DNA from: Nostoc carneum NIES-2107 | GTDB taxonomy: Bacteria > Cyanobacteriota > Cyanobacteriia > Cyanobacteriales > Nostocaceae | Assembly (NCBI GenBank): GCA_002368155.1 | Contig: AP018180.1 | Location: forward strand, 6,156,908-6,220,907 | Reading direction: 5' to 3' | Length of the DNA stretch: 64,000 nucleotides | Shown here: piece after piece, positions 1 to 64,000 of the stretch | How positions within the stretch are numbered: the first letter of the stretch is position 1 | Layout: each line of letters opens with the position of its first letter | The notes under the pieces: model-generated | Told to the model about the DNA's origin: nothing | Databases searched by the model: none | The model's input: only the letters and a program-made list of their open reading frames with translations | Translations under genes and position numbers: made by a program

Positions 1-3000
1 TAAGGGATCAAAACTTACACTGGGAACTTTATCTGTGTGACCCAGGAGAGTTTTGTAGAGTTTAGTTTCTACCTCTCCATTTCTATTCTCACGTCGCCAC
101 AGTTTCACAGTATGATCGCGACTCCCAGAAGCCAACATTTGACCATCTGGACTCCAAACTACGCTTAAAACTCTACTCTTATGACCTTTGAGGATGGGTA
201 TAGTTGAGTCATCTAAACGCCACAACTTGACGCTTTTATCATAACTAGCTGATGCCAGCAGTTTGTTATCTGGGCTGAAAGCCACACTAGCAACAGCATC
301 GCTGTGTCCCTTAAAAGTATTTAGTAGATTGCCTGTGACACTCCAGAGATTGATGGTGTTATCGTCACTGCCAGAAGCGAATTTTTGACTATCGGAACTG
401 AAATTCAGGCTCCAAATTGTCTTGTGATGCTCTAATAAGGTTTTGCTGGGACGAAAATCAAAGCTGTTTTTGTTACTATGACGCTCTCTGCGCCAAAGTT
501 GTATGGTCTGATCTCTACCACCAGACACCAGTACTTGACCATTGGGGCTAAAAGCTACAGCAGTTACACCCTTGCGATGTCCCTGCAAGGTGGTGACTAA
601 ACTCCCATCTCGTCGCCAAATTTTGACAGTTTTGTCTTCACTCGCTGAGGCAATAAATTTTCCATCTGGACTGAAGGTTACCCAGTTCACCCAACCCTGA
701 TGTCCCCTGAGAATTTTTAATAAAGTACCATCCTTACGCCAGAGCTTAATTGTTGCGTCCTTACTACCAGTAGCTAACATCTCACCATCTGGGCTGAAAC
801 TGACGCTATAAACCCAATCTCCATGCCCTTGTAAGGTTGTGTATGGTTCTGTGTCGAATAAGCCTGTAAGCGCATTTTTATGCCAGATTTTTACAGTTTT
901 ATCCAGACTGGCGGAAGCTAAGGTCTGACCATCTGGACTAAAACTTAAGCTAGTGACAGCGTTGCTATGACCCCTGAGGGTTTGGAGTAAAGTTCCATCT
1001 CTTCGCCAGATTTTTACAGTCTGATCTGTACTACCTGAAGCCAACAATTGACCGTCTGGGCTGAAAGTCACACCCCAGACGATATCTTCGTGCCCCTCTA
1101 AGCGATTTTTCTCTTTGATGCCATAAACAGCCTGTTGTAAGGCGGTTACGACTCGTATCTTCGTATCAGCTTGAATACTATCATCTGCTTGTTTGAGTCT
1201 TTTCCAAGCCCGCAAACCTTCTAATAGGGCATCAAACTCTTTATTAGAAGCAAATAAGGCTTCACTAGAAGCTGCGATCGCGCTGATTTTGAAATTTGTT
1301 TCGCTGCGTTCAGCTCTTAATGCTTGCCGCTCAGCTGCTCTTTTTTGTAAATCTGCCTGCCACCATAAGACTGCTATTGTCCCTGCCATTGTTGCCAAGG
1401 CCACACCTGCTAGACGTGCTTCTCGCAGTCGCCGTTGTAAAACTAAATTCAGTTGCTCTTGAGAGAGTTTTTGCGCTACTTCAGCGCGATTTTTTTCCGA
1501 TCTGACTTTTTCTAATTCGACAACCATGCCATAGTCGTTTTTTTGGCGGATCGGTTCAACTAAATAATCATGAACTAACTGGTAGCGATCGCCTAATTCT
1601 TCTGGTTCTCGTAATACTAACCCTGACCCTACCAAAATTTCTAAAATAAATTCCCACTCTGAATTCAAATTAGATATGGCATTTTGATTCTTTTCCAGGC
1701 CAACCGCTAAATCAGCTTTAGTTTTGAGGGGTCTAGTTCCTTTTTCATCTGTTAACTCAAATAATAATTTCCAACTCAGCGCTTCGTTTTCTTCCCCACA
1801 ATCCTGAATCACTTCCTCCAGCCAGCGCTCCACTAATTTTGCTGAACCACCACACAGGTTATATTGTGCGAGCGTCGTAATATTTTCTGCTTGCAGTTGA
1901 GCGCCAACTATTTGTAGTTCAATCGGATGTACTTCGTTAATTTCTCCTGCTAAATCCTTAACTAACTGATGAATTAATTCTTCAGTAATTTCATAATGGG
2001 AGCGTTGAGTTAGACTTTTAATAATGTTAATTGCGTCATCACTATCAAAATTCCCTAAGTAATAGCGAATATCTTTATCTAAAATATTTTTATTAATTAC
2101 ACCTAAATCATACAAACCATCACTATTTTCTTTGCTCAACCGCTCAAATTCTAATAAATAATGTAAATAATCTTCGCGAATTGCCAAAATAATTTTGACA
2201 TAGCCAATATTTAAACACTCACTGAAAAATTTATAAAATTGGATTTTTTTCTCAGGAGATGTGCTGATAAAGAAGAATTCTTCAAACTGATCAAAAATAA
2301 TGACTATCGTATGATTACGTTCAGATGCTAAACGTAGTTTTTCAATCAGTATAGTAGGTGTAATTTCTCCTGCAGCAGATATTTCTGACTGTGCTAGTAC
2401 TTGATTGACATTGCGTCCTAATGCTGTCACCCAATCTGTATACACCGATAAAACTATAGGTAAAGCAATGCGTTCACCAATAGCTTTTCCCTTTAAAGCT
2501 GGTACTAAACCAGCTTTGAGAATAGAACTTTTACCTACACCAGATGGGCCATGAATAACTGTGAGTTTGTAATCAGCACGTGTAATCCGTTCAATCAAAC
2601 GATTAACATCTTGTTGTCTTCCAGAAGCGGCTATTTCTTGGGCCACGTCTTCAGGAATAAATGGTATTTTTTGTGACTCTAAAACTGGGTTAATTCTATA
2701 GCGTTGTGGCTGTAATTGGCTGGCCCCAATGAAGGCCCGAAAACGATACTGATGTTCGATTTGAATTTTTTCTTGCTTGAGAATAAAGGCTTCTGTATAG
2801 TCATGACGCTCATCAAAGTAGAGCGATCGCAACTCCTCTAAAATTTCTAAATACAGCAATGGCTCATACTGTAGCTCACAAACAACTCTTGCCCATTCCA
2901 GGTTATTGATAGCTTCTTGCCATTCACCCAAATGTCTCTGTGTACGTGCTAGCAATAAAAGATACCAACTTTCTTGCCTGCGTGATACTTCTGTCGCTAA

Positions 3001-4242
3001 TTCAGCAATAGAAAGTGCTGTATTGGCTAATTCATGGGCTAATACCCAGTTTGACTCTGAAGCCGCCACATCTGCCAGAAAAGCGTAATCTTGTGCTACT
3101 TGTGCTGGGTTGGCATAAGTTTCATGCAAACGCAACGATTTTTTCGCTAATTGCTCTAATTCTTCCCAACTTTGTAAGCGTTGTAGCATTTCACAAGCTG
3201 GTAAAATGAATTTAGCAACTAAGTCTTGTCTTTGTGCCTCTTCCAATACCTCCAAACATTTTGTAAACCACAACAGCGCATCTTGCCAGTACTTACTATC
3301 AGCGCCTTGGTATAAGTCTGCCATGCGTCGATAGCACAAACCGATGTGAAATATCACCACAGCCTGTCTTAGAAGTGGTGGGGATGGTAGCATTGGCGGA
3401 TAAGGGCAATATACTTCTACATTCTCTTCTAAATCCCTAAATCCACTCTCTCCTGAACCCACTTGCTGCCATAGCTCTAAGCTTTTTTGATAATGAGCTA
3501 AAGCATCATCAATTTGATCGTTGGCATATTCATCACGTCCCAAGACAAATTCTAAACTTGCCTCTAATTCAGGATCTAATGTCACACCATATAAACGCAG
3601 CAAATCGTTACGAGCGGATTCAATTTCCCGACGATTTTGTGATTTTGGCGCTAGATCAAGAGCATCATTAGATAAAAATCTATCTGCACCTGCTTCTAAA
3701 ACTTTAGCAAATAGAGAATCCGTTTCCTGACGGATTAGTGCTATTAAATATTCTTGTGCTAGTTCAAACTTGATGGTGGTTGCTGCCCAGCTTTTAAAAT
3801 CTGGCGCTAATCTTGACAGCATGGAAGCCACTTCATCTTGTAACCAAAATATTAATGGGAAGGGAAAAGTAGCCGCATAAATATCTCGTGCTTGGTTGAC
3901 ACCAGCCAAAAAATTATCGAGAGCAATAATTGACTCTAGTCCAAACACCATCACAGCCGATGGCAAAGTATCTTTGACAACTACAGGATGATCTAAAAAT
4001 AGCTCTGTAATTATTTGAGTATGTAAGGCATTAGTTGATGGCTGGAGAAATATCTCTCTAATATTGATATCTTTAGTCAGCAAGCGGAGATTACCCAACA
4101 TTTGCTCTCGTAATTGCCCATAATTACACCGGACTAAAATTAAGGCAAATTGACCTTTAGAAAGATTGATTGCTCGAATCATCCTTTGCAGAGCATGTTG
4201 ATTATCATTAACTATAGCTGCTGTGAATTGCCACTTTGTCAT
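1..4242 (-). CDS. STAND-type NTPase with C-terminal WD40 repeats (3' end outside window)
   Basis: Partial gene: 1,414 codons are open and the stop lies beyond the left edge. The first ~170 residues form an alpha/beta region without a P-loop. A helical TPR-like region follows to ~500. Next is a STAND NTPase with P-loop HGPSGVGKSS near 565 and an acidic Walker B FDQFEEFFF near 650, then a winged-helix segment (LVHDYLVEPIR). A hydrophobic helix near 940-960 (LAGVALATMAGTIAVLWW) could be a membrane segment. From ~1045 there are eight full WD40 repeats (GH...V.FSPDG...ASGS.D.T.K.W) and a ninth begins. STAND proteins are ligand-gated switches in signalling or conflict, with WD40 repeats as the likely sensor. 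It lies 148 bp downstream of an ATPase gene on the same strand, so co-transcription is likely. The trigger and output are not visible. Confidence 0.85.
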   Translation of the reverse strand, partial: MTKWQFTAAIVNDNQHALQRMIRAINLSKGQFALILVRCNYGQLREQMLGNLRLLTKDINIREIFLQPSTNALHTQIITELFLDHPVVVKDTLPSAVMVFGLESIIALDNFLAGVNQARDIYAATFPFPLIFWLQDEVASMLSRLAPDFKSWAATTIKFELAQEYLIALIRQETDSLFAKVLEAGADRFLSNDALDLAPKSQNRREIESARNDLLRLYGVTLDPELEASLEFVLGRDEYANDQIDDALAHYQKSLELWQQVGSGESGFRDLEENVEVYCPYPPMLPSPPLLRQAVVIFHIGLCYRRMADLYQGADSKYWQDALLWFTKCLEVLEEAQRQDLVAKFILPACEMLQRLQSWEELEQLAKKSLRLHETYANPAQVAQDYAFLADVAASESNWVLAHELANTALSIAELATEVSRRQESWYLLLLARTQRHLGEWQEAINNLEWARVVCELQYEPLLYLEILEELRSLYFDERHDYTEAFILKQEKIQIEHQYRFRAFIGASQLQPQRYRINPVLESQKIPFIPEDVAQEIAASGRQQDVNRLIERITRADYKLTVIHGPSGVGKSSILKAGLVPALKGKAIGERIALPIVLSVYTDWVTALGRNVNQVLAQSEISAAGEITPTILIEKLRLASERNHTIVIIFDQFEEFFFISTSPEKKIQFYKFFSECLNIGYVKIILAIREDYLHYLLEFERLSKENSDGLYDLGVINKNILDKDIRYYLGNFDSDDAINIIKSLTQRSHYEITEELIHQLVKDLAGEINEVHPIELQIVGAQLQAENITTLAQYNLCGGSAKLVERWLEEVIQDCGEENEALSWKLLFELTDEKGTRPLKTKADLAVGLEKNQNAISNLNSEWEFILEILVGSGLVLREPEELGDRYQLVHDYLVEPIRQKNDYGMVVELEKVRSEKNRAEVAQKLSQEQLNLVLQRRLREARLAGVALATMAGTIAVLWWQADLQKRAAERQALRAERSETNFKISAIAASSEALFASNKEFDALLEGLRAWKRLKQADDSIQADTKIRVVTALQQAVYGIKEKNRLEGHEDIVWGVTFSPDGQLLASGSTDQTVKIWRRDGTLLQTLRGHSNAVTSLSFSPDGQTLASASLDKTVKIWHKNALTGLFDTEPYTTLQGHGDWVYSVSFSPDGEMLATGSKDATIKLWRKDGTLLKILRGHQGWVNWVTFSPDGKFIASASEDKTVKIWRRDGSLVTTLQGHRKGVTAVAFSPNGQVLVSGGRDQTIQLWRRERHSNKNSFDFRPSKTLLEHHKTIWSLNFSSDSQKFASGSDDNTINLWSVTGNLLNTFKGHSDAVASVAFSPDNKLLASASYDKSVKLWRLDDSTIPILKGHKSRVLSVVWSPDGQMLASGSRDHTVKLWRRENRNGEVETKLYKTLLGHTDKVPSVSFDPL

Positions 4243-4390
4243 AAATAAAAACCGGGCTATATAGGAAAAATAAGAAATTACACATCAAGCAGCAGCAAGA
4301 ATATTTTTTGATACTGGTTTTGCATTTTGTAAAAAATATGGTGAAGGTGTGATTCCCATAGCCAAATTAATCTAGCAAATTTGGCATGGC

Positions 4391-5722
4391 TCACTTATTT
4401 TGCTGCCAGAGAAGGACTTTTTCGGTTTCTGCTAATGCTGGACTAATTCCAAACCAGCGACCTTGGGGATCGCGGTATTCAAACAAATACATACTTCTGA
4501 GTAAGCTTTGATAGTCAGATTCGCCTTTGACGCTTTGCTGCTGCACTACTTCAAACAGTAATTTCCATTGATGTTCATCAATAGCTAATAACAGGTCGTC
4601 CCGGTAGTCTTTGATGACAGCTTCTAAACATTCTCTGGAAAACGGGGGATCTTGACGTTGTAAGCAACTATAAAGCAGTCCCAATAAATTACGAATGTGA
4701 CCACCACTAACACGACAAATTCGATCTAATGTCTCGGGACGATCGAATAAATCTGTGATTAATAAAGGTCTTTCATCCCACTTAACTTCAGGAAAAGCTC
4801 GTGCTAGTACTAACTGGCGCAATAGTGACATCCCCGGTTCAAAGTCGCTACCATCTCTTTTCCGCACCAATACCATCGGTAATACTTTGGGCGCAATTCC
4901 TCCACCTAAGCGATTTTTGAGAGTTTCGTACTCATTAGAAAAAATTAAAGCGAGGGGAATGGTATAAACTAAATGGCATTTGAGTCTGCGTAACTGCTCA
5001 CCTCGGTCAATAAAAAGATACTCTGGTTGGGTACGTCCAGAAGCAACAGGGCGCATATCAACCCGATCTAAGTTATCGACGATCACTACTAATCCTTTTT
5101 GACCACGTTGCTTTAGCTGTTCTACAGCTTTTTCTAATATCTCCTCGTTAATTGCTTGCAAAATGCTGTTAGTCCGTGGCTCTAAGTATTGTCTTAATTG
5201 ATTACGTGTCTGGGCACTATCTTTGGTTTTGGCAGTAATTTTGGCAATACCCAAGGATAATTCTGCTTGTCCAGATAACTCTATAGGAGTCTGCAAAAAA
5301 TCCCCGATTTCCTTAAATAAATTACTAAAGTAACCTGGTCTAAATTTAATTCCAATTCCTTCTAAACTGACACTGACTTGACGAGCTACACTCAGCAAAA
5401 TATCACTAACATCTATATCCGCCATATCTAGGTCTTGGCTGGACTCAAAATAAACCACATGAAATCCAGCGGCTTCTAGCTCTGCTTTTAGGCGCTGTAA
5501 CTCTGTGGATTTACCACAACCAATATGACCTGTAAACAATTGGCAAGTCGGCTCATCTGGAGAAATGCGAGTAATAGTACGTTGTAGCTCTTCAACAATT
5601 TTGCAACCACGGACATCGGAGAAATCTATATAGTACTGCTTATCCAGTACCTCACTCATATTTAATGTGTAGCTTGGGTTACACGCTTTATAAAAACGTG
5701 ACAAATTTAATGTTGTTTTCAT
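4391..5722 (-). CDS. AAA/KAP-like P-loop ATPase, upstream partner of the STAND-WD40 gene
   Basis: A 443-residue soluble protein with P-loop FTGHIGCGKST near 62-72, Walker B VVIVDNLDRV near 210-219 and a following strand CHLVYTIP typical of sensor-1 positions. The C-terminus (LAIDEHQWKLLFEVVQQQS and onward) looks like a winged helix, the usual STAND/AAA arrangement. No membrane segment or effector domain is visible. It precedes the STAND-WD40 gene on the same strand. I infer a paired NTPase module, perhaps regulatory or defensive; no specific function can be named. The start at 5722 is an ATG without a clear Shine-Dalgarno sequence; an in-frame ATG at 5659 (MSEVLDKQYY) is an alternative. Confidence 0.75.
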   Translation of the reverse strand: MKTTLNLSRFYKACNPSYTLNMSEVLDKQYYIDFSDVRGCKIVEELQRTITRISPDEPTCQLFTGHIGCGKSTELQRLKAELEAAGFHVVYFESSQDLDMADIDVSDILLSVARQVSVSLEGIGIKFRPGYFSNLFKEIGDFLQTPIELSGQAELSLGIAKITAKTKDSAQTRNQLRQYLEPRTNSILQAINEEILEKAVEQLKQRGQKGLVVIVDNLDRVDMRPVASGRTQPEYLFIDRGEQLRRLKCHLVYTIPLALIFSNEYETLKNRLGGGIAPKVLPMVLVRKRDGSDFEPGMSLLRQLVLARAFPEVKWDERPLLITDLFDRPETLDRICRVSGGHIRNLLGLLYSCLQRQDPPFSRECLEAVIKDYRDDLLLAIDEHQWKLLFEVVQQQSVKGESDYQSLLRSMYLFEYRDPQGRWFGISPALAETEKVLLWQQNK

Positions 5723-6699
5723 GTAGATGCAGATCTAGTTTTATTTGTATCTTTTGCTATGCAAAAATCTCGATCAATTTTTAGAGGTACTTAATTGAAT
5801 ACAAGTTGGGATCGGATAACAGACAGCCCTTAAAGGGAGAACGAATGTTGCAAACATCTGTCAGTATAATGGCAGAGATTAAGTTTTTCCTTATACGTTA
5901 AGTATCTCTGTCCTTTTTACAGCTGGTGTTGAGCTTTTGACAATCTATCGCCTTTACCTGAGGTGGCCAAATCCCGATGGGCTAATCAAGATGTCAAAAA
6001 AAATACTTTCTTAGCTAAATGGAGGGTTTGGTTATGGATGGTAGACATATCACTTATTTTTATTTTTGTCAATTCAATACGTAATATTATTTACAGCTAA
6101 GTTAACATTTTGTAATTATCTGCAAAAAAAACTCAGATGTCGATATGTTTTTAATAGCACTTAGTACTATATATTTAGCTAGCTCGTAAGGGTTGATTAA
6201 TTAACACTAAGTTAACCTTCAAGGTAGCCCATATAACGTGACTTTTACAGAAAAATTGCCTGTCTATTTCTTGATTTACCCTAGTAATGATTAAAGCGCC
6301 ATTTACCTGAAACTGCCAGCCAAATAGAGAATTTTGCCCTAATCAGAGTCAAGAAAAATTGTGATTGTTGCTCTCATACGTAAAGCGTATAAATACTGAG
6401 AATATATTGGAACCAATATACATATAACATTATATATTTCAATAACGCTGATGTAGCTTTTTTGGCAGATAATGGCTATCACCCTACAGTAAAAAAGTAA
6501 CATCCGGTCTAGAATAGACAGCGCCAACTGCTAAATGAAGAGATATTGCCCCACAATCATCCTGTGGTTGCTGTAAAGTGTTACTAAAAAGTGAAAAAAT
6601 TCTGGAAAAAAGGGGCTAATAACTGCCACCAAAGTTTACTGAAATTAATTAACCATCTAAGTACTAAAGAATTTGGACTGGAACCAGCAAGGGGTTTTA
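5723..6699. other. Intergenic region upstream of ftsQ
   Basis: About 980 bp of AT-rich DNA between the divergent ATPase gene and ftsQ. I see only short, low-quality open frames and no tRNA. Promoters for both flanking genes must lie here, but none can be placed with confidence. An AAGGGG ribosome-binding site lies at the right end before ftsQ. Confidence 0.5.
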
Positions 6700-7545
6700 A
6701 TGGCTGACCTAGTATCACTTTCCCGTGCAGATTTAGCCCAGCGCCGGAAAAGATTACGGCGTAAGCAGCAAATGAAAATTATTCAGGCAATTTGGCGAAG
6801 CTTTGCCATTACTAGTTTGGCAGGTTGTTTATTGTGGTTGGCAATCCAGCCTGTTTGGGTACTGAATACACCCAAACAAATAGTGATGAAATCAGGTAAT
6901 GAATTACTCCCAGAGGAGACAGTTAAATCTCTGTTGGTGTTATCTTATCCTCAATCTTTGTGGCGGATTCAACCGTCAGCGATCGCCGAATCTTTAAAGC
7001 AACAACCAACTATTGCACAAGCAAGCGTCAGCCGTCGTCTATTCCCACCGGGACTAATCGTTGACATCACCGAACGAGTACCCGTAGCTATAGTGCAAAC
7101 ACCCAGAAGCGGAAATTCTGAAGGTGCGAATAAGCAAGCATCTGTTGGCTTAATAGATGCTAATGGAGTCTGGATACCTCTAGAAAAATACACATCACTG
7201 AATCCTACAAGGAAATTACCTAGTCTTAAGGTGATTGGGTTACCAGAACAATACCTTCCTTATTGGAATCAACTGTATCTATCTATGAACCAAAGTTTAG
7301 TGAAAATCCAAGAAATTAATTGCCAAGATCCCACAAATCTAATTTTGAAAACAGAACTAGGCAATGTATATCTCGGCCCACCAAGCCCCCAGCTACCTGA
7401 ACAAATTAAAATCCTTGCCCAAATGCGCCATTTATCTAGCAAGTTAAATTCAAGTCAAATAGAATACATTGATTTGCAAAACCCTGAAGCTCCATTAGTA
7501 CAGTTGAACCAAAAAAATCAGAAAATTAATGTTCGTAATCCTTAG
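6700..7545 (+). CDS. ftsQ: Cell division protein FtsQ (DivIB)
   Basis: A 281-residue bitopic membrane protein. It has a basic cytoplasmic N-terminus (RKRLRRKQQMK), one transmembrane helix (SFAITSLAGCLLWLAIQPVW) and a periplasmic POTRA-type domain (ESLKQQPTIAQASVSRRLFP, VDITERVPVAIV) followed by the FtsQ beta region. FtsQ links early and late divisome proteins at the septum. The ATG at 6700 was chosen because AAGGGG lies six bases upstream; a TTG nine codons earlier is less likely. ftsZ follows on the same strand, the usual cyanobacterial order, but about 1.2 kb away. Confidence 0.9.
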   Translation: MADLVSLSRADLAQRRKRLRRKQQMKIIQAIWRSFAITSLAGCLLWLAIQPVWVLNTPKQIVMKSGNELLPEETVKSLLVLSYPQSLWRIQPSAIAESLKQQPTIAQASVSRRLFPPGLIVDITERVPVAIVQTPRSGNSEGANKQASVGLIDANGVWIPLEKYTSLNPTRKLPSLKVIGLPEQYLPYWNQLYLSMNQSLVKIQEINCQDPTNLILKTELGNVYLGPPSPQLPEQIKILAQMRHLSSKLNSSQIEYIDLQNPEAPLVQLNQKNQKINVRNP

Positions 7546-8713
7546 AAATATTTAGCATGTTTAATATATATAAGGCTGTTAGTAAATTAATAAACTTTTA
7601 TGATCAAAAATTTATTTACTATTTTTTTATGTTTCGAGTAATACTTCCAAAATGGGCGTAAACTTCTCATTAAAATGAGAGCATTACTCACAAAGCCTCT
7701 TTTAAGAGTGAAGGCAGCACAATTGTTACCCTAGCTCATGATTGAGTGCAATACTTGAGAACGCTCATTATGGCTTTGGCTGTGTAAACCATCTTGTATT
7801 CAGGCAAGTTTTACATAAAGTCAAAATTTACCGACAAAAACCAGTATCTGTCTCTACCCTAATTCTTCCAGGCTACCAAGCTACTTTGGTACACCTAATA
7901 TTATGTGGACGACACCAGTAAGGATTTCTATAGGGTAGAATATTTCTCCAACCAATAGTCGTTAAAACAGAGCAAATAGCTAATCAATTTCGGTTTTCCA
8001 TAAATTGACCAGCAATTTCTTCTCTGCCCCAAACTTCAAAATAAGTAAGTAAAGGGCAAACTTTGTGTCATAAGGTGCAATCATTCCCAATGGTGAAACC
8101 TATTAACTATATTATGGAAAGAGAGCGGACGTGCTATGGTGCGTCTCTACAAGTTGTGCTATCCAAGTGTAATTTCTGGTATAAAGGTCTTTATACTGAA
8201 TCAAAAAGTATCCTTGATTACCAATATTTATATGTAGGGGCTAAATTTAACAACAATAGTAATCTCTTTCCTCAGTATTTTTCTTTGGAGGAAAATTATA
8301 AAATATACAAAATTAACCTTGTAATAGTGGCGATCAAGGAAAAAAAAATCAATACTGTAAGTTGTAAAATTAATGACCCATCAAATTCATTAGTAGTAAT
8401 TAAGGAAGAACATAGTAAATGCCCAAGAAAAACCCCAACAAATCGGCAGCAGCAAAGTAGAGATCTAAATCTCTGGTTGAAGTTATACAGATCATTTTTA
8501 AGTAAATATAGGTATACTTCTTTAGAACTAGTTGTGCGATCGCCTGCGTTCTTGGCTGATGCCGTAGCGAAATTTCGCACTGACAATCCTGTTAGGGTTG
8601 GAAGTAGTGAGAACAATAAAGAACACTGTCATATCTGTAGCAGTGTCAAACTATAGTTGACTCTTAGGTGAGTAACACCTGAAAAAGTCGTTTATCTACC
8701 TTTCACAAATCCA
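7546..8713. other. Long non-coding interval between ftsQ and ftsZ
   Basis: About 1.17 kb separates ftsQ from ftsZ. The only long open frame (8063-8656) has an unnatural composition (many Lys, Asn, Tyr, Cys), no recognisable domain and no ribosome-binding site, so I do not call it. One HIP1 site occurs near 8537. The interval presumably carries ftsZ promoters and a long leader; no terminator or known RNA could be identified. Confidence 0.5.
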
Positions 8714-10012
8714 ATGACACTTGATAATAACCAAGGGCTTACCTATAAAAACTCCCAGTCTGTGGGACAGTCAGGGTTCTCACTGGCTGTGAACTCAACC
8801 AATCCTTTTAATCACTCTGGGCTAAACTTCAGTCAAAATAATGACGGTAAGAAGATTACTGCTGAAAGCAACCGCATCGGCGAGATCGTTCCTGGTAGGG
8901 TTGCTAACATCAAAGTGATTGGTGTAGGAGGCGGTGGTGGTAATGCCGTTAACCGCATGATTGAGTCTGATGTCAGTGGAGTGGAATTTTGGTCAATCAA
9001 TACTGATGCACAAGCTTTAACCTTGGCAGGTGCGCCTAGTCGGTTGCAAATAGGACAAAAACTGACAAGGGGTTTAGGTGCAGGTGGTAATCCTGCTATT
9101 GGTCAAAAGGCAGCTGAAGAATCAAGGGATGAAATTGCTACAGCTTTAGAAGGTGCTGACTTAGTATTTATCACTGCTGGTATGGGAGGAGGCACAGGCA
9201 CGGGTGCCGCACCGATTGTGGCAGAAGTTGCTAAAGAAATGGGCGCGCTCACAGTTGGTGTTGTCACACGTCCATTTGTCTTTGAAGGCCGCCGTCGTAC
9301 AAGCCAAGCAGAACAAGGTATTGAAGGTTTAAAAAGCCGGGTAGACACTTTAATTATTATTCCTAACAATAAGTTGTTGGAAGTGATCCCCGAACAAACC
9401 CCTGTACAGGAAGCTTTTCGTTATGCTGACGATGTACTGCGTCAAGGGGTACAAGGCATATCCGATATCATCACCATACCTGGTTTAGTCAACGTTGACT
9501 TTGCTGATGTGCGAGCTGTGATGGCAGATGCAGGATCGGCATTAATGGGCATAGGCGTAAGTTCAGGAAAATCAAGAGCTAGAGAAGCTGCGATCGCAGC
9601 TATTTCTTCTCCATTACTAGAATGTTCGATTGAAGGTGCTAGAGGAGTTGTCTTTAACATTACTGGTGGTAGCGACCTTACCTTACATGAAGTTAATGCG
9701 GCCGCAGAAACTATCTATGAAGTGGTTGATCCCAACGCCAATATTATTTTTGGTGCAGTGATTGACGATCGCCTCCAAGGAGAAGTACGAATTACTGTCA
9801 TTGCCACTGGCTTTACAGGTGAACCACAAGCAGCTCCACAGCAAAATGCCGCTAACAATAGGGTAACAACACCTCCACCTAGAAGGCCTGTAGCACAACA
9901 ACCTACTGCCAATCCTAGTACTCCCCCAACCCCAATTGCAGAACCCAAAGAAAAACCGATATTAGATATTCCTGATTTTCTGCAAAGGCGACGCAACCCA
10001 CCCAAAAATTAA
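8714..10012 (+). CDS. ftsZ: Cell division GTPase FtsZ
   Basis: A 432-residue tubulin-like GTPase that polymerises into the Z ring. A ~60-residue N-terminal extension typical of filamentous cyanobacteria precedes the nucleotide-binding loop ([16 protein letters not shown]). The tubulin signature [10 protein letters not shown] lies near 157-166 and the T7 loop [11 protein letters not shown] near 260-270. A Pro/Gln-rich linker (about 373-415) leads to a short C-terminal tail ([12 protein letters not shown]) that would bind membrane-anchoring partners. The ATG at 8714 keeps the conserved N-terminal extension; no strong Shine-Dalgarno is present. Confidence 0.98.
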
Positions 10013-10411
10013 GTGATGCTAAAACGTTGGATTTAAGATGAAATGGGAATTCTGGGGTTTACCCGGTTCCTGTATACAATCTGCTAAGTTTTGAGTTTCC
10101 TAAGAGTGGGGATTCAGTAGTCTCGTTGTGCATCTGATAACTAAATTCCATAACGTTAGCCACAAAAAATTGACTTGGGCAGGAGTCTGTTGACTCTCAT
10201 GTCCACTAGTGTCTTAGGAAAAAGCATAAAAATTGAGAGTATTGAAGAAGCTTGCTGCTTGCTTATAGCTTCATCAGCATCTGTCTGGAAAACGGGAAGA
10301 CTAGTCCAATTACAGCAATACTTGCTTCTCTAGGTTCGCTAGATTGTCAGGTAAATTACATAAGTGTAAGCTTCCCGTAAAAGATAATTCTAAAAAAACA
10401 GATAAGGTAAA
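10013..10411. other. Convergent intergenic region between ftsZ and gshB
   Basis: About 400 bp between the 3' ends of ftsZ and gshB. No gene, tRNA or convincing terminator hairpin was recognised. Confidence 0.5.
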
Positions 10412-11398
10412 TTATTTTTCTTTTTTACTTTTTAGAGTCTGTTCAATCCATTGAATGACATCTCTTCCTAGGTGAGTGTGATCCAATCTGTCGATTTCAC
10501 GAATTCCAGTTGGGCTAGTAACGTTAACTTCCGTAAGGTAACCACCAATAACATCAATTCCTACAAAAATTAATCCGTCTTGGCGTAATTTTTCAGCTAC
10601 TTGGGTACAGATTTCCTGCTCTCTTGGGGTAATTGTGGTTTGAGCAACTGTCCCACCTGCTGCCATATTATTACGAAAGTCGCTGCCACTAGAAAGCCGA
10701 TTCAGCGCACCTATGGGTTCTCCATTGAGTAAAATAATTCTCTTATCTCCGTCTTTAGCCTCTGGTAAGTAGGTTTGTACCATCACAGGCACTCGACCTT
10801 GAATAGTACTCAATTCCACAATTGAGTTGAAGTTGCGATCGCCTGATTGTAAAAATAAAATCCCTTCCCCAGCTTTGTTACCCAGTGGCTTGAGAATAGC
10901 AGATCCTTTTGCGTCCACAAATTCTCGAATGACCTGCTTATCAGCACTCACAATCGTTTCTGGAATAACATCGGTAAATTGAAGAGCATACATTTTTTCG
11001 TTTGCTCCTCGAATACCATTAGGACTATTAATTACTAGGGTTTTGTTTTGATCAATATAGTCCAGAACATAGGTGGCAAAAAGGTAAGCATCATTTACCG
11101 GTGGATCTGTCCGCATCAATACAGCATCCATTGTTTCTAAGCAAGCAAAAGCCCGTTGGCCCGCGCTCAACTTGTACCAAGGATTAGCTGCAAAATAACG
11201 TCCGTCTACCAACTCGACTGGTATTAGTTCTACCCGTTCTAAGATAGCCCAGGCTTTACCTTCTACGACACTCAACAGATTTGCCTGTGTTATCCACACT
11301 TCGTGTCCAAGGATTTGTGCTGCTTCCATCATGGCAACACTGGTGTCATGACATGGATCAAGCTGATGGATGGGATCAATAATAAAAGCTAGTTTCAC
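10412..11398 (-). CDS. gshB: Glutathione synthetase
   Basis: A 328-residue ATP-grasp enzyme joining gamma-glutamylcysteine and glycine to make glutathione in the cytosol. It begins VKLAFIIDPIHQLDPCHDTS, typical of bacterial GshB. It also has the ATP-grasp segment AILKPLGNKAGEGI near 185, MVQTYLPEAKDGDKRI and the C-terminal metal/substrate segment FVGIDVIGGYLTEVNVTSPT. The GTG start at 11398 has a GAGG eight bases upstream and gives the family N-terminus; a start six codons earlier is possible. The glutaredoxin gene lies just upstream on the same strand, so the pair serves one thiol-redox system. Confidence 0.95.
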   Translation of the reverse strand: MKLAFIIDPIHQLDPCHDTSVAMMEAAQILGHEVWITQANLLSVVEGKAWAILERVELIPVELVDGRYFAANPWYKLSAGQRAFACLETMDAVLMRTDPPVNDAYLFATYVLDYIDQNKTLVINSPNGIRGANEKMYALQFTDVIPETIVSADKQVIREFVDAKGSAILKPLGNKAGEGILFLQSGDRNFNSIVELSTIQGRVPVMVQTYLPEAKDGDKRIILLNGEPIGALNRLSSGSDFRNNMAAGGTVAQTTITPREQEICTQVAEKLRQDGLIFVGIDVIGGYLTEVNVTSPTGIREIDRLDHTHLGRDVIQWIEQTLKSKKEK

Positions 11399-11518
11399 GC
11401 TTTTTGCCTCAAGCACCAGGAAATTTAATGGTGTTCAATTTAAATTATCCCCTGATGTTCTGACTGATTGAAACTTGCTGATGTTACCAACAAAGCATAA
11501 TTGCCAGACTTTCTCCAT

Positions 11519-11788
11519 CTAGAGGCTAGTAGCGGCCAGTAATTCATCTAGCTTTCCTTGCCTGTCTAAGGCGTGGATATCATCGCAACCGCCAACATGA
11601 TTGTCATTGATAAAAATTTGTGGCAAAGAGCGTCGTCCATTTGCTCTTTGTGCCATTTTCTCTCTTGCGTCTTCATCTCCGTCGATGCTGTATTCGACAA
11701 AATTCACTCCCTTTGTATTCAGCAAGTTTTTGGCACGGATACAAAATGGACAAGTTCTCCAAGTATAAATTTCTACCTTAGCAGCCAT
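11519..11788 (-). CDS. grxC: Glutaredoxin (GrxC type)
   Basis: An 89-residue dithiol glutaredoxin with the active site TCPFC at 13-17. It has the glutathione-binding TLPQIF-like segment (SLPQIFIN) and the GGCDD motif near 66-70. It reduces disulfides and glutathionylated proteins using glutathione. It lies ~120 bp upstream of gshB on the same strand, linking it to glutathione synthesis. Confidence 0.95.
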   Translation of the reverse strand: MAAKVEIYTWRTCPFCIRAKNLLNTKGVNFVEYSIDGDEDAREKMAQRANGRRSLPQIFINDNHVGGCDDIHALDRQGKLDELLAATSL

Positions 11789-12298
11789 AACGTCCTCTAT
11801 TGATTTGAATATTCTTCATTTTAGAACGTAGACACTAACTCTAGCTGTTTGAGCTAGTTTTACTAATCTCCAAAGTAGCTTCATCAATTTACACAAATAA
11901 AGGTTAGTCAAAAGTCGTGAGACTCTTGACTAATTTAATGTTGCACCAGTTTTCTTCATGAACCGATAATATTACACTTTAAATACCAGCTACCTCAGCA
12001 ACCATACGGTGATTGTCGGGCTCTCATAATTTTATTACCGTATAAATAGCTAGAATATTTATACATTTACATTAGTAAAAAATACGGTTTTTGAGATTGG
12101 TTTTATTTTGATTATCATAAACTTAAAAAATAATCCTGAGCCAAAAGATAGATAAATCAAGATTTCAGTCGGTTGATTCAAAAGATGACAAAATGTACCG
12201 GAAACTGCAATTAAAATGCTTAAGTAGCAATATTTACGTCTATTTTTTGATTTTCAGTATCCGGTACTTCATCACCGTGGAAAAGAAAACAGTATTAT
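11789..12298. other. Intergenic region upstream of grxC
   Basis: About 510 bp of AT-rich DNA containing the grxC promoter and the downstream flank of the PEP-CTERM gene. No gene, tRNA or clear terminator was recognised. Confidence 0.45.
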
Positions 12299-13165
12299 TT
12301 AAATCATCAAATTTGCTTTTCTTCTAAGTAATCGTGCTGCCATCACTGCCAAGAAACCAAGGGCTGCTGTTGTACTGGGTTCAGGCACTTTTTCTGGTGA
12401 GATCTGGCTACTTCTAGCCAATAATTTAAAATCAGGGCCGTTAAAACTGGCATCTGCTGTCAGTTGAATACCACTAAGAGAAGTAATTCCTAATTGTTGC
12501 AGTTTGACACCCCATGAACCTACTTGTTGAGCGTCACCTATTTCAGTAGTCTTAATCTTGTAGCCTGCGTCTGCTTGGTCTTTATGATTGAGTTTTAAGA
12601 AATTACCGATTAAGTTGCCACTGCTATCAATCGCCTGAATACCCAAGTCACTGTTCATTCCCCTTTCCCAGAAAAATAGATTATCTAACCCACTAATATC
12701 TTCCTGAATAGAACTGTTGAAAAAGAGGTTGATTTTAAAAGCTCCACCATCTTCAGTATCAATAATATTGTTTAAATTACTATTACCCAAAAAGGTAGCA
12801 ATTTCAGCCCCAGTTGGGTCTTTCAAGCCAGAAACTGAGATAGGTGCAGAAGCTAGATCACCTTTATCTGTACTGGCGGCCCCAGTGTTGTTATTTGTAG
12901 ACCCTGGTGTACTAGTACTGTCTGCTTTAACAGCTGTAATTGGTGTGTTTTCTAAGATATCGGCTCTAGTAACCAAGGAAAAATTATTAAATTCTTTTCC
13001 ATTCTGAGTAATAGAATTTAGCCAAATATCTCCTATAGACGCATCTGTATCTGAAAGCGATGAAGTGTAATTGGTCTGAAAAGTTGCAGCTTTAACAGAT
13101 GGAGAAAAAGCTAATAATGTTCCAAAAGAGAGAGAAACCAGAGTAGAGATTTGGTGAATTTTCAT
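12299..13165 (-). CDS. PEP-CTERM sorted exoprotein of unknown function
   Basis: A 288-residue secreted protein. Residues 1-27 are a signal peptide (LVSLSFGTLLAFSPSVKA, then ATF). The C-terminus carries a PEP-CTERM sorting signal: VPEPST, a hydrophobic stretch (TAALGFLAVMAARLL) and a basic tail (RRKANLMI). Such proteins are processed by exosortase and exported to the surface or matrix. The middle is Ser/Thr/Asn-rich, fits no enzyme family I recognise and has no cysteine. It appears monocistronic. Confidence 0.85.
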   Translation of the reverse strand: MKIHQISTLVSLSFGTLLAFSPSVKAATFQTNYTSSLSDTDASIGDIWLNSITQNGKEFNNFSLVTRADILENTPITAVKADSTSTPGSTNNNTGAASTDKGDLASAPISVSGLKDPTGAEIATFLGNSNLNNIIDTEDGGAFKINLFFNSSIQEDISGLDNLFFWERGMNSDLGIQAIDSSGNLIGNFLKLNHKDQADAGYKIKTTEIGDAQQVGSWGVKLQQLGITSLSGIQLTADASFNGPDFKLLARSSQISPEKVPEPSTTAALGFLAVMAARLLRRKANLMI

Positions 13166-13653
13166 AGTCTTTAATACGATGTAGAATAGTCAAATGCTAT
13201 TGCCTTACTTAAATTCGTAAGTAAGGTAATTTTGAAATTTCTTGCTAGGCAGTAATTGCTGTAATTAGATAGCTAAGCTTTTAGTCATCCGCTAGTTCAC
13301 ATAGCGATAAATGCACTTGATGATGATTGGATTATCCAACCTTATATAGATATAACTTGCCACACATTATGTCTATTAGTACATCGGTTATCCACAGACT
13401 TGATAAAATTTTATTGAAGCTAATAGAGGAATTTTTATATGTATTTATATGGTGAATAGTAATTTCACTGATAAAAAAATTGGTAATAAATCAGTAATTC
13501 AACGGCAATAATTCAAGATTGATTAATATCTATATATGATTTGGGCTTAATATCCAGCAGTCCCAACCAGTTGGCTTGCTTACAAAAATTCCTGTGTTGA
13601 TAATAAGTCTTTTTTTGATAAAAAATTTGAAAAATCTGTTTTTTCTCTAGTAT
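13166..13653. other. Intergenic region upstream of the PEP-CTERM gene
   Basis: About 490 bp with no convincing gene. It is AT-rich and contains the promoter region of the minus-strand PEP-CTERM gene. Confidence 0.4.
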
Positions 13654-14295
13654 CTACACTGAATTAGCTGCACGGTTAACCCAGCCATTAATTGTAAAAC
13701 GGCTATCGGCAAAAAATTGAGAAGGGCAATTAACAGTAAGTACTTCATGCAGATAGCGGCTGAGGAAGAAAACAACACTATTGTTGCGTGGTTCAATCGT
13801 AGTAAATGATTCGGAATTTACATAAAAGTTGTTGATGATTTTGCTATCGTATATCAGCAACTCGCCACCAGAAAATTGCTTTGGTTCTTGATGAAAGTAG
13901 TAAACATAAGTGAGTTCTCGTAGAGATGTTTCTGGACTACCGTTATCATTATGAATTTTGAAATAATTACCATCATTATGTGCAGTGAGTTGGCTTTCGA
14001 TATAGGTTATAGGAAATGATGGTAAACCTAATCTATTAACTACATCAGGTATTAGCGATTTTATGCGCGTAGTAATTAGCTCAGAAACCTCAGGAAATGA
14101 GTAAAGCACTTTTGAGTGACGGTAATTCATCTCATTAGTTGAAGTTGTGGTGGCAACAAACAGTGATTCGCGGTCGAGAACATAGTTGAGTAACAGTTGA
14201 TGTTCTTCTGCTGTAAGAAAGTCTTCTATTTGAATATAGCTAGAGGGCAAAACTGGCTGTATTTGCGTGATTAAAGTATCTGATTCTGTAGTCAT
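13654..14295 (-). CDS. 2-oxoglutarate/Fe(II)-dependent oxygenase, prolyl-4-hydroxylase-like
   Basis: A 213-residue protein with the cupin signature of the 2OG-Fe(II) superfamily: the HxD iron ligands in KIHNDNG, the distal His in RYLHEV and the 2OG-binding Arg in SRFTINGW. SGGEL and NSVVFF are the usual intervening strands. It would hydroxylate a protein or small molecule; the substrate is unknown. The ATG at 14295 was chosen because longer in-frame starts run into the hflX terminator at 14317-14347. Confidence 0.8.
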   Translation of the reverse strand: MTTESDTLITQIQPVLPSSYIQIEDFLTAEEHQLLLNYVLDRESLFVATTTSTNEMNYRHSKVLYSFPEVSELITTRIKSLIPDVVNRLGLPSFPITYIESQLTAHNDGNYFKIHNDNGSPETSLRELTYVYYFHQEPKQFSGGELLIYDSKIINNFYVNSESFTTIEPRNNSVVFFLSRYLHEVLTVNCPSQFFADSRFTINGWVNRAANSV

Positions 14296-14316
14296 AAATA
14301 TTTTCTGGGTAATATA

Positions 14317-14347
14317 AAAAGCCGTAGTCATTATAACTACGGCTTTT
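14317..14347 (-). terminator. Rho-independent terminator of hflX
   Basis: A perfect 12-bp inverted repeat (AAAAGCCGTAGT / ACTACGGCTTTT, 7-base loop) sits 37 bases after the hflX stop. On the minus strand it ends in a T run, the form of an intrinsic terminator. Confidence 0.85.
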
Positions 14348-14383
14348 TGCAGCAAAACACAAAATTTACTTGATTTTTAGTAT

Positions 14384-15976
14384 TTACCGAGAGTCAACAG
14401 CGTATTGAATCAGCTGGGTTAACCGATGGCGTAGGGTTTCTAATCCCAAGCGCTGACTAGCAGAAATAAATACTGCTAGAGGAAATTCTTCCCGTGCTAA
14501 AGCGAGGGTTTCGCTACTGACTTGATCGATTTTGTTAAAAGCCACTAATGCTGGGCCTGGAGTCACAGGCATTTGGGCGAGGATTTCTCTAACTGAGCGA
14601 ATATGACTCAACCAAGCTGGATGAGACAAATCGACCAAATGCAGTAAAGCATCGGCTTCTGTGACTTCTTCTAAGGTGGCGCGGAAGGCATCCATTAAGG
14701 AGGCAGGCAATTCATGTATAAACCCTACTGTATCTGTTAGCAGAATCTCTTGGGTTGCACCTGTCTCAGCATCAGAAATCACCAGACGGCGCGTAGTAGG
14801 GTCGAGAGTAGCAAATAATTGGTCGGCTGTGTAAACTTCGGCGTTAGTGAGAGCATTGAGCAAAGTTGATTTGCCAGCGTTCGTGTAACCAACCAAAGCC
14901 ACTGAAGGCACTTCCCGATGTTGTCGGCGTTGTCGTAGGCGGGAACGATGTGCTTGCAACTGGTTAACTTCTTGTTGCAACCGAGAAATGCGCCGTTGAA
15001 TGGCACGGCGTTCAGTTTCTAGTTTGGTTTCACCAGGGCCTCGCGTCCCAATACCACCGCCTAGCCGAGACATCGCCTGACCTCTACCAGTTAGTCGCGG
15101 CAGCATATACTCAAGTTGTGCCAGTTCCACTTGTAACTTACCAGCACCAGACTGAGCGCGTTGAGCAAAGATATCTAAAATTACTTCGGTGCGGTCTACT
15201 ACCCGGATACCAATTTGGGCTTCTAGGTTGCGGACTTGAGCTGGTGAAAGGTCGCGGTCAAATACAACTAGATTAGCTCCTAAAGTTTGGGCAGTTAAGG
15301 CAACTTCTTGAACTTTACCTTCACCAACTACTGTTTGGGGATGAATACGCGATCGCTTTTGTTGTACTGTCTGTAGTACATCGCCCCCGGCTGTATCTAC
15401 TAACCGTGCCAATTCTGCCAAGGTGTCTTGGAATTGTAGCGGAGTCATTTCATCGGTCATCACTCCCACAATTAGCACGCGATCGTGGTCAACATCTACT
15501 TCTTGGGCAACGAATTCGCGCTGAAATTCTGCTTCGAGATTTTCTACTAAATCAATAAAGTCTTGCTGTGCTAATTCATCCAAACTCAGCGGTTGTGACA
15601 CAGTCCAGTTTGGAGATTGGATATTGTTAGATCCACCCTTTAACATAGCAGGGCTAGTAATGAGTGTACGAGAATCTTGGGGTGTCAAGTGAGCTAAATA
15701 AGCTTCTTTGACGTACCCAGTCGCACCGCCGCCTCTACGTGTAAATCCTGCCCCAGTGATATTGAGTACAACTAAGACATCTAATCGTTGCAAAGCCATT
15801 GCTGTCAGTGCCGCTTCATTAGGCGGTTCTGGCTTCAAATGAGTAGCTATACAACGAATACCGCTAAGTCGTTCTGCACCATAACGGGGCAATTCTAGCG
15901 GTGGGATTTGCGTTTGACGCGGTGTGCCTACCCCCACACGTATCACTTGTCCGCGACGGTTGAGATAGGCACACAC
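14384..15976 (-). CDS. hflX: GTPase HflX (N-terminus probably longer)
   Basis: A ribosome-associated GTPase that splits stalled or hibernating 70S ribosomes. It has the HflX N-terminal domain (VVGEGKVQEVA, VVFDRDLSPAQVRNLE), a helical linker ending RRAIQRRISRLQQEV, and a G domain: G1 GYTNAGKST near 365, G3 DTVGF and G4 NKID. The first canonical start is the GTG at 15976. The frame stays open upstream to 16179 and encodes residues that look like genuine HflX N-terminus (ETIYGNLQGLKSSQLKQLQR), but without ATG, GTG or TTG. An ATA at 16127-16129 occupies the place where I would expect the initiator. The true protein may be ~581 residues. Confidence 0.92.
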   Translation of the reverse strand: MCAYLNRRGQVIRVGVGTPRQTQIPPLELPRYGAERLSGIRCIATHLKPEPPNEAALTAMALQRLDVLVVLNITGAGFTRRGGGATGYVKEAYLAHLTPQDSRTLITSPAMLKGGSNNIQSPNWTVSQPLSLDELAQQDFIDLVENLEAEFQREFVAQEVDVDHDRVLIVGVMTDEMTPLQFQDTLAELARLVDTAGGDVLQTVQQKRSRIHPQTVVGEGKVQEVALTAQTLGANLVVFDRDLSPAQVRNLEAQIGIRVVDRTEVILDIFAQRAQSGAGKLQVELAQLEYMLPRLTGRGQAMSRLGGGIGTRGPGETKLETERRAIQRRISRLQQEVNQLQAHRSRLRQRRQHREVPSVALVGYTNAGKSTLLNALTNAEVYTADQLFATLDPTTRRLVISDAETGATQEILLTDTVGFIHELPASLMDAFRATLEEVTEADALLHLVDLSHPAWLSHIRSVREILAQMPVTPGPALVAFNKIDQVSSETLALAREEFPLAVFISASQRLGLETLRHRLTQLIQYAVDSR

Positions 15977-16345
15977 AGGCTGATTGAGTTCTGTACTAAT
16001 TGCTGCCAGCCGCTGAGAGAAATCGGACGTACTGATGCTATCGCCCGGTATGCGCTGGTGATACAGCCGCTGTAGTTGCTTTAGCTGGCTGGACTTTAAA
16101 CCCTGGAGATTTCCGTAGATAGTCTCTATAGGCGTTTCTGACCAGTAAATGGCCCCCCGAATCCTTCTTTGTTTATTTTACAACATCCCTAAAACCCAAA
16201 ACTATATCTTAAGGGGGTTGCGTAGTGATTTAATCACATTTACTTCTTAATGTAACGAGCCTTTAGTGTTACAATTCTATCCCTGCTAGGTCATGAAGTA
16301 CCATTGGTACCATTTAATAGAAAATTTGAATTTAGTTTGATTTTT

Positions 16346-16534
16346 ATGACTGAATCAACAGAAAATTGGTATGTTGTCAAGCGTCCGGCTGGTAATTGCG
16401 AGATAGTCTCCAACTTAGATGCAGGAACGTCCGAGACAGAAATTATTGAAAAGTGGGGGCCGTTTAGTTCCCAAGGAGATGCGATCGCACGTCGTATAGG
16501 ATTAATTAGGGCTGGCAAATGCCAACCCCAATAA
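16346..16534 (+). CDS. Small conserved cyanobacterial protein
   Basis: A 62-residue soluble protein starting MTESTENWYVVKRPAGNCEI and ending in a basic segment (DAIARRIGLIRAGKCQPQ). The pattern WYVVK...GNCEIV...WGPF...EAIARRIGLIRAGKC resembles a family I recall only as hypothetical in cyanobacteria. A start 14 codons upstream is possible but the ATG at 16346 fits better. It lies alone between hflX and the protease gene. No function is known. Confidence 0.65.
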   Translation: MTESTENWYVVKRPAGNCEIVSNLDAGTSETEIIEKWGPFSSQGDAIARRIGLIRAGKCQPQ

Positions 16535-16619
16535 AAGGAAACTGGGACTGGGGATTTATTGGGAATTACCCAAATCCTGAGACAATAGCTTCCCAGTTAC
16601 AGACACTTAAAGTGCTGAT

Positions 16620-17909
16620 TTAATTTTTCTCAGCACTTGTAGTTGTTGTACCTTTAGCCGTAATTTGTTTGCCTAGGACTTCTACTGCTTTAGCAAATTG
16701 CGGATCTTCTAAGGTTGCGAGTTTGTCACGTTCGCGTAGCCATAAATCTTGTTTTTGAGCATCAGTCAATTCAACCTTAATATCGGGATCAATGCCGTGC
16801 TTGTTAATGTCTTTACCACTGGGGGTGTGATATTTAGCAATTGTTACCGCTAATCCCGAGCCATCTTCTAGAGGGCGTACCGATTGTACCAAGCCCTTGC
16901 CAAAGGTCTGCGTACCTACCAAAGTAGCGCGCTTGTTGTCTTGTAAGGCACCTGAGAGAATTTCACTAGCGCTGGCGGAACCTTTATCGACTAAAACCAC
17001 CATCGGCTTATCTGTTAAGGCGCGTCCATTCGCTACTTCTCGTTCTTGTTCACCTTGCCGGTCTATAGTAGAAACAATTGTTCCTTTATCCAGCCACATC
17101 CGGGCAATTTCGACGCTAGAGAAGAGTAGACCACCAGGATTACCACGCAAATCTAAAACGTAACCAACAACTTTTTTGGTTTCTAAATCCTTGATGGCTT
17201 GTTGCATTTCCTTGCCAGCATTAGCACTGAACTGGTTCAGGCGAATGTAACCCAGGTTACCTGCAGGGCTAGTTTTTTGTGAATATTTAACGGGATGAAT
17301 TTCTATTCTTGCCCGTGTAATTTCAAAATCTTTAGTTTGACCGCTACGCCTAATAGTTAATTTTACTTTTGTACCAGCCGTACCCCGAATTAGAGATACA
17401 GCTTGGTTAGTATCCATTCCTTGAGTACTTTTACCATCAATTTTGAGAATCTCATCTTTAGATAAAATCCCCGCTTTAAAAGCTGGAGTATCTTCTATAG
17501 GCGCAATCACCACTAACTGTTTAGTTTTTTCGTCTTGACTAATTGTGATACCAATACCTGTGAGTTCCCCAGAGGTATCGACTTGCATATTTTTGAATTC
17601 ATCTGGATCCATAAACCGGGTGTAGGGGTCATCTAGCTTTTTGAGCATTTCCCGGATGGACTTATATGCTTCTTTTTTACTACTGTAGGACTTACTTAAA
17701 TATTCTTTCCTTACAGCCTGCCAATCTACCTGATTAAAAGTACCGTCTACGTATTGGCGCTGAACAACTTGCCAAACTTCGTCTATCAATTCCTTGGGAC
17801 TGTTATTTAAAGCCTGACCTCGTGAGTGAATCCCAAGACTTGTAACAGCAATAGTTGAGAGCGTCACTGCCGTAGCACCCAAAACCAGCTTACTTTTTGT
17901 AATCACCAT
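16620..17909 (-). CDS. Carboxyl-terminal processing protease (S41)
   Basis: A 429-residue exported serine protease. It has an N-terminal hydrophobic signal (LVLGATAVTLSTIAVTSLGI), a helical region, a PDZ domain (about 115-195, GIGITI...APIEDTPAFKAGI) and an S41 catalytic core with the Ser/Lys dyad: GSASASEIL (Ser near 315) and TFGKGLVQ (Lys near 340). The family trims C-termini in the lumen or periplasm; CtpA processes the PSII D1 precursor. Which Ctp paralogue this is cannot be decided. ispG lies upstream on the same strand. Confidence 0.93.
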   Translation of the reverse strand: MVITKSKLVLGATAVTLSTIAVTSLGIHSRGQALNNSPKELIDEVWQVVQRQYVDGTFNQVDWQAVRKEYLSKSYSSKKEAYKSIREMLKKLDDPYTRFMDPDEFKNMQVDTSGELTGIGITISQDEKTKQLVVIAPIEDTPAFKAGILSKDEILKIDGKSTQGMDTNQAVSLIRGTAGTKVKLTIRRSGQTKDFEITRARIEIHPVKYSQKTSPAGNLGYIRLNQFSANAGKEMQQAIKDLETKKVVGYVLDLRGNPGGLLFSSVEIARMWLDKGTIVSTIDRQGEQEREVANGRALTDKPMVVLVDKGSASASEILSGALQDNKRATLVGTQTFGKGLVQSVRPLEDGSGLAVTIAKYHTPSGKDINKHGIDPDIKVELTDAQKQDLWLRERDKLATLEDPQFAKAVEVLGKQITAKGTTTTSAEKN

Positions 17910-18022
17910 AATGACAGCTGCGCCAGAGGAAAATTTGTATAGTCAGTATGCCCAATCTAACACAGGGTATCACTGTAACAGACGAGCATGTATTCTTATT
18001 ACAGCAAAATACTTGGCAATCC

Positions 18023-18041
18023 GGCGACCTTTGTGGTCGCC
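18023..18041 (-). other. Hairpin between ispG and the protease gene
   Basis: A 7-bp perfect stem (GGCGACC / GGTCGCC, 5-base loop) shortly after the ispG stop. No T run follows on the minus strand, so it may be an mRNA 3' stabiliser or a weak terminator. Confidence 0.45.
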
Positions 18042-18053
18042 GTTACGCAAATC

Positions 18054-19280
18054 TTAAGGATCTACCCAACGCCCATCGGATTTGATGAGGTTAATTAATT
18101 CCTCTACTCCATTATCTTCTGGGACTTTTTTGATTTCTTCTCTGCCACGATATAAAGAAATATAACCAGGAGTCTTGCCTACATAGCCATAGTCTGCATC
18201 TGCCATTTCACCGGGGCCATTTACAATACAACCCATTACTGCAATGTCTAAACCGGTTAAGTGTTTGGTTGCTTCTCGAACTTTGTGCAGGACCTCTTCC
18301 AAGTTAAATAAGGTACGTCCGCAGGAAGGGCAAGCTACGTACTCTACCATAGTTTTTCGTAAGCCTAAGGCTTGCAGTATGCTATAGCAGACCGGAATTT
18401 CCTTCTCTGGTGATTCTGTGAGTGAGGCTCGAATTGTGTCGCCAATGCCATCAGCCAGTAATGTGGCAATACCTGCTGTAGACTTGATTCGTCCGTATTC
18501 ACCATCCCCAGCTTCGGTGACACCTAAATGCAAGGGATAATCCATACCCAGCTCATCCATGCGCTTGGCCATGAGACGATAGGCAGCTACCATGACTGGT
18601 ACGCGCGAAGCCTTCATGGAAATTACTAAATTGTGGAAGTTGAGAGATTCACAAATGCGAATGAATTCTAAAGCTGATTCCACCATCCCCTCTGGGGTAT
18701 CGCCATAGGTAAATAGCATTCTCTCAGCGAGAGAACCATGATTTACCCCTATTCGCATCGCTTTCCCTTGATCTCTTAAAGAAACAACCAAAGGTTCTAG
18801 GGTTTCGCGGATTTTGTCGCCAATTTCATCAAACTCTACTTTGGTGTATTCGCTTCTATTACCATTTGGCTTTTCAAACACATATAAACCGGGATTAATC
18901 CGTACTTTTTCTATGTGCTTGGCAACTTCCAAAGCGATTTTCATACCGTTGTGATGTACATCAGCAACTATAGGTACATCTCGGTATGTTTTAATAAGTT
19001 TTTGCTTAATTTCCGCTAAAGCTTTGGCGTGAGCCATACTAGGCACAGTAACGCGGACAATTTCGCAACCAATTTCGTGCAAACGACGAATAGCTGCTAC
19101 GGAACCATCTATATCTAGGGTATCTTCATTGATCATCGACTGTACTACCACAGGGTAGCCACCCCCAATGATGACATCCCCCACCTTTACTGGACGAGTT
19201 TTGCGCCGCTTAATTGTGGTATCAAAGTTAGGTTCACTAGATGTGGTGTTTACAGTTGTAACTGTGGGCAGAGTTTGCAT
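18054..19280 (-). CDS. ispG: 4-hydroxy-3-methylbut-2-enyl diphosphate synthase (ferredoxin)
   Basis: A 408-residue iron-sulfur enzyme of the MEP isoprenoid pathway, converting MEcPP to HMBPP. It has the N-terminal TIM-barrel segments [20 protein letters not shown] and [12 protein letters not shown], and the 4Fe-4S ligands in CPSCGRTLF and [17 protein letters not shown]. The ATG at 19280 gives the usual start MQTLPT; a TTG 15 codons upstream is possible, and the GAGG near the ATG is only two bases away. ispD lies ~5.6 kb further on the same strand, not in an operon with it. Confidence 0.96.
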
Positions 19281-20091
19281 AACCTCATTAGGTAAATTTG
19301 CTGTAGCGAAAATATCAAATTTCAAAATCTCTGTTTCTCAGATTGCCACAGGTGGGGCGCTTTTGGTTAATTACTGTGCAAAAAAAAAAGAATGTGAGAT
19401 AAGACTAGAAATAAAGAAGATTTATCGATTTTTTTTGTCAGGGAAAATAGTCTATTTACTAGCCTTTGCAAGTTGAGAGGAATCACTTTATTACTGAGTT
19501 ATAAATGATAGCACTAATGCTAGTTAGTTTATTAAATCAGCTTGCATAATTTTTATCTATGAGATGCATCAAGCAGCAGCTTTCATTACTACGGCATTTT
19601 ACGAGTATATAATTAACTCATTCCCCTTTCGAGGATGAAATAAATTAACGAATTACTATTCATTAATAGTTCAAATATTGATATTTATCTCATCTAATAT
19701 AGATGGCTCAGCTTCTGGGGTAAAGTCAAATATTTCTGCTGCATCTACATTTTGATATTGCACAATATCTTTAACTTTATCTTCTAGCATTTTGGTATTA
19801 CAGAATATAGCATCAGGCCTGTATATCTCAAATTAGTCTCTCTATTAGTCGGTATTGGAGAGATTGGCCTAATGAATTTATCTTGGTTCATCAGGGCGAT
19901 CGCACAATCTGGCTTTTTATAATACAAATATACTACTAAGACTATGAACGAGCAAAAGATGAAACGCGATCGCTCTCGGTTAAGTTAATTACAATTATCT
20001 ACTGCTGAAGTTGTGTAAGTCGGCTAAGCTAGGGAGTTACAGAGGCGATCGCTCTTACAAATTGTTACATTAAACTTAATTTAACTTCAAT
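19281..20091. other. Intergenic region with HIP1 sites and a gene fragment
   Basis: About 810 bp between divergent ispG and the cysteine hydrolase gene. It holds a short protein-like fragment (listed separately) and three HIP1 octamers near 19899, 19968 and 20045. No full gene or tRNA was seen. Confidence 0.5.
19671..19790 (-). pseudogene. Possible C-terminal gene remnant or tiny gene
   Basis: A minus-strand frame starts at ATG 19790 and ends in TGA with 39 residues (MLEDKVKDIVQYQNVDAAEI...). The same frame is open 14 codons further upstream (FEIYRPDAIFCNTK) before a TAA. The mix of charged and hydrophobic residues looks protein-like and acidic at the end, but I recognise no family. It may be the tail of a lost gene. 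Confidence 0.3.
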
Positions 20092-21129
20092 ATGAATACT
20101 CAAAGCCCAACCCAACTGCCCATTCCTCCATACTATCAACCAGAAAAAGTGGGTGAAGTTTGGCGTGTACCCTATCAAGAACGTGCAGCACAGGCTGAAG
20201 CATGGGCGCAACAACATAATATCCCGCCAGCAGCTTCAGATAAGCGTCGTATTTGTCTGCTATTAATTGATGTGCAAAATACTTTCTGCATCCCAGAATT
20301 TGAATTATTTGTAGGCGGAAAATCTGGTATGGGAGCAGTAGAAGATAATCAGCGAGTATGTGAATTTATTTATCGCAATTTAGGATTGATTACTACAATT
20401 ACTCCTACCTTAGATACTCATACAGCCACACAAATTTTTCATCCGATTTTCTGGGTAAATTCTGCTGGGGAACATCCTATACCAGCAGCAACAAATATTA
20501 CTCTGCAAGATGTAGAGCAAGGTATTTGGCAAGTTAATCCCGCAGTTGCTTACAGTATTACTAGAGGTAATTACGAATTATTAGAAAAGCAGGCTTACCA
20601 CTATGTGAAACAGCTAAGTCAAGATGGGAAATATCCCCTCACTGTTTGGCCTTATCACTCAATGTTAGGCGGGATTGGTCATGCTTTAGTTTCATCTGTA
20701 GAAGAAGCAATTTTCTTCCATTGCATTGCACGTCAGAGTCAAACGCAATTTGAAATTAAAGGCGAGAATCCCTTAACCGAAAATTATTCGATTTTACGTC
20801 CAGAAGTATTAATAGGTTTTGATCAAAATCCGCTCGCGCAAAAGAATACAAAATTAATTCAGCAACTTTTAGAATTTGATGCTGTAATTATTGGTGGTCA
20901 AGCTAAAAGTCACTGTGTCGCCTGGACAATTGACGATTTATTAACAGAAATTCAACAGGTAGATGCTACCCTTAGCAAAAAAGTTTATCTCTTAGAGGAT
21001 TGCACTTCTCCTGTTGTGGTTCCTGGAATTGTTGATTACACAGAACAAGCCGATGCTGCTTTTAGTAAGTTTGCCGCAGCAGGAATGCATATTGTTAAAT
21101 CTACCGACCCGATCCAATCATTTTTTTAA
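20092..21129 (+). CDS. Isochorismatase-like cysteine hydrolase
   Basis: A 345-residue cytosolic protein of the cysteine hydrolase (isochorismatase/nicotinamidase) fold. The catalytic Asp is in [14 protein letters not shown] near 60 and the nucleophile Cys in [12 protein letters not shown] near 277, with [10 protein letters not shown] downstream. It is longer than typical nicotinamidases (~200 residues) because of N-terminal and central insertions ([17 protein letters not shown]). The substrate is unknown. Its last 12 bases overlap the convergent LysM-M23 gene. Confidence 0.85.
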
Positions 21130-21993
21130 ATAAGCTTTTGGATCTTGAGCTGTCCAACCGAGAGATGAGCTAGAACGTACTTCAAAATGCAGGTGGGGTT
21201 GTTTAGCTGCTGGTTGTCCAGTCGTTCCCACAGTTCCCAGGACATCGCCTTTTTTCACTTGCTGACCAGCAGTCACCTTGATGGTGTCAAGATGGGCGTA
21301 GCGGCTTTGCAACCCACCACTGTGATTAATAATTACCAACTTGCCATAACTACCTTGTTCCTTAGCAAAGGCGACAACTCCAGGTGCGATCGCTTCTACG
21401 GGTGTACCAATAGCAGCTGCCAAGTCTACCCCACTGTGGAAAAAGACTTCACCAGAATGAGGATTAATTTGCCAGCCATAAGGTAACGCCACAGTAGTTG
21501 CGGCTGATAAAGGATACCCACTTAGTTGGGTAGGTGGCTGATTAGTCTGAGGAGGCGCAGCGACAACGCGATTTGATGCACCATTCACCCCAGGAACAAA
21601 CACAACTCTAGGGTCTTTTTGACAACCATTGATTTCAAACATGGCATCAGCACGCACTTTGTACTTTGCTGCTACTTGTCGCCAAGTTTGACCATGAGGC
21701 ACTTCGACCACAATTCCATTGTAGGGAGGAATTTGAAGTTCACTACCAACCGTCACTGCGCCGTTTTTCACAGATGGGTTCATCACGGCGATAGTTGCTG
21801 GAGCTAGGTTATAGAGTTGCGCTATACTCTCTAAGGTTTCGCCACGAGCAACTGTATGGCGCTGGAAACGAGACAAGGCTGGAGTTGGACAACTCTCTGC
21901 AGCAGATGTGGAGCTTTGTGATGAGAGTATAGATCCTAGCCCCAAAGTGCTGACTAAACTACAGATAAACACTAAACGGTAAGGACGAGTCAT
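21118..21993 (-). CDS. Secreted LysM and M23 metallopeptidase protein
   Basis: A 291-residue envelope protein. It has a signal peptide ([18 protein letters not shown]), one clear LysM domain ([18 protein letters not shown], about 46-90), a second degenerate LysM ([13 protein letters not shown]) and a C-terminal LytM/M23 domain. Zn ligands include H of HSGVDLA and the HLHFEVR motif near 270; YAHL is also present. M23 proteins cut peptidoglycan cross-bridges or activate amidases during septation. It is convergent with the cysteine hydrolase gene and shares 12 bp with it. Confidence 0.92.
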
Positions 21994-22223
21994 GCCTACT
22001 AGTTAAAGAGAGTTTTAATTTTTAATTTTAAACTTGGGTATTGGTGAGTAGAAGCTGATGGGAAGCTAGTAGTTCCCTGAAAATGTTGTAGAAGCTAGAA
22101 GAATTACTGAAGCTTCTCCGATTTTTTATTGGCTGTTCTGTCAAATTGCTCTGTCCACTCGCTGCTTGCTTGACTAAACTTATAAATTAGTAGCCGCATT
22201 GCTATCTTTAGAGCGAAATTATT

Positions 22224-23432
22224 ATGAAGTTATCTTTAAAGCAACTGGCCGTCTACATATCTTTACTGGTAATTGGCGGTAGTGCAGGTTTGTTAGGTAG
22301 TCGTTATCTCCTACCAAAGCGTTATTCGTTTCAAGAACTAAAAAATGTCACCGCGGCTTTACCTTCAGAATCAGTAAATCCCCCCGCTTATAGCGGGCCA
22401 ATTGGGAATACTGGTGGTGATAATGTGAATTTTATTGCTACTGCTGTACAAAAAGTTGGGCCGGCTGTGGTGCGAATTAATGCTACTCGTAAAGTGGCAA
22501 ATCCGATTTCTGACGCTTTAAAAAATCCTTTACTGCGCCGCTTTTTTGGTGAGGATGAGCAACCAATGCCAGAAGAAAGAATTGAGCGCGGTACGGGTTC
22601 AGGATTTATTTTGACAGACAATGGCTTATTACTGACTAATGCTCATGTAGTAGCAGATACCGATACTGTCCAAGTAACCCTCAAGGATGGGCGAACTTTT
22701 GAGGGCAAAGTGCAGGGCGTAGATGCAGTTACAGATGTAGCTGTAGTGAAAATAAAAGCAAAAAAATTACCTACAGTCAAGCTAGGTAATTCACAAAATT
22801 TGATACCAGGACAGTGGGCGATCGCAATTGGTAATCCTTTAGGTTTAGATAATACCGTCACCATTGGCATTATCAGTGCTACTGATCGCACTAGCGCTCA
22901 AGTTGGCGTACCAGAAAAGCGCGTCAGCTTTATCCAAACTGATGCTGCAATTAATCCCGGTAATTCTGGCGGCCCTTTATTAAACGCCCAAGGTGAAGTT
23001 ATTGGTGTGAATACAGCAATTCGCGCTGATGCTCAAGGCTTGGGTTTTGCGATCCCCATTGAAACAGCTGCCCGCATCGCTAACGAACTGTTTACTAAAG
23101 GGCGTGTAGATCATCCTTTTTTGGGAGTAGAAATGACAGATTTGACTCCCACCAAAAAAGAGCAGATTAATCAAGAAAATAAGCTGAATATTCAACAAGA
23201 CGCTGGAGTAGTCATTAAAAGCACCCTGGAAAATTCACCAGCAAAACGCGCCGGACTGCTTCCTGGCGACTTGATTCAAAAAATCAATCGTAAACCAGTT
23301 AAGACAGCAGCCCAAGTTCAAAGACTAGTCGAGTCTAGTTCTGTAGGAGACACGCTAGAAATTGAAGTCAGCCGCGAAGGTAAAAATCACATCTTCAAAG
23401 TACAACCAGGGGCTTATCCCCAAAAGAAGTAG
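22224..23432 (+). CDS. HtrA/Deg-family serine protease
   Basis: A 402-residue protease. It has an N-terminal membrane anchor (LAVYISLLVIGGSAGLLGS), a trypsin-like domain with His in LLTNAHVVAD, Asp in AVTDVAVVK and Ser in NPGNSGGPLL, and one C-terminal PDZ domain (HPFLGVEM...AKRAGLLPGDLI). Cyanobacterial relatives (HhoA, HhoB, HtrA) handle damaged proteins in the periplasm or lumen under light and heat stress. The paralogue cannot be assigned from sequence reading alone. Confidence 0.94.
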   Translation: MKLSLKQLAVYISLLVIGGSAGLLGSRYLLPKRYSFQELKNVTAALPSESVNPPAYSGPIGNTGGDNVNFIATAVQKVGPAVVRINATRKVANPISDALKNPLLRRFFGEDEQPMPEERIERGTGSGFILTDNGLLLTNAHVVADTDTVQVTLKDGRTFEGKVQGVDAVTDVAVVKIKAKKLPTVKLGNSQNLIPGQWAIAIGNPLGLDNTVTIGIISATDRTSAQVGVPEKRVSFIQTDAAINPGNSGGPLLNAQGEVIGVNTAIRADAQGLGFAIPIETAARIANELFTKGRVDHPFLGVEMTDLTPTKKEQINQENKLNIQQDAGVVIKSTLENSPAKRAGLLPGDLIQKINRKPVKTAAQVQRLVESSSVGDTLEIEVSREGKNHIFKVQPGAYPQKK

Positions 23433-23439
23433 CAATAGG

Positions 23440-23475
23440 TAAGGGCTAGAGGTTAGGGGTTAGGGGCTAGAACAT
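23440..23475 (+). repeat. Short heptad repeat tract (STRR)
   Basis: A degenerate tract of GGGGTTA/GGGGCTA-like heptads just after the protease stop, of the short tandem type common in heterocystous cyanobacteria. Confidence 0.6.
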
Positions 23476-23544
23476 TAAAGAGAAATAATTTAATAAATAA
23501 TGATTCTAGCGGCTGACTCTCGACCCTTTACTTTTGACTTTTAC

Positions 23545-23889
23545 CTATTGACTAGACAAATGGTCTAATTGCATTCTCTGTTCCATTTGACGCAGGAAAT
23601 AACCCGTCATCATCGCTGACGCTAAAAGGCCTGCAAGGTTTTCCCGATCTGTTGTGATTTGCACGTTAAAATTTTCTGGGGGTAGCATCCCGACAAGCCC
23701 TTGGACATTTTGCGAAATTATTTGTTTAATTTCGGGACTAACGGACTGGGCGACGCGGGCCATGACTTCCGGCGACTGATGCTGTAGATATTTGAGCAAC
23801 TGATTGGGATTTTCCTCAAAGTAGTCGTTTAGAAGCTGGTTAGGGTGTTCCTCAGAGTTGTCATTCAAAAAGTCAGGATTAAACTCCAT
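23545..23889 (-). CDS. DUF760 family protein
   Basis: A 114-residue soluble protein. It has an acidic N-terminus with a repeated segment (HPNQLLNDYFEENPNQLLKYL), then a helical core (SPEVMARVAQSVSPEIKQII...VQGLVGMLPPENF) and GLLASAMMTGYFLRQMEQRM. This matches the DUF760 family found in cyanobacteria and plastids. I know no established biochemical function. Monocistronic, with its own ATG at 23889. Confidence 0.8.
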   Translation of the reverse strand: MEFNPDFLNDNSEEHPNQLLNDYFEENPNQLLKYLQHQSPEVMARVAQSVSPEIKQIISQNVQGLVGMLPPENFNVQITTDRENLAGLLASAMMTGYFLRQMEQRMQLDHLSSQ

Positions 23890-24110
23890 TGGCAGTTTTT
23901 TGTAGCTTAGTTGCTGATTCTACTCTAAACCATAGTCAAAGGGTAATGCATTCACCACGGGTATAACCTGTTGATTCTACCCTAGGGAAGGCGGTTACCT
24001 GATTTCTAGCAGAGCAATTCCCTGTAATAAGGATTTACAACTATTTTACGCTGAACTTTACTAGCTAGCGGTGGTTTTGATATGGGTAAATACTTTTGTG
24101 TCAGTACCAT

Positions 24111-24653
24111 TTATTCTGCTACTGCTTCTGCTGTCAGTTCTAGATCTAACTCTAGTTGTTGTTCCTGTTGATTTTGGGAAAGTATTTGCGGGAGTTGCTC
24201 AATTTGAAAATACTGATGAAATTTTGGTGTTATTTGTAGCGAATACGAGCGAGAATCACTATCTCGGCGCTTGCGAACAAAACCAAGTTCCACAAGTTCC
24301 GGAACATGTTGATATACTCCCGAACCCCGTAAGTTAATTAAGTCGCTTTGGAGTATGGGGCTATTGAGGGCGATCGCAGCTAAAGTGCGTAATGCACCTA
24401 AACCTAATTCAACGGGAATTAGCGTTTGCACTAAGTCATGAAAATCAGACCTCAGTTGCAAACTATAACCATTGGGTGTCTCTACGACTTCTAGGGCGCT
24501 GTCTCGGCGGGCATAATCGTCAATTAGTTCCATCATGCCTTCTTCAACCGTAGCGCGATCGCACGCGGCATACTCGGCGATTTCACCGAGCGACAAGGGC
24601 TTACCCTTCAAATAGAGAATTGCTTCTATCTTCGTCGCTGTGGCTGTATTCAT
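24111..24653 (-). CDS. scpB: Chromosome segregation protein ScpB
   Basis: A 180-residue kleisin-associated protein with two winged-helix domains (IEAILYLKGKPLSLGEIAEY; LGALRTLAAIALNSPILQSD). ScpB joins ScpA and SMC to form bacterial condensin. The C-terminal tail is Gln/Glu/Leu-rich (SQNQQEQQLELDLEL). The start codon directly abuts a heptad-repeat tract, so the 5' untranslated region is made of repeats and has no Shine-Dalgarno. scpA is not in the window. Confidence 0.92.
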   Translation of the reverse strand: MNTATATKIEAILYLKGKPLSLGEIAEYAACDRATVEEGMMELIDDYARRDSALEVVETPNGYSLQLRSDFHDLVQTLIPVELGLGALRTLAAIALNSPILQSDLINLRGSGVYQHVPELVELGFVRKRRDSDSRSYSLQITPKFHQYFQIEQLPQILSQNQQEQQLELDLELTAEAVAE

Positions 24654-24695
24654 TAGTCGTTAGTCATTAGTCATTAGTCATTAGTCATTAGTCAT
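24654..24695 (+). repeat. Six tandem heptads at the scpB start
   Basis: Six 7-bp units (TAGTCGT once, TAGTCAT five times) run without a gap from the base before the scpB initiation codon. On the scpB strand each unit contains ATGACTA, so spare ATG triplets recur every seven bases. Confidence 0.9.
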
Positions 24696-24782
24696 CTGTA
24701 TTTGACAACTGACACCTGACGCAAGACGAGTTCCAAGTGAGTGGGATGCTATCATACATAATATGATTTGTCAATGAAGATT

Positions 24783-24895
24783 GGGCATGGGGCATGGGGC
24801 ATTGGGCATTGGGTAATTACTTTTTCCCCCTCATCTTCCTCATCTTCCCCAGTCACCAGTCCCCAGTCACCAGTCCCCAATCCCTATTCCCTACT
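24783..24895. repeat. STRR tract overlapping the ispD 3' end
   Basis: GGGCATG/GGGCATT heptads, then CCCCAGTCACCAGT-type units. The tract continues into the end of ispD, whose stop codon lies inside a repeat unit. Confidence 0.75.
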
Positions 24896-25564
24896 CTTAA
24901 GAATAAATTCTGCGATCGCCAAATCTTGAGGAGTGGTGACTTTGAGATTTGTCTCTTCGCCTTGGACAATCCGGACTTCGATGCCACATTTTTCAAATAA
25001 AGCCGCATCGTCTGTGACTTCCCAACCTTGGCGTACACCTTCGGCGTGGCACTGTTTCAACAACTTGACATCAAATCCTTGAGGTGTTTGGGCTGCCCAC
25101 AATTGACTTCGATCAGGTGTATTTTGGATGATGCCATGCTTATCGACGACTTTAATCGTGTCTTTGACTGGTATAGCGGCAATTAACCCAGGACAGTGAC
25201 GAATAGCTTCCGCACAGGCGTTGAGTAAATCTGGTGTGGCTAAACATCTCGCGCCATCGTGAATCAAAACTTGCTCTGCGGCTTCTGGAAGCGCCAGCAA
25301 GCCATTGTAAACAGATTCCTGCCTGGTTGAGCCACCAGCAATTAATTCCACTGGTTTATTGAGCTTTAAGTCAGCGAGGATGGCTTTTAAGTCATCCCAG
25401 TCAGTGGGTTGGGAAATAATTCCAATCCAACTGATGCTACTAGCTGCATCTGCAGCCTTGAGAGTCCAAGCAATAATGGGTTGCGATCGCACCGTCAAGA
25501 GGAGTTTATTGCGGTCACTCCCCATTCTTTTTCCTAAACCTGCTGCTGGAATTAGTAAATACAC
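24884..25564 (-). CDS. ispD: 2-C-methyl-D-erythritol 4-phosphate cytidylyltransferase
   Basis: A 226-residue MEP-pathway enzyme transferring CMP from CTP to methylerythritol phosphate. It has the nucleotide-binding N-terminus LIPAAGLGKRMGSDRNKLLL, GGSTRQESVYNGLLAL, LIHDGARCLATPDLL and the C-terminal region WEVTDDAALFEKCG. The start is a GTG at 25564, which gives exactly the family N-terminus. The last codons and the TAG stop lie in heptad-repeat DNA, so the 3' end has been rewritten by repeats. Confidence 0.95.
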   Translation of the reverse strand: MYLLIPAAGLGKRMGSDRNKLLLTVRSQPIIAWTLKAADAASSISWIGIISQPTDWDDLKAILADLKLNKPVELIAGGSTRQESVYNGLLALPEAAEQVLIHDGARCLATPDLLNACAEAIRHCPGLIAAIPVKDTIKVVDKHGIIQNTPDRSQLWAAQTPQGFDVKLLKQCHAEGVRQGWEVTDDAALFEKCGIEVRIVQGEETNLKVTTPQDLAIAEFILKSRE

Positions 25565-25587
25565 AAAATTTCTTAAATCGTAAAACT

Positions 25588-25737
25588 GGGGATTAGGGAT
25601 TGGGGATCGGGGATTGGGGAAAAGGGGAATACCAAACAGTAAATGACAAATGACAAATGACAGACCCCAATTACCAATTACCCATTACCTATTACCCAAT
25701 TCCCAATCCCCGATTCCCTAATACCTATATTCCCCTA
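25588..25737. repeat. STRR cluster between ispD and the GT9 gene
   Basis: Mixed heptads in both orientations: GGGGATT-type on the left, AAATGAC repeats in the middle, and AATTACC/CCCAATT-type on the right. The two arms are roughly complementary and could fold into one large hairpin between the divergent genes. Confidence 0.75.
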
Positions 25738-25769
25738 AAATAGGGAGCGAGTAAGCGTAAATAAATATT

Positions 25770-26729
25770 ATGCGAGTAGTAGCCCTTGTACCTGGCGGAA
25801 TTGGCAACCAAATTCTTATGTTTCCGACTCTAGATGAACTGAAGCGCTATTACCCAAACGCTCAGATAGATGTCGTGGTGGAACCCCGCTCAAAAGCAGC
25901 TTACCGGGTTAGTAAGTCGGTGAATGAGGTATTGACCTTTGATTTTAAAGACCGTAACAGTTTGGCGGATTGGGGTAACTTAGTGGGCATTATTCGCGAT
26001 CGCGAATACGATGTGGCCATTACAGTAGGACAGAGCTGGTTAGTGGGTCTTTTTCTGTGGTTAACAGGAATTCCTACCCGGATTGGCTATCAAGGTAAGG
26101 GTGCAGTTTTTCTCACTAATACTTTACCTTTCCAGTCCTCTCAGTATTTAGCAGTGGGTTATCACAATTTACTGCAACCGTTAAACATTCAAACTCCTTG
26201 CCCAGAATTGTCCTTAAATGTGCCAAAACCCGATATTGAGTGGGCACAACAGGAACAGAAACGCTTAAGTGTGAATGAAACGGGCTATATCTTGATTTAT
26301 GCTGGCTCTAGTCTGTCAGCTTCAGCTAAAAGCCGCAATCCCATTTATCCTGTAGAAAACTGGCAGCAGATCATACAAGAGTGCCAACGCAAGCAGCCAG
26401 ATTTACCTATAGTGGTTTTTAAAGGCCCTGAGGATGAACAAATAGTGCGATCGCTTTTAGAATCCTGCCCAGATATTAAGGTGACCTCCCCTGACAATAC
26501 TGGTAAACTAGCCGCGATCGTTACTGGAGCAAGTTTGATGTTGACTACTGACAGCGCACCTCTGCAACTCAGCGTGGCAGTTCAGACTTATACAATTGCG
26601 CTGTTTGGCTCTACAGATGCAGCACAGGTGTTACCAAAAAGCGAGAAATTCCTGGCTATTAAGTCTCCTACGGGCAAAATTGGCGATATTTCAACCCAAG
26701 TAGTGTTAGAGAAAATCTGGAATGGTTAA
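25770..26729 (+). CDS. Glycosyltransferase family 9 (heptosyltransferase-like)
   Basis: A 319-residue GT-B fold protein with N-terminal VVALVPGGIGNQILMFPTLDE, a C-terminal nucleotide-sugar half with YAGSSLSASAKSRNP, FKGPEDE and a TDSAPLQL segment, as in ADP-heptose:LPS heptosyltransferases. The sugar and acceptor are unknown; cyanobacterial GT9 proteins act in surface polysaccharide assembly. Its last codons overlap the start of a broken gmhB-like gene by the ATGGTTAA arrangement, implying a former two-gene operon. Confidence 0.88.
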   Translation: MRVVALVPGGIGNQILMFPTLDELKRYYPNAQIDVVVEPRSKAAYRVSKSVNEVLTFDFKDRNSLADWGNLVGIIRDREYDVAITVGQSWLVGLFLWLTGIPTRIGYQGKGAVFLTNTLPFQSSQYLAVGYHNLLQPLNIQTPCPELSLNVPKPDIEWAQQEQKRLSVNETGYILIYAGSSLSASAKSRNPIYPVENWQQIIQECQRKQPDLPIVVFKGPEDEQIVRSLLESCPDIKVTSPDNTGKLAAIVTGASLMLTTDSAPLQLSVAVQTYTIALFGSTDAAQVLPKSEKFLAIKSPTGKIGDISTQVVLEKIWNG

Positions 26730-26763
26730 ACCAGCAGTTTTCTTAGACAACGATGGTATATGA
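26722..26763 (+). pseudogene. Truncated start of a gmhB-like HAD phosphatase gene
   Basis: An ATG overlapping the GT9 stop opens a frame MVKPAVFLDNDGI that ends in TGA after 13 codons. VFLDxDG is the HAD motif I that opens D,D-heptose 1,7-bisphosphate phosphatases (usual form FLDRDGVI). The downstream 1 kb shows no further phosphatase motif. I infer decay or deletion of the partner gene. Confidence 0.55.
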
Positions 26764-27784
26764 GATCCAATAAGGCAATTGTGTTAATCATGAATCCCTG
26801 CAATTGAAGCCTTTTTGTTCGTTATCCACATCTTTTCAGTTTTCCCTACGTTGGCTAATCGCCTGGAAAATTGTTTTTCTAGGCGATTAACTCCATAAAT
26901 CTCACGCTGATTGCGTAAATGGTGTTCTTCCTATTAATGAGATTTCCATGCTTAAACGAGTTGTGAAATATTAGCTAGGATTTAGCTAAATTTATGACAG
27001 TTGCAGCCAAGAAAATATGTGGGTAGCGGCAAAGGTTTTAATGTTAATAAATGTCAATAAATTAATTTTTTTTAAAAATAACTTTATTTTTCTCAAAATC
27101 GTTAGTTTCAATGAAGTTGTGGGCAAAATAAAAATTAGATGACTCCAATCATCTGTATTTTAGCTAAGCTGGAGCAAATCGAGATTTAGCCAATTTCTTT
27201 GCTATTAAAGAGGATAAAGAGCAATTAATCGTTGAGGCAGAAGTTTTTACCAAGTCTCTATTGCTCATAAAGTTTTGCTCAATTCCCAATGCTTAGAAAA
27301 TAAATAGTAACTTTAGATATTTTGCTTTAACCAAGGAATTTGCAGTTGTGTTACGAAATAAATTACCCACAGTCCAAGATTTACATGAAAACTGAAAGCT
27401 AAAGATTCAGCAACTTAAGTAAATAGAACTGAGAATAAGCAATTGCTATGCGATCCCCGCATTATCATAAGCAGCAGCTATAGCAGATGTAGGTTGGGTT
27501 AAGCGCAGCGCAACCCAACATGAATCTTGAAAGCTTAATCTATTTTCTGTGTTGGGTTTCCTTATGTGAAACGCCAGTTGCTACAACGGGGAGAACCACC
27601 AAGGGCGTACTGGCTTCCCTACTTCCGAATCTGGTGAGATAGCGATCGCACGGCTGTATGATCACCTAGTCTTTTCAGCATGAAGTAAATCTCATTCCCT
27701 ATATTAGTGTTCCCTAGTGACCGTATTGTCTTGAGGCAGGTGCATTTTCCGTGACTGACGTTGAGTTATAAAAAGGAAAAATCA
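26764..27784. other. Gene-poor interval after the GT9 gene
   Basis: About 1 kb without a gene. It contains a small protein-like frame on the plus strand (27168-27296, ending EVFTKSLLLIKFCSIPNA) without a start, a palindromic repeat near 27490 and a HIP1 site near 27642. It looks like decayed DNA. Confidence 0.45.
27489..27520. repeat. Palindromic repeat (GTTGGGTT...AACCCAAC)
   Basis: Inverted arms GTTGGGTT and AACCCAAC enclose AAGCGCAGCGC. This is a common dispersed palindrome type in filamentous cyanobacteria. Confidence 0.7.
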
Positions 27785-28546
27785 ATGGCGATTCGATTAC
27801 ATGGCTTTCTTAATCGTTCCAAGCGTTACTTTCAAGTAGAAAGTCAGCCGCATCATATCACTGGAATTTTTAAGAGAATCATGCACTCTCTAAGCTTACA
27901 TCGCTGCGAATTTACCGATGTCCATAGCGCTTATTATGAAGATGAAGCGGACGGAACTATAACTTTTTACCAAGCAAATCAAGATAACAACAGTCAGCCA
28001 GGTATTTGGACTTATCTTGTATATGAATGTTTAGAAAGTGAAGAAAAAGTATTTAGTGATGCTGTAATTAATACCGATATCAGTCCTTTGCTGGCACTAT
28101 TAGCTGGTCAAAAGCTACCGCAAGTTACTATTAATATTTGTGAATATCTTAATTATAAAAATTATGAATGTGAATATTTAGATGTGCAGCTGCCTTCTGA
28201 GTTGAATAATCAAACAGGGAGAGAAATTGCTCATCTTTTGTTAGAGGAGATGAAAGCTTTCAAAGCATCATCTATTTTTACAGAAGATATAGGCAAAAAA
28301 TACCAGCAAGCTGCATTAGAAGGATTTATGCAAGCTGCACGGGAAATTTTAGCTAAAAATGGTACAGCTAAAGATTTTGAAACGGCTCAATATGATGTGC
28401 TAAATAAAATCCCCATCAATGATGTAGCCAACTTAATTATTGCTTATAACGATTATCGAATATGGCAAGCCGCTTTACCCAGTAAATCTAAAGCAGTCGA
28501 ATTTGCTTTTAAGACAGCATTAAATTTAATTTGTCAGATTAAGTAA
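27785..28546 (+). CDS. Uncharacterised protein
   Basis: A 253-residue soluble protein with no signal peptide or membrane segment. Start chosen at ATG 27785 because AAGGA lies eight bases upstream; an earlier in-frame start is less likely. The first half is beta-rich (YYEDEADGTITFYQANQ) and the second half helical (GREIAHLLLEEMKAFKA; KKYQQAALEGFMQAAREILA). I do not recognise a family. It stands alone, flanked by a 1 kb empty interval and a palindrome. Confidence 0.65.
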   Translation: MAIRLHGFLNRSKRYFQVESQPHHITGIFKRIMHSLSLHRCEFTDVHSAYYEDEADGTITFYQANQDNNSQPGIWTYLVYECLESEEKVFSDAVINTDISPLLALLAGQKLPQVTINICEYLNYKNYECEYLDVQLPSELNNQTGREIAHLLLEEMKAFKASSIFTEDIGKKYQQAALEGFMQAAREILAKNGTAKDFETAQYDVLNKIPINDVANLIIAYNDYRIWQAALPSKSKAVEFAFKTALNLICQIK

Positions 28547-28573
28547 TCTCAAATCTATGTAATTGATAATTTT

Positions 28574-28599
28574 TAGGGACGTTATGCATAACGTCCCTA
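28574..28599. repeat. Perfect 26-bp palindrome
   Basis: TAGGGACGTTATG followed by its exact complement, between two convergent genes. It is a dispersed cyanobacterial repeat type and could act as a bidirectional hairpin, though no good T run follows on either strand. Confidence 0.8.
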
Positions 28600-28620
28600 C
28601 AGCTAATGCTTTGAATATGT

Positions 28621-29094
28621 TTAAAATGCCTCAAAGAAAGCATCATCTAATTCATAACCAAGCATTTGCGCTAGGGATTTGAGGCGTGTTTGGCTTGGTA
28701 AACCCTGCTGTTTTAACCAATCACTTAAAATAAATATTTTGTGCATCAGAAATATTTCTAAGGCTTCGGGATTAAACTGAATCCCTTCTTTAGCACTAAA
28801 CTGGTGTGGTACCAGCATGGCGGTGTAACGGGCAAATTCTCCAGCCTTCCAATCTAAGAGAAATGGTAGCCAGGGATATTTAGCATCTAGACGGACAAAC
28901 CACAGCCGCACTTCAGGAACCTCCGAAAGTTCGCGGGGATCGCTGGGTTCTAAGGCATATTTGATATCGAAGCGTAGTTGCTGTTCTTGGGATACAATCG
29001 CTTGCTCTTGGAATATTTTTTCAATTACCGTTGAGACGGGCGACAGATCCAGATTGTTAATGGAATCAGTATTAATTGCGATCGTGATTGTCAT
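28621..29094 (-). CDS. CRR6-like NdhI maturation factor (DUF1817)
   Basis: A 157-residue soluble protein with the family's strongly conserved core: DPRELSEVPEVRLWFVRLDA, YPWLPFLLDWKAGEFARYTA and MLVPHQFSAKEG, plus a C-terminal LKSLAQMLGYELDDAFFEAF. CRR6 proteins help assemble the NdhI subunit of the photosynthetic NDH-1 complex in cyanobacteria and chloroplasts. ATG 29094 is preferred over a TTG ten codons upstream. Monocistronic. Confidence 0.82.
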   Translation of the reverse strand: MTITIAINTDSINNLDLSPVSTVIEKIFQEQAIVSQEQQLRFDIKYALEPSDPRELSEVPEVRLWFVRLDAKYPWLPFLLDWKAGEFARYTAMLVPHQFSAKEGIQFNPEALEIFLMHKIFILSDWLKQQGLPSQTRLKSLAQMLGYELDDAFFEAF

Positions 29095-30429
29095 TGACTC
29101 AGCAGCCACTTTATTTATGCTCAACTGTAGGCTTGAGAATACACAGTAGCAGCTTTCAGGTATCGTTGGTATATTTACGGCGAATTTACCCGGATTTTCA
29201 ATTGCAAAATTAAAGACGCGATATTATTCGCGTCTCATAACGTCTTTGTCTATTTGCCGAAATTTAAAGGAATATCATCTTTCTAAGAGTTATTGGCATC
29301 CGTTTCCCTGCTAGACCTCCTGTTGCAAAGATTAGGTAGTCTGTGGCTAAGAATGACATATTGCCATTTGCACTTTGTGTTTGCCTAAAGTTTATACCTA
29401 TTAACATTAATGCATTTCATAGTTAATACCTGAAGGTATAAATTCTATGATTTGCATATTCTCATCCTGGAAATTTTTATTTGCTCTAGTTACTTACTCC
29501 ATACAAATTACACATTAAATACTGAATACTGAAAGTGAAGAAAATCTTAATTTTGATTTGCGCGATATCAATATTAATTTTCGGATTTCTGTATTCACCT
29601 GTTAGACATTATGTAAATTTGCGGACGTTATGTTAATACGTGGATATGCTGAAATTTTAGGGTCTGGGACAATGATTTCAGTGTTAATTACATTACGATT
29701 TTTGATTGGCGATGCTAAAAGAAAATCTCTTGCTTTTTCTGTAGTTAAACCACTCGACTGATGTTTTGCGCTAGAGGGTTTATTAGCAAGGATTTAGGGA
29801 ATTTAAGCTCTTAGTGATAAATTCCCTGCCACTCAAATATTAAAAAAAGTTGAAAATAAAACCTATTTCTAAAGTAAATATTAAATTATCTCAGGTAGGT
29901 TAGGCTGGCTATAATGTTTCATTTTTGAGTGATTCAAATATTTTTTGCATGATGATACATGAATCAATCGTTCACGATTTCTAGCAATCCTGATAAATTG
30001 AGTTGATTGGTACCAACTTACTGAAAAAACTACTTTAACTTAGGGCAAGTTGCTACTCTTACTTATCGTATTTTTATCATATTCAATGTAGTAAATTAAA
30101 CTTTAATACTGAAAATATTTTGCCTAAAAAAGTCAACATACAATCAAGATTTCTTGACCTTGCAGGCAAACAAGAGACGAAAAACCTTGCCCTTAGTGGA
30201 CATTACTAACTATTTTAAGCTAAAGTTGTAATGAGTTTGCTTTAGACTAGGATGTGACAAAACGACAGTCAACAAACAAAAAAATTCTTGCCCTAGCCTG
30301 TGATTTTCGCAGCGTTCAAAAGCAATCGCCCAGGTAGAGGTGCAAAGTAATAGGAATATCCTCGCATATACGAATAACCAATTAACCTTGAAATGGGAAA
30401 ATTAGCCCAATAGTTAACAAACTTATAAT
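29095..30429. other. 1.3-kb gene-poor interval upstream of the Fur-family gene
   Basis: No convincing gene. A startless minus-strand frame at about 29602-29796 reads like a protein tail (TTEKARDFLLASPIKNRNVI) and may be a remnant. The right end must hold the promoter of the Fur-family gene; no operator could be fixed. Confidence 0.45.
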
Positions 30430-30876
30430 ATGCAAAAACAAACAATATCTACCAAACCAATTCGTTCTCTAGAAGATGCGCTGGAGCAGTGTCAAGTGCT
30501 AGGAATGCGGGTTAGTCGCCAGCGGCGCTTTATTCTAGAACTGCTTTGGCAAGCTAAGGAACATCTATCTGCTAGAGAGATTTACGATCGCTTAAACCAA
30601 CAAGGTAAAGAAATCGGTCATACCTCTGTTTATCAAAATTTAGAAGCTTTATCTAGTCAAGGTATTATTGAGTGTATTGAACGTTGCGACGGTCGTTTAT
30701 ACGGTAATATCAGTGACTCTCATAGTCATGTTAACTGTATAGATACTAACCAGATTCTTGATGTACATATAGAACTACCAGAAGATTTTGTTCGCCAAGT
30801 TGAACAGCAGACTGGAGTACGGATTACTGATTACAGCATCAACTTTTATGGTTACCGTAATCCTCAAGCAAGCTGA
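30430..30876 (+). CDS. Fur-family transcriptional regulator, PerR/FurC-like
   Basis: A 148-residue metalloregulator with a winged-helix DNA-binding domain (LGMRVSRQRRFILELLWQ; SAREIYDRL; HTSVYQNLEALSSQGIIE) and a dimerisation/metal domain with His ligands in SDSHSHVNC and a C-terminal VRITDYSINFYGY. It lacks paired CxxC structural-zinc motifs. The N-terminus and core recall Anabaena FurC (PerR), a peroxide-responsive repressor, but that is from memory. A pseudo-receiver/DUF3685 gene follows 264 bp downstream on the same strand. Confidence 0.9.
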   Translation: MQKQTISTKPIRSLEDALEQCQVLGMRVSRQRRFILELLWQAKEHLSAREIYDRLNQQGKEIGHTSVYQNLEALSSQGIIECIERCDGRLYGNISDSHSHVNCIDTNQILDVHIELPEDFVRQVEQQTGVRITDYSINFYGYRNPQAS

Positions 30877-31140
30877 ACTGATCTAGATGAATAGGAAGGG
30901 GGAACAGGGAATAGAGACGAAAGTTTGCTGTAATTGACGAAATGAAGTATTAGCTTAGTAGTCTAGAAAACTTTGACCGTTACGTAGTTAGCATTTTAGT
31001 TATTGAATCAAAGCTGCAGAGGTTGCTTGTAATAACTATGATGCTGGGTGCGAAAACAAGTCACAATGGGTAGGACTAACCAAAATACCAATGCTGTTTT
31101 CTCACTCAGGTAAAACAGCCTATCTGTTGTTGAACAGACT

Positions 31141-32955
31141 ATGAGCGATCGCCCTTTAAAATTATTGTTAATTGACCAAGACCCTATCTTTCGGTTGGGA
31201 CTGCGGGTAGCGTTGGCAGAAATTCCGAATTTGCAAATACTATCGGAAGTCGAAACAGATACGGCTGCTTTGCAAGTTTTAGCAGAATTCGACCAACAAG
31301 ACCCGAATTATGTCAATTTGGTGGTTTTGGAATTAGGTAATTATCGCTTTCCTCAGCTTCAGCAGCAGGGATTACAATTTTGTAGACAACTAAAAGTTTT
31401 ATACCCCAATCTTCCTGTACTACTTCTTAGTTCGGTTACAGAACCGGAACTACTTTTAGCAGCCAAAGCTGCTGGTGTAAATGGTTATTGTCCTAAAGGA
31501 ACTGCTGTTTCTGAGTTGGTTACAACTATGCAAGCAGTAGCGCAAGGTGGTTCCTTTTGGTTTACGGTTGGGGTAACTCAAAATTCAGTACTTCAAACTC
31601 AGAACTCAGTACTTACTCAAAATTCCCCACTTCCTTTTGCGAGGCTGCGAAATAATTGGCGTTTGTCAGGGATTGCTTACATTGAAGCTAGCCTGCAGTC
31701 AGTGACAGGACAATTGCAAGTGCCAGGATTACCAGTGATGGATCAGGCGATTCTCGCAGGAAGGCGGCGAGAATTATTAGCAGCGCGTTGGTTGCTGAAT
31801 CGGTTGCTGGCTACACCGCAAGAAAGACAACCAGAACAGCAGCAAGTCATACCTGATTCGATGCAACTTCCGCCTCCTGTTCCTTCATTGAATAATGCGA
31901 TCGCTCCATCAAATACATCAAATTTAGTACAACTACAAGATTCTTTACTTTTACTTAGCCCTAGAACACTGCAATCTAATTTATTTGCAGCTTGCATCAC
32001 TAAATTACAATTACCTTTAGAAAATGTCACAGATATTCCTTTAGAGATTGATATCCTGCGTGCTGATAAAAAGAGAGAATTGCTTTATTTAATTTTGCAG
32101 AAACTAGCTAAACAGTTAGATGAATTACGCGTTGCTGAGATATCAATCAATCAATTATATGATTTAAAACAATCTCTGATATATGATTTGTGGCAATCCA
32201 CAGTTGCAGATTTTTTTGGCAGATTTTCTCGGGTACCAGTAGGCGATCGCAACCTAGAAATCGTCAATATATTGTTACAAAATCCGCAACCAATACAAAC
32301 AGCAATTTTGCAAAAAATTCCTTTATTAATGGAGTTATTTACATATTTGCTCTTTCAAAGAGATTTACAAATAGATAATACTTCTTATTCAGCAGATAGC
32401 CCAGAAGCGAAGTCACAGGCATTAATAATTTTAGAAAACTTCTTAATTCAAGTAGCTAATGGGGTAGTACAACCGCTACTTAATTATTTTGCTGATGTAG
32501 AAGTAATTAAACAAGATTTTTATGACCACAGATTAATTTCTACTAGAGAGATTGAACGGTTTAGAAATGATTTGTCTTGGAAATATCGTTTAAATAATTA
32601 TATTAATGAACCAACGGCAATTTTTGAAAGCCGCTATGAGCTATTTGTCTTTGCGCCACGTGGAATTGCAAAAACCTCAATTTATGCGCCTCGTAATCAG
32701 GAATTAACCCAACTATCTGGGATGCCACTAGTGGTAACATTACTTTTAGAATTTCGGGATGCGATCGCACCTCGGCTAAAATCACTATTAGCGATTTTTG
32801 GTAGTGGTATTGTCTTCATTCTTACGCAAGTGATTGGTCGGGGTTTGGGTTTAATTGGTCGCGGAATTCTTCAAGGAATTGGTAATGTTTCGTTAACAGA
32901 AAAAAATCTGAGGCGTAATAGCGATAAGGGACAGAGAACAGGTAACAGAGGATGA
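31141..32955 (+). CDS. Receiver-like domain fused to DUF3685 (Ycf55-like)
   Basis: A 604-residue protein. Residues 1-140 have the receiver fold (LKLLLIDQDPIFRLGLRVAL; LPVLLLSSV; AAGVNGYCPKGT), but the phospho-acceptor position reads VVLELGN, Glu instead of Asp. A low-complexity linker at ~146-163 (QNSVLQTQNSVLTQNSPLP) is encoded by heptad-like repeats. The rest (about 170-585) is the DUF3685/Ycf55 type region of cyanobacteria and red-algal plastids, with a C-terminal hydrophobic segment (SLLAIFGSGIVFILTQVIG) that may touch membrane. The function is unknown. Confidence 0.8.
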   Translation: MSDRPLKLLLIDQDPIFRLGLRVALAEIPNLQILSEVETDTAALQVLAEFDQQDPNYVNLVVLELGNYRFPQLQQQGLQFCRQLKVLYPNLPVLLLSSVTEPELLLAAKAAGVNGYCPKGTAVSELVTTMQAVAQGGSFWFTVGVTQNSVLQTQNSVLTQNSPLPFARLRNNWRLSGIAYIEASLQSVTGQLQVPGLPVMDQAILAGRRRELLAARWLLNRLLATPQERQPEQQQVIPDSMQLPPPVPSLNNAIAPSNTSNLVQLQDSLLLLSPRTLQSNLFAACITKLQLPLENVTDIPLEIDILRADKKRELLYLILQKLAKQLDELRVAEISINQLYDLKQSLIYDLWQSTVADFFGRFSRVPVGDRNLEIVNILLQNPQPIQTAILQKIPLLMELFTYLLFQRDLQIDNTSYSADSPEAKSQALIILENFLIQVANGVVQPLLNYFADVEVIKQDFYDHRLISTREIERFRNDLSWKYRLNNYINEPTAIFESRYELFVFAPRGIAKTSIYAPRNQELTQLSGMPLVVTLLLEFRDAIAPRLKSLLAIFGSGIVFILTQVIGRGLGLIGRGILQGIGNVSLTEKNLRRNSDKGQRTGNRG

Positions 32956-33057
32956 TTGAAGAGTGTTTTTATAGTGAGAAGTTTTGCAGGAGAATCTCAA
33001 AAATCTAGTCATCTTCTGAATCTGCTTAAGAGGTTATTTATAAAGTAAAAATAAAAT

Positions 33058-33256
33058 TACTGTAGGGGAGCCAGTCGTGTGGGCGGGTTCCCCGACTTGA
33101 GCGAACTGGCGTTGTGTTAGGCGCTGATTTCCAATATGATTGGTCGCAGAAGAACTATTTTAGCGCCTAACGCACCGCCGCATCGATGGTGCGTTACGGC
33201 TAAATTTAATTGTCTCTATGTCGCAAATCCTTTCATAGCCGTAACACACCCTACTT
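33058..33256. repeat. Cluster of palindromic repeats
   Basis: It begins CTGTAGGGGAGCCAGTCG...GACTTGAGCGAACTGGCG and continues with GCGCCTAACGCACC, GATGGTGCGTTACGG and GCCGTAACACACCCTAC units. Several arms pair with each other. Such GCGTTACGG/CCGTAACGC units recur near 45060, 46800, 49850 and 59500. Confidence 0.65.
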
Positions 33257-33261
33257 AAGAT

Positions 33262-33540
33262 TTACTTTATAAATGGTCTATAATTCTCACATATTTGACG
33301 TAATTTCTCTTCTAGCCGTTCCATAAAAACTTCACTATTTAGTACGTCTCCACGTTCAATAGAAGCAAGTCCTACAGCTATTTTTTGCTGAACTTCTGCT
33401 TCCCATTCCTGATAGCCATTTTCCCATTCTTCTAGAAGTTTTAATGCTTGAGCAATAACATCTTCAGCACTTTCATATCTACCTGTAGCAATTCGGTTTT
33501 GAATAAACTGTTCGTATTCGGCTTTTAGTTGGATGTTCAT
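33262..33540 (-). CDS. ParD/CopG-type antitoxin, no toxin partner
   Basis: A 92-residue protein with a ribbon-helix-helix type N-terminus (MNIQLKAEYEQFIQNRIATG, RYESAEDVIAQALKLLEEWE) as in ParD antitoxins, and a charged helical C-terminus. In type II systems a ParE toxin gene normally follows within a few bases. Here only repeat DNA follows, and no ParE-like frame is visible on either side, so it appears to be an orphan. It could act as a stand-alone repressor or antidote to a distant toxin. Confidence 0.8.
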   Translation of the reverse strand: MNIQLKAEYEQFIQNRIATGRYESAEDVIAQALKLLEEWENGYQEWEAEVQQKIAVGLASIERGDVLNSEVFMERLEEKLRQICENYRPFIK

Positions 33541-33660
33541 AATTTTTACTTTTAGTCTAGGTAATTAAGATAAATACAAATAAGCCTGAATTTCAGATCC
33601 ACTTTGTTTATATTATCGAAGTGTTAAAGCTTATTTTTCATCAATAAAAGGTCTGAGAAA

Positions 33661-34389
33661 ATGACTAATGACTGGAGCAGCTATCACAATTTTATCGGAT
33701 TAGCAGCATCTTATAGTTATGCGATCGCACTGCTTCTCTTTGGTGAGGGATTAGGGAGGCTATTTCATGTCCCACCAAATTTAACTCGTAAAATTATCCA
33801 TGTGGGTGCAGGAATGTGGGTATTTGGTATTCTGCTACTATTTCACAGTTGGGAAATAGGCATTGTACCGTTTGCTAGCTTTATTGTCGTTAATTACTTG
33901 CTTTACCGTTACCGAATTGTGAAAGCTATGGATACTGATGACAGTTCACCAGGTACAGTTTATTTTGCCATTTCTGTAACGCTGCTGTTTGGATTGCTGT
34001 GGCGACCATCTGGGCCAGTAGATAATGTTGCGATCGCGGTGGCTGGAGTCATGGCGATGACTTGGGGTGATGCGCTAGCAGCATTAATTGGTAGGCGTTT
34101 TGGACAACATAAATATCAGGTGGGAAGTTCTGTCCGTTCTTGGGAGGGTTCAGTAACAATGTTGCTTGTGAGTACGACAGTAATTTTTTTAGTATTGCTG
34201 TTACTACCAAGTTCATTACTGAGTCCTTTAGCAGTAACTTATAGTTTTGAAAAAGCTTTTTTAGCTGCTGTTATTAGCGGTGCTTTTGCAACCTTAGCTG
34301 AAGGTGTTTCACCTCATGGTACAGATAATCTTAGTGTTCCCTTAGTAACCGCAAGTGTTATTTGGTTATTGAACTATTTTTATTTCTAG
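33661..34389 (+). CDS. Phytol/polyprenol kinase family membrane protein (VTE5-like)
   Basis: A 242-residue protein with about six transmembrane segments. It carries the family motifs LTRKIIHVGAGMWVFG, TVYFAISVTLLFG, GDALAALIGRRFGQHKY, RSWEGSVTMLLVS and EGVSPHGTDNLSVP. These CTP-dependent kinases phosphorylate phytol or related prenols, recycling chlorophyll-derived phytol for tocopherol synthesis. It ends two bases before the convergent Cys-rich gene. Confidence 0.88.
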   Translation: MTNDWSSYHNFIGLAASYSYAIALLLFGEGLGRLFHVPPNLTRKIIHVGAGMWVFGILLLFHSWEIGIVPFASFIVVNYLLYRYRIVKAMDTDDSSPGTVYFAISVTLLFGLLWRPSGPVDNVAIAVAGVMAMTWGDALAALIGRRFGQHKYQVGSSVRSWEGSVTMLLVSTTVIFLVLLLLPSSLLSPLAVTYSFEKAFLAAVISGAFATLAEGVSPHGTDNLSVPLVTASVIWLLNYFYF

Positions 34390-34391
34390 TT

Positions 34392-34595
34392 TTAAGCTTC
34401 ATCATTACCAAAAGTGACACAAGGACTGTCAATTTCTTGTGCTGGATTAAAGGAACTACAAAACATAACTCTAGCGCAATTAATACCTGATTCTTCGGGA
34501 TGAATGCATTCGATACAATCTTCTACTTTTATATGAAAAGCGCAGTCATGACAGATACTTTGAGATGGCGGTGTTTGCAGAGATTCTTCATTCAT
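34392..34595 (-). CDS. Small Cys-rich protein
   Basis: A 67-residue soluble protein with seven cysteines, spaced ICHDCAFH, DCIECIHP, NCARVMFC and SPCV, suggesting a zinc or iron-sulfur site or disulfides. ATG 34595 was chosen because longer versions overlap the upstream flavoprotein gene and add an unrelated hydrophobic stretch. It lies 61 bp after the flavoprotein gene on the same strand, so the two may be co-expressed. I do not recognise a family. Confidence 0.55.
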   Translation of the reverse strand: MNEESLQTPPSQSICHDCAFHIKVEDCIECIHPEESGINCARVMFCSSFNPAQEIDSPCVTFGNDEA

Positions 34596-34656
34596 ATTGG
34601 TCAAGTATTTGAAGATAAAAAATACTCCAAAACAGCAAATAATATAGAAAAATATT

Positions 34657-36126
34657 TTATAAATTCCAATCGCGACGAACAGCAAAGAAACTTTCGATAA
34701 ATTCTTGCCAAGCAATGTTACTATTGGATTTTTGTTGAAGCCAATCTCTGGTACATTGCTCAATAATTTCTGTAAAACTGGGATACAAGGGAGACAAATT
34801 TTCTAAATGCTGAATTTTAGTATTTTGAGACATTGCTAAAGCGATGAAATTAATTAACTCTCCTGCTGTTGAGCCAAATATTTCGGCTCCTAAAATTTCT
34901 CCGTTGCGTAAAACAATTAATTTACAAATACCTGTAGTTTCACCACGAATTTGGGCTGATGCTAATGATTTAAAATATTGACGTAAAACTAAAATCTCAT
35001 TGGGATTATATTGCCGTCTTGCTTGTGTCTCTGTTAAACCTATTTTTGCTAACATCGGTTGCAAAAATATTCCTAAAGGAATGCACCGATAATTAACTTG
35101 TAATCTTGAGAAAAAGAGGGCATTTTTGATGGCAATTCTCGCTTCATAATTAGCGACATTAGCAAAGTCATAACCACCAATCACATCACCACAAGCATAA
35201 ATGCGGGGATTGGTAGTTTGCAGTTTATTATTTACTACTAAATGCCGTTTATACCATTTCACATCTACTGCTGCTAAATTGAGGGATTCAACATTTGGTT
35301 GCTGTCCAGTTGCCACTATAATTTCATCAGTTTCTATTGCTTTATCTCCAGCTTGAATCCACTTTTTATCATCAATTCGCATGACTTGAGTGACGGGTGT
35401 GTCTGTCAGGACGCGCACACCATCAATTTCTAACTGTGCTTGCAATAGTTGGGCAATTTCTGGATCGATATCCGGTAGAATTTGCGGACGTTTGACAACC
35501 AGTGTCACATGACAACCCAAGCGCGCTAAGGTTTGCGCCACTTCTATACTTTGAGGAACACCGCCAAGAATAATCCATTCTTTGGGCAGTGATGTCTTGG
35601 ATTTGCAGCGTTCATCAAGGAATTGCCAAATATTCCCTAAAGTAAGGTAATCGGTAGTTGATAATCCTTCAATTTCGGGTATGGCTGGACGAGAACCACT
35701 AGCTAGCAAATAAGTGCGTGCGCGTAGTAGGCGTTGGCTAACAGCAAATACGAGATGAGGGGAAGATTGAAATTGACCATTCTCACAAATAACATCAACT
35801 CCCATAGCCGCCAGGTGAGGAAGAGAATGTTGTGCTTCTAAATTAGCGATCGCATTTTTTGCATATAGTATCGCCTCTGGCAATGCCACAGATATTGGAG
35901 TGTTTTCTTGAGTTTCAACTTGTGAGGAATGAATATTCAGCCCAACTTGATTATTAAGATACTGTGCTAAGTTGCCAATTTCACTAATAGTTTGGTGATA
36001 CACAAACCCATAGTTAACTTTGGGTTCTACCAAAGCGACTTTAGCACGTAGTTGGGTAGCAACTAGGGCAGCGTAGCGTCCAGCCAGACTACCACCAATA
36101 ATTACAACATCGTAGTCAATAGTCAT
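34657..36126 (-). CDS. FAD-dependent pyridine-nucleotide oxidoreductase without redox cysteines
   Basis: A 489-residue two-dinucleotide-binding flavoprotein. It has the FAD motif YDVVIIGGSLAGRYAA at the N-terminus, a NAD(P) motif EWIILGGVPQSIEVAQTLA near 185, ATGQQPN and NPRIYACGDVIGGYDFA near 310, plus a C-terminal dimerisation domain. The region where disulfide reductases carry CxxxxC reads VEPKVNYGFVYHQTISE and has no cysteine. The C-terminal HPT motif is replaced by LYPSFTE. It therefore cannot be a classical dithiol reductase; a quinone or other electron acceptor is possible. Confidence 0.85.
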   Translation of the reverse strand: MTIDYDVVIIGGSLAGRYAALVATQLRAKVALVEPKVNYGFVYHQTISEIGNLAQYLNNQVGLNIHSSQVETQENTPISVALPEAILYAKNAIANLEAQHSLPHLAAMGVDVICENGQFQSSPHLVFAVSQRLLRARTYLLASGSRPAIPEIEGLSTTDYLTLGNIWQFLDERCKSKTSLPKEWIILGGVPQSIEVAQTLARLGCHVTLVVKRPQILPDIDPEIAQLLQAQLEIDGVRVLTDTPVTQVMRIDDKKWIQAGDKAIETDEIIVATGQQPNVESLNLAAVDVKWYKRHLVVNNKLQTTNPRIYACGDVIGGYDFANVANYEARIAIKNALFFSRLQVNYRCIPLGIFLQPMLAKIGLTETQARRQYNPNEILVLRQYFKSLASAQIRGETTGICKLIVLRNGEILGAEIFGSTAGELINFIALAMSQNTKIQHLENLSPLYPSFTEIIEQCTRDWLQQKSNSNIAWQEFIESFFAVRRDWNL

Positions 36127-36232
36127 TAGCTAAGTAGTTGTGCAAGATACATTTATGGAGAGAGAACAAGGAACAGAAGAACAATCTGTGTACTTAATTC
36201 TATGGAGATACTTAATATTTATTAATAATAAT

Positions 36233-36371
36233 CAGGACTTATGCAACTGGCACAGTGATCCTCTGGCATAAGAGTCAAGAGTCAAGGGTCAAAAATTTAG
36301 GTTTTTTGGACTTTTGACATTTGACCCTTGACAAACCTAAACGAAAAAAACATGACACTTGCGTAATTCCT
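36233..36371. mobile_element. MITE-like element, family 1, copy 1
   Basis: A 139-bp non-coding element starting CAGGACTTATGCAACTGG and ending GACACTTGCGTAATTCCT, imperfect terminal inverted repeats. Inside, GAGTCAA heptads pair with TTTGACCCTTGAC, so the whole can fold into one long hairpin. It is flanked by AATAAT on both sides (low complexity). A second copy lies at 60401-60558. Confidence 0.75.
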
Positions 36372-36439
36372 AATAATGATTTAGTAAGTGGCCAGTGGAA
36401 AATCAAAAATCACTGGCCACTAAAAACTGACAACAGAAC

Positions 36440-37516
36440 TCAGCACTCACTACTCATAACTGAGTGTAACGCCGTGAGTAAGCGTTGATTATCGACTTGA
36501 GTACGTACAGCAACTCTAAAAAAGCGATCGCCTAGTTCTTTAAAACTCAGGCAATCACGAATTAAAACCTGATGATGCTTGAGTAATTGCTGCTGTAAAT
36601 CAGAAACAGACTCTTTTGACTCTACCAGTAAAAAGTTAGCAGCACCTTTTCCTGGTATTAATCCTGGGATGGCTTCTAAACCCCCCAAGAGTTGATTTCT
36701 TGCAGGAGGTAACCATAACCAAGTTTGCTGTTGAAATTCCCTATCTTGAAGTGCCGCAATTGCCGCCGCAGCCGCTAACGTGTTTACTGGCCAGGGGTCA
36801 CGCCACAATTGCCATCTTGATAGGCGGTGAGGATGAGCGATCGCATATCCCAGTCTCAGCCCTGGGAGACTGTAAAATTTTGTGAGCGATCGCAACACTA
36901 CTAAATTCTCGTATTCCTGTATCAGCGAAATCAGACTTTGTTCCTCTTCGGGAGGTAAAAAGTCCATAAACGCTTCATCTACCACTACCAAACCAAACTG
37001 ATCCAGGTAGGGAAGAATTGATTGCCGCAAAAAAAGTTTTCCTGTTGGGTTATGGGGATTATTAAGGAGTAGCCCTACTTCTTTTAAGTTTTGTGCTTTG
37101 TCAAGAAACAATGACAAATCCGCCTCAGATTCCCAATCAACAGGGAACTCCAGTAATTGAGCGTTATATGCCGATAGAGTTCGGTAGTAGTCGCCAAAAG
37201 CTGGAGTCATAACAACTGTTGCGGCTAATTCTGCCAATTCCCGACCTACTAAAGTAAGTAATTCTGCCGAGCCGTTACCTGGCAGAATAAACTCAGAAGG
37301 CAGTTGATGAAAGTGACTGAGAGCTAATCTCAGTTCACTGTAACTGGGATCTGGATAGTGCCGAAGATTACCAATATGGGACTGAATAGCCGCGATCGCG
37401 CTATCTGGTGGCCCCAAAGGGCTAATACTGGCAGAAAAATCCAGAATGGCATCAGGGGGACAGCCAGCCAGCGCTGCTGCCCAAGCTAAATTCCCCCCAT
37501 GTGCAGGTTGCCGCAT
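36440..37516 (-). CDS. cobD: Threonine-phosphate decarboxylase-like PLP enzyme (CobD)
   Basis: A 358-residue fold-type I aminotransferase-like protein. It opens with MRQPAHGGNL, typical of CobD, and has LDFSASISPLGPP, LPGNGSAELL, LLNNPHNPTGKL, VVDEAFMDF and the PLP lysine in LRSLTKFYSLPGLRLGY. CobD makes (R)-1-amino-2-propanol phosphate for the lower ligand of cobalamin; cyanobacteria make pseudocobalamin. A HisC-type function is the alternative. Start at ATG 37516. It lies 26 bp downstream of the HU gene, same strand. Confidence 0.82.
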   Translation of the reverse strand: MRQPAHGGNLAWAAALAGCPPDAILDFSASISPLGPPDSAIAAIQSHIGNLRHYPDPSYSELRLALSHFHQLPSEFILPGNGSAELLTLVGRELAELAATVVMTPAFGDYYRTLSAYNAQLLEFPVDWESEADLSLFLDKAQNLKEVGLLLNNPHNPTGKLFLRQSILPYLDQFGLVVVDEAFMDFLPPEEEQSLISLIQEYENLVVLRSLTKFYSLPGLRLGYAIAHPHRLSRWQLWRDPWPVNTLAAAAAIAALQDREFQQQTWLWLPPARNQLLGGLEAIPGLIPGKGAANFLLVESKESVSDLQQQLLKHHQVLIRDCLSFKELGDRFFRVAVRTQVDNQRLLTALHSVMSSEC

Positions 37517-37542
37517 CAAATCTAGGTTCCTAAGCAGAAAAC

Positions 37543-37827
37543 CTATGATTTTGGGGGTGCAACCTTTTCCCTAAACAACTTCCCAGCAGAGAAAGCTGGA
37601 ACTTTAGTAGCGGGAATTTCCATCTTTTCATTAGTTTTGGGGTTACGACCTTCACGGGCTTTACGTTCCCGTGATTCAAAGGAACCAAAACCAACTAGGG
37701 TTACCTTATCGCCAGAGGAAACAGCTTCGATAATTGTTTCCAAAGCAGCAGTTAAAACTGCGTCTGCTTGCTTCTTGGTAACGCTAGCCTTTTCAGCTAC
37801 TGCATCAACTAATTCACCTTTGTTCAT
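37543..37827 (-). CDS. hup: Histone-like DNA-binding protein HU
   Basis: A 94-residue HU family protein: MNKGELVDAVAEKASVTKKQ, the saddle (LVGFGSFESRERKAREGRNP) and DNA-contacting arm, and a C-terminal helix (KVPAFSAGKLFREKV). It bends and compacts DNA and is required for heterocyst differentiation in Anabaena relatives. A strong AAGGAG lies six bases before the ATG. Confidence 0.97.
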   Translation of the reverse strand: MNKGELVDAVAEKASVTKKQADAVLTAALETIIEAVSSGDKVTLVGFGSFESRERKAREGRNPKTNEKMEIPATKVPAFSAGKLFREKVAPPKS

Positions 37828-38123
37828 ATAAACTCCTTGAGGTTTACTTGAGATTCTCTACAGATGCACCCTGATGCATCTTTACCAAAATCTCTGTTTT
37901 GGGGGATACAAAAGCCTGCCTTTGGGAGCATTTTTACTCAAAATGCCTGCAAATCCCATTGGCTCGACTTTTCAATGAATCATTCTAAGGTGAACAAGCC
38001 AGATGTGGATATATGAAACCATTAATTTATATAGATTTCAGGATTTTTTGTGTTTTTAGGGTCAATGTTGCCCTCGAAACCAGCATTTTGGTAGGAAAAA
38101 ATACTTAGTGAAAACTCTGGTGT

Positions 38124-38297
38124 CGGGGACTGGGGATTGGGGACTGGGGATTGGGGACTGGGGATTGGGGATTGGGGATTGGGGATTGGGGATTTGGGAT
38201 GAGGGATGAGGGAGATGAGGGAGATGAGGGAGAATATAAATCTCTATTACCCATTACCAATTACCCCATGCCCAATGCCCCATGCCCCATGCCCATT
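38124..38297. repeat. STRR tract between HU and the pentapeptide gene
   Basis: About a dozen GGGGATT/GGGGACT heptads, then GGGATGA and GGGAGAT units, ending in CCCATGC/CCCAATG units in opposite orientation. It reaches to three bases from the 3' end of the pentapeptide-repeat gene. The rest of the 37828-38299 interval shows no gene. Confidence 0.85.
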
Positions 38298-38299
38298 TC

Positions 38300-38794
38300 C
38301 TATTTACACCCTAAAGACTCGCGGGTATCTACGCCAGTTTTAGGATTTACTCCGCTGGCTTTGGCGCAAAGTTTTTTAACTTGGATGCCATCTAAGACGG
38401 CATTGGTAAAATCTGCGCCTGTGATGTCTACATCATCGAAGGTGGAACGCAACATCATGGCATCTGTTAACACCGCATCGCTTAAATTAGCGCTTCTGAA
38501 TTTTGCTAAGTAGGCAATGCCGTTACTAAAATCAACACCATGAAAATTTACGCCCTGTAAGACGGTACCGTTAAACACGCCACCTCGGAGGTCAGCATTG
38601 CTGAAATTGGCGTTTTCTAAATCAACGTTGGTAAATTCGCTGCCAATCAGGCTTTGCCCTGAATAATCCTTGCCTTTGAGTTCATCGCCAGCAGAACGGG
38701 TAATACTGGAAGAACTTGCAGCTTCGGCTGATAGAGGAAACAAAAAAAGAACCAAAGCTAAGACAAAGCTAGCTAATAGTTGCCAATATTTCAT
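38300..38794 (-). CDS. Exported (probably lumenal) pentapeptide-repeat protein
   Basis: A 164-residue protein with a signal peptide (LLASFVLALVLFLFPLSAEA) and about 15 pentapeptide A(D/N)LxX units between ~40 and 135 (VDLENANFSNADLRGGVF, ANLSDAVLTDAM). A conserved C-terminal tail has two cysteines (VKKLCAKASGVN...SLGCK). The layout resembles plant thylakoid-lumen pentapeptide proteins (TL15/TL17 type). The biochemical role is unknown. Confidence 0.85.
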   Translation of the reverse strand: MKYWQLLASFVLALVLFLFPLSAEAASSSSITRSAGDELKGKDYSGQSLIGSEFTNVDLENANFSNADLRGGVFNGTVLQGVNFHGVDFSNGIAYLAKFRSANLSDAVLTDAMMLRSTFDDVDITGADFTNAVLDGIQVKKLCAKASGVNPKTGVDTRESLGCK

Positions 38795-38998
38795 AATTTC
38801 TGCTTAATAAATCTCAACATTTACATCTTTCAATATTAAACAGCACTGGAATGAAGGATGAAGTGTGAAATTTTCAGCCCACCCTCAGAGAATTCCCAGA
38901 GTGAAATCCTTTAGCTTTTAGCCTTTAGCCGTCATCCTTCAGCCTTTCTCGTAGGATATATACAATGTGAAAGTGCGATCGCAAAAGCAAAAGTACCT

Positions 38999-40132
38999 GT
39001 GGCTAATCAAAAAATAGAAATTGTTCCATCTTTGCTGCGAACCCCTTTATACCAGTTGGGGTTGAAACTCAAAGCCCGCTTTACTAACTTTAGTGGCTGG
39101 GAAATGCCAGTGCAGTATTCTGGCATTACTCGCGAACATGAAGCTGTAAGAAATGAAGCAGGGATGTTCGATATTTCCCACATGGGTAAATTTACTCTCC
39201 AAGGTAAAAACCCTATTGAGCAGCTACAACTGCTAGTTCCATCCGACTTAAACCGCTTACATCCAGGTCAAGCGCAATACACTGTATTATTAAATCCTCA
39301 AGGTGGAATTATTGATGACATCATTATTTATTACCAAGGAGAAGACAGTACTGGTAAACAGCAAGTAGCGATTATTGTTAATGCGGCAACTACAGATAAA
39401 GATAAAGCTTGGTTATTACAACACCTAGATTTGAATGCAGTTGAGTTCCAAGATTTGTCACAAGACAAAGCTTTAATCGCTGTACAAGGGCCAAAAGCTG
39501 TTCAATATCTTCAACCTTTTGTAGAAGCGGATTTAAACCCAATTAAAGCCTTTGGTCATCTCCAAGCGCCTGTACTAGGAAAAACTGCCTTCCTCGCCCG
39601 CACAGGTTATACGGGAGAAGATGGATTTGAGGTCATGGTCGATCCAGAGGTGGGTATAGAATTGTGGCAACATCTTGCTGATGCTGGCGTAATTCCTTGT
39701 GGGTTGGGTGCGAGAGACACTCTGCGCCTAGAAGCAGCAATGGCACTTTACGGGCAAGATATCGACGACACCACCACTCCCCTAGAAGCGGGTTTGGGTT
39801 GGTTAGTTCATTTAGATACCAAAGGTGATTTTATTGGTCGTGCTGTTTTAGAAGAACAAAAAGCCAATAAATTAAAGCGCCGTCTGGTAGGTTTACAGAT
39901 GCAAGGTAGGAATATTGCCCGTCATGGTTACCAAGTATTATCTTCAGGTAAAGTAGTAGGGGAAGTTACCAGTGGGACACTGTCGCCCACACTCGGTTAT
40001 CCTGTTGCCTTAGCTTACGTACCTTCCCAGCTTGCAACTATTGGTCAGCAACTGGAAGTAGAAATTCGCGGTAAAGCTTATCCAACAGTTATAGTTAAAC
40101 GTCCTTTTTATCGCTCAAAAAATCGGGGGTGA
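38999..40132 (+). CDS. gcvT: Glycine cleavage T protein (aminomethyltransferase)
   Basis: A 377-residue tetrahydrofolate-dependent enzyme that moves the methylene group from the lipoyl arm of GcvH to folate and releases ammonia. It shows [17 protein letters not shown], the [11 protein letters not shown] segment, [22 protein letters not shown] near 205 and [15 protein letters not shown]. The start is a GTG at 38999 with no strong Shine-Dalgarno. gcvH and gcvP follow on the same strand, separated by repeat tracts. Confidence 0.96.
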
Positions 40133-40137
40133 AAGGG

Positions 40138-40266
40138 CATGGGGCATTGGGCATGGGGCATTGGTAATAGGTAATGGGTAATGGGTAATCAGAATTTTCT
40201 CCTTCATCTCCCTCATCCTCCTCATCTACCTCATCCCCAATCACCAGTCCCCAATCCCCAATCCCT
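40138..40266. repeat. STRR tract between gcvT and gcvH
   Basis: GGGCATG/GGGCATT, GGTAATG, CTCATC and CCCCAAT heptads fill almost the whole gcvT-gcvH gap in two opposed halves. Confidence 0.85.
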
Positions 40267-40379
40267 TTTTGAAAAATAATCTGTTGTGAATTAGTAAATC
40301 TACAGTATGGTTAATTACCAGATATGCCTTGGAATCATGTATTAGCCATAATGTTTTTGATGTGGAGGGGTCAGTAAAT

Positions 40380-40769
40380 ATGTCTTTTGAATATCCTCAG
40401 GATTTAAGATACCTGGATACTCATGAATACGTACGCTTAGAGGGCGAAATTGCTACCATCGGCATTACTGAGTTTGCTGTCGATCAATTAGGTGATGTCG
40501 TATTCTTGGAATTGCCAGAAATTGGCGATGCTATTACCAAAGGTGATACTTTTGGCTCAATTGAATCAGTCAAAGCTGTAGAAGAACTGAATGCACCAGT
40601 GACCGGCACAGTTATAGAACGCAATGATGATTTAATTGATTCTCCAGAACAGGTGGCTGAAGACCCCTACGGTGAGGCTTGGTTTGTCAAAGTTCGGGTC
40701 AACGATCCTGATGAGGTTCATGACGCTTTAAGTGCAGATGAATATCGCGCCCAAGTAGAAGGGGAGTAG
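40380..40769 (+). CDS. gcvH: Glycine cleavage H protein (lipoyl carrier)
   Basis: A 129-residue lipoyl-domain protein: [40 protein letters not shown] and the lipoylated lysine in [14 protein letters not shown] near 64, with [11 protein letters not shown] at the end. The ATG at 40380 has GGAGGGG nine bases upstream; upstream in-frame starts are spurious. It shuttles the aminomethyl group between GcvP and GcvT. Confidence 0.97.
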
Positions 40770-40918
40770 TGGGGATTGGGGACTGGGGACTGGGGATTGG
40801 GGGATAAGGGAGAGGAGGTAGATGAGGTAGATGAGGAGGAAATTTCCGATTACCCATTACCAATTACCAATGTCCTATGCCCAATGCCCCATGCCCCATG
40901 CCAATTCCCAATTCCCCC
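40770..40918. repeat. STRR tract between gcvH and gcvP
   Basis: GGGGATT/GGGGACT heptads, GATGAGGTA-type units, then ATTACCA and CCCCATG units in reverse sense. It has the same two-armed layout as the gcvT-gcvH tract. Confidence 0.85.
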
Positions 40919-40976
40919 AACTTATTTACATTAGTTATTGCAAAATATTAAATAGTAATATCGGGAGAGCAATTTA

Positions 40977-43898
40977 GTGGTAAGCTACGCCCCTATTCCT
41001 CAGTCTAGCGATCGCCAAATCGCGACTGAAGGGAAACAAAATTTAGATAATTTTAGAAAAAGGCATATTGGGCCTAACTCTGACGATATCGAGCAAATGC
41101 TTGGTGTCTTAGGCCTTCCCAGTCTAGATGTGCTGATAAACAAAACTGTGCCCCAAGCTATTCGTTTGCAAGGGGCATTAAATTTACCAGAGGCACAAAC
41201 TGAGTACGCAGCGCTGGCAAAATTAAAACAAATTGCTGAGAAAAATCAGGTTTTTCGCTCATTTATGGGGATGGGATATTACGATTGCATCACGCCTGCG
41301 GTGATTGCGCGTAATATTCTGGAAAATCCTGGTTGGTATACTGCCTATACTCCCTATCAGCCAGAAATTGCCCAAGGACGCTTGGAAGCGCTGCTGAATT
41401 TCCAAACGATGATTATTGATTTAACGGGTTTGGAAATTGCTAATGCTTCATTACTTGATGAAGCGACAGCCGCAGCAGAGGCTATGAGTTTGAGTTACGG
41501 TGTTTGTAAAAATAAGGCAAATGCCTATTTTGTCTCCCGTGATTGTCATCCTCAAACTATCGATGTGCTGCAAACACGGGCTGAACCTTTAGGGATAAAT
41601 ATTATTATTGGCGATCATCAAACCTTTGATTTTGATCAACCAATTTTTGGGGCGATTCTTCAATACCCTGCTAGCGATGGCACAATTTACGACTACCGCG
41701 CTTTTATCGAAAAAGCCCATGCTAAAGGTGCATTGGTGACGGTAGCAGCAGATCCTCTCAGCTTAACTTTGCTGACACCTCCGGGTGAATTTGGTGCTGA
41801 TATTGCTATTGGTAGTACTCAGCGTTTCGGTATTCCTTTGGGATTTGGCGGGCCTCATGCGGCTTACATGGCAACGAAAGAAGAGTATAAGCGGCAGGTG
41901 CCAGGGCGAATAGTTGGTGTATCAAAAGATGCCCAAGGAAAGCCTGCATTGCGCCTGGCTTTACAAACCCGCGAACAACATATTCGCCGGGAAAAAGCTA
42001 CGAGTAATATTTGTACTGCCCAAGTTCTGTTAGCTGTGATGGCAAGTATGTACGCAGTCTATCATGGGCCAGATGGACTGAAGGCGATCGCAGAAAATAT
42101 CCACAACCTCACGGGAATTTTGGCAGATGGGTTAAAACGTCTGGGTTACAAAATTAGTTCTGAATCTTTCTTTGATACTTTGCGAGTGGAGTTAGGAACA
42201 CACAGCCTAGAACAAATTCTGGAAGGTTGCCAAGAACGTCATATTAACCTGCGGATTTTTGATGAAACTGCTGTGGGTATCTCTTTGGATGAGACAACTA
42301 CAGTAGATGACGTTCAAGATTTGTTAGAAATCTTTGCTTTGGGTAAAGATTTATCTTTCACCATTGGTGAACTGACTACTGCACCGCTTTTCCTATCCCG
42401 CAGTAGCAGTTACCTCACTCATCCTGTATTTAACCGCTATCACTCGGAAACTGAGTTATTACGTTATCTACACAAGCTAGAAAGTAAGGATTTGTCTTTA
42501 ACCACATCGATGATTCCTTTAGGGTCATGCACGATGAAGTTAAATGCCACATCTGAGATGATACCAGTCACCTGGCAAGAATTTGGCAAGATTCATCCTT
42601 TTGCACCACCCTCGCAAACAAGGGGTTATCAAATCCTCTTTCAGCAACTTGAGGCGTGGTTAGCAGAAATTACTGGATTCGCGGGAATTTCTCTACAACC
42701 AAATGCGGGTTCCCAAGGTGAATATGCGGGGCTGTTGGTGATTCGTCACTATCATGAAAGCCGCAACGAAGGACATCGCAACGTCTGCTTAATTCCTACT
42801 TCCGCACATGGAACAAACCCCGCTAGTGCGGTGATGTGTGGGATGAAAGTTGTCGCTGTCGCCTGTGACGCAGACGGTAATATTGATATTGCTGACCTCA
42901 AGGCGAAAGCAGAAAAGCATAGTCATGAACTCGCTGCCTTGATGGTGACATATCCCTCAACTCATGGGGTGTTCGAGGAAGCCATTCAAGAAATCTGTGA
43001 GATTGTCCATAATCATGGCGGACAAGTGTACATGGATGGCGCGAACATGAACGCCCAAGTCGGAATTTGTCGTCCGGGCGATATTGGCGCTGATGTCTGT
43101 CACCTAAACTTACACAAAACCTTCTGTATCCCTCATGGTGGCGGCGGCCCAGGTATGGGGCCAATTGGCGTAGCTTCTCATCTCGTCCCCTTCCTCCCAG
43201 GACATCCTGTTATCTCCCTCAATAAAACTCAGCACTCAGCACTCAACACTCAGCACTCTCAAGGTGCTATAGCTGCTGCGCCTTGGGGAAGTGCCAGTAT
43301 TTTGGTGATTTCCTGGATGTACATTGCCATGATGGGTGCAGACGGATTGACAGAAGCTACCAAAGTGGCAATTCTCAACGCCAACTATATAGCCAAGAGA
43401 CTTGAGGAATATTATCCCGTTTTGTACAAAGGGAAAAATGGCCTAGTTGCCCATGAATGCATTTTAGATTTGCGATCGCTCAAAAAATCTGCGGGTATCG
43501 AAATTGATGATGTTGCTAAACGGCTAATGGACTACGGCTTCCATGCGCCCACTGTCTCCTGGCCTGTGGCAGGTACAATCATGGTAGAACCCACAGAAAG
43601 CGAATCGAAAGCAGAATTAGATCGTTTCTGTGAGGCTTTGATTTCTATTCGCCAAGAAATTGCCGAAATTGAAAATGGCAAGATGGATGCTCAAGATAAT
43701 CTCTTGAAGAATGCACCCCATACCATCGAAAGCTTAATTACTGGAGAATGGCATCATTCTTATTCTCGAGAACAAGCTGCCTACCCTGCACCTTGGACAA
43801 AAGAACATAAATTCTGGCCTGCTGTTGGACGCATTGATGCTGCTTTTGGCGACCGGAATTTTGTTTGTTCTTGTTTGCCAATGGATGCTTATTCGTAG
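40977..43898 (+). CDS. gcvP: Glycine decarboxylase (P protein)
   Basis: A 973-residue PLP enzyme that decarboxylates glycine and loads GcvH, central to photorespiration. It is a fused two-half protein: [17 protein letters not shown] and [11 protein letters not shown] at the N-terminus, and the PLP lysine in [20 protein letters not shown] near 714. Just after it, residues ~751-762 ([14 protein letters not shown]) are encoded by five ACTCAGC-type heptads, a repeat insertion inside the gene that keeps the frame. GTG start at 40977 with GGGAGAG upstream. An L protein gene is not in the window. Confidence 0.97.
43227..43261 (+). repeat. Heptad repeats inside gcvP
   Basis: Five consecutive 7-bp units (ACTCAGC, ACTCAGC, ACTCAAC, ACTCAGC, ACTCTCA) within the gcvP reading frame. 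Confidence 0.9.
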
Positions 43899-43931
43899 CA
43901 AATTCGGCTGTTAAAAATTAATCATTAAATC

Positions 43932-43967
43932 TCACGCAAAGGCGCAAAGTCTTTGCGTGATTTTTTA
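43932..43967 (+). terminator. Rho-independent terminator after gcvP
   Basis: A 10-bp stem (TCACGCAAAG / CTTTGCGTGA, 9-base loop) followed directly by TTTTTTA, 34 bases after the gcvP stop. Confidence 0.88.
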
Positions 43968-44011
43968 TTTCTGAATTAGTACCAATTTGAAAAAATAATG
44001 CGACAGACTGT

Positions 44012-44035
44012 AGGGGCAAGGCACTGCCTTGCCCT
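44012..44035. repeat. Palindromic repeat
   Basis: AGGGGCAAGGCA followed by CTGCCTTGCCCT, a near-perfect palindrome in the gap before the convergent reductase gene. Confidence 0.65.
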
Positions 44036-44061
44036 CTAGATATATTGATGTGTCGCCAACA

Positions 44062-44937
44062 TTATTTGATTTGGTATAAGGCTGCTAATTCTTCTTTTAT
44101 CGATAACGGCTGATATCCTAATGCAAATGCTTTAGAACTATTTAAAGACACATCTTTTGGTCTAGGCGCTGCCATTTTGATATCTTCTTGGCGACAGCCT
44201 TTAAGTTGAGCATTAGGGATTTCAAATACTTCTACTAGTAGGCGCATAAAATCGTAACGCGAAATTCTTTCTTTCCCACCTAAGTGAATTAATCCTTGAA
44301 CTTTTTCTAATGCTAATAGTAGCCCTTGCGCCGCAGTTTTACCACTAACTGGTGTGCGGAATTCATCGATAAATAAACTTAGTTCTTTGCCTGCTTGTAA
44401 TGTTTCTATAAATTGCTGCATAAAGCTTTTAGCTGTAGGTGTTGCCATGCCAAACATTAAAGGCATACGGCATACTGCTGTTTGAGGATATCGTTCTAAC
44501 ATCCCTATTTCTGCTTGAACTTTTTGCTCGCCATAAATACTTAAAGGGCTTACGGAATCTGTTTCTTGATAGGGAGCATTTAAACCATCAAATACTAAGT
44601 CAGTTGATGTAAAAGCACAAGGAATTGCATAATCAGCACAAAGTCCAGCTATATTGCAGGATGCTGTGACATTAATTGCGTATGATTCTTGAGGATGGTT
44701 TTGACAAAAGTTTGGTTGAGAAAGGGCAGCAGTATGAATCACTGCGGCTGGTTTTATATCATTAAATATCTGCTTTAATTCTTGAAAATTACTTAAATTA
44801 ACTTTTAATATTTTAATGCCAGGTATTTCTAGATAATTGGCAAAATAAGTACCATAAACTTCCCATTCAGGCTTTGCTAGCTGGCAAATATTCCATCCTA
44901 AAAAGCCACTGGTTCCAGTGACTAGCAATTTTTTCAT
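44062..44937 (-). CDS. RmlD-like NAD(P)-dependent sugar reductase/epimerase (SDR)
   Basis: A 291-residue extended short-chain dehydrogenase. It has Rossmann GTSGFLGWNI at the N-terminus, VIHTAALSQPNFCQ and the catalytic YxxxK in SIYGEQKVQAE near 135. The fold and the FRTPVSGKTAAQGLL segment match dTDP-4-dehydrorhamnose reductase (RmlD), but no other rhamnose genes are near and the substrate is uncertain. ATG 44937 (MKKLLVTGT) is chosen over an upstream start. Confidence 0.82.
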   Translation of the reverse strand: MKKLLVTGTSGFLGWNICQLAKPEWEVYGTYFANYLEIPGIKILKVNLSNFQELKQIFNDIKPAAVIHTAALSQPNFCQNHPQESYAINVTASCNIAGLCADYAIPCAFTSTDLVFDGLNAPYQETDSVSPLSIYGEQKVQAEIGMLERYPQTAVCRMPLMFGMATPTAKSFMQQFIETLQAGKELSLFIDEFRTPVSGKTAAQGLLLALEKVQGLIHLGGKERISRYDFMRLLVEVFEIPNAQLKGCRQEDIKMAAPRPKDVSLNSSKAFALGYQPLSIKEELAALYQIK

Positions 44938-45099
44938 CTTTATATAAAAATTTAAATATACAGCCAATATTAATCTATACCAATTCCAATAATTTTGGCG
45001 GCAGATAAATAATTAATCAGGGCAAAAAATATTGTGTCACTAAGAAAATGGTTGCTGGTGCGTTGCGCTGCGCGACAACACACCCTACATCTACATCCA

Positions 45100-45843
45100 C
45101 TAATTAACTAGCTGTTGAAATCTTTTATCGCTACGTACTTTATTCAAATCTGTATCTATTTTCGCCAATTTCTTATATTTATCAGGAGCAAGCTTGATTG
45201 CTTTCTCTAAGTTCTCAATTGCTAGGTCTACATTGCCTTGCAAACCATAAGAACAAGCCTTATTGTAATATGCCTGGTGCATATTGGGCTGAATAGCGAT
45301 CGCAGTGTCGTAGGATTTCAAACCTTCGGCGTAACTTTGCAGCTTTGTTAAGGCTATTCCACGGTTAATCCAGGCTTCGGATTTTTTAGGCTGGAGGGCG
45401 ATCGCTCTATCGTATGATGCGATCGCATCTTTGTAGAGTCGCAATGAGGTTAAAGCATTGCCCCGATTATACCAAGCGACATCTTTGTCAGGCCTTAAAG
45501 CCAGCGCTCGATCGTAGGATGCGATCGCTTCTTTATAACGCTGTAAAGAGGTTAACGCATTACCTCTGTTAATCCAAGCCTCGGGAATGTTTGGTTCAAT
45601 TGCGATCGCTTGATCGAATGCTGCGATTGAATCTTGATAACGACGTGCATCTAGTAAGCTATTAGCTTGCTTTAAAAATTCTGCCGCTTTTTGTGGAGAT
45701 TGTGTACCAATTAGCTGTTGGGAAATATTACTTTCTTGTACAACTTGTGTGGTGTTATTTGCTGTTGAATTTGCCCAATTACCACAGCCAAATGTAGAGA
45801 AAGTGATAAAGCTAGAGGCAACTAAGCAGCGCCGTAAGACCAT
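45100..45843 (-). CDS. TPR-repeat protein, probable lipoprotein
   Basis: A 247-residue protein with an N-terminal signal ending FSTFGC, a likely lipobox with Cys20. About four tetratricopeptide repeats follow (YQDSIAAFDQAIAIEPNIPE, WINRGNALTSLQRYKEAI and so on), and a C-terminal TPR-like helix pair. HIP1 octamers sit at the same place in successive TPR units (...GCGATCGC...), so repeats and HIP1 are in register. A scaffold role on the membrane is likely; partners are unknown. Confidence 0.85.
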   Translation of the reverse strand: MVLRRCLVASSFITFSTFGCGNWANSTANNTTQVVQESNISQQLIGTQSPQKAAEFLKQANSLLDARRYQDSIAAFDQAIAIEPNIPEAWINRGNALTSLQRYKEAIASYDRALALRPDKDVAWYNRGNALTSLRLYKDAIASYDRAIALQPKKSEAWINRGIALTKLQSYAEGLKSYDTAIAIQPNMHQAYYNKACSYGLQGNVDLAIENLEKAIKLAPDKYKKLAKIDTDLNKVRSDKRFQQLVN

Positions 45844-46442
45844 GCTGTACCTACAGAATTCATAAGATGATGCTAAAACTTATTTCTCTTAAAATATAGT
45901 ATCAAAGTACACGAATTTTATAAATTTTTTATTTGATTTATTTAAATTTAATTTTTGCAAAAAGATAACAAAACTATACCATATTCATTGGTAACAATAC
46001 AATTTATAAGTAAAAAACCTGAGTTATTTGAATTTTTCGGTAGCTATACTTAAATTAATGCCTCAAGACCTTTATTTTATCCATAACTATTAGTATTAAA
46101 GCTATATTCTGGCGATTTACGGGCTGAGTCAAAATTCAAAATTCGGAATTCGTATCAATTAAATAAAACTGAAGAACAAGCTCTTTCCATTCATCTTTAT
46201 ATAACTTGTGAGTTATAGGTAAGCAGTAGGAACTGATAAAAATTATTGAATACAAGCTGACTCAACATTATTTATTGATAAGTTTTGCAGACAAAACCTT
46301 ACCAGTATTGTCTATTCAATTTACCTATCAAACTTGAATTTTCGAGTGCGATCGCAAAACATAAAAGTAAGGAATTAGCAATTTCCAGATTCACTCTAAG
46401 CCTTGTGGTTTAGGGCGATAAACTCATGGAGGAATTTAACAG
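45844..46442. other. Intergenic region upstream of the peptide locus
   Basis: About 600 bp, AT-rich, with one HIP1 site near 46350. It must carry the promoter for the first precursor gene; a GGAGG lies 12 bases before that start. No gene seen. Confidence 0.5.
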
Positions 46443-46709
46443 ATGGCTAATATCAACATTGCCAACTTACATCAAAGAGATAATCTTGATTATCTTGATG
46501 AGCTACACAATAGCGAAATCAACCATGTAATCGGTGGAGCAGTAACAATTGCTGTTCCAGTGACTGAAAGTAATCAACAATTCTTAGACTTGTTCCACAC
46601 TCTGAACGATCCTAACAGAGGGCCAATAACCATCAACTTTGGTAACAGCGCTTCTGTATCAAATCCGGTTATCTCTAACCCTTTCGACAAAGGAATTAAT
46701 CCTTTCTAA
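46443..46709 (+). CDS. Putative RiPP/bacteriocin precursor with double-Gly leader (divergent)
   Basis: An 88-residue peptide. The 32-residue leader is hydrophilic (LHQRDNLDYLDELHNSEIN) and ends HVIGG, a double-glycine site for C39 peptidases. The 56-residue core (AVTIAVPVTESNQQ... to NPFDKGINPF) is Asn/Pro/Ser-rich with no cysteine. It shares the opening MANI with the other precursors but the core is unrelated. The assignment rests on the leader and on the C39 exporter in the same locus. Confidence 0.7.
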   Translation: MANINIANLHQRDNLDYLDELHNSEINHVIGGAVTIAVPVTESNQQFLDLFHTLNDPNRGPITINFGNSASVSNPVISNPFDKGINPF

Positions 46710-46766
46710 TATCAAAGGCATCAATTCTTGAGAAAATTATAGGTGGGCAATGCCCACCCTACTACA

Positions 46767-46920
46767 TATAGGACTCATATTTGATTTTTGAAGTTCACAT
46801 AGTAGGATGCGTTAGCGACAGCGTAACGCATCAGTGTCAATGCTTTTCATGCGTTACGGCTTACGCCTAACGCACGCTAAATTAATGAGATTTTTTTAGA
46901 AATCAAATCGGATTTCTATA
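46767..46920. mobile_element. MITE-like element, family 2, copy 1
   Basis: A non-coding repeat starting TATAGGACTCATATTTGATT and ending AAATCAAATCGGATTTCTATA, imperfect terminal inverted repeats. The interior carries palindromes (GGATGCGTTAGCGACAGCG; TGCGTTACGGCTTACGCC). A shorter copy is at 49815-49922. Confidence 0.7.
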
Positions 46921-47055
46921 TTTATATATAAAATATATAACCCCTCTACAGTAATTTTTAAATAAATGCCGACATAGTTAGGGGTACAACAATGTTGTGC
47001 CTTTTAAAATGGCTGTGATAATAGCAGCATTCTTTCCTTGTTATTATAGCGTTTC

Positions 47056-47658
47056 TCAGTCTGGTGAAGTACAGTAGCAACAATGGGTAAACCAATTATA
47101 AATATCATTCAATGAAACTTGATTAAAAGCAGTTTCAATCGCTTTTGCTAAATCTGGATAACTTCTAGCTCCAATAGAACGGAGTAGATTTTTAACTTTT
47201 GACCAACAATTTTCTATTGGCGAAAAATCAGGAGAATATGGTGGTAAATAAATCAATTTTGCTCCGGCGGACTCGATTAGTTTTTCAACCTCTTTGCCTT
47301 TATGAATTGAGCAATTGTCCATGACTACGTAGGCACCCTCCCACAGTTTTGGAACTAATTTTTGAGAAATATAAGCTTCAAATGTCAGCCCGTCAGTTGC
47401 ACCTAAAATGCTATATTGACTAATCAAACCACAAAGACCAATTGCACCAATTATAGAGACATTTTTACTACGCTTCTGAGGTCGTGAGCCATGCGCTCTT
47501 TTACCCTTTTTGGCACGGGCTGAATGTCTTATTAAAGATAGATTAGCTCCTGCTTCGTCAAGAAATATAAGGTTTTCAGTGGGTATACCATTAATTTTAA
47601 GCCAAAATTCTACTCTTAATGATTGAACTCTTTCAGTCTCTTTTTCGTCAGCGTGCAA
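47056..47658 (-). CDS. IS630 transposase, catalytic part (orfB frame)
   Basis: About 200 codons encoding the DDE domain: D in LIFLDEAGANL, D in VVMDNCSIHKGKE and E in YSPDFSPIENCWSKVKN, so the triad looks complete. It is reached by a -1 slip on a run of nine A in orfA, which would read VKKKTLHADEKETERVQS. The stop lies in the left terminal repeat. Confidence 0.88.
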   Translation of the reverse strand: MHADEKETERVQSLRVEFWLKINGIPTENLIFLDEAGANLSLIRHSARAKKGKRAHGSRPQKRSKNVSIIGAIGLCGLISQYSILGATDGLTFEAYISQKLVPKLWEGAYVVMDNCSIHKGKEVEKLIESAGAKLIYLPPYSPDFSPIENCWSKVKNLLRSIGARSYPDLAKAIETAFNQVSLNDIYNWFTHCCYCTSPD

Positions 47659-48011
47659 TGTTTTTTTTTGACGCTGATTTCCATTTTTTTGAGCATTCGG
47701 TCTACTGTAGCGATACTAATCGTTATCCCTATTTTATCAAAGAGGCTCTCACGAATTTCTTCCAAAGTGGCATCGTTCTTGGCTTCTACTATTTCAAAAA
47801 GAACATCCAATTGTTCCTCATTTAACTTTGGTGGAGTTTGCTTAGTTCTGGTTTTTGGAGCAATATTGTTTGTTTCTCTATATTGTTTTAGTAGTTTCTC
47901 AATAAAACTTAAACTGACACAAAATCTTTTGGCTAAATCACGTTGTGATATTTCACCTATCTTATAGGTATCAAATATTTTTTGGCGAAAGTCTAGGGAA
48001 TATGGTTTCAT
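47616..48011 (-). CDS. IS630 transposase, DNA-binding part (orfA frame)
   Basis: 131 codons with HTH motifs (YKIGEISQRDLAKRFCVSLS; IGITISIATVDRMLKKM). It ends in the alternative frame just past the A9 slippage site and overlaps orfB by ~40 bases, the usual IS630 programmed frameshift layout. Confidence 0.88.
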   Translation of the reverse strand: MKPYSLDFRQKIFDTYKIGEISQRDLAKRFCVSLSFIEKLLKQYRETNNIAPKTRTKQTPPKLNEEQLDVLFEIVEAKNDATLEEIRESLFDKIGITISIATVDRMLKKMEISVKKKHCTLTKKRLKEFNH

Positions 48012-48089
48012 TTTTATACTTGAGGAGATGCTCAGATTTAATCTTACAGTCTAAGTTATAAGCGTACTCCACTAGCCTGAGAAACGCTA

Positions 48090-48514
48090 TAAAAAACTTC
48101 AATCAATTGAAAAGAGATTTCCAAGCTCATAAATAAAGTTATAGATTGCAGCCCACTTGATGGACTTGTTCTATTAGTCCAAAACTGATGTTTTGGATAG
48201 TATAAGAATGAAATTGAGATTTAAAATATTGCATAACAAAATATTTATCCACCTACAGATATATTTGAAATTTACTAATAGCATTAAATATCTAACAAAG
48301 ATAGTCTTGAATTTATATCTTTTTATAGGTGTTCAGAAAAATCAATATTTTTATCGATAAATCCAGACATAAGTGTTATTTTTTAGTCTATTTCAGCAAG
48401 TATTTTCTCTTGATTTTTAAATTTTGCTGCTTAAGAATAGCAAGTGTGAGGTTAAGTAAATTAATCTGACATATCAACAAATAAAGCTCCAATCATTTCC
48501 CAGGAGAACTAACA
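48090..48514. other. Leader region of the tandem precursor genes
   Basis: About 425 bp of AT-rich DNA. Probably holds the promoter of the precursor pair; AGGAGAACTAACA immediately precedes the first start. No gene seen. Confidence 0.45.
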
Positions 48515-48808
48515 ATGGCTAATATTAAAGTTTCTGAATTAAGCCCCGCAGGTTCTGAATTATTCCAAGATTCTGAAAGCTTTTTGAACGACCTGAACGA
48601 TATGGACACCACATCAGTTCATGGTGGTGAAGGCGCTAATTATGTTCCATATTTACAGTTCGGTTCTAAGCTACTTGAATACAGTGTAGTTGGACTTGGT
48701 ATCAGTACAATTACATCTTTAGTAGGAAGCTTTAGCAGCACTGGTACAGGTGTTGGTGGCGGTGTTGGTACTGATAATGGTGTTGGCGGTGGTACTATTA
48801 CTTTCTAG
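48515..48808 (+). CDS. RiPP/bacteriocin-like precursor peptide, tandem copy A1
   Basis: A 97-residue peptide. Leader 1-38 contains SESFLNDLNDMDTTSVHGG, a double-glycine cleavage site. Core 39-97 begins EGANYVPYLQFGSKLLEYSV, then a hydrophobic Ser/Thr-rich stretch (GISTITSLVGSFSSTG) and a Gly-rich tail. The core has about 14 Ser/Thr and no Cys. AGGAG is well placed. I recall this type as a cyanobacterial bacteriocin-like family. It would be modified by the kinase/HopA1 pair and cut and exported by the C39 transporter. Confidence 0.82.
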   Translation: MANIKVSELSPAGSELFQDSESFLNDLNDMDTTSVHGGEGANYVPYLQFGSKLLEYSVVGLGISTITSLVGSFSSTGTGVGGGVGTDNGVGGGTITF

Positions 48809-48870
48809 TTTTTGTTGTTGACTACATAGTAGTCCACCAACGAAAGCTGAATGTAAATTGGAAAGAAGCA

Positions 48871-48906
48871 GCAAGATAAAGTTATTCATAAAAAGCTTTA
48901 TCTTGC
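48871..48906 (+). other. Hairpin between precursor copies
   Basis: An 11-bp perfect stem (GCAAGATAAAG / CTTTATCTTGC, 14-base loop) between the two copies. No T run follows, so partial termination or mRNA protection is possible. Confidence 0.55.
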
Positions 48907-48969
48907 CTTCCCAAGCTCATAATATTTCCCAGAACAGACAATTACTTAATTTCCCAGGAGAACTAAACA

Positions 48970-49242
48970 ATGGCTAATATCAAAGTTTCGGAATTAAGCC
49001 CTGCAGGTTCTGAATTATTCCAAGATTCCGAAAGCTTTTTGAACGACCTGAACGATATGGACACCACATCAGTTCATGGTGGTGAAGGTGCTAATTATGT
49101 TCCATATTTACAGTTCGGTTCCAAGCTACTTGAATATAGTGTAGTTGGACTTGGTATCACTACAATCGCATCTTTAGTAGGAACATTTAGCAGCACTGGT
49201 AATGGTGTTGGTGGCGGTATTGGTGGTGGAACTACTATCTAG
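48970..49242 (+). CDS. RiPP/bacteriocin-like precursor peptide, tandem copy A2
   Basis: A 90-residue near-copy of the preceding gene. Residues 1-63 are identical although the DNA differs at about seven synonymous positions. From residue 64 the core changes (ITTIASLVGTFSSTGNGV) and the Gly-rich tail is shorter. Leader 38 residues ending HGG, core 52 residues, no Cys. The ribosome-binding region (CCCAGGAGAACTAAACA) is duplicated too. Confidence 0.82.
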   Translation: MANIKVSELSPAGSELFQDSESFLNDLNDMDTTSVHGGEGANYVPYLQFGSKLLEYSVVGLGITTIASLVGTFSSTGNGVGGGIGGGTTI

Positions 49243-49313
49243 CATTTTGTTGCTGATTGCGTAGTATTAACCCAACAATAGCTTAATTTTAATTAGGCGA
49301 AATAGTTAGCAGA

Positions 49314-49335
49314 ATGAAGCCTTGAATGGCTTCAT
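49314..49335 (+). other. Hairpin after copy A2
   Basis: Stem ATGAAGCC / GGCTTCAT with a six-base loop, no T run. Confidence 0.5.
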
Positions 49336-49372
49336 CCTGCCCACTCAAATCATAATTATTTGCACACCGAAA

Positions 49373-49651
49373 ATGAATAGGATCGTAATTTTTGATTTGC
49401 ACCAATCTGGCTCTAATGAAATTAACCATTCTGAGAGCTTTATAGAAGATGTAACTGAAATAGATTCCATGTGTATACATGGTGGCGAAGGCTATGCTTT
49501 TAGCGAGTTCCTCAACTTTGGTGTTAAGGTTTTGGAGTATGCGTTAATAGGGTTTGCAATTTCTAGTATTGTCTCCCTAGTGCAGATGTTTCTCGCTCCT
49601 CGACAAAACCAAAATAGCTCGCTTCCTACTATATATCCGCCTATAAGTTAA
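49373..49651 (+). CDS. RiPP/bacteriocin-like precursor peptide, divergent copy A3
   Basis: A 92-residue peptide starting MNRIVIFDLHQSG. The leader is again exactly 38 residues (SESFIEDVTEIDSMCIHGG) and the core opens EGYAFSEFLNFGVKVLEYAL, clearly homologous to A1/A2, but ends without a Gly-rich tail (APRQNQNSSLPTIYPPIS). The single Cys (34) lies in the leader. No good Shine-Dalgarno precedes ATG 49373, so expression may be weaker or coupled. Confidence 0.75.
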   Translation: MNRIVIFDLHQSGSNEINHSESFIEDVTEIDSMCIHGGEGYAFSEFLNFGVKVLEYALIGFAISSIVSLVQMFLAPRQNQNSSLPTIYPPIS

Positions 49652-49679
49652 AGTTTGACTCGCAAAGACAATAACATTG

Positions 49680-49751
49680 CCTGTTATCGGTTGGTTACTG
49701 ATGCTGAAATCAGGATTTCACCGCATAACCGATAACAGGTTTTATTATTTT
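49680..49751 (+). terminator. Probable terminator after the precursor genes
   Basis: A 13-bp perfect stem (CCTGTTATCGGTT / AACCGATAACAGG) with a 34-base loop that has its own small inverted repeat, followed by TTTTATTATTTT. It would separate precursor transcripts from the downstream modification genes. Confidence 0.7.
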
Positions 49752-49814
49752 ACTCTTAATATAGAATAAAAATTTCATTTGATTTTGCAGAGTAATACTC
49801 ATCAATATTAATTC

Positions 49815-49922
49815 TATAGGACTCATATTTTATTTTTGAAGTTAACGTAGGATGCGTTAGCGATAGCGTAACGCATCCATGCCAAAGCTGAGATTTTTTT
49901 AGAAATCAAATCAGATTCATAT
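49815..49922. mobile_element. MITE-like element, family 2, copy 2
   Basis: Shares both ends with 46767-46920 (TATAGGACTCATATTT at left, TTTTTTTAGAAATCAAATC at right) and the GGATGCGTTAGCGATAGCG palindrome, but lacks ~45 bp of the interior. Confidence 0.7.
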
Positions 49923-50041
49923 ATACAACTCGTTTTATATTTTCAAATATAACTAGGCTGGGCAATAAATACCTAGTAATAAACAGCAAATTTATGGTGA
50001 TTTTGAGATTAATACATAACACAAGCTAAAAACTTAAAGCC

Positions 50042-51220
50042 ATGAGATTTATCTTAAGTCCTCAAAATGTTTTTGACTACTTGATTGAAAAAGGAATCTG
50101 TATTCCAGAGCAGCAAGGGATGAGCAATATCGAAATTAAACCTGCTAAAAATTTCAACTTGCTGCTAACATTACCAGAGGGGAAAAAACTGCTAATCAAG
50201 CAAGAACGCCAGAAAAACAAAGAAAAAACCGCAGTTGAATTTTATCGAGAGTGGCAAATTCACAGTTTGTTGCGTAAAATGCCTGAATTTAGCGATTTGC
50301 TCTCTTCTTTATCAGAGCCAATATATTTTGATGTCGAAAATGCAATTATTGTTTTCAATTATCTAGATCAATATCAAGATTTAGCATATTTCTATACGCA
50401 AGAGAATATCTTTCCTTTAGAAATTGCAGCTACAATTGGAGGGACTTTAGGCTCAATTCACCAACTGACTATCAACCGTTCAGAATATAGAGAATTGCTG
50501 CCATCAGAAATATTTGTTCACTATGATTTGCAGTTAGTTTCAAGTGTAGAAAGATTAACTCCAGAAGTGGCTAGATCACTTTCTGCTGATGCATTGAAAT
50601 TCTTTGCCCTGTATCAGCGTTTCGATAGCTTAAGACAGGCGATCGCACAGTTAATTAATTCTATCAAACCTTGTTGTCTAAGCCATAATGACTTGAAGCT
50701 CAACAATATTTTACTAGCTCATAATTGGCAAGAAACGAGGGAGCAGAAATCACCCTCAGCGAACAGTATGATTCGCTTGATTGATTGGGAAAAAGCAACT
50801 TGGGGCGATCCAGCTTACGATTTAGGCATACTTATCTCTAGTTATTTACAAGCTTGGTTGCTAAGTTTAATGACAAGTAAAACCATTAGCTTAGAAGAAA
50901 CATTACGCCTAGCTAAAACTCCTTTGGAATTAGTTCAGCCTTCTATTGCTGTATTAACAAAAGCTTATCTCCACAACTTTCCAGAAATCTTAAAACTACG
51001 TCCAGATTTTATAGAGCAAGTCGTGCAATTTGCTGGGCTAGGTTTAATTTTAACTATTCTCTCAATTATTCAGCACCAAAAAATATTTAGTAATCAAGGG
51101 ATATGTATGCTTCAAGTGGCGAAGAGTTTATTGTCTCGTCCGGAACAATCAATTTCTACTGTATTTGGTGTCACAGCTATTGAACTTACTCGTCGCCCAG
51201 TTTTGTATGCAATTAAGTAA
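50042..51220 (+). CDS. APH-fold kinase-like protein, likely RiPP Ser/Thr kinase
   Basis: A 392-residue protein kinase/aminoglycoside-phosphotransferase fold protein. The catalytic loop is CLSHNDLKLNNILL (HxDxxxxN) near 220 and the metal-binding Asp is in IRLIDWEKATWGDPAYDLG near 243, so it looks active. A HopA1-domain gene follows 22 bp later. This pair matches the kinase and lyase that dehydrate peptide Ser/Thr in class V lanthipeptides (LxmK/LxmY) and thioamitides (TvaC/TvaD). Substrates would be the precursors just upstream. A small-molecule kinase is the alternative. Confidence 0.78.
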   Translation: MRFILSPQNVFDYLIEKGICIPEQQGMSNIEIKPAKNFNLLLTLPEGKKLLIKQERQKNKEKTAVEFYREWQIHSLLRKMPEFSDLLSSLSEPIYFDVENAIIVFNYLDQYQDLAYFYTQENIFPLEIAATIGGTLGSIHQLTINRSEYRELLPSEIFVHYDLQLVSSVERLTPEVARSLSADALKFFALYQRFDSLRQAIAQLINSIKPCCLSHNDLKLNNILLAHNWQETREQKSPSANSMIRLIDWEKATWGDPAYDLGILISSYLQAWLLSLMTSKTISLEETLRLAKTPLELVQPSIAVLTKAYLHNFPEILKLRPDFIEQVVQFAGLGLILTILSIIQHQKIFSNQGICMLQVAKSLLSRPEQSISTVFGVTAIELTRRPVLYAIK

Positions 51221-51242
51221 TGTTAGTTATAGGTAGATAATT

Positions 51243-52361
51243 ATGCAATTGCTAGATTTGCTGCCACAGCAATCGTTAAATTATTCCACAAAGCAACTAT
51301 TAGCTACTTTACAAGATATTGCTAATAAAGTTGAAATTCAATCTAACTTTAGTATTCGTCATCCAGATTATCAGCTTTTAGAATTACCAGAAGAAGTTAT
51401 TAGCCGCTTTCAGGAATTACCACTACCTTTGCAGTACAAAGTTTTGCAATCGCAATTGACGAGCTTTCTTTACCATATTTATTACAATGGCGCTTTCCGC
51501 AATGCTTTGGCTATTAATGCCAAAGAAATTGATGCCACAATGCTGCAGAATTTGGAAAATAATACTTATTTAGGCGTAGATGTTGATTTTTACGATCGCC
51601 TACACGCAGCTAATAGTGGTAAAGGCTATTTTGATGATGGTTGGCAAGTGCTGAGAGTTGAGAGTGATGGCACTTTAGCTGTTAAAAAGGGAGAGATTAC
51701 CTTACATATACAACGCGATCGCCATCTTCATTGTAAGCAAGTGAATGCAACTATTGGCGATGTGGTAGCAGTCAAAATGGCACCTTATTTGACGCAAAAC
51801 GGATTTTATTTAGCAGTGGGCAATTTAGGGCAGTATAGTTCTCTACATCGAGGGCATGATCGCCAATTAGTGCGGATCTATTTTAATTTAAGCCCTGAAG
51901 GTGCAGTTGCAATCATGGGTAGCCTCACAAAACAACTCAACAAAATCCCTATCCCCTTTACCTTTAAGGCGCTATATAATCCTTCTGACTATGAGCGTTA
52001 TGATACCGCAGTGCTTTACATCGAAAAAGGTTACTATGCAAACCTTTGGCCTGTACTGCAATCTGTGTATGCAGAACATCAGTTTTATTTTGGCGCAGAA
52101 GTACCTTTATTTACCAAATTTTTAGCACCAGGAATCGCTTTAGCAGAAGAACCTCATAGCAAGTTTGCAGGGAAAGAGAGTTTTGGCTTAAATCGCTGTC
52201 GAATTGTTACCAATGGATTGCTAAATGCATGGCAACAAGGAAAAGAATCAACAGAAAATCGGATGCTATCAATTCTGCAGCATTTTGCCCTACAGCAAAT
52301 CGAAATTCAACGCCCTTATCTTAATCCAGACTCAGAGGATATCTACACCGTATTAGAGTAA
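51243..52361 (+). CDS. HopA1-family protein, likely phospho-Ser/Thr lyase of the RiPP pathway
   Basis: A 372-residue protein with the HopA1 (type III effector-like) domain spanning most of its length. Conserved blocks are NTYLGVDVDFYDRLHAANSG, GYFDDGWQVLRVESDG, VRIYFNLSPEGAVAIM, IPFTFKALYNPSDYERYD, LAPGIALAEEP and FGLNRCRIVTNGLLNAW. In thioamitide and class V lanthipeptide clusters HopA1-like proteins act with an APH-like kinase to eliminate phosphate from Ser/Thr, giving dehydroamino acids. The adjacent kinase gene and GG-leader precursors support that role here. Confidence 0.82.
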   Translation: MQLLDLLPQQSLNYSTKQLLATLQDIANKVEIQSNFSIRHPDYQLLELPEEVISRFQELPLPLQYKVLQSQLTSFLYHIYYNGAFRNALAINAKEIDATMLQNLENNTYLGVDVDFYDRLHAANSGKGYFDDGWQVLRVESDGTLAVKKGEITLHIQRDRHLHCKQVNATIGDVVAVKMAPYLTQNGFYLAVGNLGQYSSLHRGHDRQLVRIYFNLSPEGAVAIMGSLTKQLNKIPIPFTFKALYNPSDYERYDTAVLYIEKGYYANLWPVLQSVYAEHQFYFGAEVPLFTKFLAPGIALAEEPHSKFAGKESFGLNRCRIVTNGLLNAWQQGKESTENRMLSILQHFALQQIEIQRPYLNPDSEDIYTVLE

Positions 52362-52675
52362 TCAAGTCCTTTGCGTTTCAGTTTCACTCTTAATGAATAT
52401 TGCAAAATGCAATGATTCTCTACAACTTCATTGCTAGCAAAAAAGGTGCAGTACGATCCACACCAGGTGGTTGTTAAAGTGGGAATGTCTTTTAGGCACA
52501 CTTTGCGATCGCCTGTTTTCTTTTTTAATTTACCGCAAATAGACGCAGATAATTTTTTGGGATATAGGTATTTGGTAATATAGAAAAATGGTGATGCTCC
52601 CTAATCTTAAAAAGTGCGTTAATGTGGTATTTGGTTATGCAGATAACGCGCCTAACGAATGCTGATAAATGTAAT
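52362..52675. other. Convergent gap between modification and export genes
   Basis: About 310 bp between the 3' ends of the HopA1-type and PpiC-like genes, with one HIP1 site near 52507. No gene or convincing terminator seen. Confidence 0.45.
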
Positions 52676-53443
52676 TTAAGCTGGTTTTGCTAAATCTTGA
52701 TTATCTAATTCCATCTGCGCTACAACTTTGATTTCTGATAATTGTTGCTTAACCCAAGCAGAAAATAAATCTCCTAATATCTGTAAGCGCAACTGATCGG
52801 TTAATTGCTGTTGAATAAATTCTTCAACCAAAATGAGATGTACCCCTTTTTGAGTGACAATTGGCTTGAGAAACTGCGGCGGACGAGCAGCAAAAACTGC
52901 GGCAGCAATTTCTGCTTTAAAATCTCTACGGTAGCGTATTCCCTGATAGCCACCAGTACGGCGCAGTTCTGCTTCTGTAATATATTGACGAGCTATTTCA
53001 GAAAAAGTAATTTCATTTTCTTGGAGGGCATAAAACATTTCTAGCGCTAAATCTTCGTCATCTAAAATGACTTCGTAGGTAACAGCACCGAGAAAATTTA
53101 ATTGATGTTGAACATAAAACTTTTCTACGTGTTCTGCAAATAAATGATTCGCTAACTTTGCAGAAATAATATTAGCTTGAGCCATCTCTTCAAAATCATC
53201 AAGGGAAAGATAATGTTTTTGCAACCAAGCCCAAGTATCATCAGCTTTAACTAATTTATGGGCTAATCGCAGGCCATCTGCTGCTTGCTGAAGTTCTTTC
53301 GGCTCGACTGTAATCCCTGCTTTTTTAGCTGCTTCGGCAATAATTCTCCGGGTAGCTATTGCTTCTAATACATCTGGAATTTGACAGGTAAGCTTCATAT
53401 GGTGCAGAATTTCCACAGCAGAAACATTCATCATTTTGGACAT
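52676..53443 (-). CDS. PpiC/SurA-like peptidyl-prolyl isomerase of the export operon
   Basis: A 255-residue protein with a helical SurA-like N-terminal part (about 10-125) and a parvulin-type domain (AVTYEVILDDEDLALEMFYA, ITFSEIARQYI, RTGGYQGIRYRRDFKAEIA, PIVTQKGVHLILVEEF). No signal peptide, so it may act in the cytosol on the peptide substrate. Start ATG 53443 has AGGAG seven bases upstream. SurA-like genes recur beside C39 exporters in cyanobacterial bacteriocin clusters. Confidence 0.82.
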   Translation of the reverse strand: MSKMMNVSAVEILHHMKLTCQIPDVLEAIATRRIIAEAAKKAGITVEPKELQQAADGLRLAHKLVKADDTWAWLQKHYLSLDDFEEMAQANIISAKLANHLFAEHVEKFYVQHQLNFLGAVTYEVILDDEDLALEMFYALQENEITFSEIARQYITEAELRRTGGYQGIRYRRDFKAEIAAAVFAARPPQFLKPIVTQKGVHLILVEEFIQQQLTDQLRLQILGDLFSAWVKQQLSEIKVVAQMELDNQDLAKPA

Positions 53444-53485
53444 AATCCAACTCCTCATAAACGTCAATCAGCAATCTCAAAATTT

Positions 53486-55024
53486 TTAAAGCTCAATACC
53501 ACCTTTTTGTAATTTCTTGAATGGATCTAAAACAAAATCAATTACGCGACGTTGGCGAATAATTACTTCTGCTGTTGCTGTCTGTCCAGGTGCTAAGTTA
53601 ATTCTTTTATTTGCTGTTTGAATATAACGCTGATCTAAAGTAATATCCAACTCATAAGTTTCAATTCTGCCTGCGTTAGTTTCTTGAATTTTAGAATCAG
53701 GAGAAATCCAACTGACTCTGCCTTTAACTACTCCATAATCTTGGAAAGGATAGGCATCAAATTTAGTTTTTACAGGCATACCCACACGCAAAAATCCAGT
53801 TTGACTGCTAGGCATCTGAGCTTTCAAAATAAAATCAGAATTTTGCGGTGCAATTTGAGCAATCATTTGCCCCGGTTGCACAACAACCCCAGGTTTTTGG
53901 ATAGGTAATTGGAAAATTGTGCCATCAATAGGTGAACGCACTACTCGTTGCGAAAGCTGAAATTTGTAACCCAGTATCTGACTTTTAGTTTGAGCAATTT
54001 CTGTGTTGAGAGAGCCTATTTGCGTTTGTAAATCTTTTAATTGTTCTTGATTTTTTAGTAGAGCTAGCTTACCAGTATGCACCACACTTTGATAACTACT
54101 TAACTGCTCTTGTAACCGCAATTTTGCTTGTTGAATGTCTGCCTGAATTTGATTAATAACTGCTTGATAACGACTTTGTTGTTCTTTTAAACGTAACTTT
54201 GCCTGTTTTTGATCCGATTCAGCAATAATCTGTGATTTTTGACTTTCGTCACCCATTCTCTGCAATTCTACAACCTTAATTTGGGGAACTGCTCCCATTT
54301 TCCAAAGTTTACGAAAACGTTCAACTTCTGCTAAATCACGATTTAAGCGAATTTTACTTAATTTGTAACCAGTTTGGCTACTATAAATATTTTGTTTCGC
54401 TTGATCAACTTGAGCTTGATTTTCTAATTTTTGTAAATTAAAAGTACTCTGTTTGGCATCAAAATTTTGCTGTGCTTGTTGCACTTGCGACATTTTTTCT
54501 AATTCTTGAGAGCGGTTTTGTTGCTCTTGCACGTTAATTGACAGCATGACTTGATTTTTCAGTAAATCTAACTGTGCAATTCGGTTTTGTTGCCCTTCTA
54601 GCTTTGTTTGTGTCTGCTGTAAATCAGTTTGTAAATCATTAGATTCTAGTTCTACTAATACTTGTCCGGCGGCGACAATTTGCCCTTCTTTGACTTTTAC
54701 AGATGTAATATTTCCCGGTACAGATGCATCTAATCGTTGTGCCGAACCTTTCGGTTCTATTCTGCCTCTAGCAGCGCCAGTTTCATCAACTTTAGAAAGC
54801 ATTGACCAAGGTAAAACAATACCTGCAAAACCTAAAATTAAATATAGTAAAGAGCGTGTCCAAATCCTTGGTAAAGCATCTAATAGTTCCTCTGTACCGT
54901 AATACCAATCTCTAGCTTCATCTGCTAAGGAAGGTTGATAATTCCGCTCAGTTAAATTGCTAGCTGGTTCTAATTGTTGTTGCGTAGTTAGAATTGCTGA
55001 TGAATTTTCAAAGCGACTTGGCAT
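53486..55024 (-). CDS. HlyD-family membrane fusion protein
   Basis: A 512-residue periplasmic adaptor. It has one N-terminal transmembrane helix (LLYLILGFAGIVLPWSML near 65), a split lipoyl/biotinyl-like domain (GNITSVKVKEGQIVAAGQVL; VVRSPIDGTIFQLPIQKPG), long Gln-rich coiled coils (about 120-350) and a beta-barrel end (LAPGQTATAEVIIRQRR). It connects the ABC exporter to an outer-membrane channel. It lies 35 bp after the exporter gene. AAGG nine bases upstream supports ATG 55024. Confidence 0.92.
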   Translation of the reverse strand: MPSRFENSSAILTTQQQLEPASNLTERNYQPSLADEARDWYYGTEELLDALPRIWTRSLLYLILGFAGIVLPWSMLSKVDETGAARGRIEPKGSAQRLDASVPGNITSVKVKEGQIVAAGQVLVELESNDLQTDLQQTQTKLEGQQNRIAQLDLLKNQVMLSINVQEQQNRSQELEKMSQVQQAQQNFDAKQSTFNLQKLENQAQVDQAKQNIYSSQTGYKLSKIRLNRDLAEVERFRKLWKMGAVPQIKVVELQRMGDESQKSQIIAESDQKQAKLRLKEQQSRYQAVINQIQADIQQAKLRLQEQLSSYQSVVHTGKLALLKNQEQLKDLQTQIGSLNTEIAQTKSQILGYKFQLSQRVVRSPIDGTIFQLPIQKPGVVVQPGQMIAQIAPQNSDFILKAQMPSSQTGFLRVGMPVKTKFDAYPFQDYGVVKGRVSWISPDSKIQETNAGRIETYELDITLDQRYIQTANKRINLAPGQTATAEVIIRQRRVIDFVLDPFKKLQKGGIEL

Positions 55025-55059
55025 GATTTTTGACCTTTGATGCAATTTTTAAGTAATAC

Positions 55060-58000
55060 TCAAACAGTTTGTGCCAATTGTTGTTGATTGAGGTAATAGT
55101 AATAACCTTTGCTTTTAATTAATTGCTCATGATTACCGCTTTCTACTAATGCACCTTTATCTAGAACTAAAATCAAATCTGCATTGCGGATGGTAGAAAG
55201 ACGATGAGCAATAATTAGCGTCGTCCTTCCTTGGGTAATGGTTTTGAGATTATTTTGAATGATGCGTTCTGATTCCGCATCAAGATGACTTGTGGCTTCA
55301 TCTAATAGTAATAAAGCCGGATTTCCTAACAAAGCACGGGCAATTGCTAACCTTTGCCTTTGTCCACCCGATAATAGTCCACCACCTTCCCCAATCGGTG
55401 TTTCATACCCCATTGGTAATTGCTGAATAAATTCATCGGCTCCAGCTAAACTTGCAGCTTCGATGATTTCTTCTTGGGTAGATTCTGGATGAGCAATGCT
55501 AATATTTTCGCGAATTGTACCACCAAATAAAAAGGTATCTTGATCGACAACACCAATTTGAGAACGCAGTGACTTTAAAGCCACACTCGTTAAATCGTAA
55601 TTGTCAATTAAGACTTTGCCTTCGGTGGCAGGATAAAGACCTAAAATTAATTTAGAAAGAGTAGTTTTACCAGAACCACTACGCCCTACCAGAGCTACAG
55701 TTTGCTCTGGTTTTACCTCAAAACTGATATTTTCGAGGACATTTAGCTCACTTTCTGGGTGGTAGCGGAATGTCACATTATCGAACCGGATATAACCACG
55801 CAATCTAGGGAGAAATTGCTTTGGTGCAGCTTGTAAATCTTCTTCGGGTTCTGTTTCCAAAACATCATTAATCCGCTCGCTAGAAATCATCACTTCTTGT
55901 AATTGATTCCACAGCACAGCTAACCTTTGGAATGGTCGAATGACATTACCTAACAACATATTGAAGGCAATTAACTGCCCAATTGTCAGTTGATTTTGAA
56001 TTACCAACCAAGCCCCAAACCACAGTAAGCTAGTAGTCGCTACAGTTTCGATACTGGCGCTAGCAATTTGCAGTTGATTACTAATAATTTGTCCCGAAAA
56101 GCCTTTTTTAATTGATTGATGTAACCTTTCCTCCCATTTCCACCTCACGGTCTGTTCAATTGACATTGAACGAATAGTACTAATACCTGTGAGGGCTTCA
56201 ATTAAGTAACTACTTTCAGCCGCGATCGCATTAAATATTTCTCGCGATATCCGGCGTAAAAATGGTGTTGCCAAAAAGGTAACTAATAATATTGGTGGCA
56301 AAATTACCAATACTAATAGTGCCATCTTCCAACTGTACCAAAACATCAAGCCTATATAGATGAACACAGTCAGTAAATCGAGAAAGATTGACAGTGATTC
56401 ACCTGTTAAAAAACGTTGAATTTTATGATTTTCTTGGAGGCGGGAAATAATATCGCCAACGTAACGCGACTCAAAAAATGATAAAGGTAATCGGAAGGTG
56501 TGTTTAATAAAACCCACAATCATCGATAAAGTAATGCGGTTCGCCGTATGGTCTAGCAAATATTGCCGCAATCCATTAATTGCAACTCGAAACAGTCCAA
56601 AAATTAATAAACCTAAACCGACAGCATTTAAAGTGAGAGTACTACCTTGGACAATTACCCGATCTAAAAGTAGCTGGGTTAATAGTGGTGTCACCAATCC
56701 AAACACCTGAATACATATCGAAGCCACCACCACTTCTAGCAACACTACCCAATGAGGTTTAACTAACTCAAAAAATTGCCAAAATGGTGTATTTGCTTCC
56801 TCACTTTCTTTTAACTCAGATGTGGGTTGTAATAACAATGCATAGCCAGTCCATCTAGCTTGAAATTCCCGCGGCGTAAGGGTGCGTTGTCCAATCGCCG
56901 GATCACCTACAATCACCCGTTTTTTGCTAATTTCATAAACGACAATGTAATGCTTGCCTTCCCAATGTGCGATCGCAGGTAGCGGTTGTTGTGCTAATTT
57001 ATCAAAACTAGCTCTGACTGGCCTGGTAGAAAAGCCAATACTTTCAGCAGCAGCAGCTAAACCCCGCAATGATGCACCACTCCGGCTAGTATTCGCTATA
57101 TCTCGCAGCCGATTTAAACTCAGGTTTTTACCCCAATAGCGCCCAATCATTACCAAACAAGCAGCCGCACAATCGGAAGCGCTTTGCTGTTGAAAGAAGG
57201 GGTAGCGCTTGGTAATTCTTCCCCACCAATGAGTAAAAGTTACCTTGGGGTTAGGAAAGTAATTGCGGCGTTTGGGGGGTTTTCTCTTGCTTGGCTGAGA
57301 TGAGGTAGGGAAGGAATAAGCACTAGGACGGGAGGACACAGAAAAATCATCTCTAGATCTGATTGATTCCCCATCTTCAGTAACTGTATCTTCCTCGTCC
57401 TCATCTTCTGAGTCTTTAGCATCAGCAGTCACGAACTCTGATAATTGCGGTAAATGTTGCAGTGCTGTTTGCCAAGCAGAATGACTGAGAGTGTAAATGA
57501 TTGTAGGTTGAATTGCTTGCCAACCAGTACCTCGATGACTGCGGTTAGAAGGAGTATAAATTTTGCCTGGGGTAAGAGTACGCCCATCGGAATGCAGTAA
57601 TTCCCCACTTCGCAACAACCATAACTTACATTCTTGCGTTAGTTGTGGTGGTAAGTAGCCAATTTCTAGATTGTGCCGTTGAAATAGTGCTAGAACTTTT
57701 AACATCTCCTCAACAAGAGCAATTCGCGGCGCTGGGGAATTTTCATAACATGACATCAGTAATTCCCATGCTTCAGCTTGACGATGTAAATGCTCCTGAA
57801 TATTGGGATATTTGCTGATTAAATTTTGTAAAATCTCGCCCTTAATATAACCCAACTTTAAATTAGTAGAAGCTCTAGCATTATAAGGGCTAAAATCTGA
57901 CTCAGGAAATAGAGTTAGCTGACCAAATATACCTCCGACGGACAAGGTAGCGATTAAATTATCGGCAGTATCTAGCAGCCGTACTTTACCATTTAAAACT

Positions 58001-58170
58001 AAATAAATTCCCGGTGCTGCACCTGCTGAACGCCAAAACAACTTAGCTATTTTTGGTTCGTGGATTACTATTGCTTGTACAGATTCTGCCAATTCCTGTT
58101 CTGAAATATTTGCACCCAAAATTTGGGTGAGTTGTTCAGCCAGCTTTGCTGGGGAAAATTCTGAAGGCAT
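55060..58170 (-). CDS. ABC exporter with C39 peptidase and N-terminal cNMP-binding-like domains
   Basis: A 1,036-residue peptidase-containing transporter. Residues ~10-130 form a cyclic-nucleotide-binding-like barrel (YLVLNGKVRLLD, IFGQLTLFPESD). A second weaker barrel lies at ~180-255 (LWLLRSGELLHSDGRTLTPG). After an acidic/Ser linker comes a C39 peptidase (about 327-455) with Cys in SASDCAAACL, His in GKHYIVVYE and Asp in VGDPAIG. Then six transmembrane helices and an ATPase: Walker A LVGRSGSGKTT near 827, LSGGQRQRLAIARALL, LLLDEATSHLD and the IIAHRLS H-loop. It would cut the precursors after Gly-Gly and export the cores. Confidence 0.95.
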   Translation of the reverse strand: MPSEFSPAKLAEQLTQILGANISEQELAESVQAIVIHEPKIAKLFWRSAGAAPGIYLVLNGKVRLLDTADNLIATLSVGGIFGQLTLFPESDFSPYNARASTNLKLGYIKGEILQNLISKYPNIQEHLHRQAEAWELLMSCYENSPAPRIALVEEMLKVLALFQRHNLEIGYLPPQLTQECKLWLLRSGELLHSDGRTLTPGKIYTPSNRSHRGTGWQAIQPTIIYTLSHSAWQTALQHLPQLSEFVTADAKDSEDEDEEDTVTEDGESIRSRDDFSVSSRPSAYSFPTSSQPSKRKPPKRRNYFPNPKVTFTHWWGRITKRYPFFQQQSASDCAAACLVMIGRYWGKNLSLNRLRDIANTSRSGASLRGLAAAAESIGFSTRPVRASFDKLAQQPLPAIAHWEGKHYIVVYEISKKRVIVGDPAIGQRTLTPREFQARWTGYALLLQPTSELKESEEANTPFWQFFELVKPHWVVLLEVVVASICIQVFGLVTPLLTQLLLDRVIVQGSTLTLNAVGLGLLIFGLFRVAINGLRQYLLDHTANRITLSMIVGFIKHTFRLPLSFFESRYVGDIISRLQENHKIQRFLTGESLSIFLDLLTVFIYIGLMFWYSWKMALLVLVILPPILLVTFLATPFLRRISREIFNAIAAESSYLIEALTGISTIRSMSIEQTVRWKWEERLHQSIKKGFSGQIISNQLQIASASIETVATTSLLWFGAWLVIQNQLTIGQLIAFNMLLGNVIRPFQRLAVLWNQLQEVMISSERINDVLETEPEEDLQAAPKQFLPRLRGYIRFDNVTFRYHPESELNVLENISFEVKPEQTVALVGRSGSGKTTLSKLILGLYPATEGKVLIDNYDLTSVALKSLRSQIGVVDQDTFLFGGTIRENISIAHPESTQEEIIEAASLAGADEFIQQLPMGYETPIGEGGGLLSGGQRQRLAIARALLGNPALLLLDEATSHLDAESERIIQNNLKTITQGRTTLIIAHRLSTIRNADLILVLDKGALVESGNHEQLIKSKGYYYYLNQQQLAQTV

Positions 58171-58188
58171 AAACTCACCTCAAAAGAA

Positions 58189-58791
58189 TTAGTTATTGCT
58201 GCTACTCAAATTCAGCGACCATTGCAAACTCGGCTCGCAAGGTAATTGCAAGTCATCAATAGTAATTGCAGAATCTTTGACATGATTAGCTACTCCTGGG
58301 CGGCTATGATTTCTCTGTTTTGTAGATAAACCCATTTGTTTCAGTAGCCGATTGATGTGGCGATCGCTAATTTCTACACCAAATTCATTTGCTAAATGTT
58401 TGCTTAACCAAAGAGCAGTCCAACAATGAAAAGAATAGCCATAATCCCTCGGACTATGATTTACTAATTCCTTCAATCTTTCTAAGTATGCCTCGTTAGC
58501 ACTACGGGGTCTACCTATTGGTTGCTCATGCCATTTATGAGCTAAACCAGACTTAGCCATACCAATCCAATAGCGCGCCATATGCTGAGAACAACCTAGT
58601 AACTGGCAGATTTGAATTTGAGTTTTTCCCCTATCTGCCAGCAACATAATTTCAATCCGCCGACGGTATTCTGAGGGCAGATCTATTTGCAGATTCTTAA
58701 GTAATACCTTACGCTGAAAAGCCGTGAGAAACTTGCTTTCAGCCTGCTCATCATTATCAAATTCGTAAAGTTCGCTGAGGTAACTGGACAT
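58189..58791 (-). CDS. HTH protein resembling an IS630 transposase N-terminus, likely regulator
   Basis: A 200-residue protein made of two helix-turn-helix units: EYRRRIEIMLLADRGKTQ with ICQLLGCSQHMARYWIG, then SFHCWTALWLSKHLANEFGV with ISDRHINRLLKQMGL. This is the DNA-binding half of IS630-type transposases, but no DDE catalytic domain follows. The C-terminus is a unique tail (AITIDDLQLPCEPSLQWSLN). It is the first gene of the export operon, 18 bp before the transporter. A domesticated transposase acting as transcription factor is inferred. ATG 58791 is preferred over a longer start. Confidence 0.75.
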   Translation of the reverse strand: MSSYLSELYEFDNDEQAESKFLTAFQRKVLLKNLQIDLPSEYRRRIEIMLLADRGKTQIQICQLLGCSQHMARYWIGMAKSGLAHKWHEQPIGRPRSANEAYLERLKELVNHSPRDYGYSFHCWTALWLSKHLANEFGVEISDRHINRLLKQMGLSTKQRNHSRPGVANHVKDSAITIDDLQLPCEPSLQWSLNLSSSNN

Positions 58792-59706
58792 AATTTTTAC
58801 CAGCCTAAAACTGAACAACCTGGGAAAATATATCCGCAGCAAATTATGTGAAATCTCTGCAATCAAGATTTCACAAATCTGTCTGCAAATAGGACATTCG
58901 TCTACTTTCAGTTCAAGTTTTTATATCTTTACTGGATTTAGAAAATACCAGTCCACAGTGCAATACGAATTTATCAAAGCTATTGGCTACTAACAGCCAT
59001 AAATTACTCATTAATGGTTAGCAGCCAGATAAATACAAGCATTACCTGAAAGTAGAGACATAATGCTTACATTAAGGATTAATTTTGTCTTAACCTTCTA
59101 TCCCATGACATAAATAGGAATCACACTAATTTGTTAGCAAAATCACAATTATCGATATTCTGATGTTGAGATGCTTATCAGCCTGAATAATTAGGCCGTA
59201 AATGGGGATTTTAGAAGGTTATATTAGGATAATATGCCAAAATTCCAGCCTGAATCCCAATAGTCACGAAATTTTAACAATTCTGAAATATGTGAATTTT
59301 TTCTAAATTTACTAAATATATTACAGATGCTTTTCCAACTATTTCTATTATTTGCTGGGGTCGCTTGCAGTATATTCAGTAACTAGTTATCATCAAATAT
59401 GGATATCAGAACAGATAGAAATTGTTCCTGATTTAGCATTATTTATTCTGGTATAAGAATGCGATTTGATTGCTGAAAAGTCTCAGTATTTTGTAGTAAC
59501 GCACGGAAAGCTTTAGCGCTGATGCCGTAACGCACTGGTAACATGATTAATGAATATAGCAATCCTAAATAATATGTGAAATATTACAAGCAGGTTTGTT
59601 GACTGTTAACCGTTGACAGTCAACAGCCAAAACAGATATTTTTCACAACTGTGCTATAGATAAAAATAGTGCCGTATTCAGCAATAAAAAACCTATTTCC
59701 AAGTAT
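58792..59706. other. Intergenic region upstream of the export operon
   Basis: About 915 bp with no gene. It contains a CGTAACGCAC/GCGTTACGG-type palindrome near 59497-59540 and a 9-bp-stem hairpin (GTTGACTGT / ACAGTCAAC) at 59598-59624. The export-operon promoter should lie at its left end. Confidence 0.5.
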
Positions 59707-60312
59707 TTATTTCAAGAATAATTCCCGTATTCCTGTACTACCAATTTCTACCGCTAGCGCCGCTAAGAGAAACCCAAACAACTGAGTTATAATCACCCCA
59801 CCTTCAGCACCAATCCACTTGTCGATATAGGTTCCCAAACGCAGAATTAACCAACTAATGAACATTGCCGCTACAATACCTAAAACTACACCGAGATAGG
59901 GTAGTTGCGATTGTGAGGTTAATAACATGACTGTTGTTAAAGTTCCCGGCCCGGCTAGTAATGGTAAAGCTAAAGGCGTAATTGCAACATCACGCCCTTC
60001 TTCTAAAATGGGCGTATCTAATTCTCCGCGCAGCATTTGCAAAGCAACTAACAGCAATAATAGTCCCCCAGCTACTCGCAAAGATGCCATGCTGATTTCC
60101 AAATAGGTCAAAATTAATTGCCCAGTAAACACAAACATTAACAGAACTGCGATCGCAACGACAATCGCTTTATCTATGACTCTGTTTCTTTCTTCTGGGG
60201 TCATACCTTTGGTCAAAATCAGCACTATGGGTATATTACCTACCGCATCTGCTAGCACAAATACAGCAATAAATGTTTGAACGAGAGCTGAGGTATCCAC
60301 AGTAGACCGCAT
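59707..60312 (-). CDS. MarC-family membrane protein
   Basis: A 201-residue integral membrane protein with six hydrophobic segments and the family's motifs LADAVGNIPIVLILTKGM, SLRVAGGLLLLLVALQMLRG and ALPLLAGPGTLTTVMLL. The transport substrate of MarC proteins is not established; some relatives were proposed as neutral amino acid transporters. Monocistronic. Confidence 0.88.
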   Translation of the reverse strand: MRSTVDTSALVQTFIAVFVLADAVGNIPIVLILTKGMTPEERNRVIDKAIVVAIAVLLMFVFTGQLILTYLEISMASLRVAGGLLLLLVALQMLRGELDTPILEEGRDVAITPLALPLLAGPGTLTTVMLLTSQSQLPYLGVVLGIVAAMFISWLILRLGTYIDKWIGAEGGVIITQLFGFLLAALAVEIGSTGIRELFLK

Positions 60313-60400
60313 TTATCAAGGTTTGATAACAACCTACCTTGAAATGTGTCCTATTTTCTATCATCCATAGAAAGATTGAAATGTAGACAGGGTATTATCA

Positions 60401-60558
60401 CAGGACTTATGCAACTGGTACACCCATCTTCTGGTTTAAGAGTCAAGAGTCAAGAGTCAAGAGTCAAGAGTCAAGGGTCAAAAATTCAGTTTTTTGGACA
60501 TTTGACCCTTGACCCTGGACAGCCTAAACGAAAAAAATGTGACACTTGCGTAAGTCCT
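60401..60558. mobile_element. MITE-like element, family 1, copy 2
   Basis: Same ends as the copy at 36233-36371 (CAGGACTTATGCAACTGG ... GACACTTGCGTAAGTCCT) and the same internal palindrome, but with a longer run of GAGTCAA heptads (about five versus two). TATCA occurs at both flanks, offset by one base at the right. The remaining 60313-60850 sequence shows no gene. Confidence 0.78.
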
Positions 60559-60850
60559 ATATCAATTACGTAAACAAAAGTAATAAAGATGCATATTTCA
60601 CTAAATGAGTTGTAATTAAAAATAATAAAAATCTCAAAACCAATGGCTAGCAAGACTTTGAGTCAGGCATACTGCTAACGCAGCGCCCTTACCCTAATTG
60701 CTAGATAATGAATTTATTGGTATTTCCTCAGCCCTACAGTTGCCAAAACAACTGTCATCTTATCCCTAGAACTTGTGGGCTTTTCCGCTGCCTCTGGTAA
60801 CGATATATTTGAGAATCTACCTCGCACATATTTTACTGTTTGTGGAATCT

Positions 60851-61666
60851 ATGAAGCCTTATTTAGCAGCTGCTATCCAATTAACCAGTGTGCCTGATTT
60901 ATACAAAAATTTAGCACAGGCAGAAGAATTAATTGAACTTGCCGTGCGTCGGGGTGCTGAATTGGTGAGTTTGCCAGAAAACTTTTCTTTTATGGGGGAA
61001 GAAAAAGACAAACTTGCACAAGCAGAAGCGATCGCACGGGAAAGCGAAATATTTCTCAAAAAAATGGCCCAGCGCTTTCAAGTCACTATTTTGGGGGGTA
61101 GTTTTCCAGTTCCCGTAGAGAAAACAGGCAAATTTTATAACACAACTATACTTGTAGACTCCAACGGTCAAGAACTTTCTCGCTATTACAAAGTACATCT
61201 ATTTGATGTCAATGTCCCAGATGGTAACACCTATCAAGAATCAAGCACAGTCATGGCTGGTACGCAGCTACCACCTGTGTATTTTTCCGAAAATTTGGGT
61301 AATTTGGGACTTTCGATTTGCTATGATGTCCGCTTTCCAGAATTGTACAGACACCTAGCAGAAAAAGGAGCCGATGTGATTTTTGTCCCGGCTGCTTTTA
61401 CAGCCTTCACTGGTAAAGATCATTGGCAAACATTACTCCAAGCCAGAGCAATTGAAAACACCTGTTATGTCATTGCTCCCGCGCAAACAGGTACTCATTA
61501 CGCCAGAAGACAAACCCACGGACACGCCATGATTATCGACCCTTGGGGTACGATTTTAGCTGATGCCGGAGAGAAACCAGGAATTGCGATCGCCGAAATT
61601 AGACCCACTCGCCTAGAACAAGTCCGCCGTCAAATGCCTTCTTTGCAACATCGTGTATTCAGCTAA
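60851..61666 (+). CDS. Carbon-nitrogen hydrolase (nitrilase superfamily, Nit-type amidase)
   Basis: A 271-residue amidase with the complete Glu-Lys-Cys triad: E in VSLPENFSFMG near 43, K in RYYKVHLFDVNVP near 113 and C in LSICYDVRFPELYRHLA near 150. The motifs match the Nit1/Nit2 branch (deaminated glutathione amidase or omega-amidase), a metabolite-repair role in the cytosol. ATG 60851 gives the family start MKPYLAAAIQLTSV; upstream in-frame codons are spurious. Confidence 0.9.
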   Translation: MKPYLAAAIQLTSVPDLYKNLAQAEELIELAVRRGAELVSLPENFSFMGEEKDKLAQAEAIARESEIFLKKMAQRFQVTILGGSFPVPVEKTGKFYNTTILVDSNGQELSRYYKVHLFDVNVPDGNTYQESSTVMAGTQLPPVYFSENLGNLGLSICYDVRFPELYRHLAEKGADVIFVPAAFTAFTGKDHWQTLLQARAIENTCYVIAPAQTGTHYARRQTHGHAMIIDPWGTILADAGEKPGIAIAEIRPTRLEQVRRQMPSLQHRVFS

Positions 61667-61831
61667 TCGATCATAGACGTTCGCAGAGGGAGCAGAGGAG
61701 GAAGAATCAAATGATGGTCTTCGCTTTCACAATTAGATAATGTAATTTCTGGAAGTCCCTTACCAAAAAATACTTGTGGGGTGGGCTATCTTGCCCGCCC
61801 AATTCATGTATGAAAAATGGCTGACCAAGAT

Positions 61832-64000
61832 TTAAGAGCCAGTACATTTAGCTACATAACTCACAGGTACTACAGCAGGTATCTCTGGTGAATGAGCCAC
61901 TAATTCTATAGTGCCATCACCATTAATTACCCATCCTTGCGCCTCAATAATATTTGTTGGTGTGGGTGTTGGAGAAGTTGCAGCTAGCTTTTCTTGGCTT
62001 GCTACTCCTAATTTATTTTGTCTATTACTGCTTGTAGATAATTGCCGCAAATCTGTCCAAACTGTTTGTCCTCTCAGCATATCAGTAGGATTTTCTGGTA
62101 ATCCTCCCTTCCCGATGATGACAAACTCATTAGTTGTACTAGCACTACAAGCTTTAGCTACTAACTGAGTAGCATCCACCATATCTTTTGGTAATTCTGC
62201 AATGGCAATCTTTTGAACATCTTCTGGGTTAGTAATTTTGACTACACCATCAATCCCAAATGTAGAACTTGCATCAATTTCGCTATCTTGACTGTGAAAA
62301 AGTCCTTGGGTGTGAATTTGGATATTACCTCCAGTGCCAAAAATAGCGTTAGCTCTAATATCACTATTATTGTGAATGACGATAAAATCACTATTAATAA
62401 AAAGATTACCTCCGCCTCCCATGCTATCAGTAACGCTGCTACTAATGAGGCTATTGTTCTGCAAAAAGAGAAAATTATTATTTAAACTAATATTGCCACC
62501 ACCTGATTGAGTAGCAGTAGCCGTAATTAACCCTTGGTTTGCTCTGACTTGATTAGCATTAATAAAAATATCACCAGCTTGACCTAATCCTGTACTATTA
62601 GTACTTAAGGTAGCTCCACTATTCAATGACAGCAAATTAGTATTAACTCTAATAATGCCACCATTAGCATTACCTTTTGTATCCGCAGTAATTAAACTAT
62701 TATTACTAGCAACTAGAGATTCTTTCGCATTTATTTGAATATTGCCACCACCACCATTAAAAGTAGTCGCATTAATACTACTTTTAATACTAGAAGCAGT
62801 GCTATCAAAAAGCTCAATTAATCGAGCATCAATTATAATATCACCAGCCAAACCTGTTCCTGGTGCAAGATTAGGGTTACGACTAGAAAAGTTACTAGCA
62901 GCAATGGTTGCACCATCTCTAAGAGTTAATTTATCTGTTGAGATATTTAACTGACCACCATTACCACTATTGGTTACAGCATTACTAAATAAACCACTAC
63001 TACCACCAGGAATAAAACCACTTAAATTTATATCCTGAGCTTGAACGGTTAAAATCCCAGCATTACCTGTACCAAACGTGCTAGTTGCAATTTGTCCGCC
63101 ATTACTTAAATATAGAGTTTCTGTATTAATATTTAACTCACCCCCTGCACCTGTTGCCTGACTTTGAACATTGGCGGCAATTATTGTCGGCAGCGGATTA
63201 TTAGATGCTCCTTTAACTTCTATATTTTTAGCTGCAATTTCTATCTTCCCAGCATTTCCTGAACCAGCAGTTTTGGCAACTATCGCCGCACCATCAAATA
63301 AACTTAAATTTTCGGTTTTAACTTTTAACAAACCTCCATTACCTGTTGCGCCTTGTTCAACATTGCTAAACAACCCACTAGCAATTTTGCCGGAATCTGT
63401 ACCACTTAATTCTATATTTTTAGCTGTAATTTCTAATTGTCCAGCACTACCAGCAGCAAATGCACTATTTTGAATTTGTGCGCCATTTTTAACCTCTAAG
63501 CTATCAGTATTCAGGAAAATATTACCGCCATTACCATTAGAATAAGTACTAGCTAATAAACCACTAGGAAATTCTCCAAAGGCTGTACCGATAAATTGTG
63601 CTTTTTTCGCAGTAATCTGAATTTCTCCACCATTACCTGTACCAAACCAACTGGTAGTTGATATTTGTGCGCCATCAGTAACTAGTAGATTATTAGTTGC
63701 GATCGCAATTTTTCCCGCATTACCACCACCAGAATCAGTACTAGCAAATATCCCACTGGGGCCTAAAGCTCCACCAAAAGCTAGTTCTATATCTTCGGCT
63801 TGAATATTAACTGTTCCCCCAGTTCCTAACCCAAAAGTAGTACTGCTAATTTGTCCACCATCGGTTGCAATTAGTTTCTGAGCAGTAATATCGATGGTAC
63901 CACCATTACCGCTAGCTTCTGGAGACACATCAGTAGAGATAATTGTCGAAAAACCAGAATCATTATTAAACCCATTAACATTTAGTAATTCTGCTGCTTT
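61832..64000 (-). CDS. Filamentous-haemagglutinin-like exoprotein, C-terminal part (5' end outside window)
   Basis: The last ~722 residues of a large surface protein; the frame is open to the right edge. It consists of ten or more degenerate repeats of ~50-70 residues, each with GNGG.I.I.A..L...GGQISS...GTGG.V.I-type beta-helix strands, as in two-partner-secreted TpsA proteins of cyanobacteria. The C-terminus changes to a globular tail (VAKACSASTTNEFVIIGKGG, RGQTVWTDLRQLS, AQGWVINGDGTIEL) ending AKCTGS. The N-terminal secretion domain should lie outside the window. The role is probably adhesion or surface. Confidence 0.85.
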   Translation of the reverse strand, partial: KAAELLNVNGFNNDSGFSTIISTDVSPEASGNGGTIDITAQKLIATDGGQISSTTFGLGTGGTVNIQAEDIELAFGGALGPSGIFASTDSGGGNAGKIAIATNNLLVTDGAQISTTSWFGTGNGGEIQITAKKAQFIGTAFGEFPSGLLASTYSNGNGGNIFLNTDSLEVKNGAQIQNSAFAAGSAGQLEITAKNIELSGTDSGKIASGLFSNVEQGATGNGGLLKVKTENLSLFDGAAIVAKTAGSGNAGKIEIAAKNIEVKGASNNPLPTIIAANVQSQATGAGGELNINTETLYLSNGGQIATSTFGTGNAGILTVQAQDINLSGFIPGGSSGLFSNAVTNSGNGGQLNISTDKLTLRDGATIAASNFSSRNPNLAPGTGLAGDIIIDARLIELFDSTASSIKSSINATTFNGGGGNIQINAKESLVASNNSLITADTKGNANGGIIRVNTNLLSLNSGATLSTNSTGLGQAGDIFINANQVRANQGLITATATQSGGGNISLNNNFLFLQNNSLISSSVTDSMGGGGNLFINSDFIVIHNNSDIRANAIFGTGGNIQIHTQGLFHSQDSEIDASSTFGIDGVVKITNPEDVQKIAIAELPKDMVDATQLVAKACSASTTNEFVIIGKGGLPENPTDMLRGQTVWTDLRQLSTSSNRQNKLGVASQEKLAATSPTPTPTNIIEAQGWVINGDGTIELVAHSPEIPAVVPVSYVAKCTGS

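What the first reader, a model, noticed from the sequence alone, without database searches (positions are those of the whole stretch)
46443..58791. RiPP locus combining a kinase/HopA1 dehydratase pair with cysteine-free double-Gly precursors
Four small GG-leader peptides, an APH-fold kinase, a HopA1-domain protein, a C39-ABC exporter, HlyD, a PpiC-like protein and an HTH regulator lie together. Kinase plus HopA1 is the split dehydratase of class V lanthipeptides and thioamitides (known families). The predicted cores have many Ser/Thr but no Cys, and no cyclase, LanC-like, YcaO or decarboxylase gene is visible. Lanthionine rings therefore cannot form within a core. The inferred product is an exported peptide with dehydroalanine/dehydrobutyrine or unusual crosslinks, possibly a distinct RiPP class in cyanobacteria.
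Basis: partly seen in the sequence, partly recalled or inferred. Interest (0 to 1): 0.88.

Follow-up and report, generated by a model that had tools for sequence, protein, structure and literature searches.

The report
Cysteine-free kinase/HopA1 peptide cluster
A cyanobacterial gene cluster makes small exported peptides that a kinase-lyase enzyme pair probably dehydrates; the peptides lack the cysteine needed for the usual sulfur rings, and although this broad cluster family has been listed before, its product is not known to me.

Summary
Window 46443-58791 encodes four double-Gly peptides, a kinase (K), a HopA1 protein (Y) and, on the other strand, a PpiC-like protein, HlyD, a C39-ABC exporter and an HTH protein. 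Predicted folds of K and Y are nearest to LxmK and LxmY, the lexapeptide dehydratase; catalytic residues are kept. The locus recurs in Nostocaceae as alpha, beta (often tandem) and gamma peptides followed by K-Y. The window's beta/gamma core family is almost Cys-free (1 Cys in 7,000 residues of 164 distinct cores; other double-Gly peptides in the fetched neighbourhoods: 144 in 9,623). Of 156 convincing matches in 37 genomes, 141 lie within 7 kb of a HopA1 gene. No lanthionine can form within these cores, so the likely product is an exported, dehydrated peptide without thioethers. Dehydration is inferred, not shown. The broad kind is known: Eyles 2021 described cyanobacterial 'Family 1A' HopA1/phosphotransferase clusters with double-Gly leaders and cores without conserved Ser, Thr or Cys. 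New here: the Cys-free three-part subfamily with a shared core motif, a sister pair clade lacking the lyase base, and one HopA1-aldo/keto-reductase fusion.

The parts
46443..46709 (+). alpha: double-Gly peptide, 88 aa, Cys-free core of 56 aa
   Evidence: leader profile E 5e-9; homologue first in the array of Nostoc sp. T09 (45% identity, dN/dS 0.42)
48515..48808 (+). beta1: double-Gly peptide, 97 aa, Cys-free core of 59 aa with K-x-x-E and S-F-S
48970..49242 (+). beta2: near-copy of beta1, 90 aa, Cys-free core of 52 aa with K-x-x-E and T-F-S
49373..49651 (+). gamma: double-Gly peptide just upstream of the kinase, Cys-free core of 54 aa with K-x-x-E but without the S-[FY]-S motif; one Cys lies in the leader
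   Evidence: start by homology
50042..51220 (+). K: APH-fold kinase, LanK/LxmK-like; K53, E70, H215, D217, N222, D248 kept
51243..52361 (+). Y: HopA1-domain lyase, LanY/LxmY-like; R211, K242, R252, Y259 (and probably H40) match CaoY R187, K219, R229, Y236 (H57)
52676..53443 (-). PpiC-like (SurA-type) protein, putative peptide maturation or chaperone
   Evidence: Pfam Rotamase; TIGR04500 below cut-off
53486..55024 (-). HlyD-type periplasmic adaptor
   Evidence: TIGR01843 219.9 bits, cut-off 208.65
55060..58170 (-). C39 peptidase-ABC exporter with N-terminal cyclic-nucleotide-binding domain (long type)
   Evidence: Pfam C39, ABC_membrane, ABC_tran, cNMP_binding
58189..58791 (-). HTH protein, related to the N-terminal part of IS630 transposase, probable regulator
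   Evidence: recurs beside the exporter; dN/dS 0.08
47041..48095 (.). IS630 element inserted between alpha and beta1 (not part of the system)
   Evidence: inverted ends 32 nt, 88%; NCBIfam IS630 113.1 and 56 bits in its two ORFs; no blastn match in the T09 locus

Best explanation
A ribosomal-peptide pathway of the kinase/HopA1 kind acting on Cys-free substrates. K phosphorylates Ser/Thr in the cores of the double-Gly peptides (most likely beta and gamma) and Y removes the phosphate, leaving dehydroalanine or dehydrobutyrine. The C39-ABC/HlyD exporter cuts after the double Gly and exports the core, perhaps helped by the PpiC-like protein. With no Cys and no cyclase gene in the locus, the product stays free of thioethers: a dehydrated, amphipathic-helix peptide, probably working as a set of different peptides. 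Shown here: gene content, conservation, folds, kept catalytic residues, tight linkage of peptides and pair, near-absence of Cys. Inferred: dehydration, which residues, cleavage, export, the roles of PpiC and HTH, and biological activity.
For: Predicted Y (mean pLDDT 85) is nearest to LxmY and predicted K (86.5) to LxmK. A sequence alignment of Y with LxmY (9dk1_B, E 1.6e-9) puts Arg, Lys, Arg and Tyr of the lyase site in register; mutation of the CaoY equivalents of the Lys and first Arg abolishes or nearly abolishes elimination (PMC9486802). The K242 base is kept in 59 of 82 pairs, including all 28 of the window's group. 28 of 28 pairs of that group have double-Gly peptides within 7 kb, 25 of them with no Cys in any core. 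The beta/gamma core profile matches 26 of 291 genomes of the order at E <= 1e-4 (99 matches, 93 within 7 kb of a HopA1 gene) and, in 11 further genomes not used to build it, 57 matches, 48 within 7 kb. Cores of this type: 164 distinct, 7,000 residues, 1 Cys; the other double-Gly peptides in the same neighbourhoods: 255 distinct, 9,623 residues, 144 Cys in 82 cores. [ST][FY][ST] in 122 and K-x-x-E in 139 of the 164.
Against: No product is known; nothing here shows that any Ser/Thr is dehydrated. Fifteen of 156 beta/gamma matches are satellites far from a HopA1 gene, so some may be exported unmodified or modified in trans. The exporter is not always beside the pair: HlyD and ABC in 11 of 24 near-full-length loci of the window's group, PpiC in 19 (the window's own ABC falls outside its fetched locus and counts as missing). 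The window's gamma lacks the S-[FY]-S motif. In the named sample the Cys-free rule is weaker: 38 of 61 loci with upstream peptides are wholly Cys-free, because that sample contains other peptide types. All 29 Nostocaceae in the order sample carry HopA1, so co-occurrence by genome says little inside that family; the evidence is the linkage by locus. The core profile was built from Cys-free members.
Confidence: 0.66

Rival explanations
1. The double-Gly peptides are exported unmodified (bacteriocin-like, or matrix/signal peptides like EbfG of Synechococcus), and K-Y modifies something else or only a minor peptide.
For: C39-ABC, HlyD and SurA clusters with many precursors are common in cyanobacteria (PMC3140520 Results read); double-Gly peptides of S. 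elongatus act in biofilm formation (PMC4997328, start of abstract only); satellite beta genes exist without K-Y.
Against: 141 of 156 beta/gamma matches sit within 7 kb of HopA1; gamma precedes K-Y directly; all satellites found are in genomes that also have a beta/gamma array beside HopA1; lyase residues are kept in this group and lost in the clade without peptides.
Confidence: 0.16
2. Phosphorylation or dehydration is transient or incomplete: dehydro residues are later reduced (to Ala or D-Ala type residues) or crosslinked by a partner encoded elsewhere.
For: A divergent aldo/keto reductase follows Y directly in 9 loci, lies 1.6 kb downstream in one (L099) and is fused to HopA1 in L092, which fits a step acting on the dehydrated residue.
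Against: No such gene lies in the window's locus or in the large beta/gamma-type subgroup; none of the loci with it was shown to make such a product; the match to Aldo_ket_red is weak (26.7-32.4 bits, cut-off 24).
Confidence: 0.12
3. A true class V lanthipeptide locus, with Cys supplied by an undetected precursor elsewhere in the genome (for example the LanM locus L004).
For: L004 in the same genome has K-Y-LanM beside Cys-rich double-Gly peptides.
Against: L004 has its own K-Y pair and exporter; the three LanC domains of the genome lie in ORFs of 1,085-1,166 aa, none in the window; the window's own cores are Cys-free and are conserved beside this pair.
Confidence: 0.06

Closest known systems
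HopA1/phosphotransferase 'Family 1A' RiPP-like clusters of Cyanobacteria (Eyles et al. 2021, PMC8153245; passages read)
   Same: HopA1 beside a phosphotransferase, Cyanobacteria, double-Gly leader, several non-identical precursors, cores without conserved Cys
   Different: Family 1A pools many peptide types; the subfamily here has a shared core (K-x-x-E ... [ST][FY][ST]) and an alpha/beta/gamma order. I could not check whether this window or its sequences are in their supplementary data.
Class V lanthipeptides (lexapeptide LxmKY, cacaoidin CaoK/CaoY, pristinin A3)
   Same: split kinase plus HopA1 lyase, same folds, same lyase residues
   Different: no Cys in the cores; no LanC, cysteine decarboxylase or second APH-type protein among the ten proteins of the locus
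Cyanobacterial 'bacteriocin' gene cluster groups I/II (Wang et al. 2011, PMC3140520; Results read)
   Same: long-type C39-ABC with nucleotide-binding domain, HlyD, SurA, several precursors; M16 peptidases in group II, which also stand upstream of alpha in 8 of 28 loci of the window's group
   Different: the main text mentions no kinase or phosphotransferase; its Table S2 was not readable here
Kintamdin and linaridins (dehydroamino-acid RiPPs; PMC10880069 passages)
   Same: kinase/lyase type dehydration leaving dehydro residues in the product
   Different: other precursors and other tailoring; kintamdin carries thioether rings

Membership tests
Eyles Family 1A (cyanobacterial HopA1/phosphotransferase clusters) | HopA1 gene beside a phosphotransferase gene | tested here: met
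   82 of 85 HopA1 genes examined have an adjacent kinase
Eyles Family 1A (cyanobacterial HopA1/phosphotransferase clusters) | conserved double-Gly leader and several non-identical precursors | tested here: met
Eyles Family 1A (cyanobacterial HopA1/phosphotransferase clusters) | cores without conserved Ser, Thr or Cys | tested here: inconclusive
   no Cys, as stated; but within the beta/gamma subfamily an [ST][FY][ST] motif is frequent (122 of 164)
Eyles Family 1A (cyanobacterial HopA1/phosphotransferase clusters) | presence of the peptides in the published sequence network | not testable with these tools
Class V lanthipeptide | LanK kinase | tested here: met
   fold nearest LxmK, E 1.1e-14; NCBIfam LxmK equivalog cut-off not reached (81.5 of 315 bits)
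Class V lanthipeptide | LanY lyase with catalytic Lys and Arg | tested here: met
Class V lanthipeptide | Cys in the core to form (methyl)lanthionine | tested here: not met
   0 Cys in 221 core residues
Class V lanthipeptide | LanC (Vb) or LanX plus LanD (Va) in the cluster | tested here: not met
   ten proteins scanned, none of these; one APH protein only; LanC domains of the genome lie outside the window
Class V lanthipeptide | (methyl)lanthionine in the product | not testable with these tools
   needs mass spectrometry
Thioamitide | YcaO/TfuA thioamidation genes | tested here: not met
   absent from the ten proteins scanned with Pfam
Wang 2011 group I/II bacteriocin cluster | long-type C39-ABC, HlyD and SurA-type protein with precursors | tested here: met
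Wang 2011 group I/II bacteriocin cluster | M16 peptidase (group II) | tested here: not met
   not found in the 20 kb locus L006; found in 8 of 28 loci of its group

The most novel reading that the evidence does not exclude
A RiPP class built on the kinase/HopA1 dehydratase in which thioether chemistry was never intended: sets of three Cys-free, helix-forming peptides (alpha, beta, gamma) in which dehydrated Ser at the S-[FY]-S motif is either the functional end point or is attacked by a non-Cys nucleophile such as the conserved Lys of K-x-x-E (lysinoalanine-type link), with some relatives instead reducing the dehydro residue by a reductase that can be fused to the lyase.
Probability: 0.2. Interest if true: 0.8.

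Novelty: new variant of a known kind. Interest (0 to 1): 0.52.

Why it matters
Every kinase/HopA1 product described in the papers I read is discussed with Cys-derived rings (class V lanthipeptides, thioamitides, kintamdin). Here is a widespread cyanobacterial subfamily that keeps an intact-looking dehydratase but has almost no Cys in its substrates, so what a split dehydratase is for when no thioether can follow becomes testable with a compact gene set and strains that can be named (Nostoc sp. T09 holds the closest locus seen). The clade that keeps the pair but has lost the lyase base, and the HopA1-reductase fusion, give natural variants for the same question.

Tried and rejected
Class V lanthipeptide as the filing: rejected because Cys in the core was tested and not met. 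Calling the window's group a clade: rejected on rereading; it is two sub-clades (5 rows, support 90; 23 rows, support 86) whose union is not resolved beside group B (28 rows, 99), and the window is on a long branch (0.59). Chance absence of Cys in the window alone: cannot be rejected (221 residues), hence the family test. Genome-level co-occurrence as proof: rejected, since all 29 Nostocaceae of the order sample have HopA1. Four weak matches of the core profile (G041, G064, G093, G169; E 9e-4 to 0.01, in open frames of 321-813 aa) were dropped as noise; three of these genomes have no HopA1. A regular expression for the lyase base in the 80 named loci failed (all '?') and is not used.

Limits of the sample: the 80 neighbourhoods L038-L117 are the 80 best-scoring listed HopA1 matches other than G000's, out of a longer list; three HopA1 genes without an adjacent kinase by my rule (L055, L086, L094) were left out of the tree. 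The 80 named loci are the best 80 of 444; I printed 22 of them and counted all 80. Core boundaries come from a simple rule (first GG after residue 18, otherwise a related pair), not from experiment.

Literature: ten searches. Read as passages: PMC8153245, PMC10880069, PMC12291118, PMC12328550, PMC13060382, PMC7794033, PMC4558948; passages plus sections 6 and 7 of PMC9486802; Results section and passages of PMC3140520; the rest only as listings. Supplementary files could not be read, and subscription papers are mostly not held, so earlier notice of this subfamily is possible.

Full report
What is there. Ten genes in 46443-58791 were confirmed: four double-Gly peptides, kinase K and HopA1 protein Y on the plus strand, then on the minus strand a PpiC-like protein, HlyD, a C39-ABC exporter with an N-terminal cyclic-nucleotide domain, and an HTH protein. 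An IS630 element sits between the first and second peptide gene; it has no match in the closest named relative, Nostoc sp. T09 (L118), whose locus has the same order with one beta gene. Between window and T09, amino-acid identity is 45-68% for the peptides, 70% for K, 80% for Y and 82-88% for the other four genes, with dN/dS 0.08-0.42, so the genes are maintained.

The enzymes. AlphaFold models from window and named-locus alignments reach mean pLDDT 85.0 (Y) and 86.5 (K). Foldseek ranks the lexapeptide dehydratase LxmKY first for both: Y to LxmY E 2.6e-17, 21% identity; K to LxmK E 1.1e-14, 17%. For Y the next hits are the HopA1 effector (about 4e-7) and, weakly, class III synthetase lyase domains and phosphothreonine lyases (0.01-0.25). 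For K other APH-fold kinases score almost as well (5-methylthioribose kinase, about 1e-13), so the fold of K alone is not specific. A sequence match of Y to LxmY (1.6e-9) aligns R211, K242, R252 and Y259 with identical residues; the spacing (31, 10, 7) fits CaoY R187, K219, R229, Y236 (spacing 32, 10, 7; residue numbers from PMC9486802). H40, invariant in 82 of 82, probably corresponds to CaoY H57, but that is by position only. Mutating K219 in CaoY stops elimination and leaves phospho-peptide; R187A nearly abolishes it.

Survey. HopA1 (PF17914) occurs in 91 of 291 genomes of the order and three times in the window's genome: the window, a locus with K-Y-LanM and Cys-rich double-Gly peptides (L004), and a pair with no peptides (L005). 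A tree of 82 K-Y pairs shows a clade of 21 pairs without any double-Gly peptide within 7 kb, in which the lyase base K242 is Gln (19) or Glu (2) in every member; a clade of 28 pairs (group B) whose peptides mostly lie downstream; and 28 further pairs (group A, with the window; two sub-clades not resolved as one) whose peptides mostly lie upstream; five pairs fall elsewhere. Double-Gly peptides lie within 7 kb of 28 of 28 pairs in A, 23 of 28 in B, 5 of 5 others, 0 of 21 in the orphan clade: 56 of 82. In A 25 of 28 loci have no Cys in any core (exceptions L097, L108, L115); in B 9 of 23 (Fisher p 2.4e-4, not corrected for relatedness).

The peptide family. 25 of 28 group A loci have at least two peptides upstream on the same strand. 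In most of them the order is alpha (Arg-rich or otherwise different), beta (one to six copies), gamma, then K-Y. Beta and gamma share a core with K-x-x-E and a later S-[FY]-S region. A profile of 21 such cores (A2) matches 30 of 291 genomes; 26 at E <= 1e-4 with 99 matches, all in genomes with HopA1, 93 within 7 kb of it; the other four are weak and lie in long frames. In a phylum sample it matches 36 of 386 genomes at E <= 1e-3, 35 of them Nostocaceae and one the weak G064. In the 11 Nostocaceae not seen before, all have HopA1 and 48 of 57 matches lie within 7 kb. The 15 satellites are single genes or arrays without a pair nearby, in genomes that also hold an array beside HopA1; one satellite stands just upstream of an HTH gene of the window's kind (L230).

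Cys. Across all fetched neighbourhoods, profile-type cores number 164 distinct with 1 Cys in 7,000 residues; the other double-Gly peptides number 255 with 144 Cys in 9,623 residues. The profile was built from Cys-free members, so some bias remains. The named sample as a whole is more mixed: 42 of 78 loci with peptides are wholly Cys-free, 38 of 61 with upstream peptides, because it contains peptide types other than beta/gamma.

Reading. The simplest account is a kinase/HopA1 dehydratase working on Cys-free, probably helical peptides that a C39 exporter cleaves and releases. The product would carry dehydro residues but no thioether. Dehydration, sites and activity are inferred. The retained lyase base in peptide-bearing groups and its loss in the clade without peptides agree with the lyase being used here.

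Known or new. Eyles 2021 found 1,340 HopA1 proteins, 96% beside a phosphotransferase, and named 'Family 1A' in Cyanobacteria with double-Gly leaders and variable cores without conserved Ser, Thr or Cys. The window fits. Liang 2022 collected class V precursors only if they contained Cys, which would pass over these. [quoted passage not shown] So the broad kind is known by bioinformatics; the Cys-free three-part subfamily, the lyase-base-less sister clade and the HopA1-reductase fusion were not seen in the passages I read or in ten searches, which do not cover supplementary files or most subscription papers. I file it as a new variant of a known kind.

Noticed in passing
L005 and 20 further loci (L053, L062, L064, L067, L070, L073, L075, L076, L077, L081, L083, L088, L089, L093, L100, L102, L106, L112, L113, L114): A clade of 21 kinase/HopA1 pairs keeps both genes but has Gln or Glu in place of the lyase base; Tyr259 is His in 10 and Asp in one; no double-Gly peptide within 7 kb and no exporter in the 19 near-full-length loci. 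Function unknown.
   Followed up: partly
L092:9272-11401 (+): One 709-aa frame joins a HopA1 domain (203.6 bits) to an aldo/keto-reductase-like domain (29 bits, cut-off 24); in nine other loci such a reductase gene follows HopA1 directly. May act on the dehydrated residues.
   Followed up: partly
L004:7768-19858: In the window's own genome a kinase, HopA1, a LanM (DUF4135 plus LanC), two Cys-rich double-Gly peptides and a PpiC/HlyD/C39-ABC set lie together: class II and class V type enzymes side by side.
   Followed up: no
L038, L039, L040, L051, L066, L078, L080, L110: M16 peptidase genes stand upstream of the alpha peptide in 8 of 28 loci of the window's group (Pfam checked for one).
   Followed up: no
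L228, L229, L230: Beta-type peptide genes without a kinase/HopA1 pair nearby; the one in L230 stands just upstream of an HTH gene of the window's kind.
   Followed up: partly
window 58189-58791 (-): The HTH protein resembles only the N-terminal part of IS630 transposase, recurs beside the exporter and is under purifying selection: looks like a transposase domain turned regulator.
   Followed up: partly
window 47041-48095: IS630 element with its transposase in two overlapping frames, 32-nt inverted ends, between alpha and beta1.
   Followed up: yes
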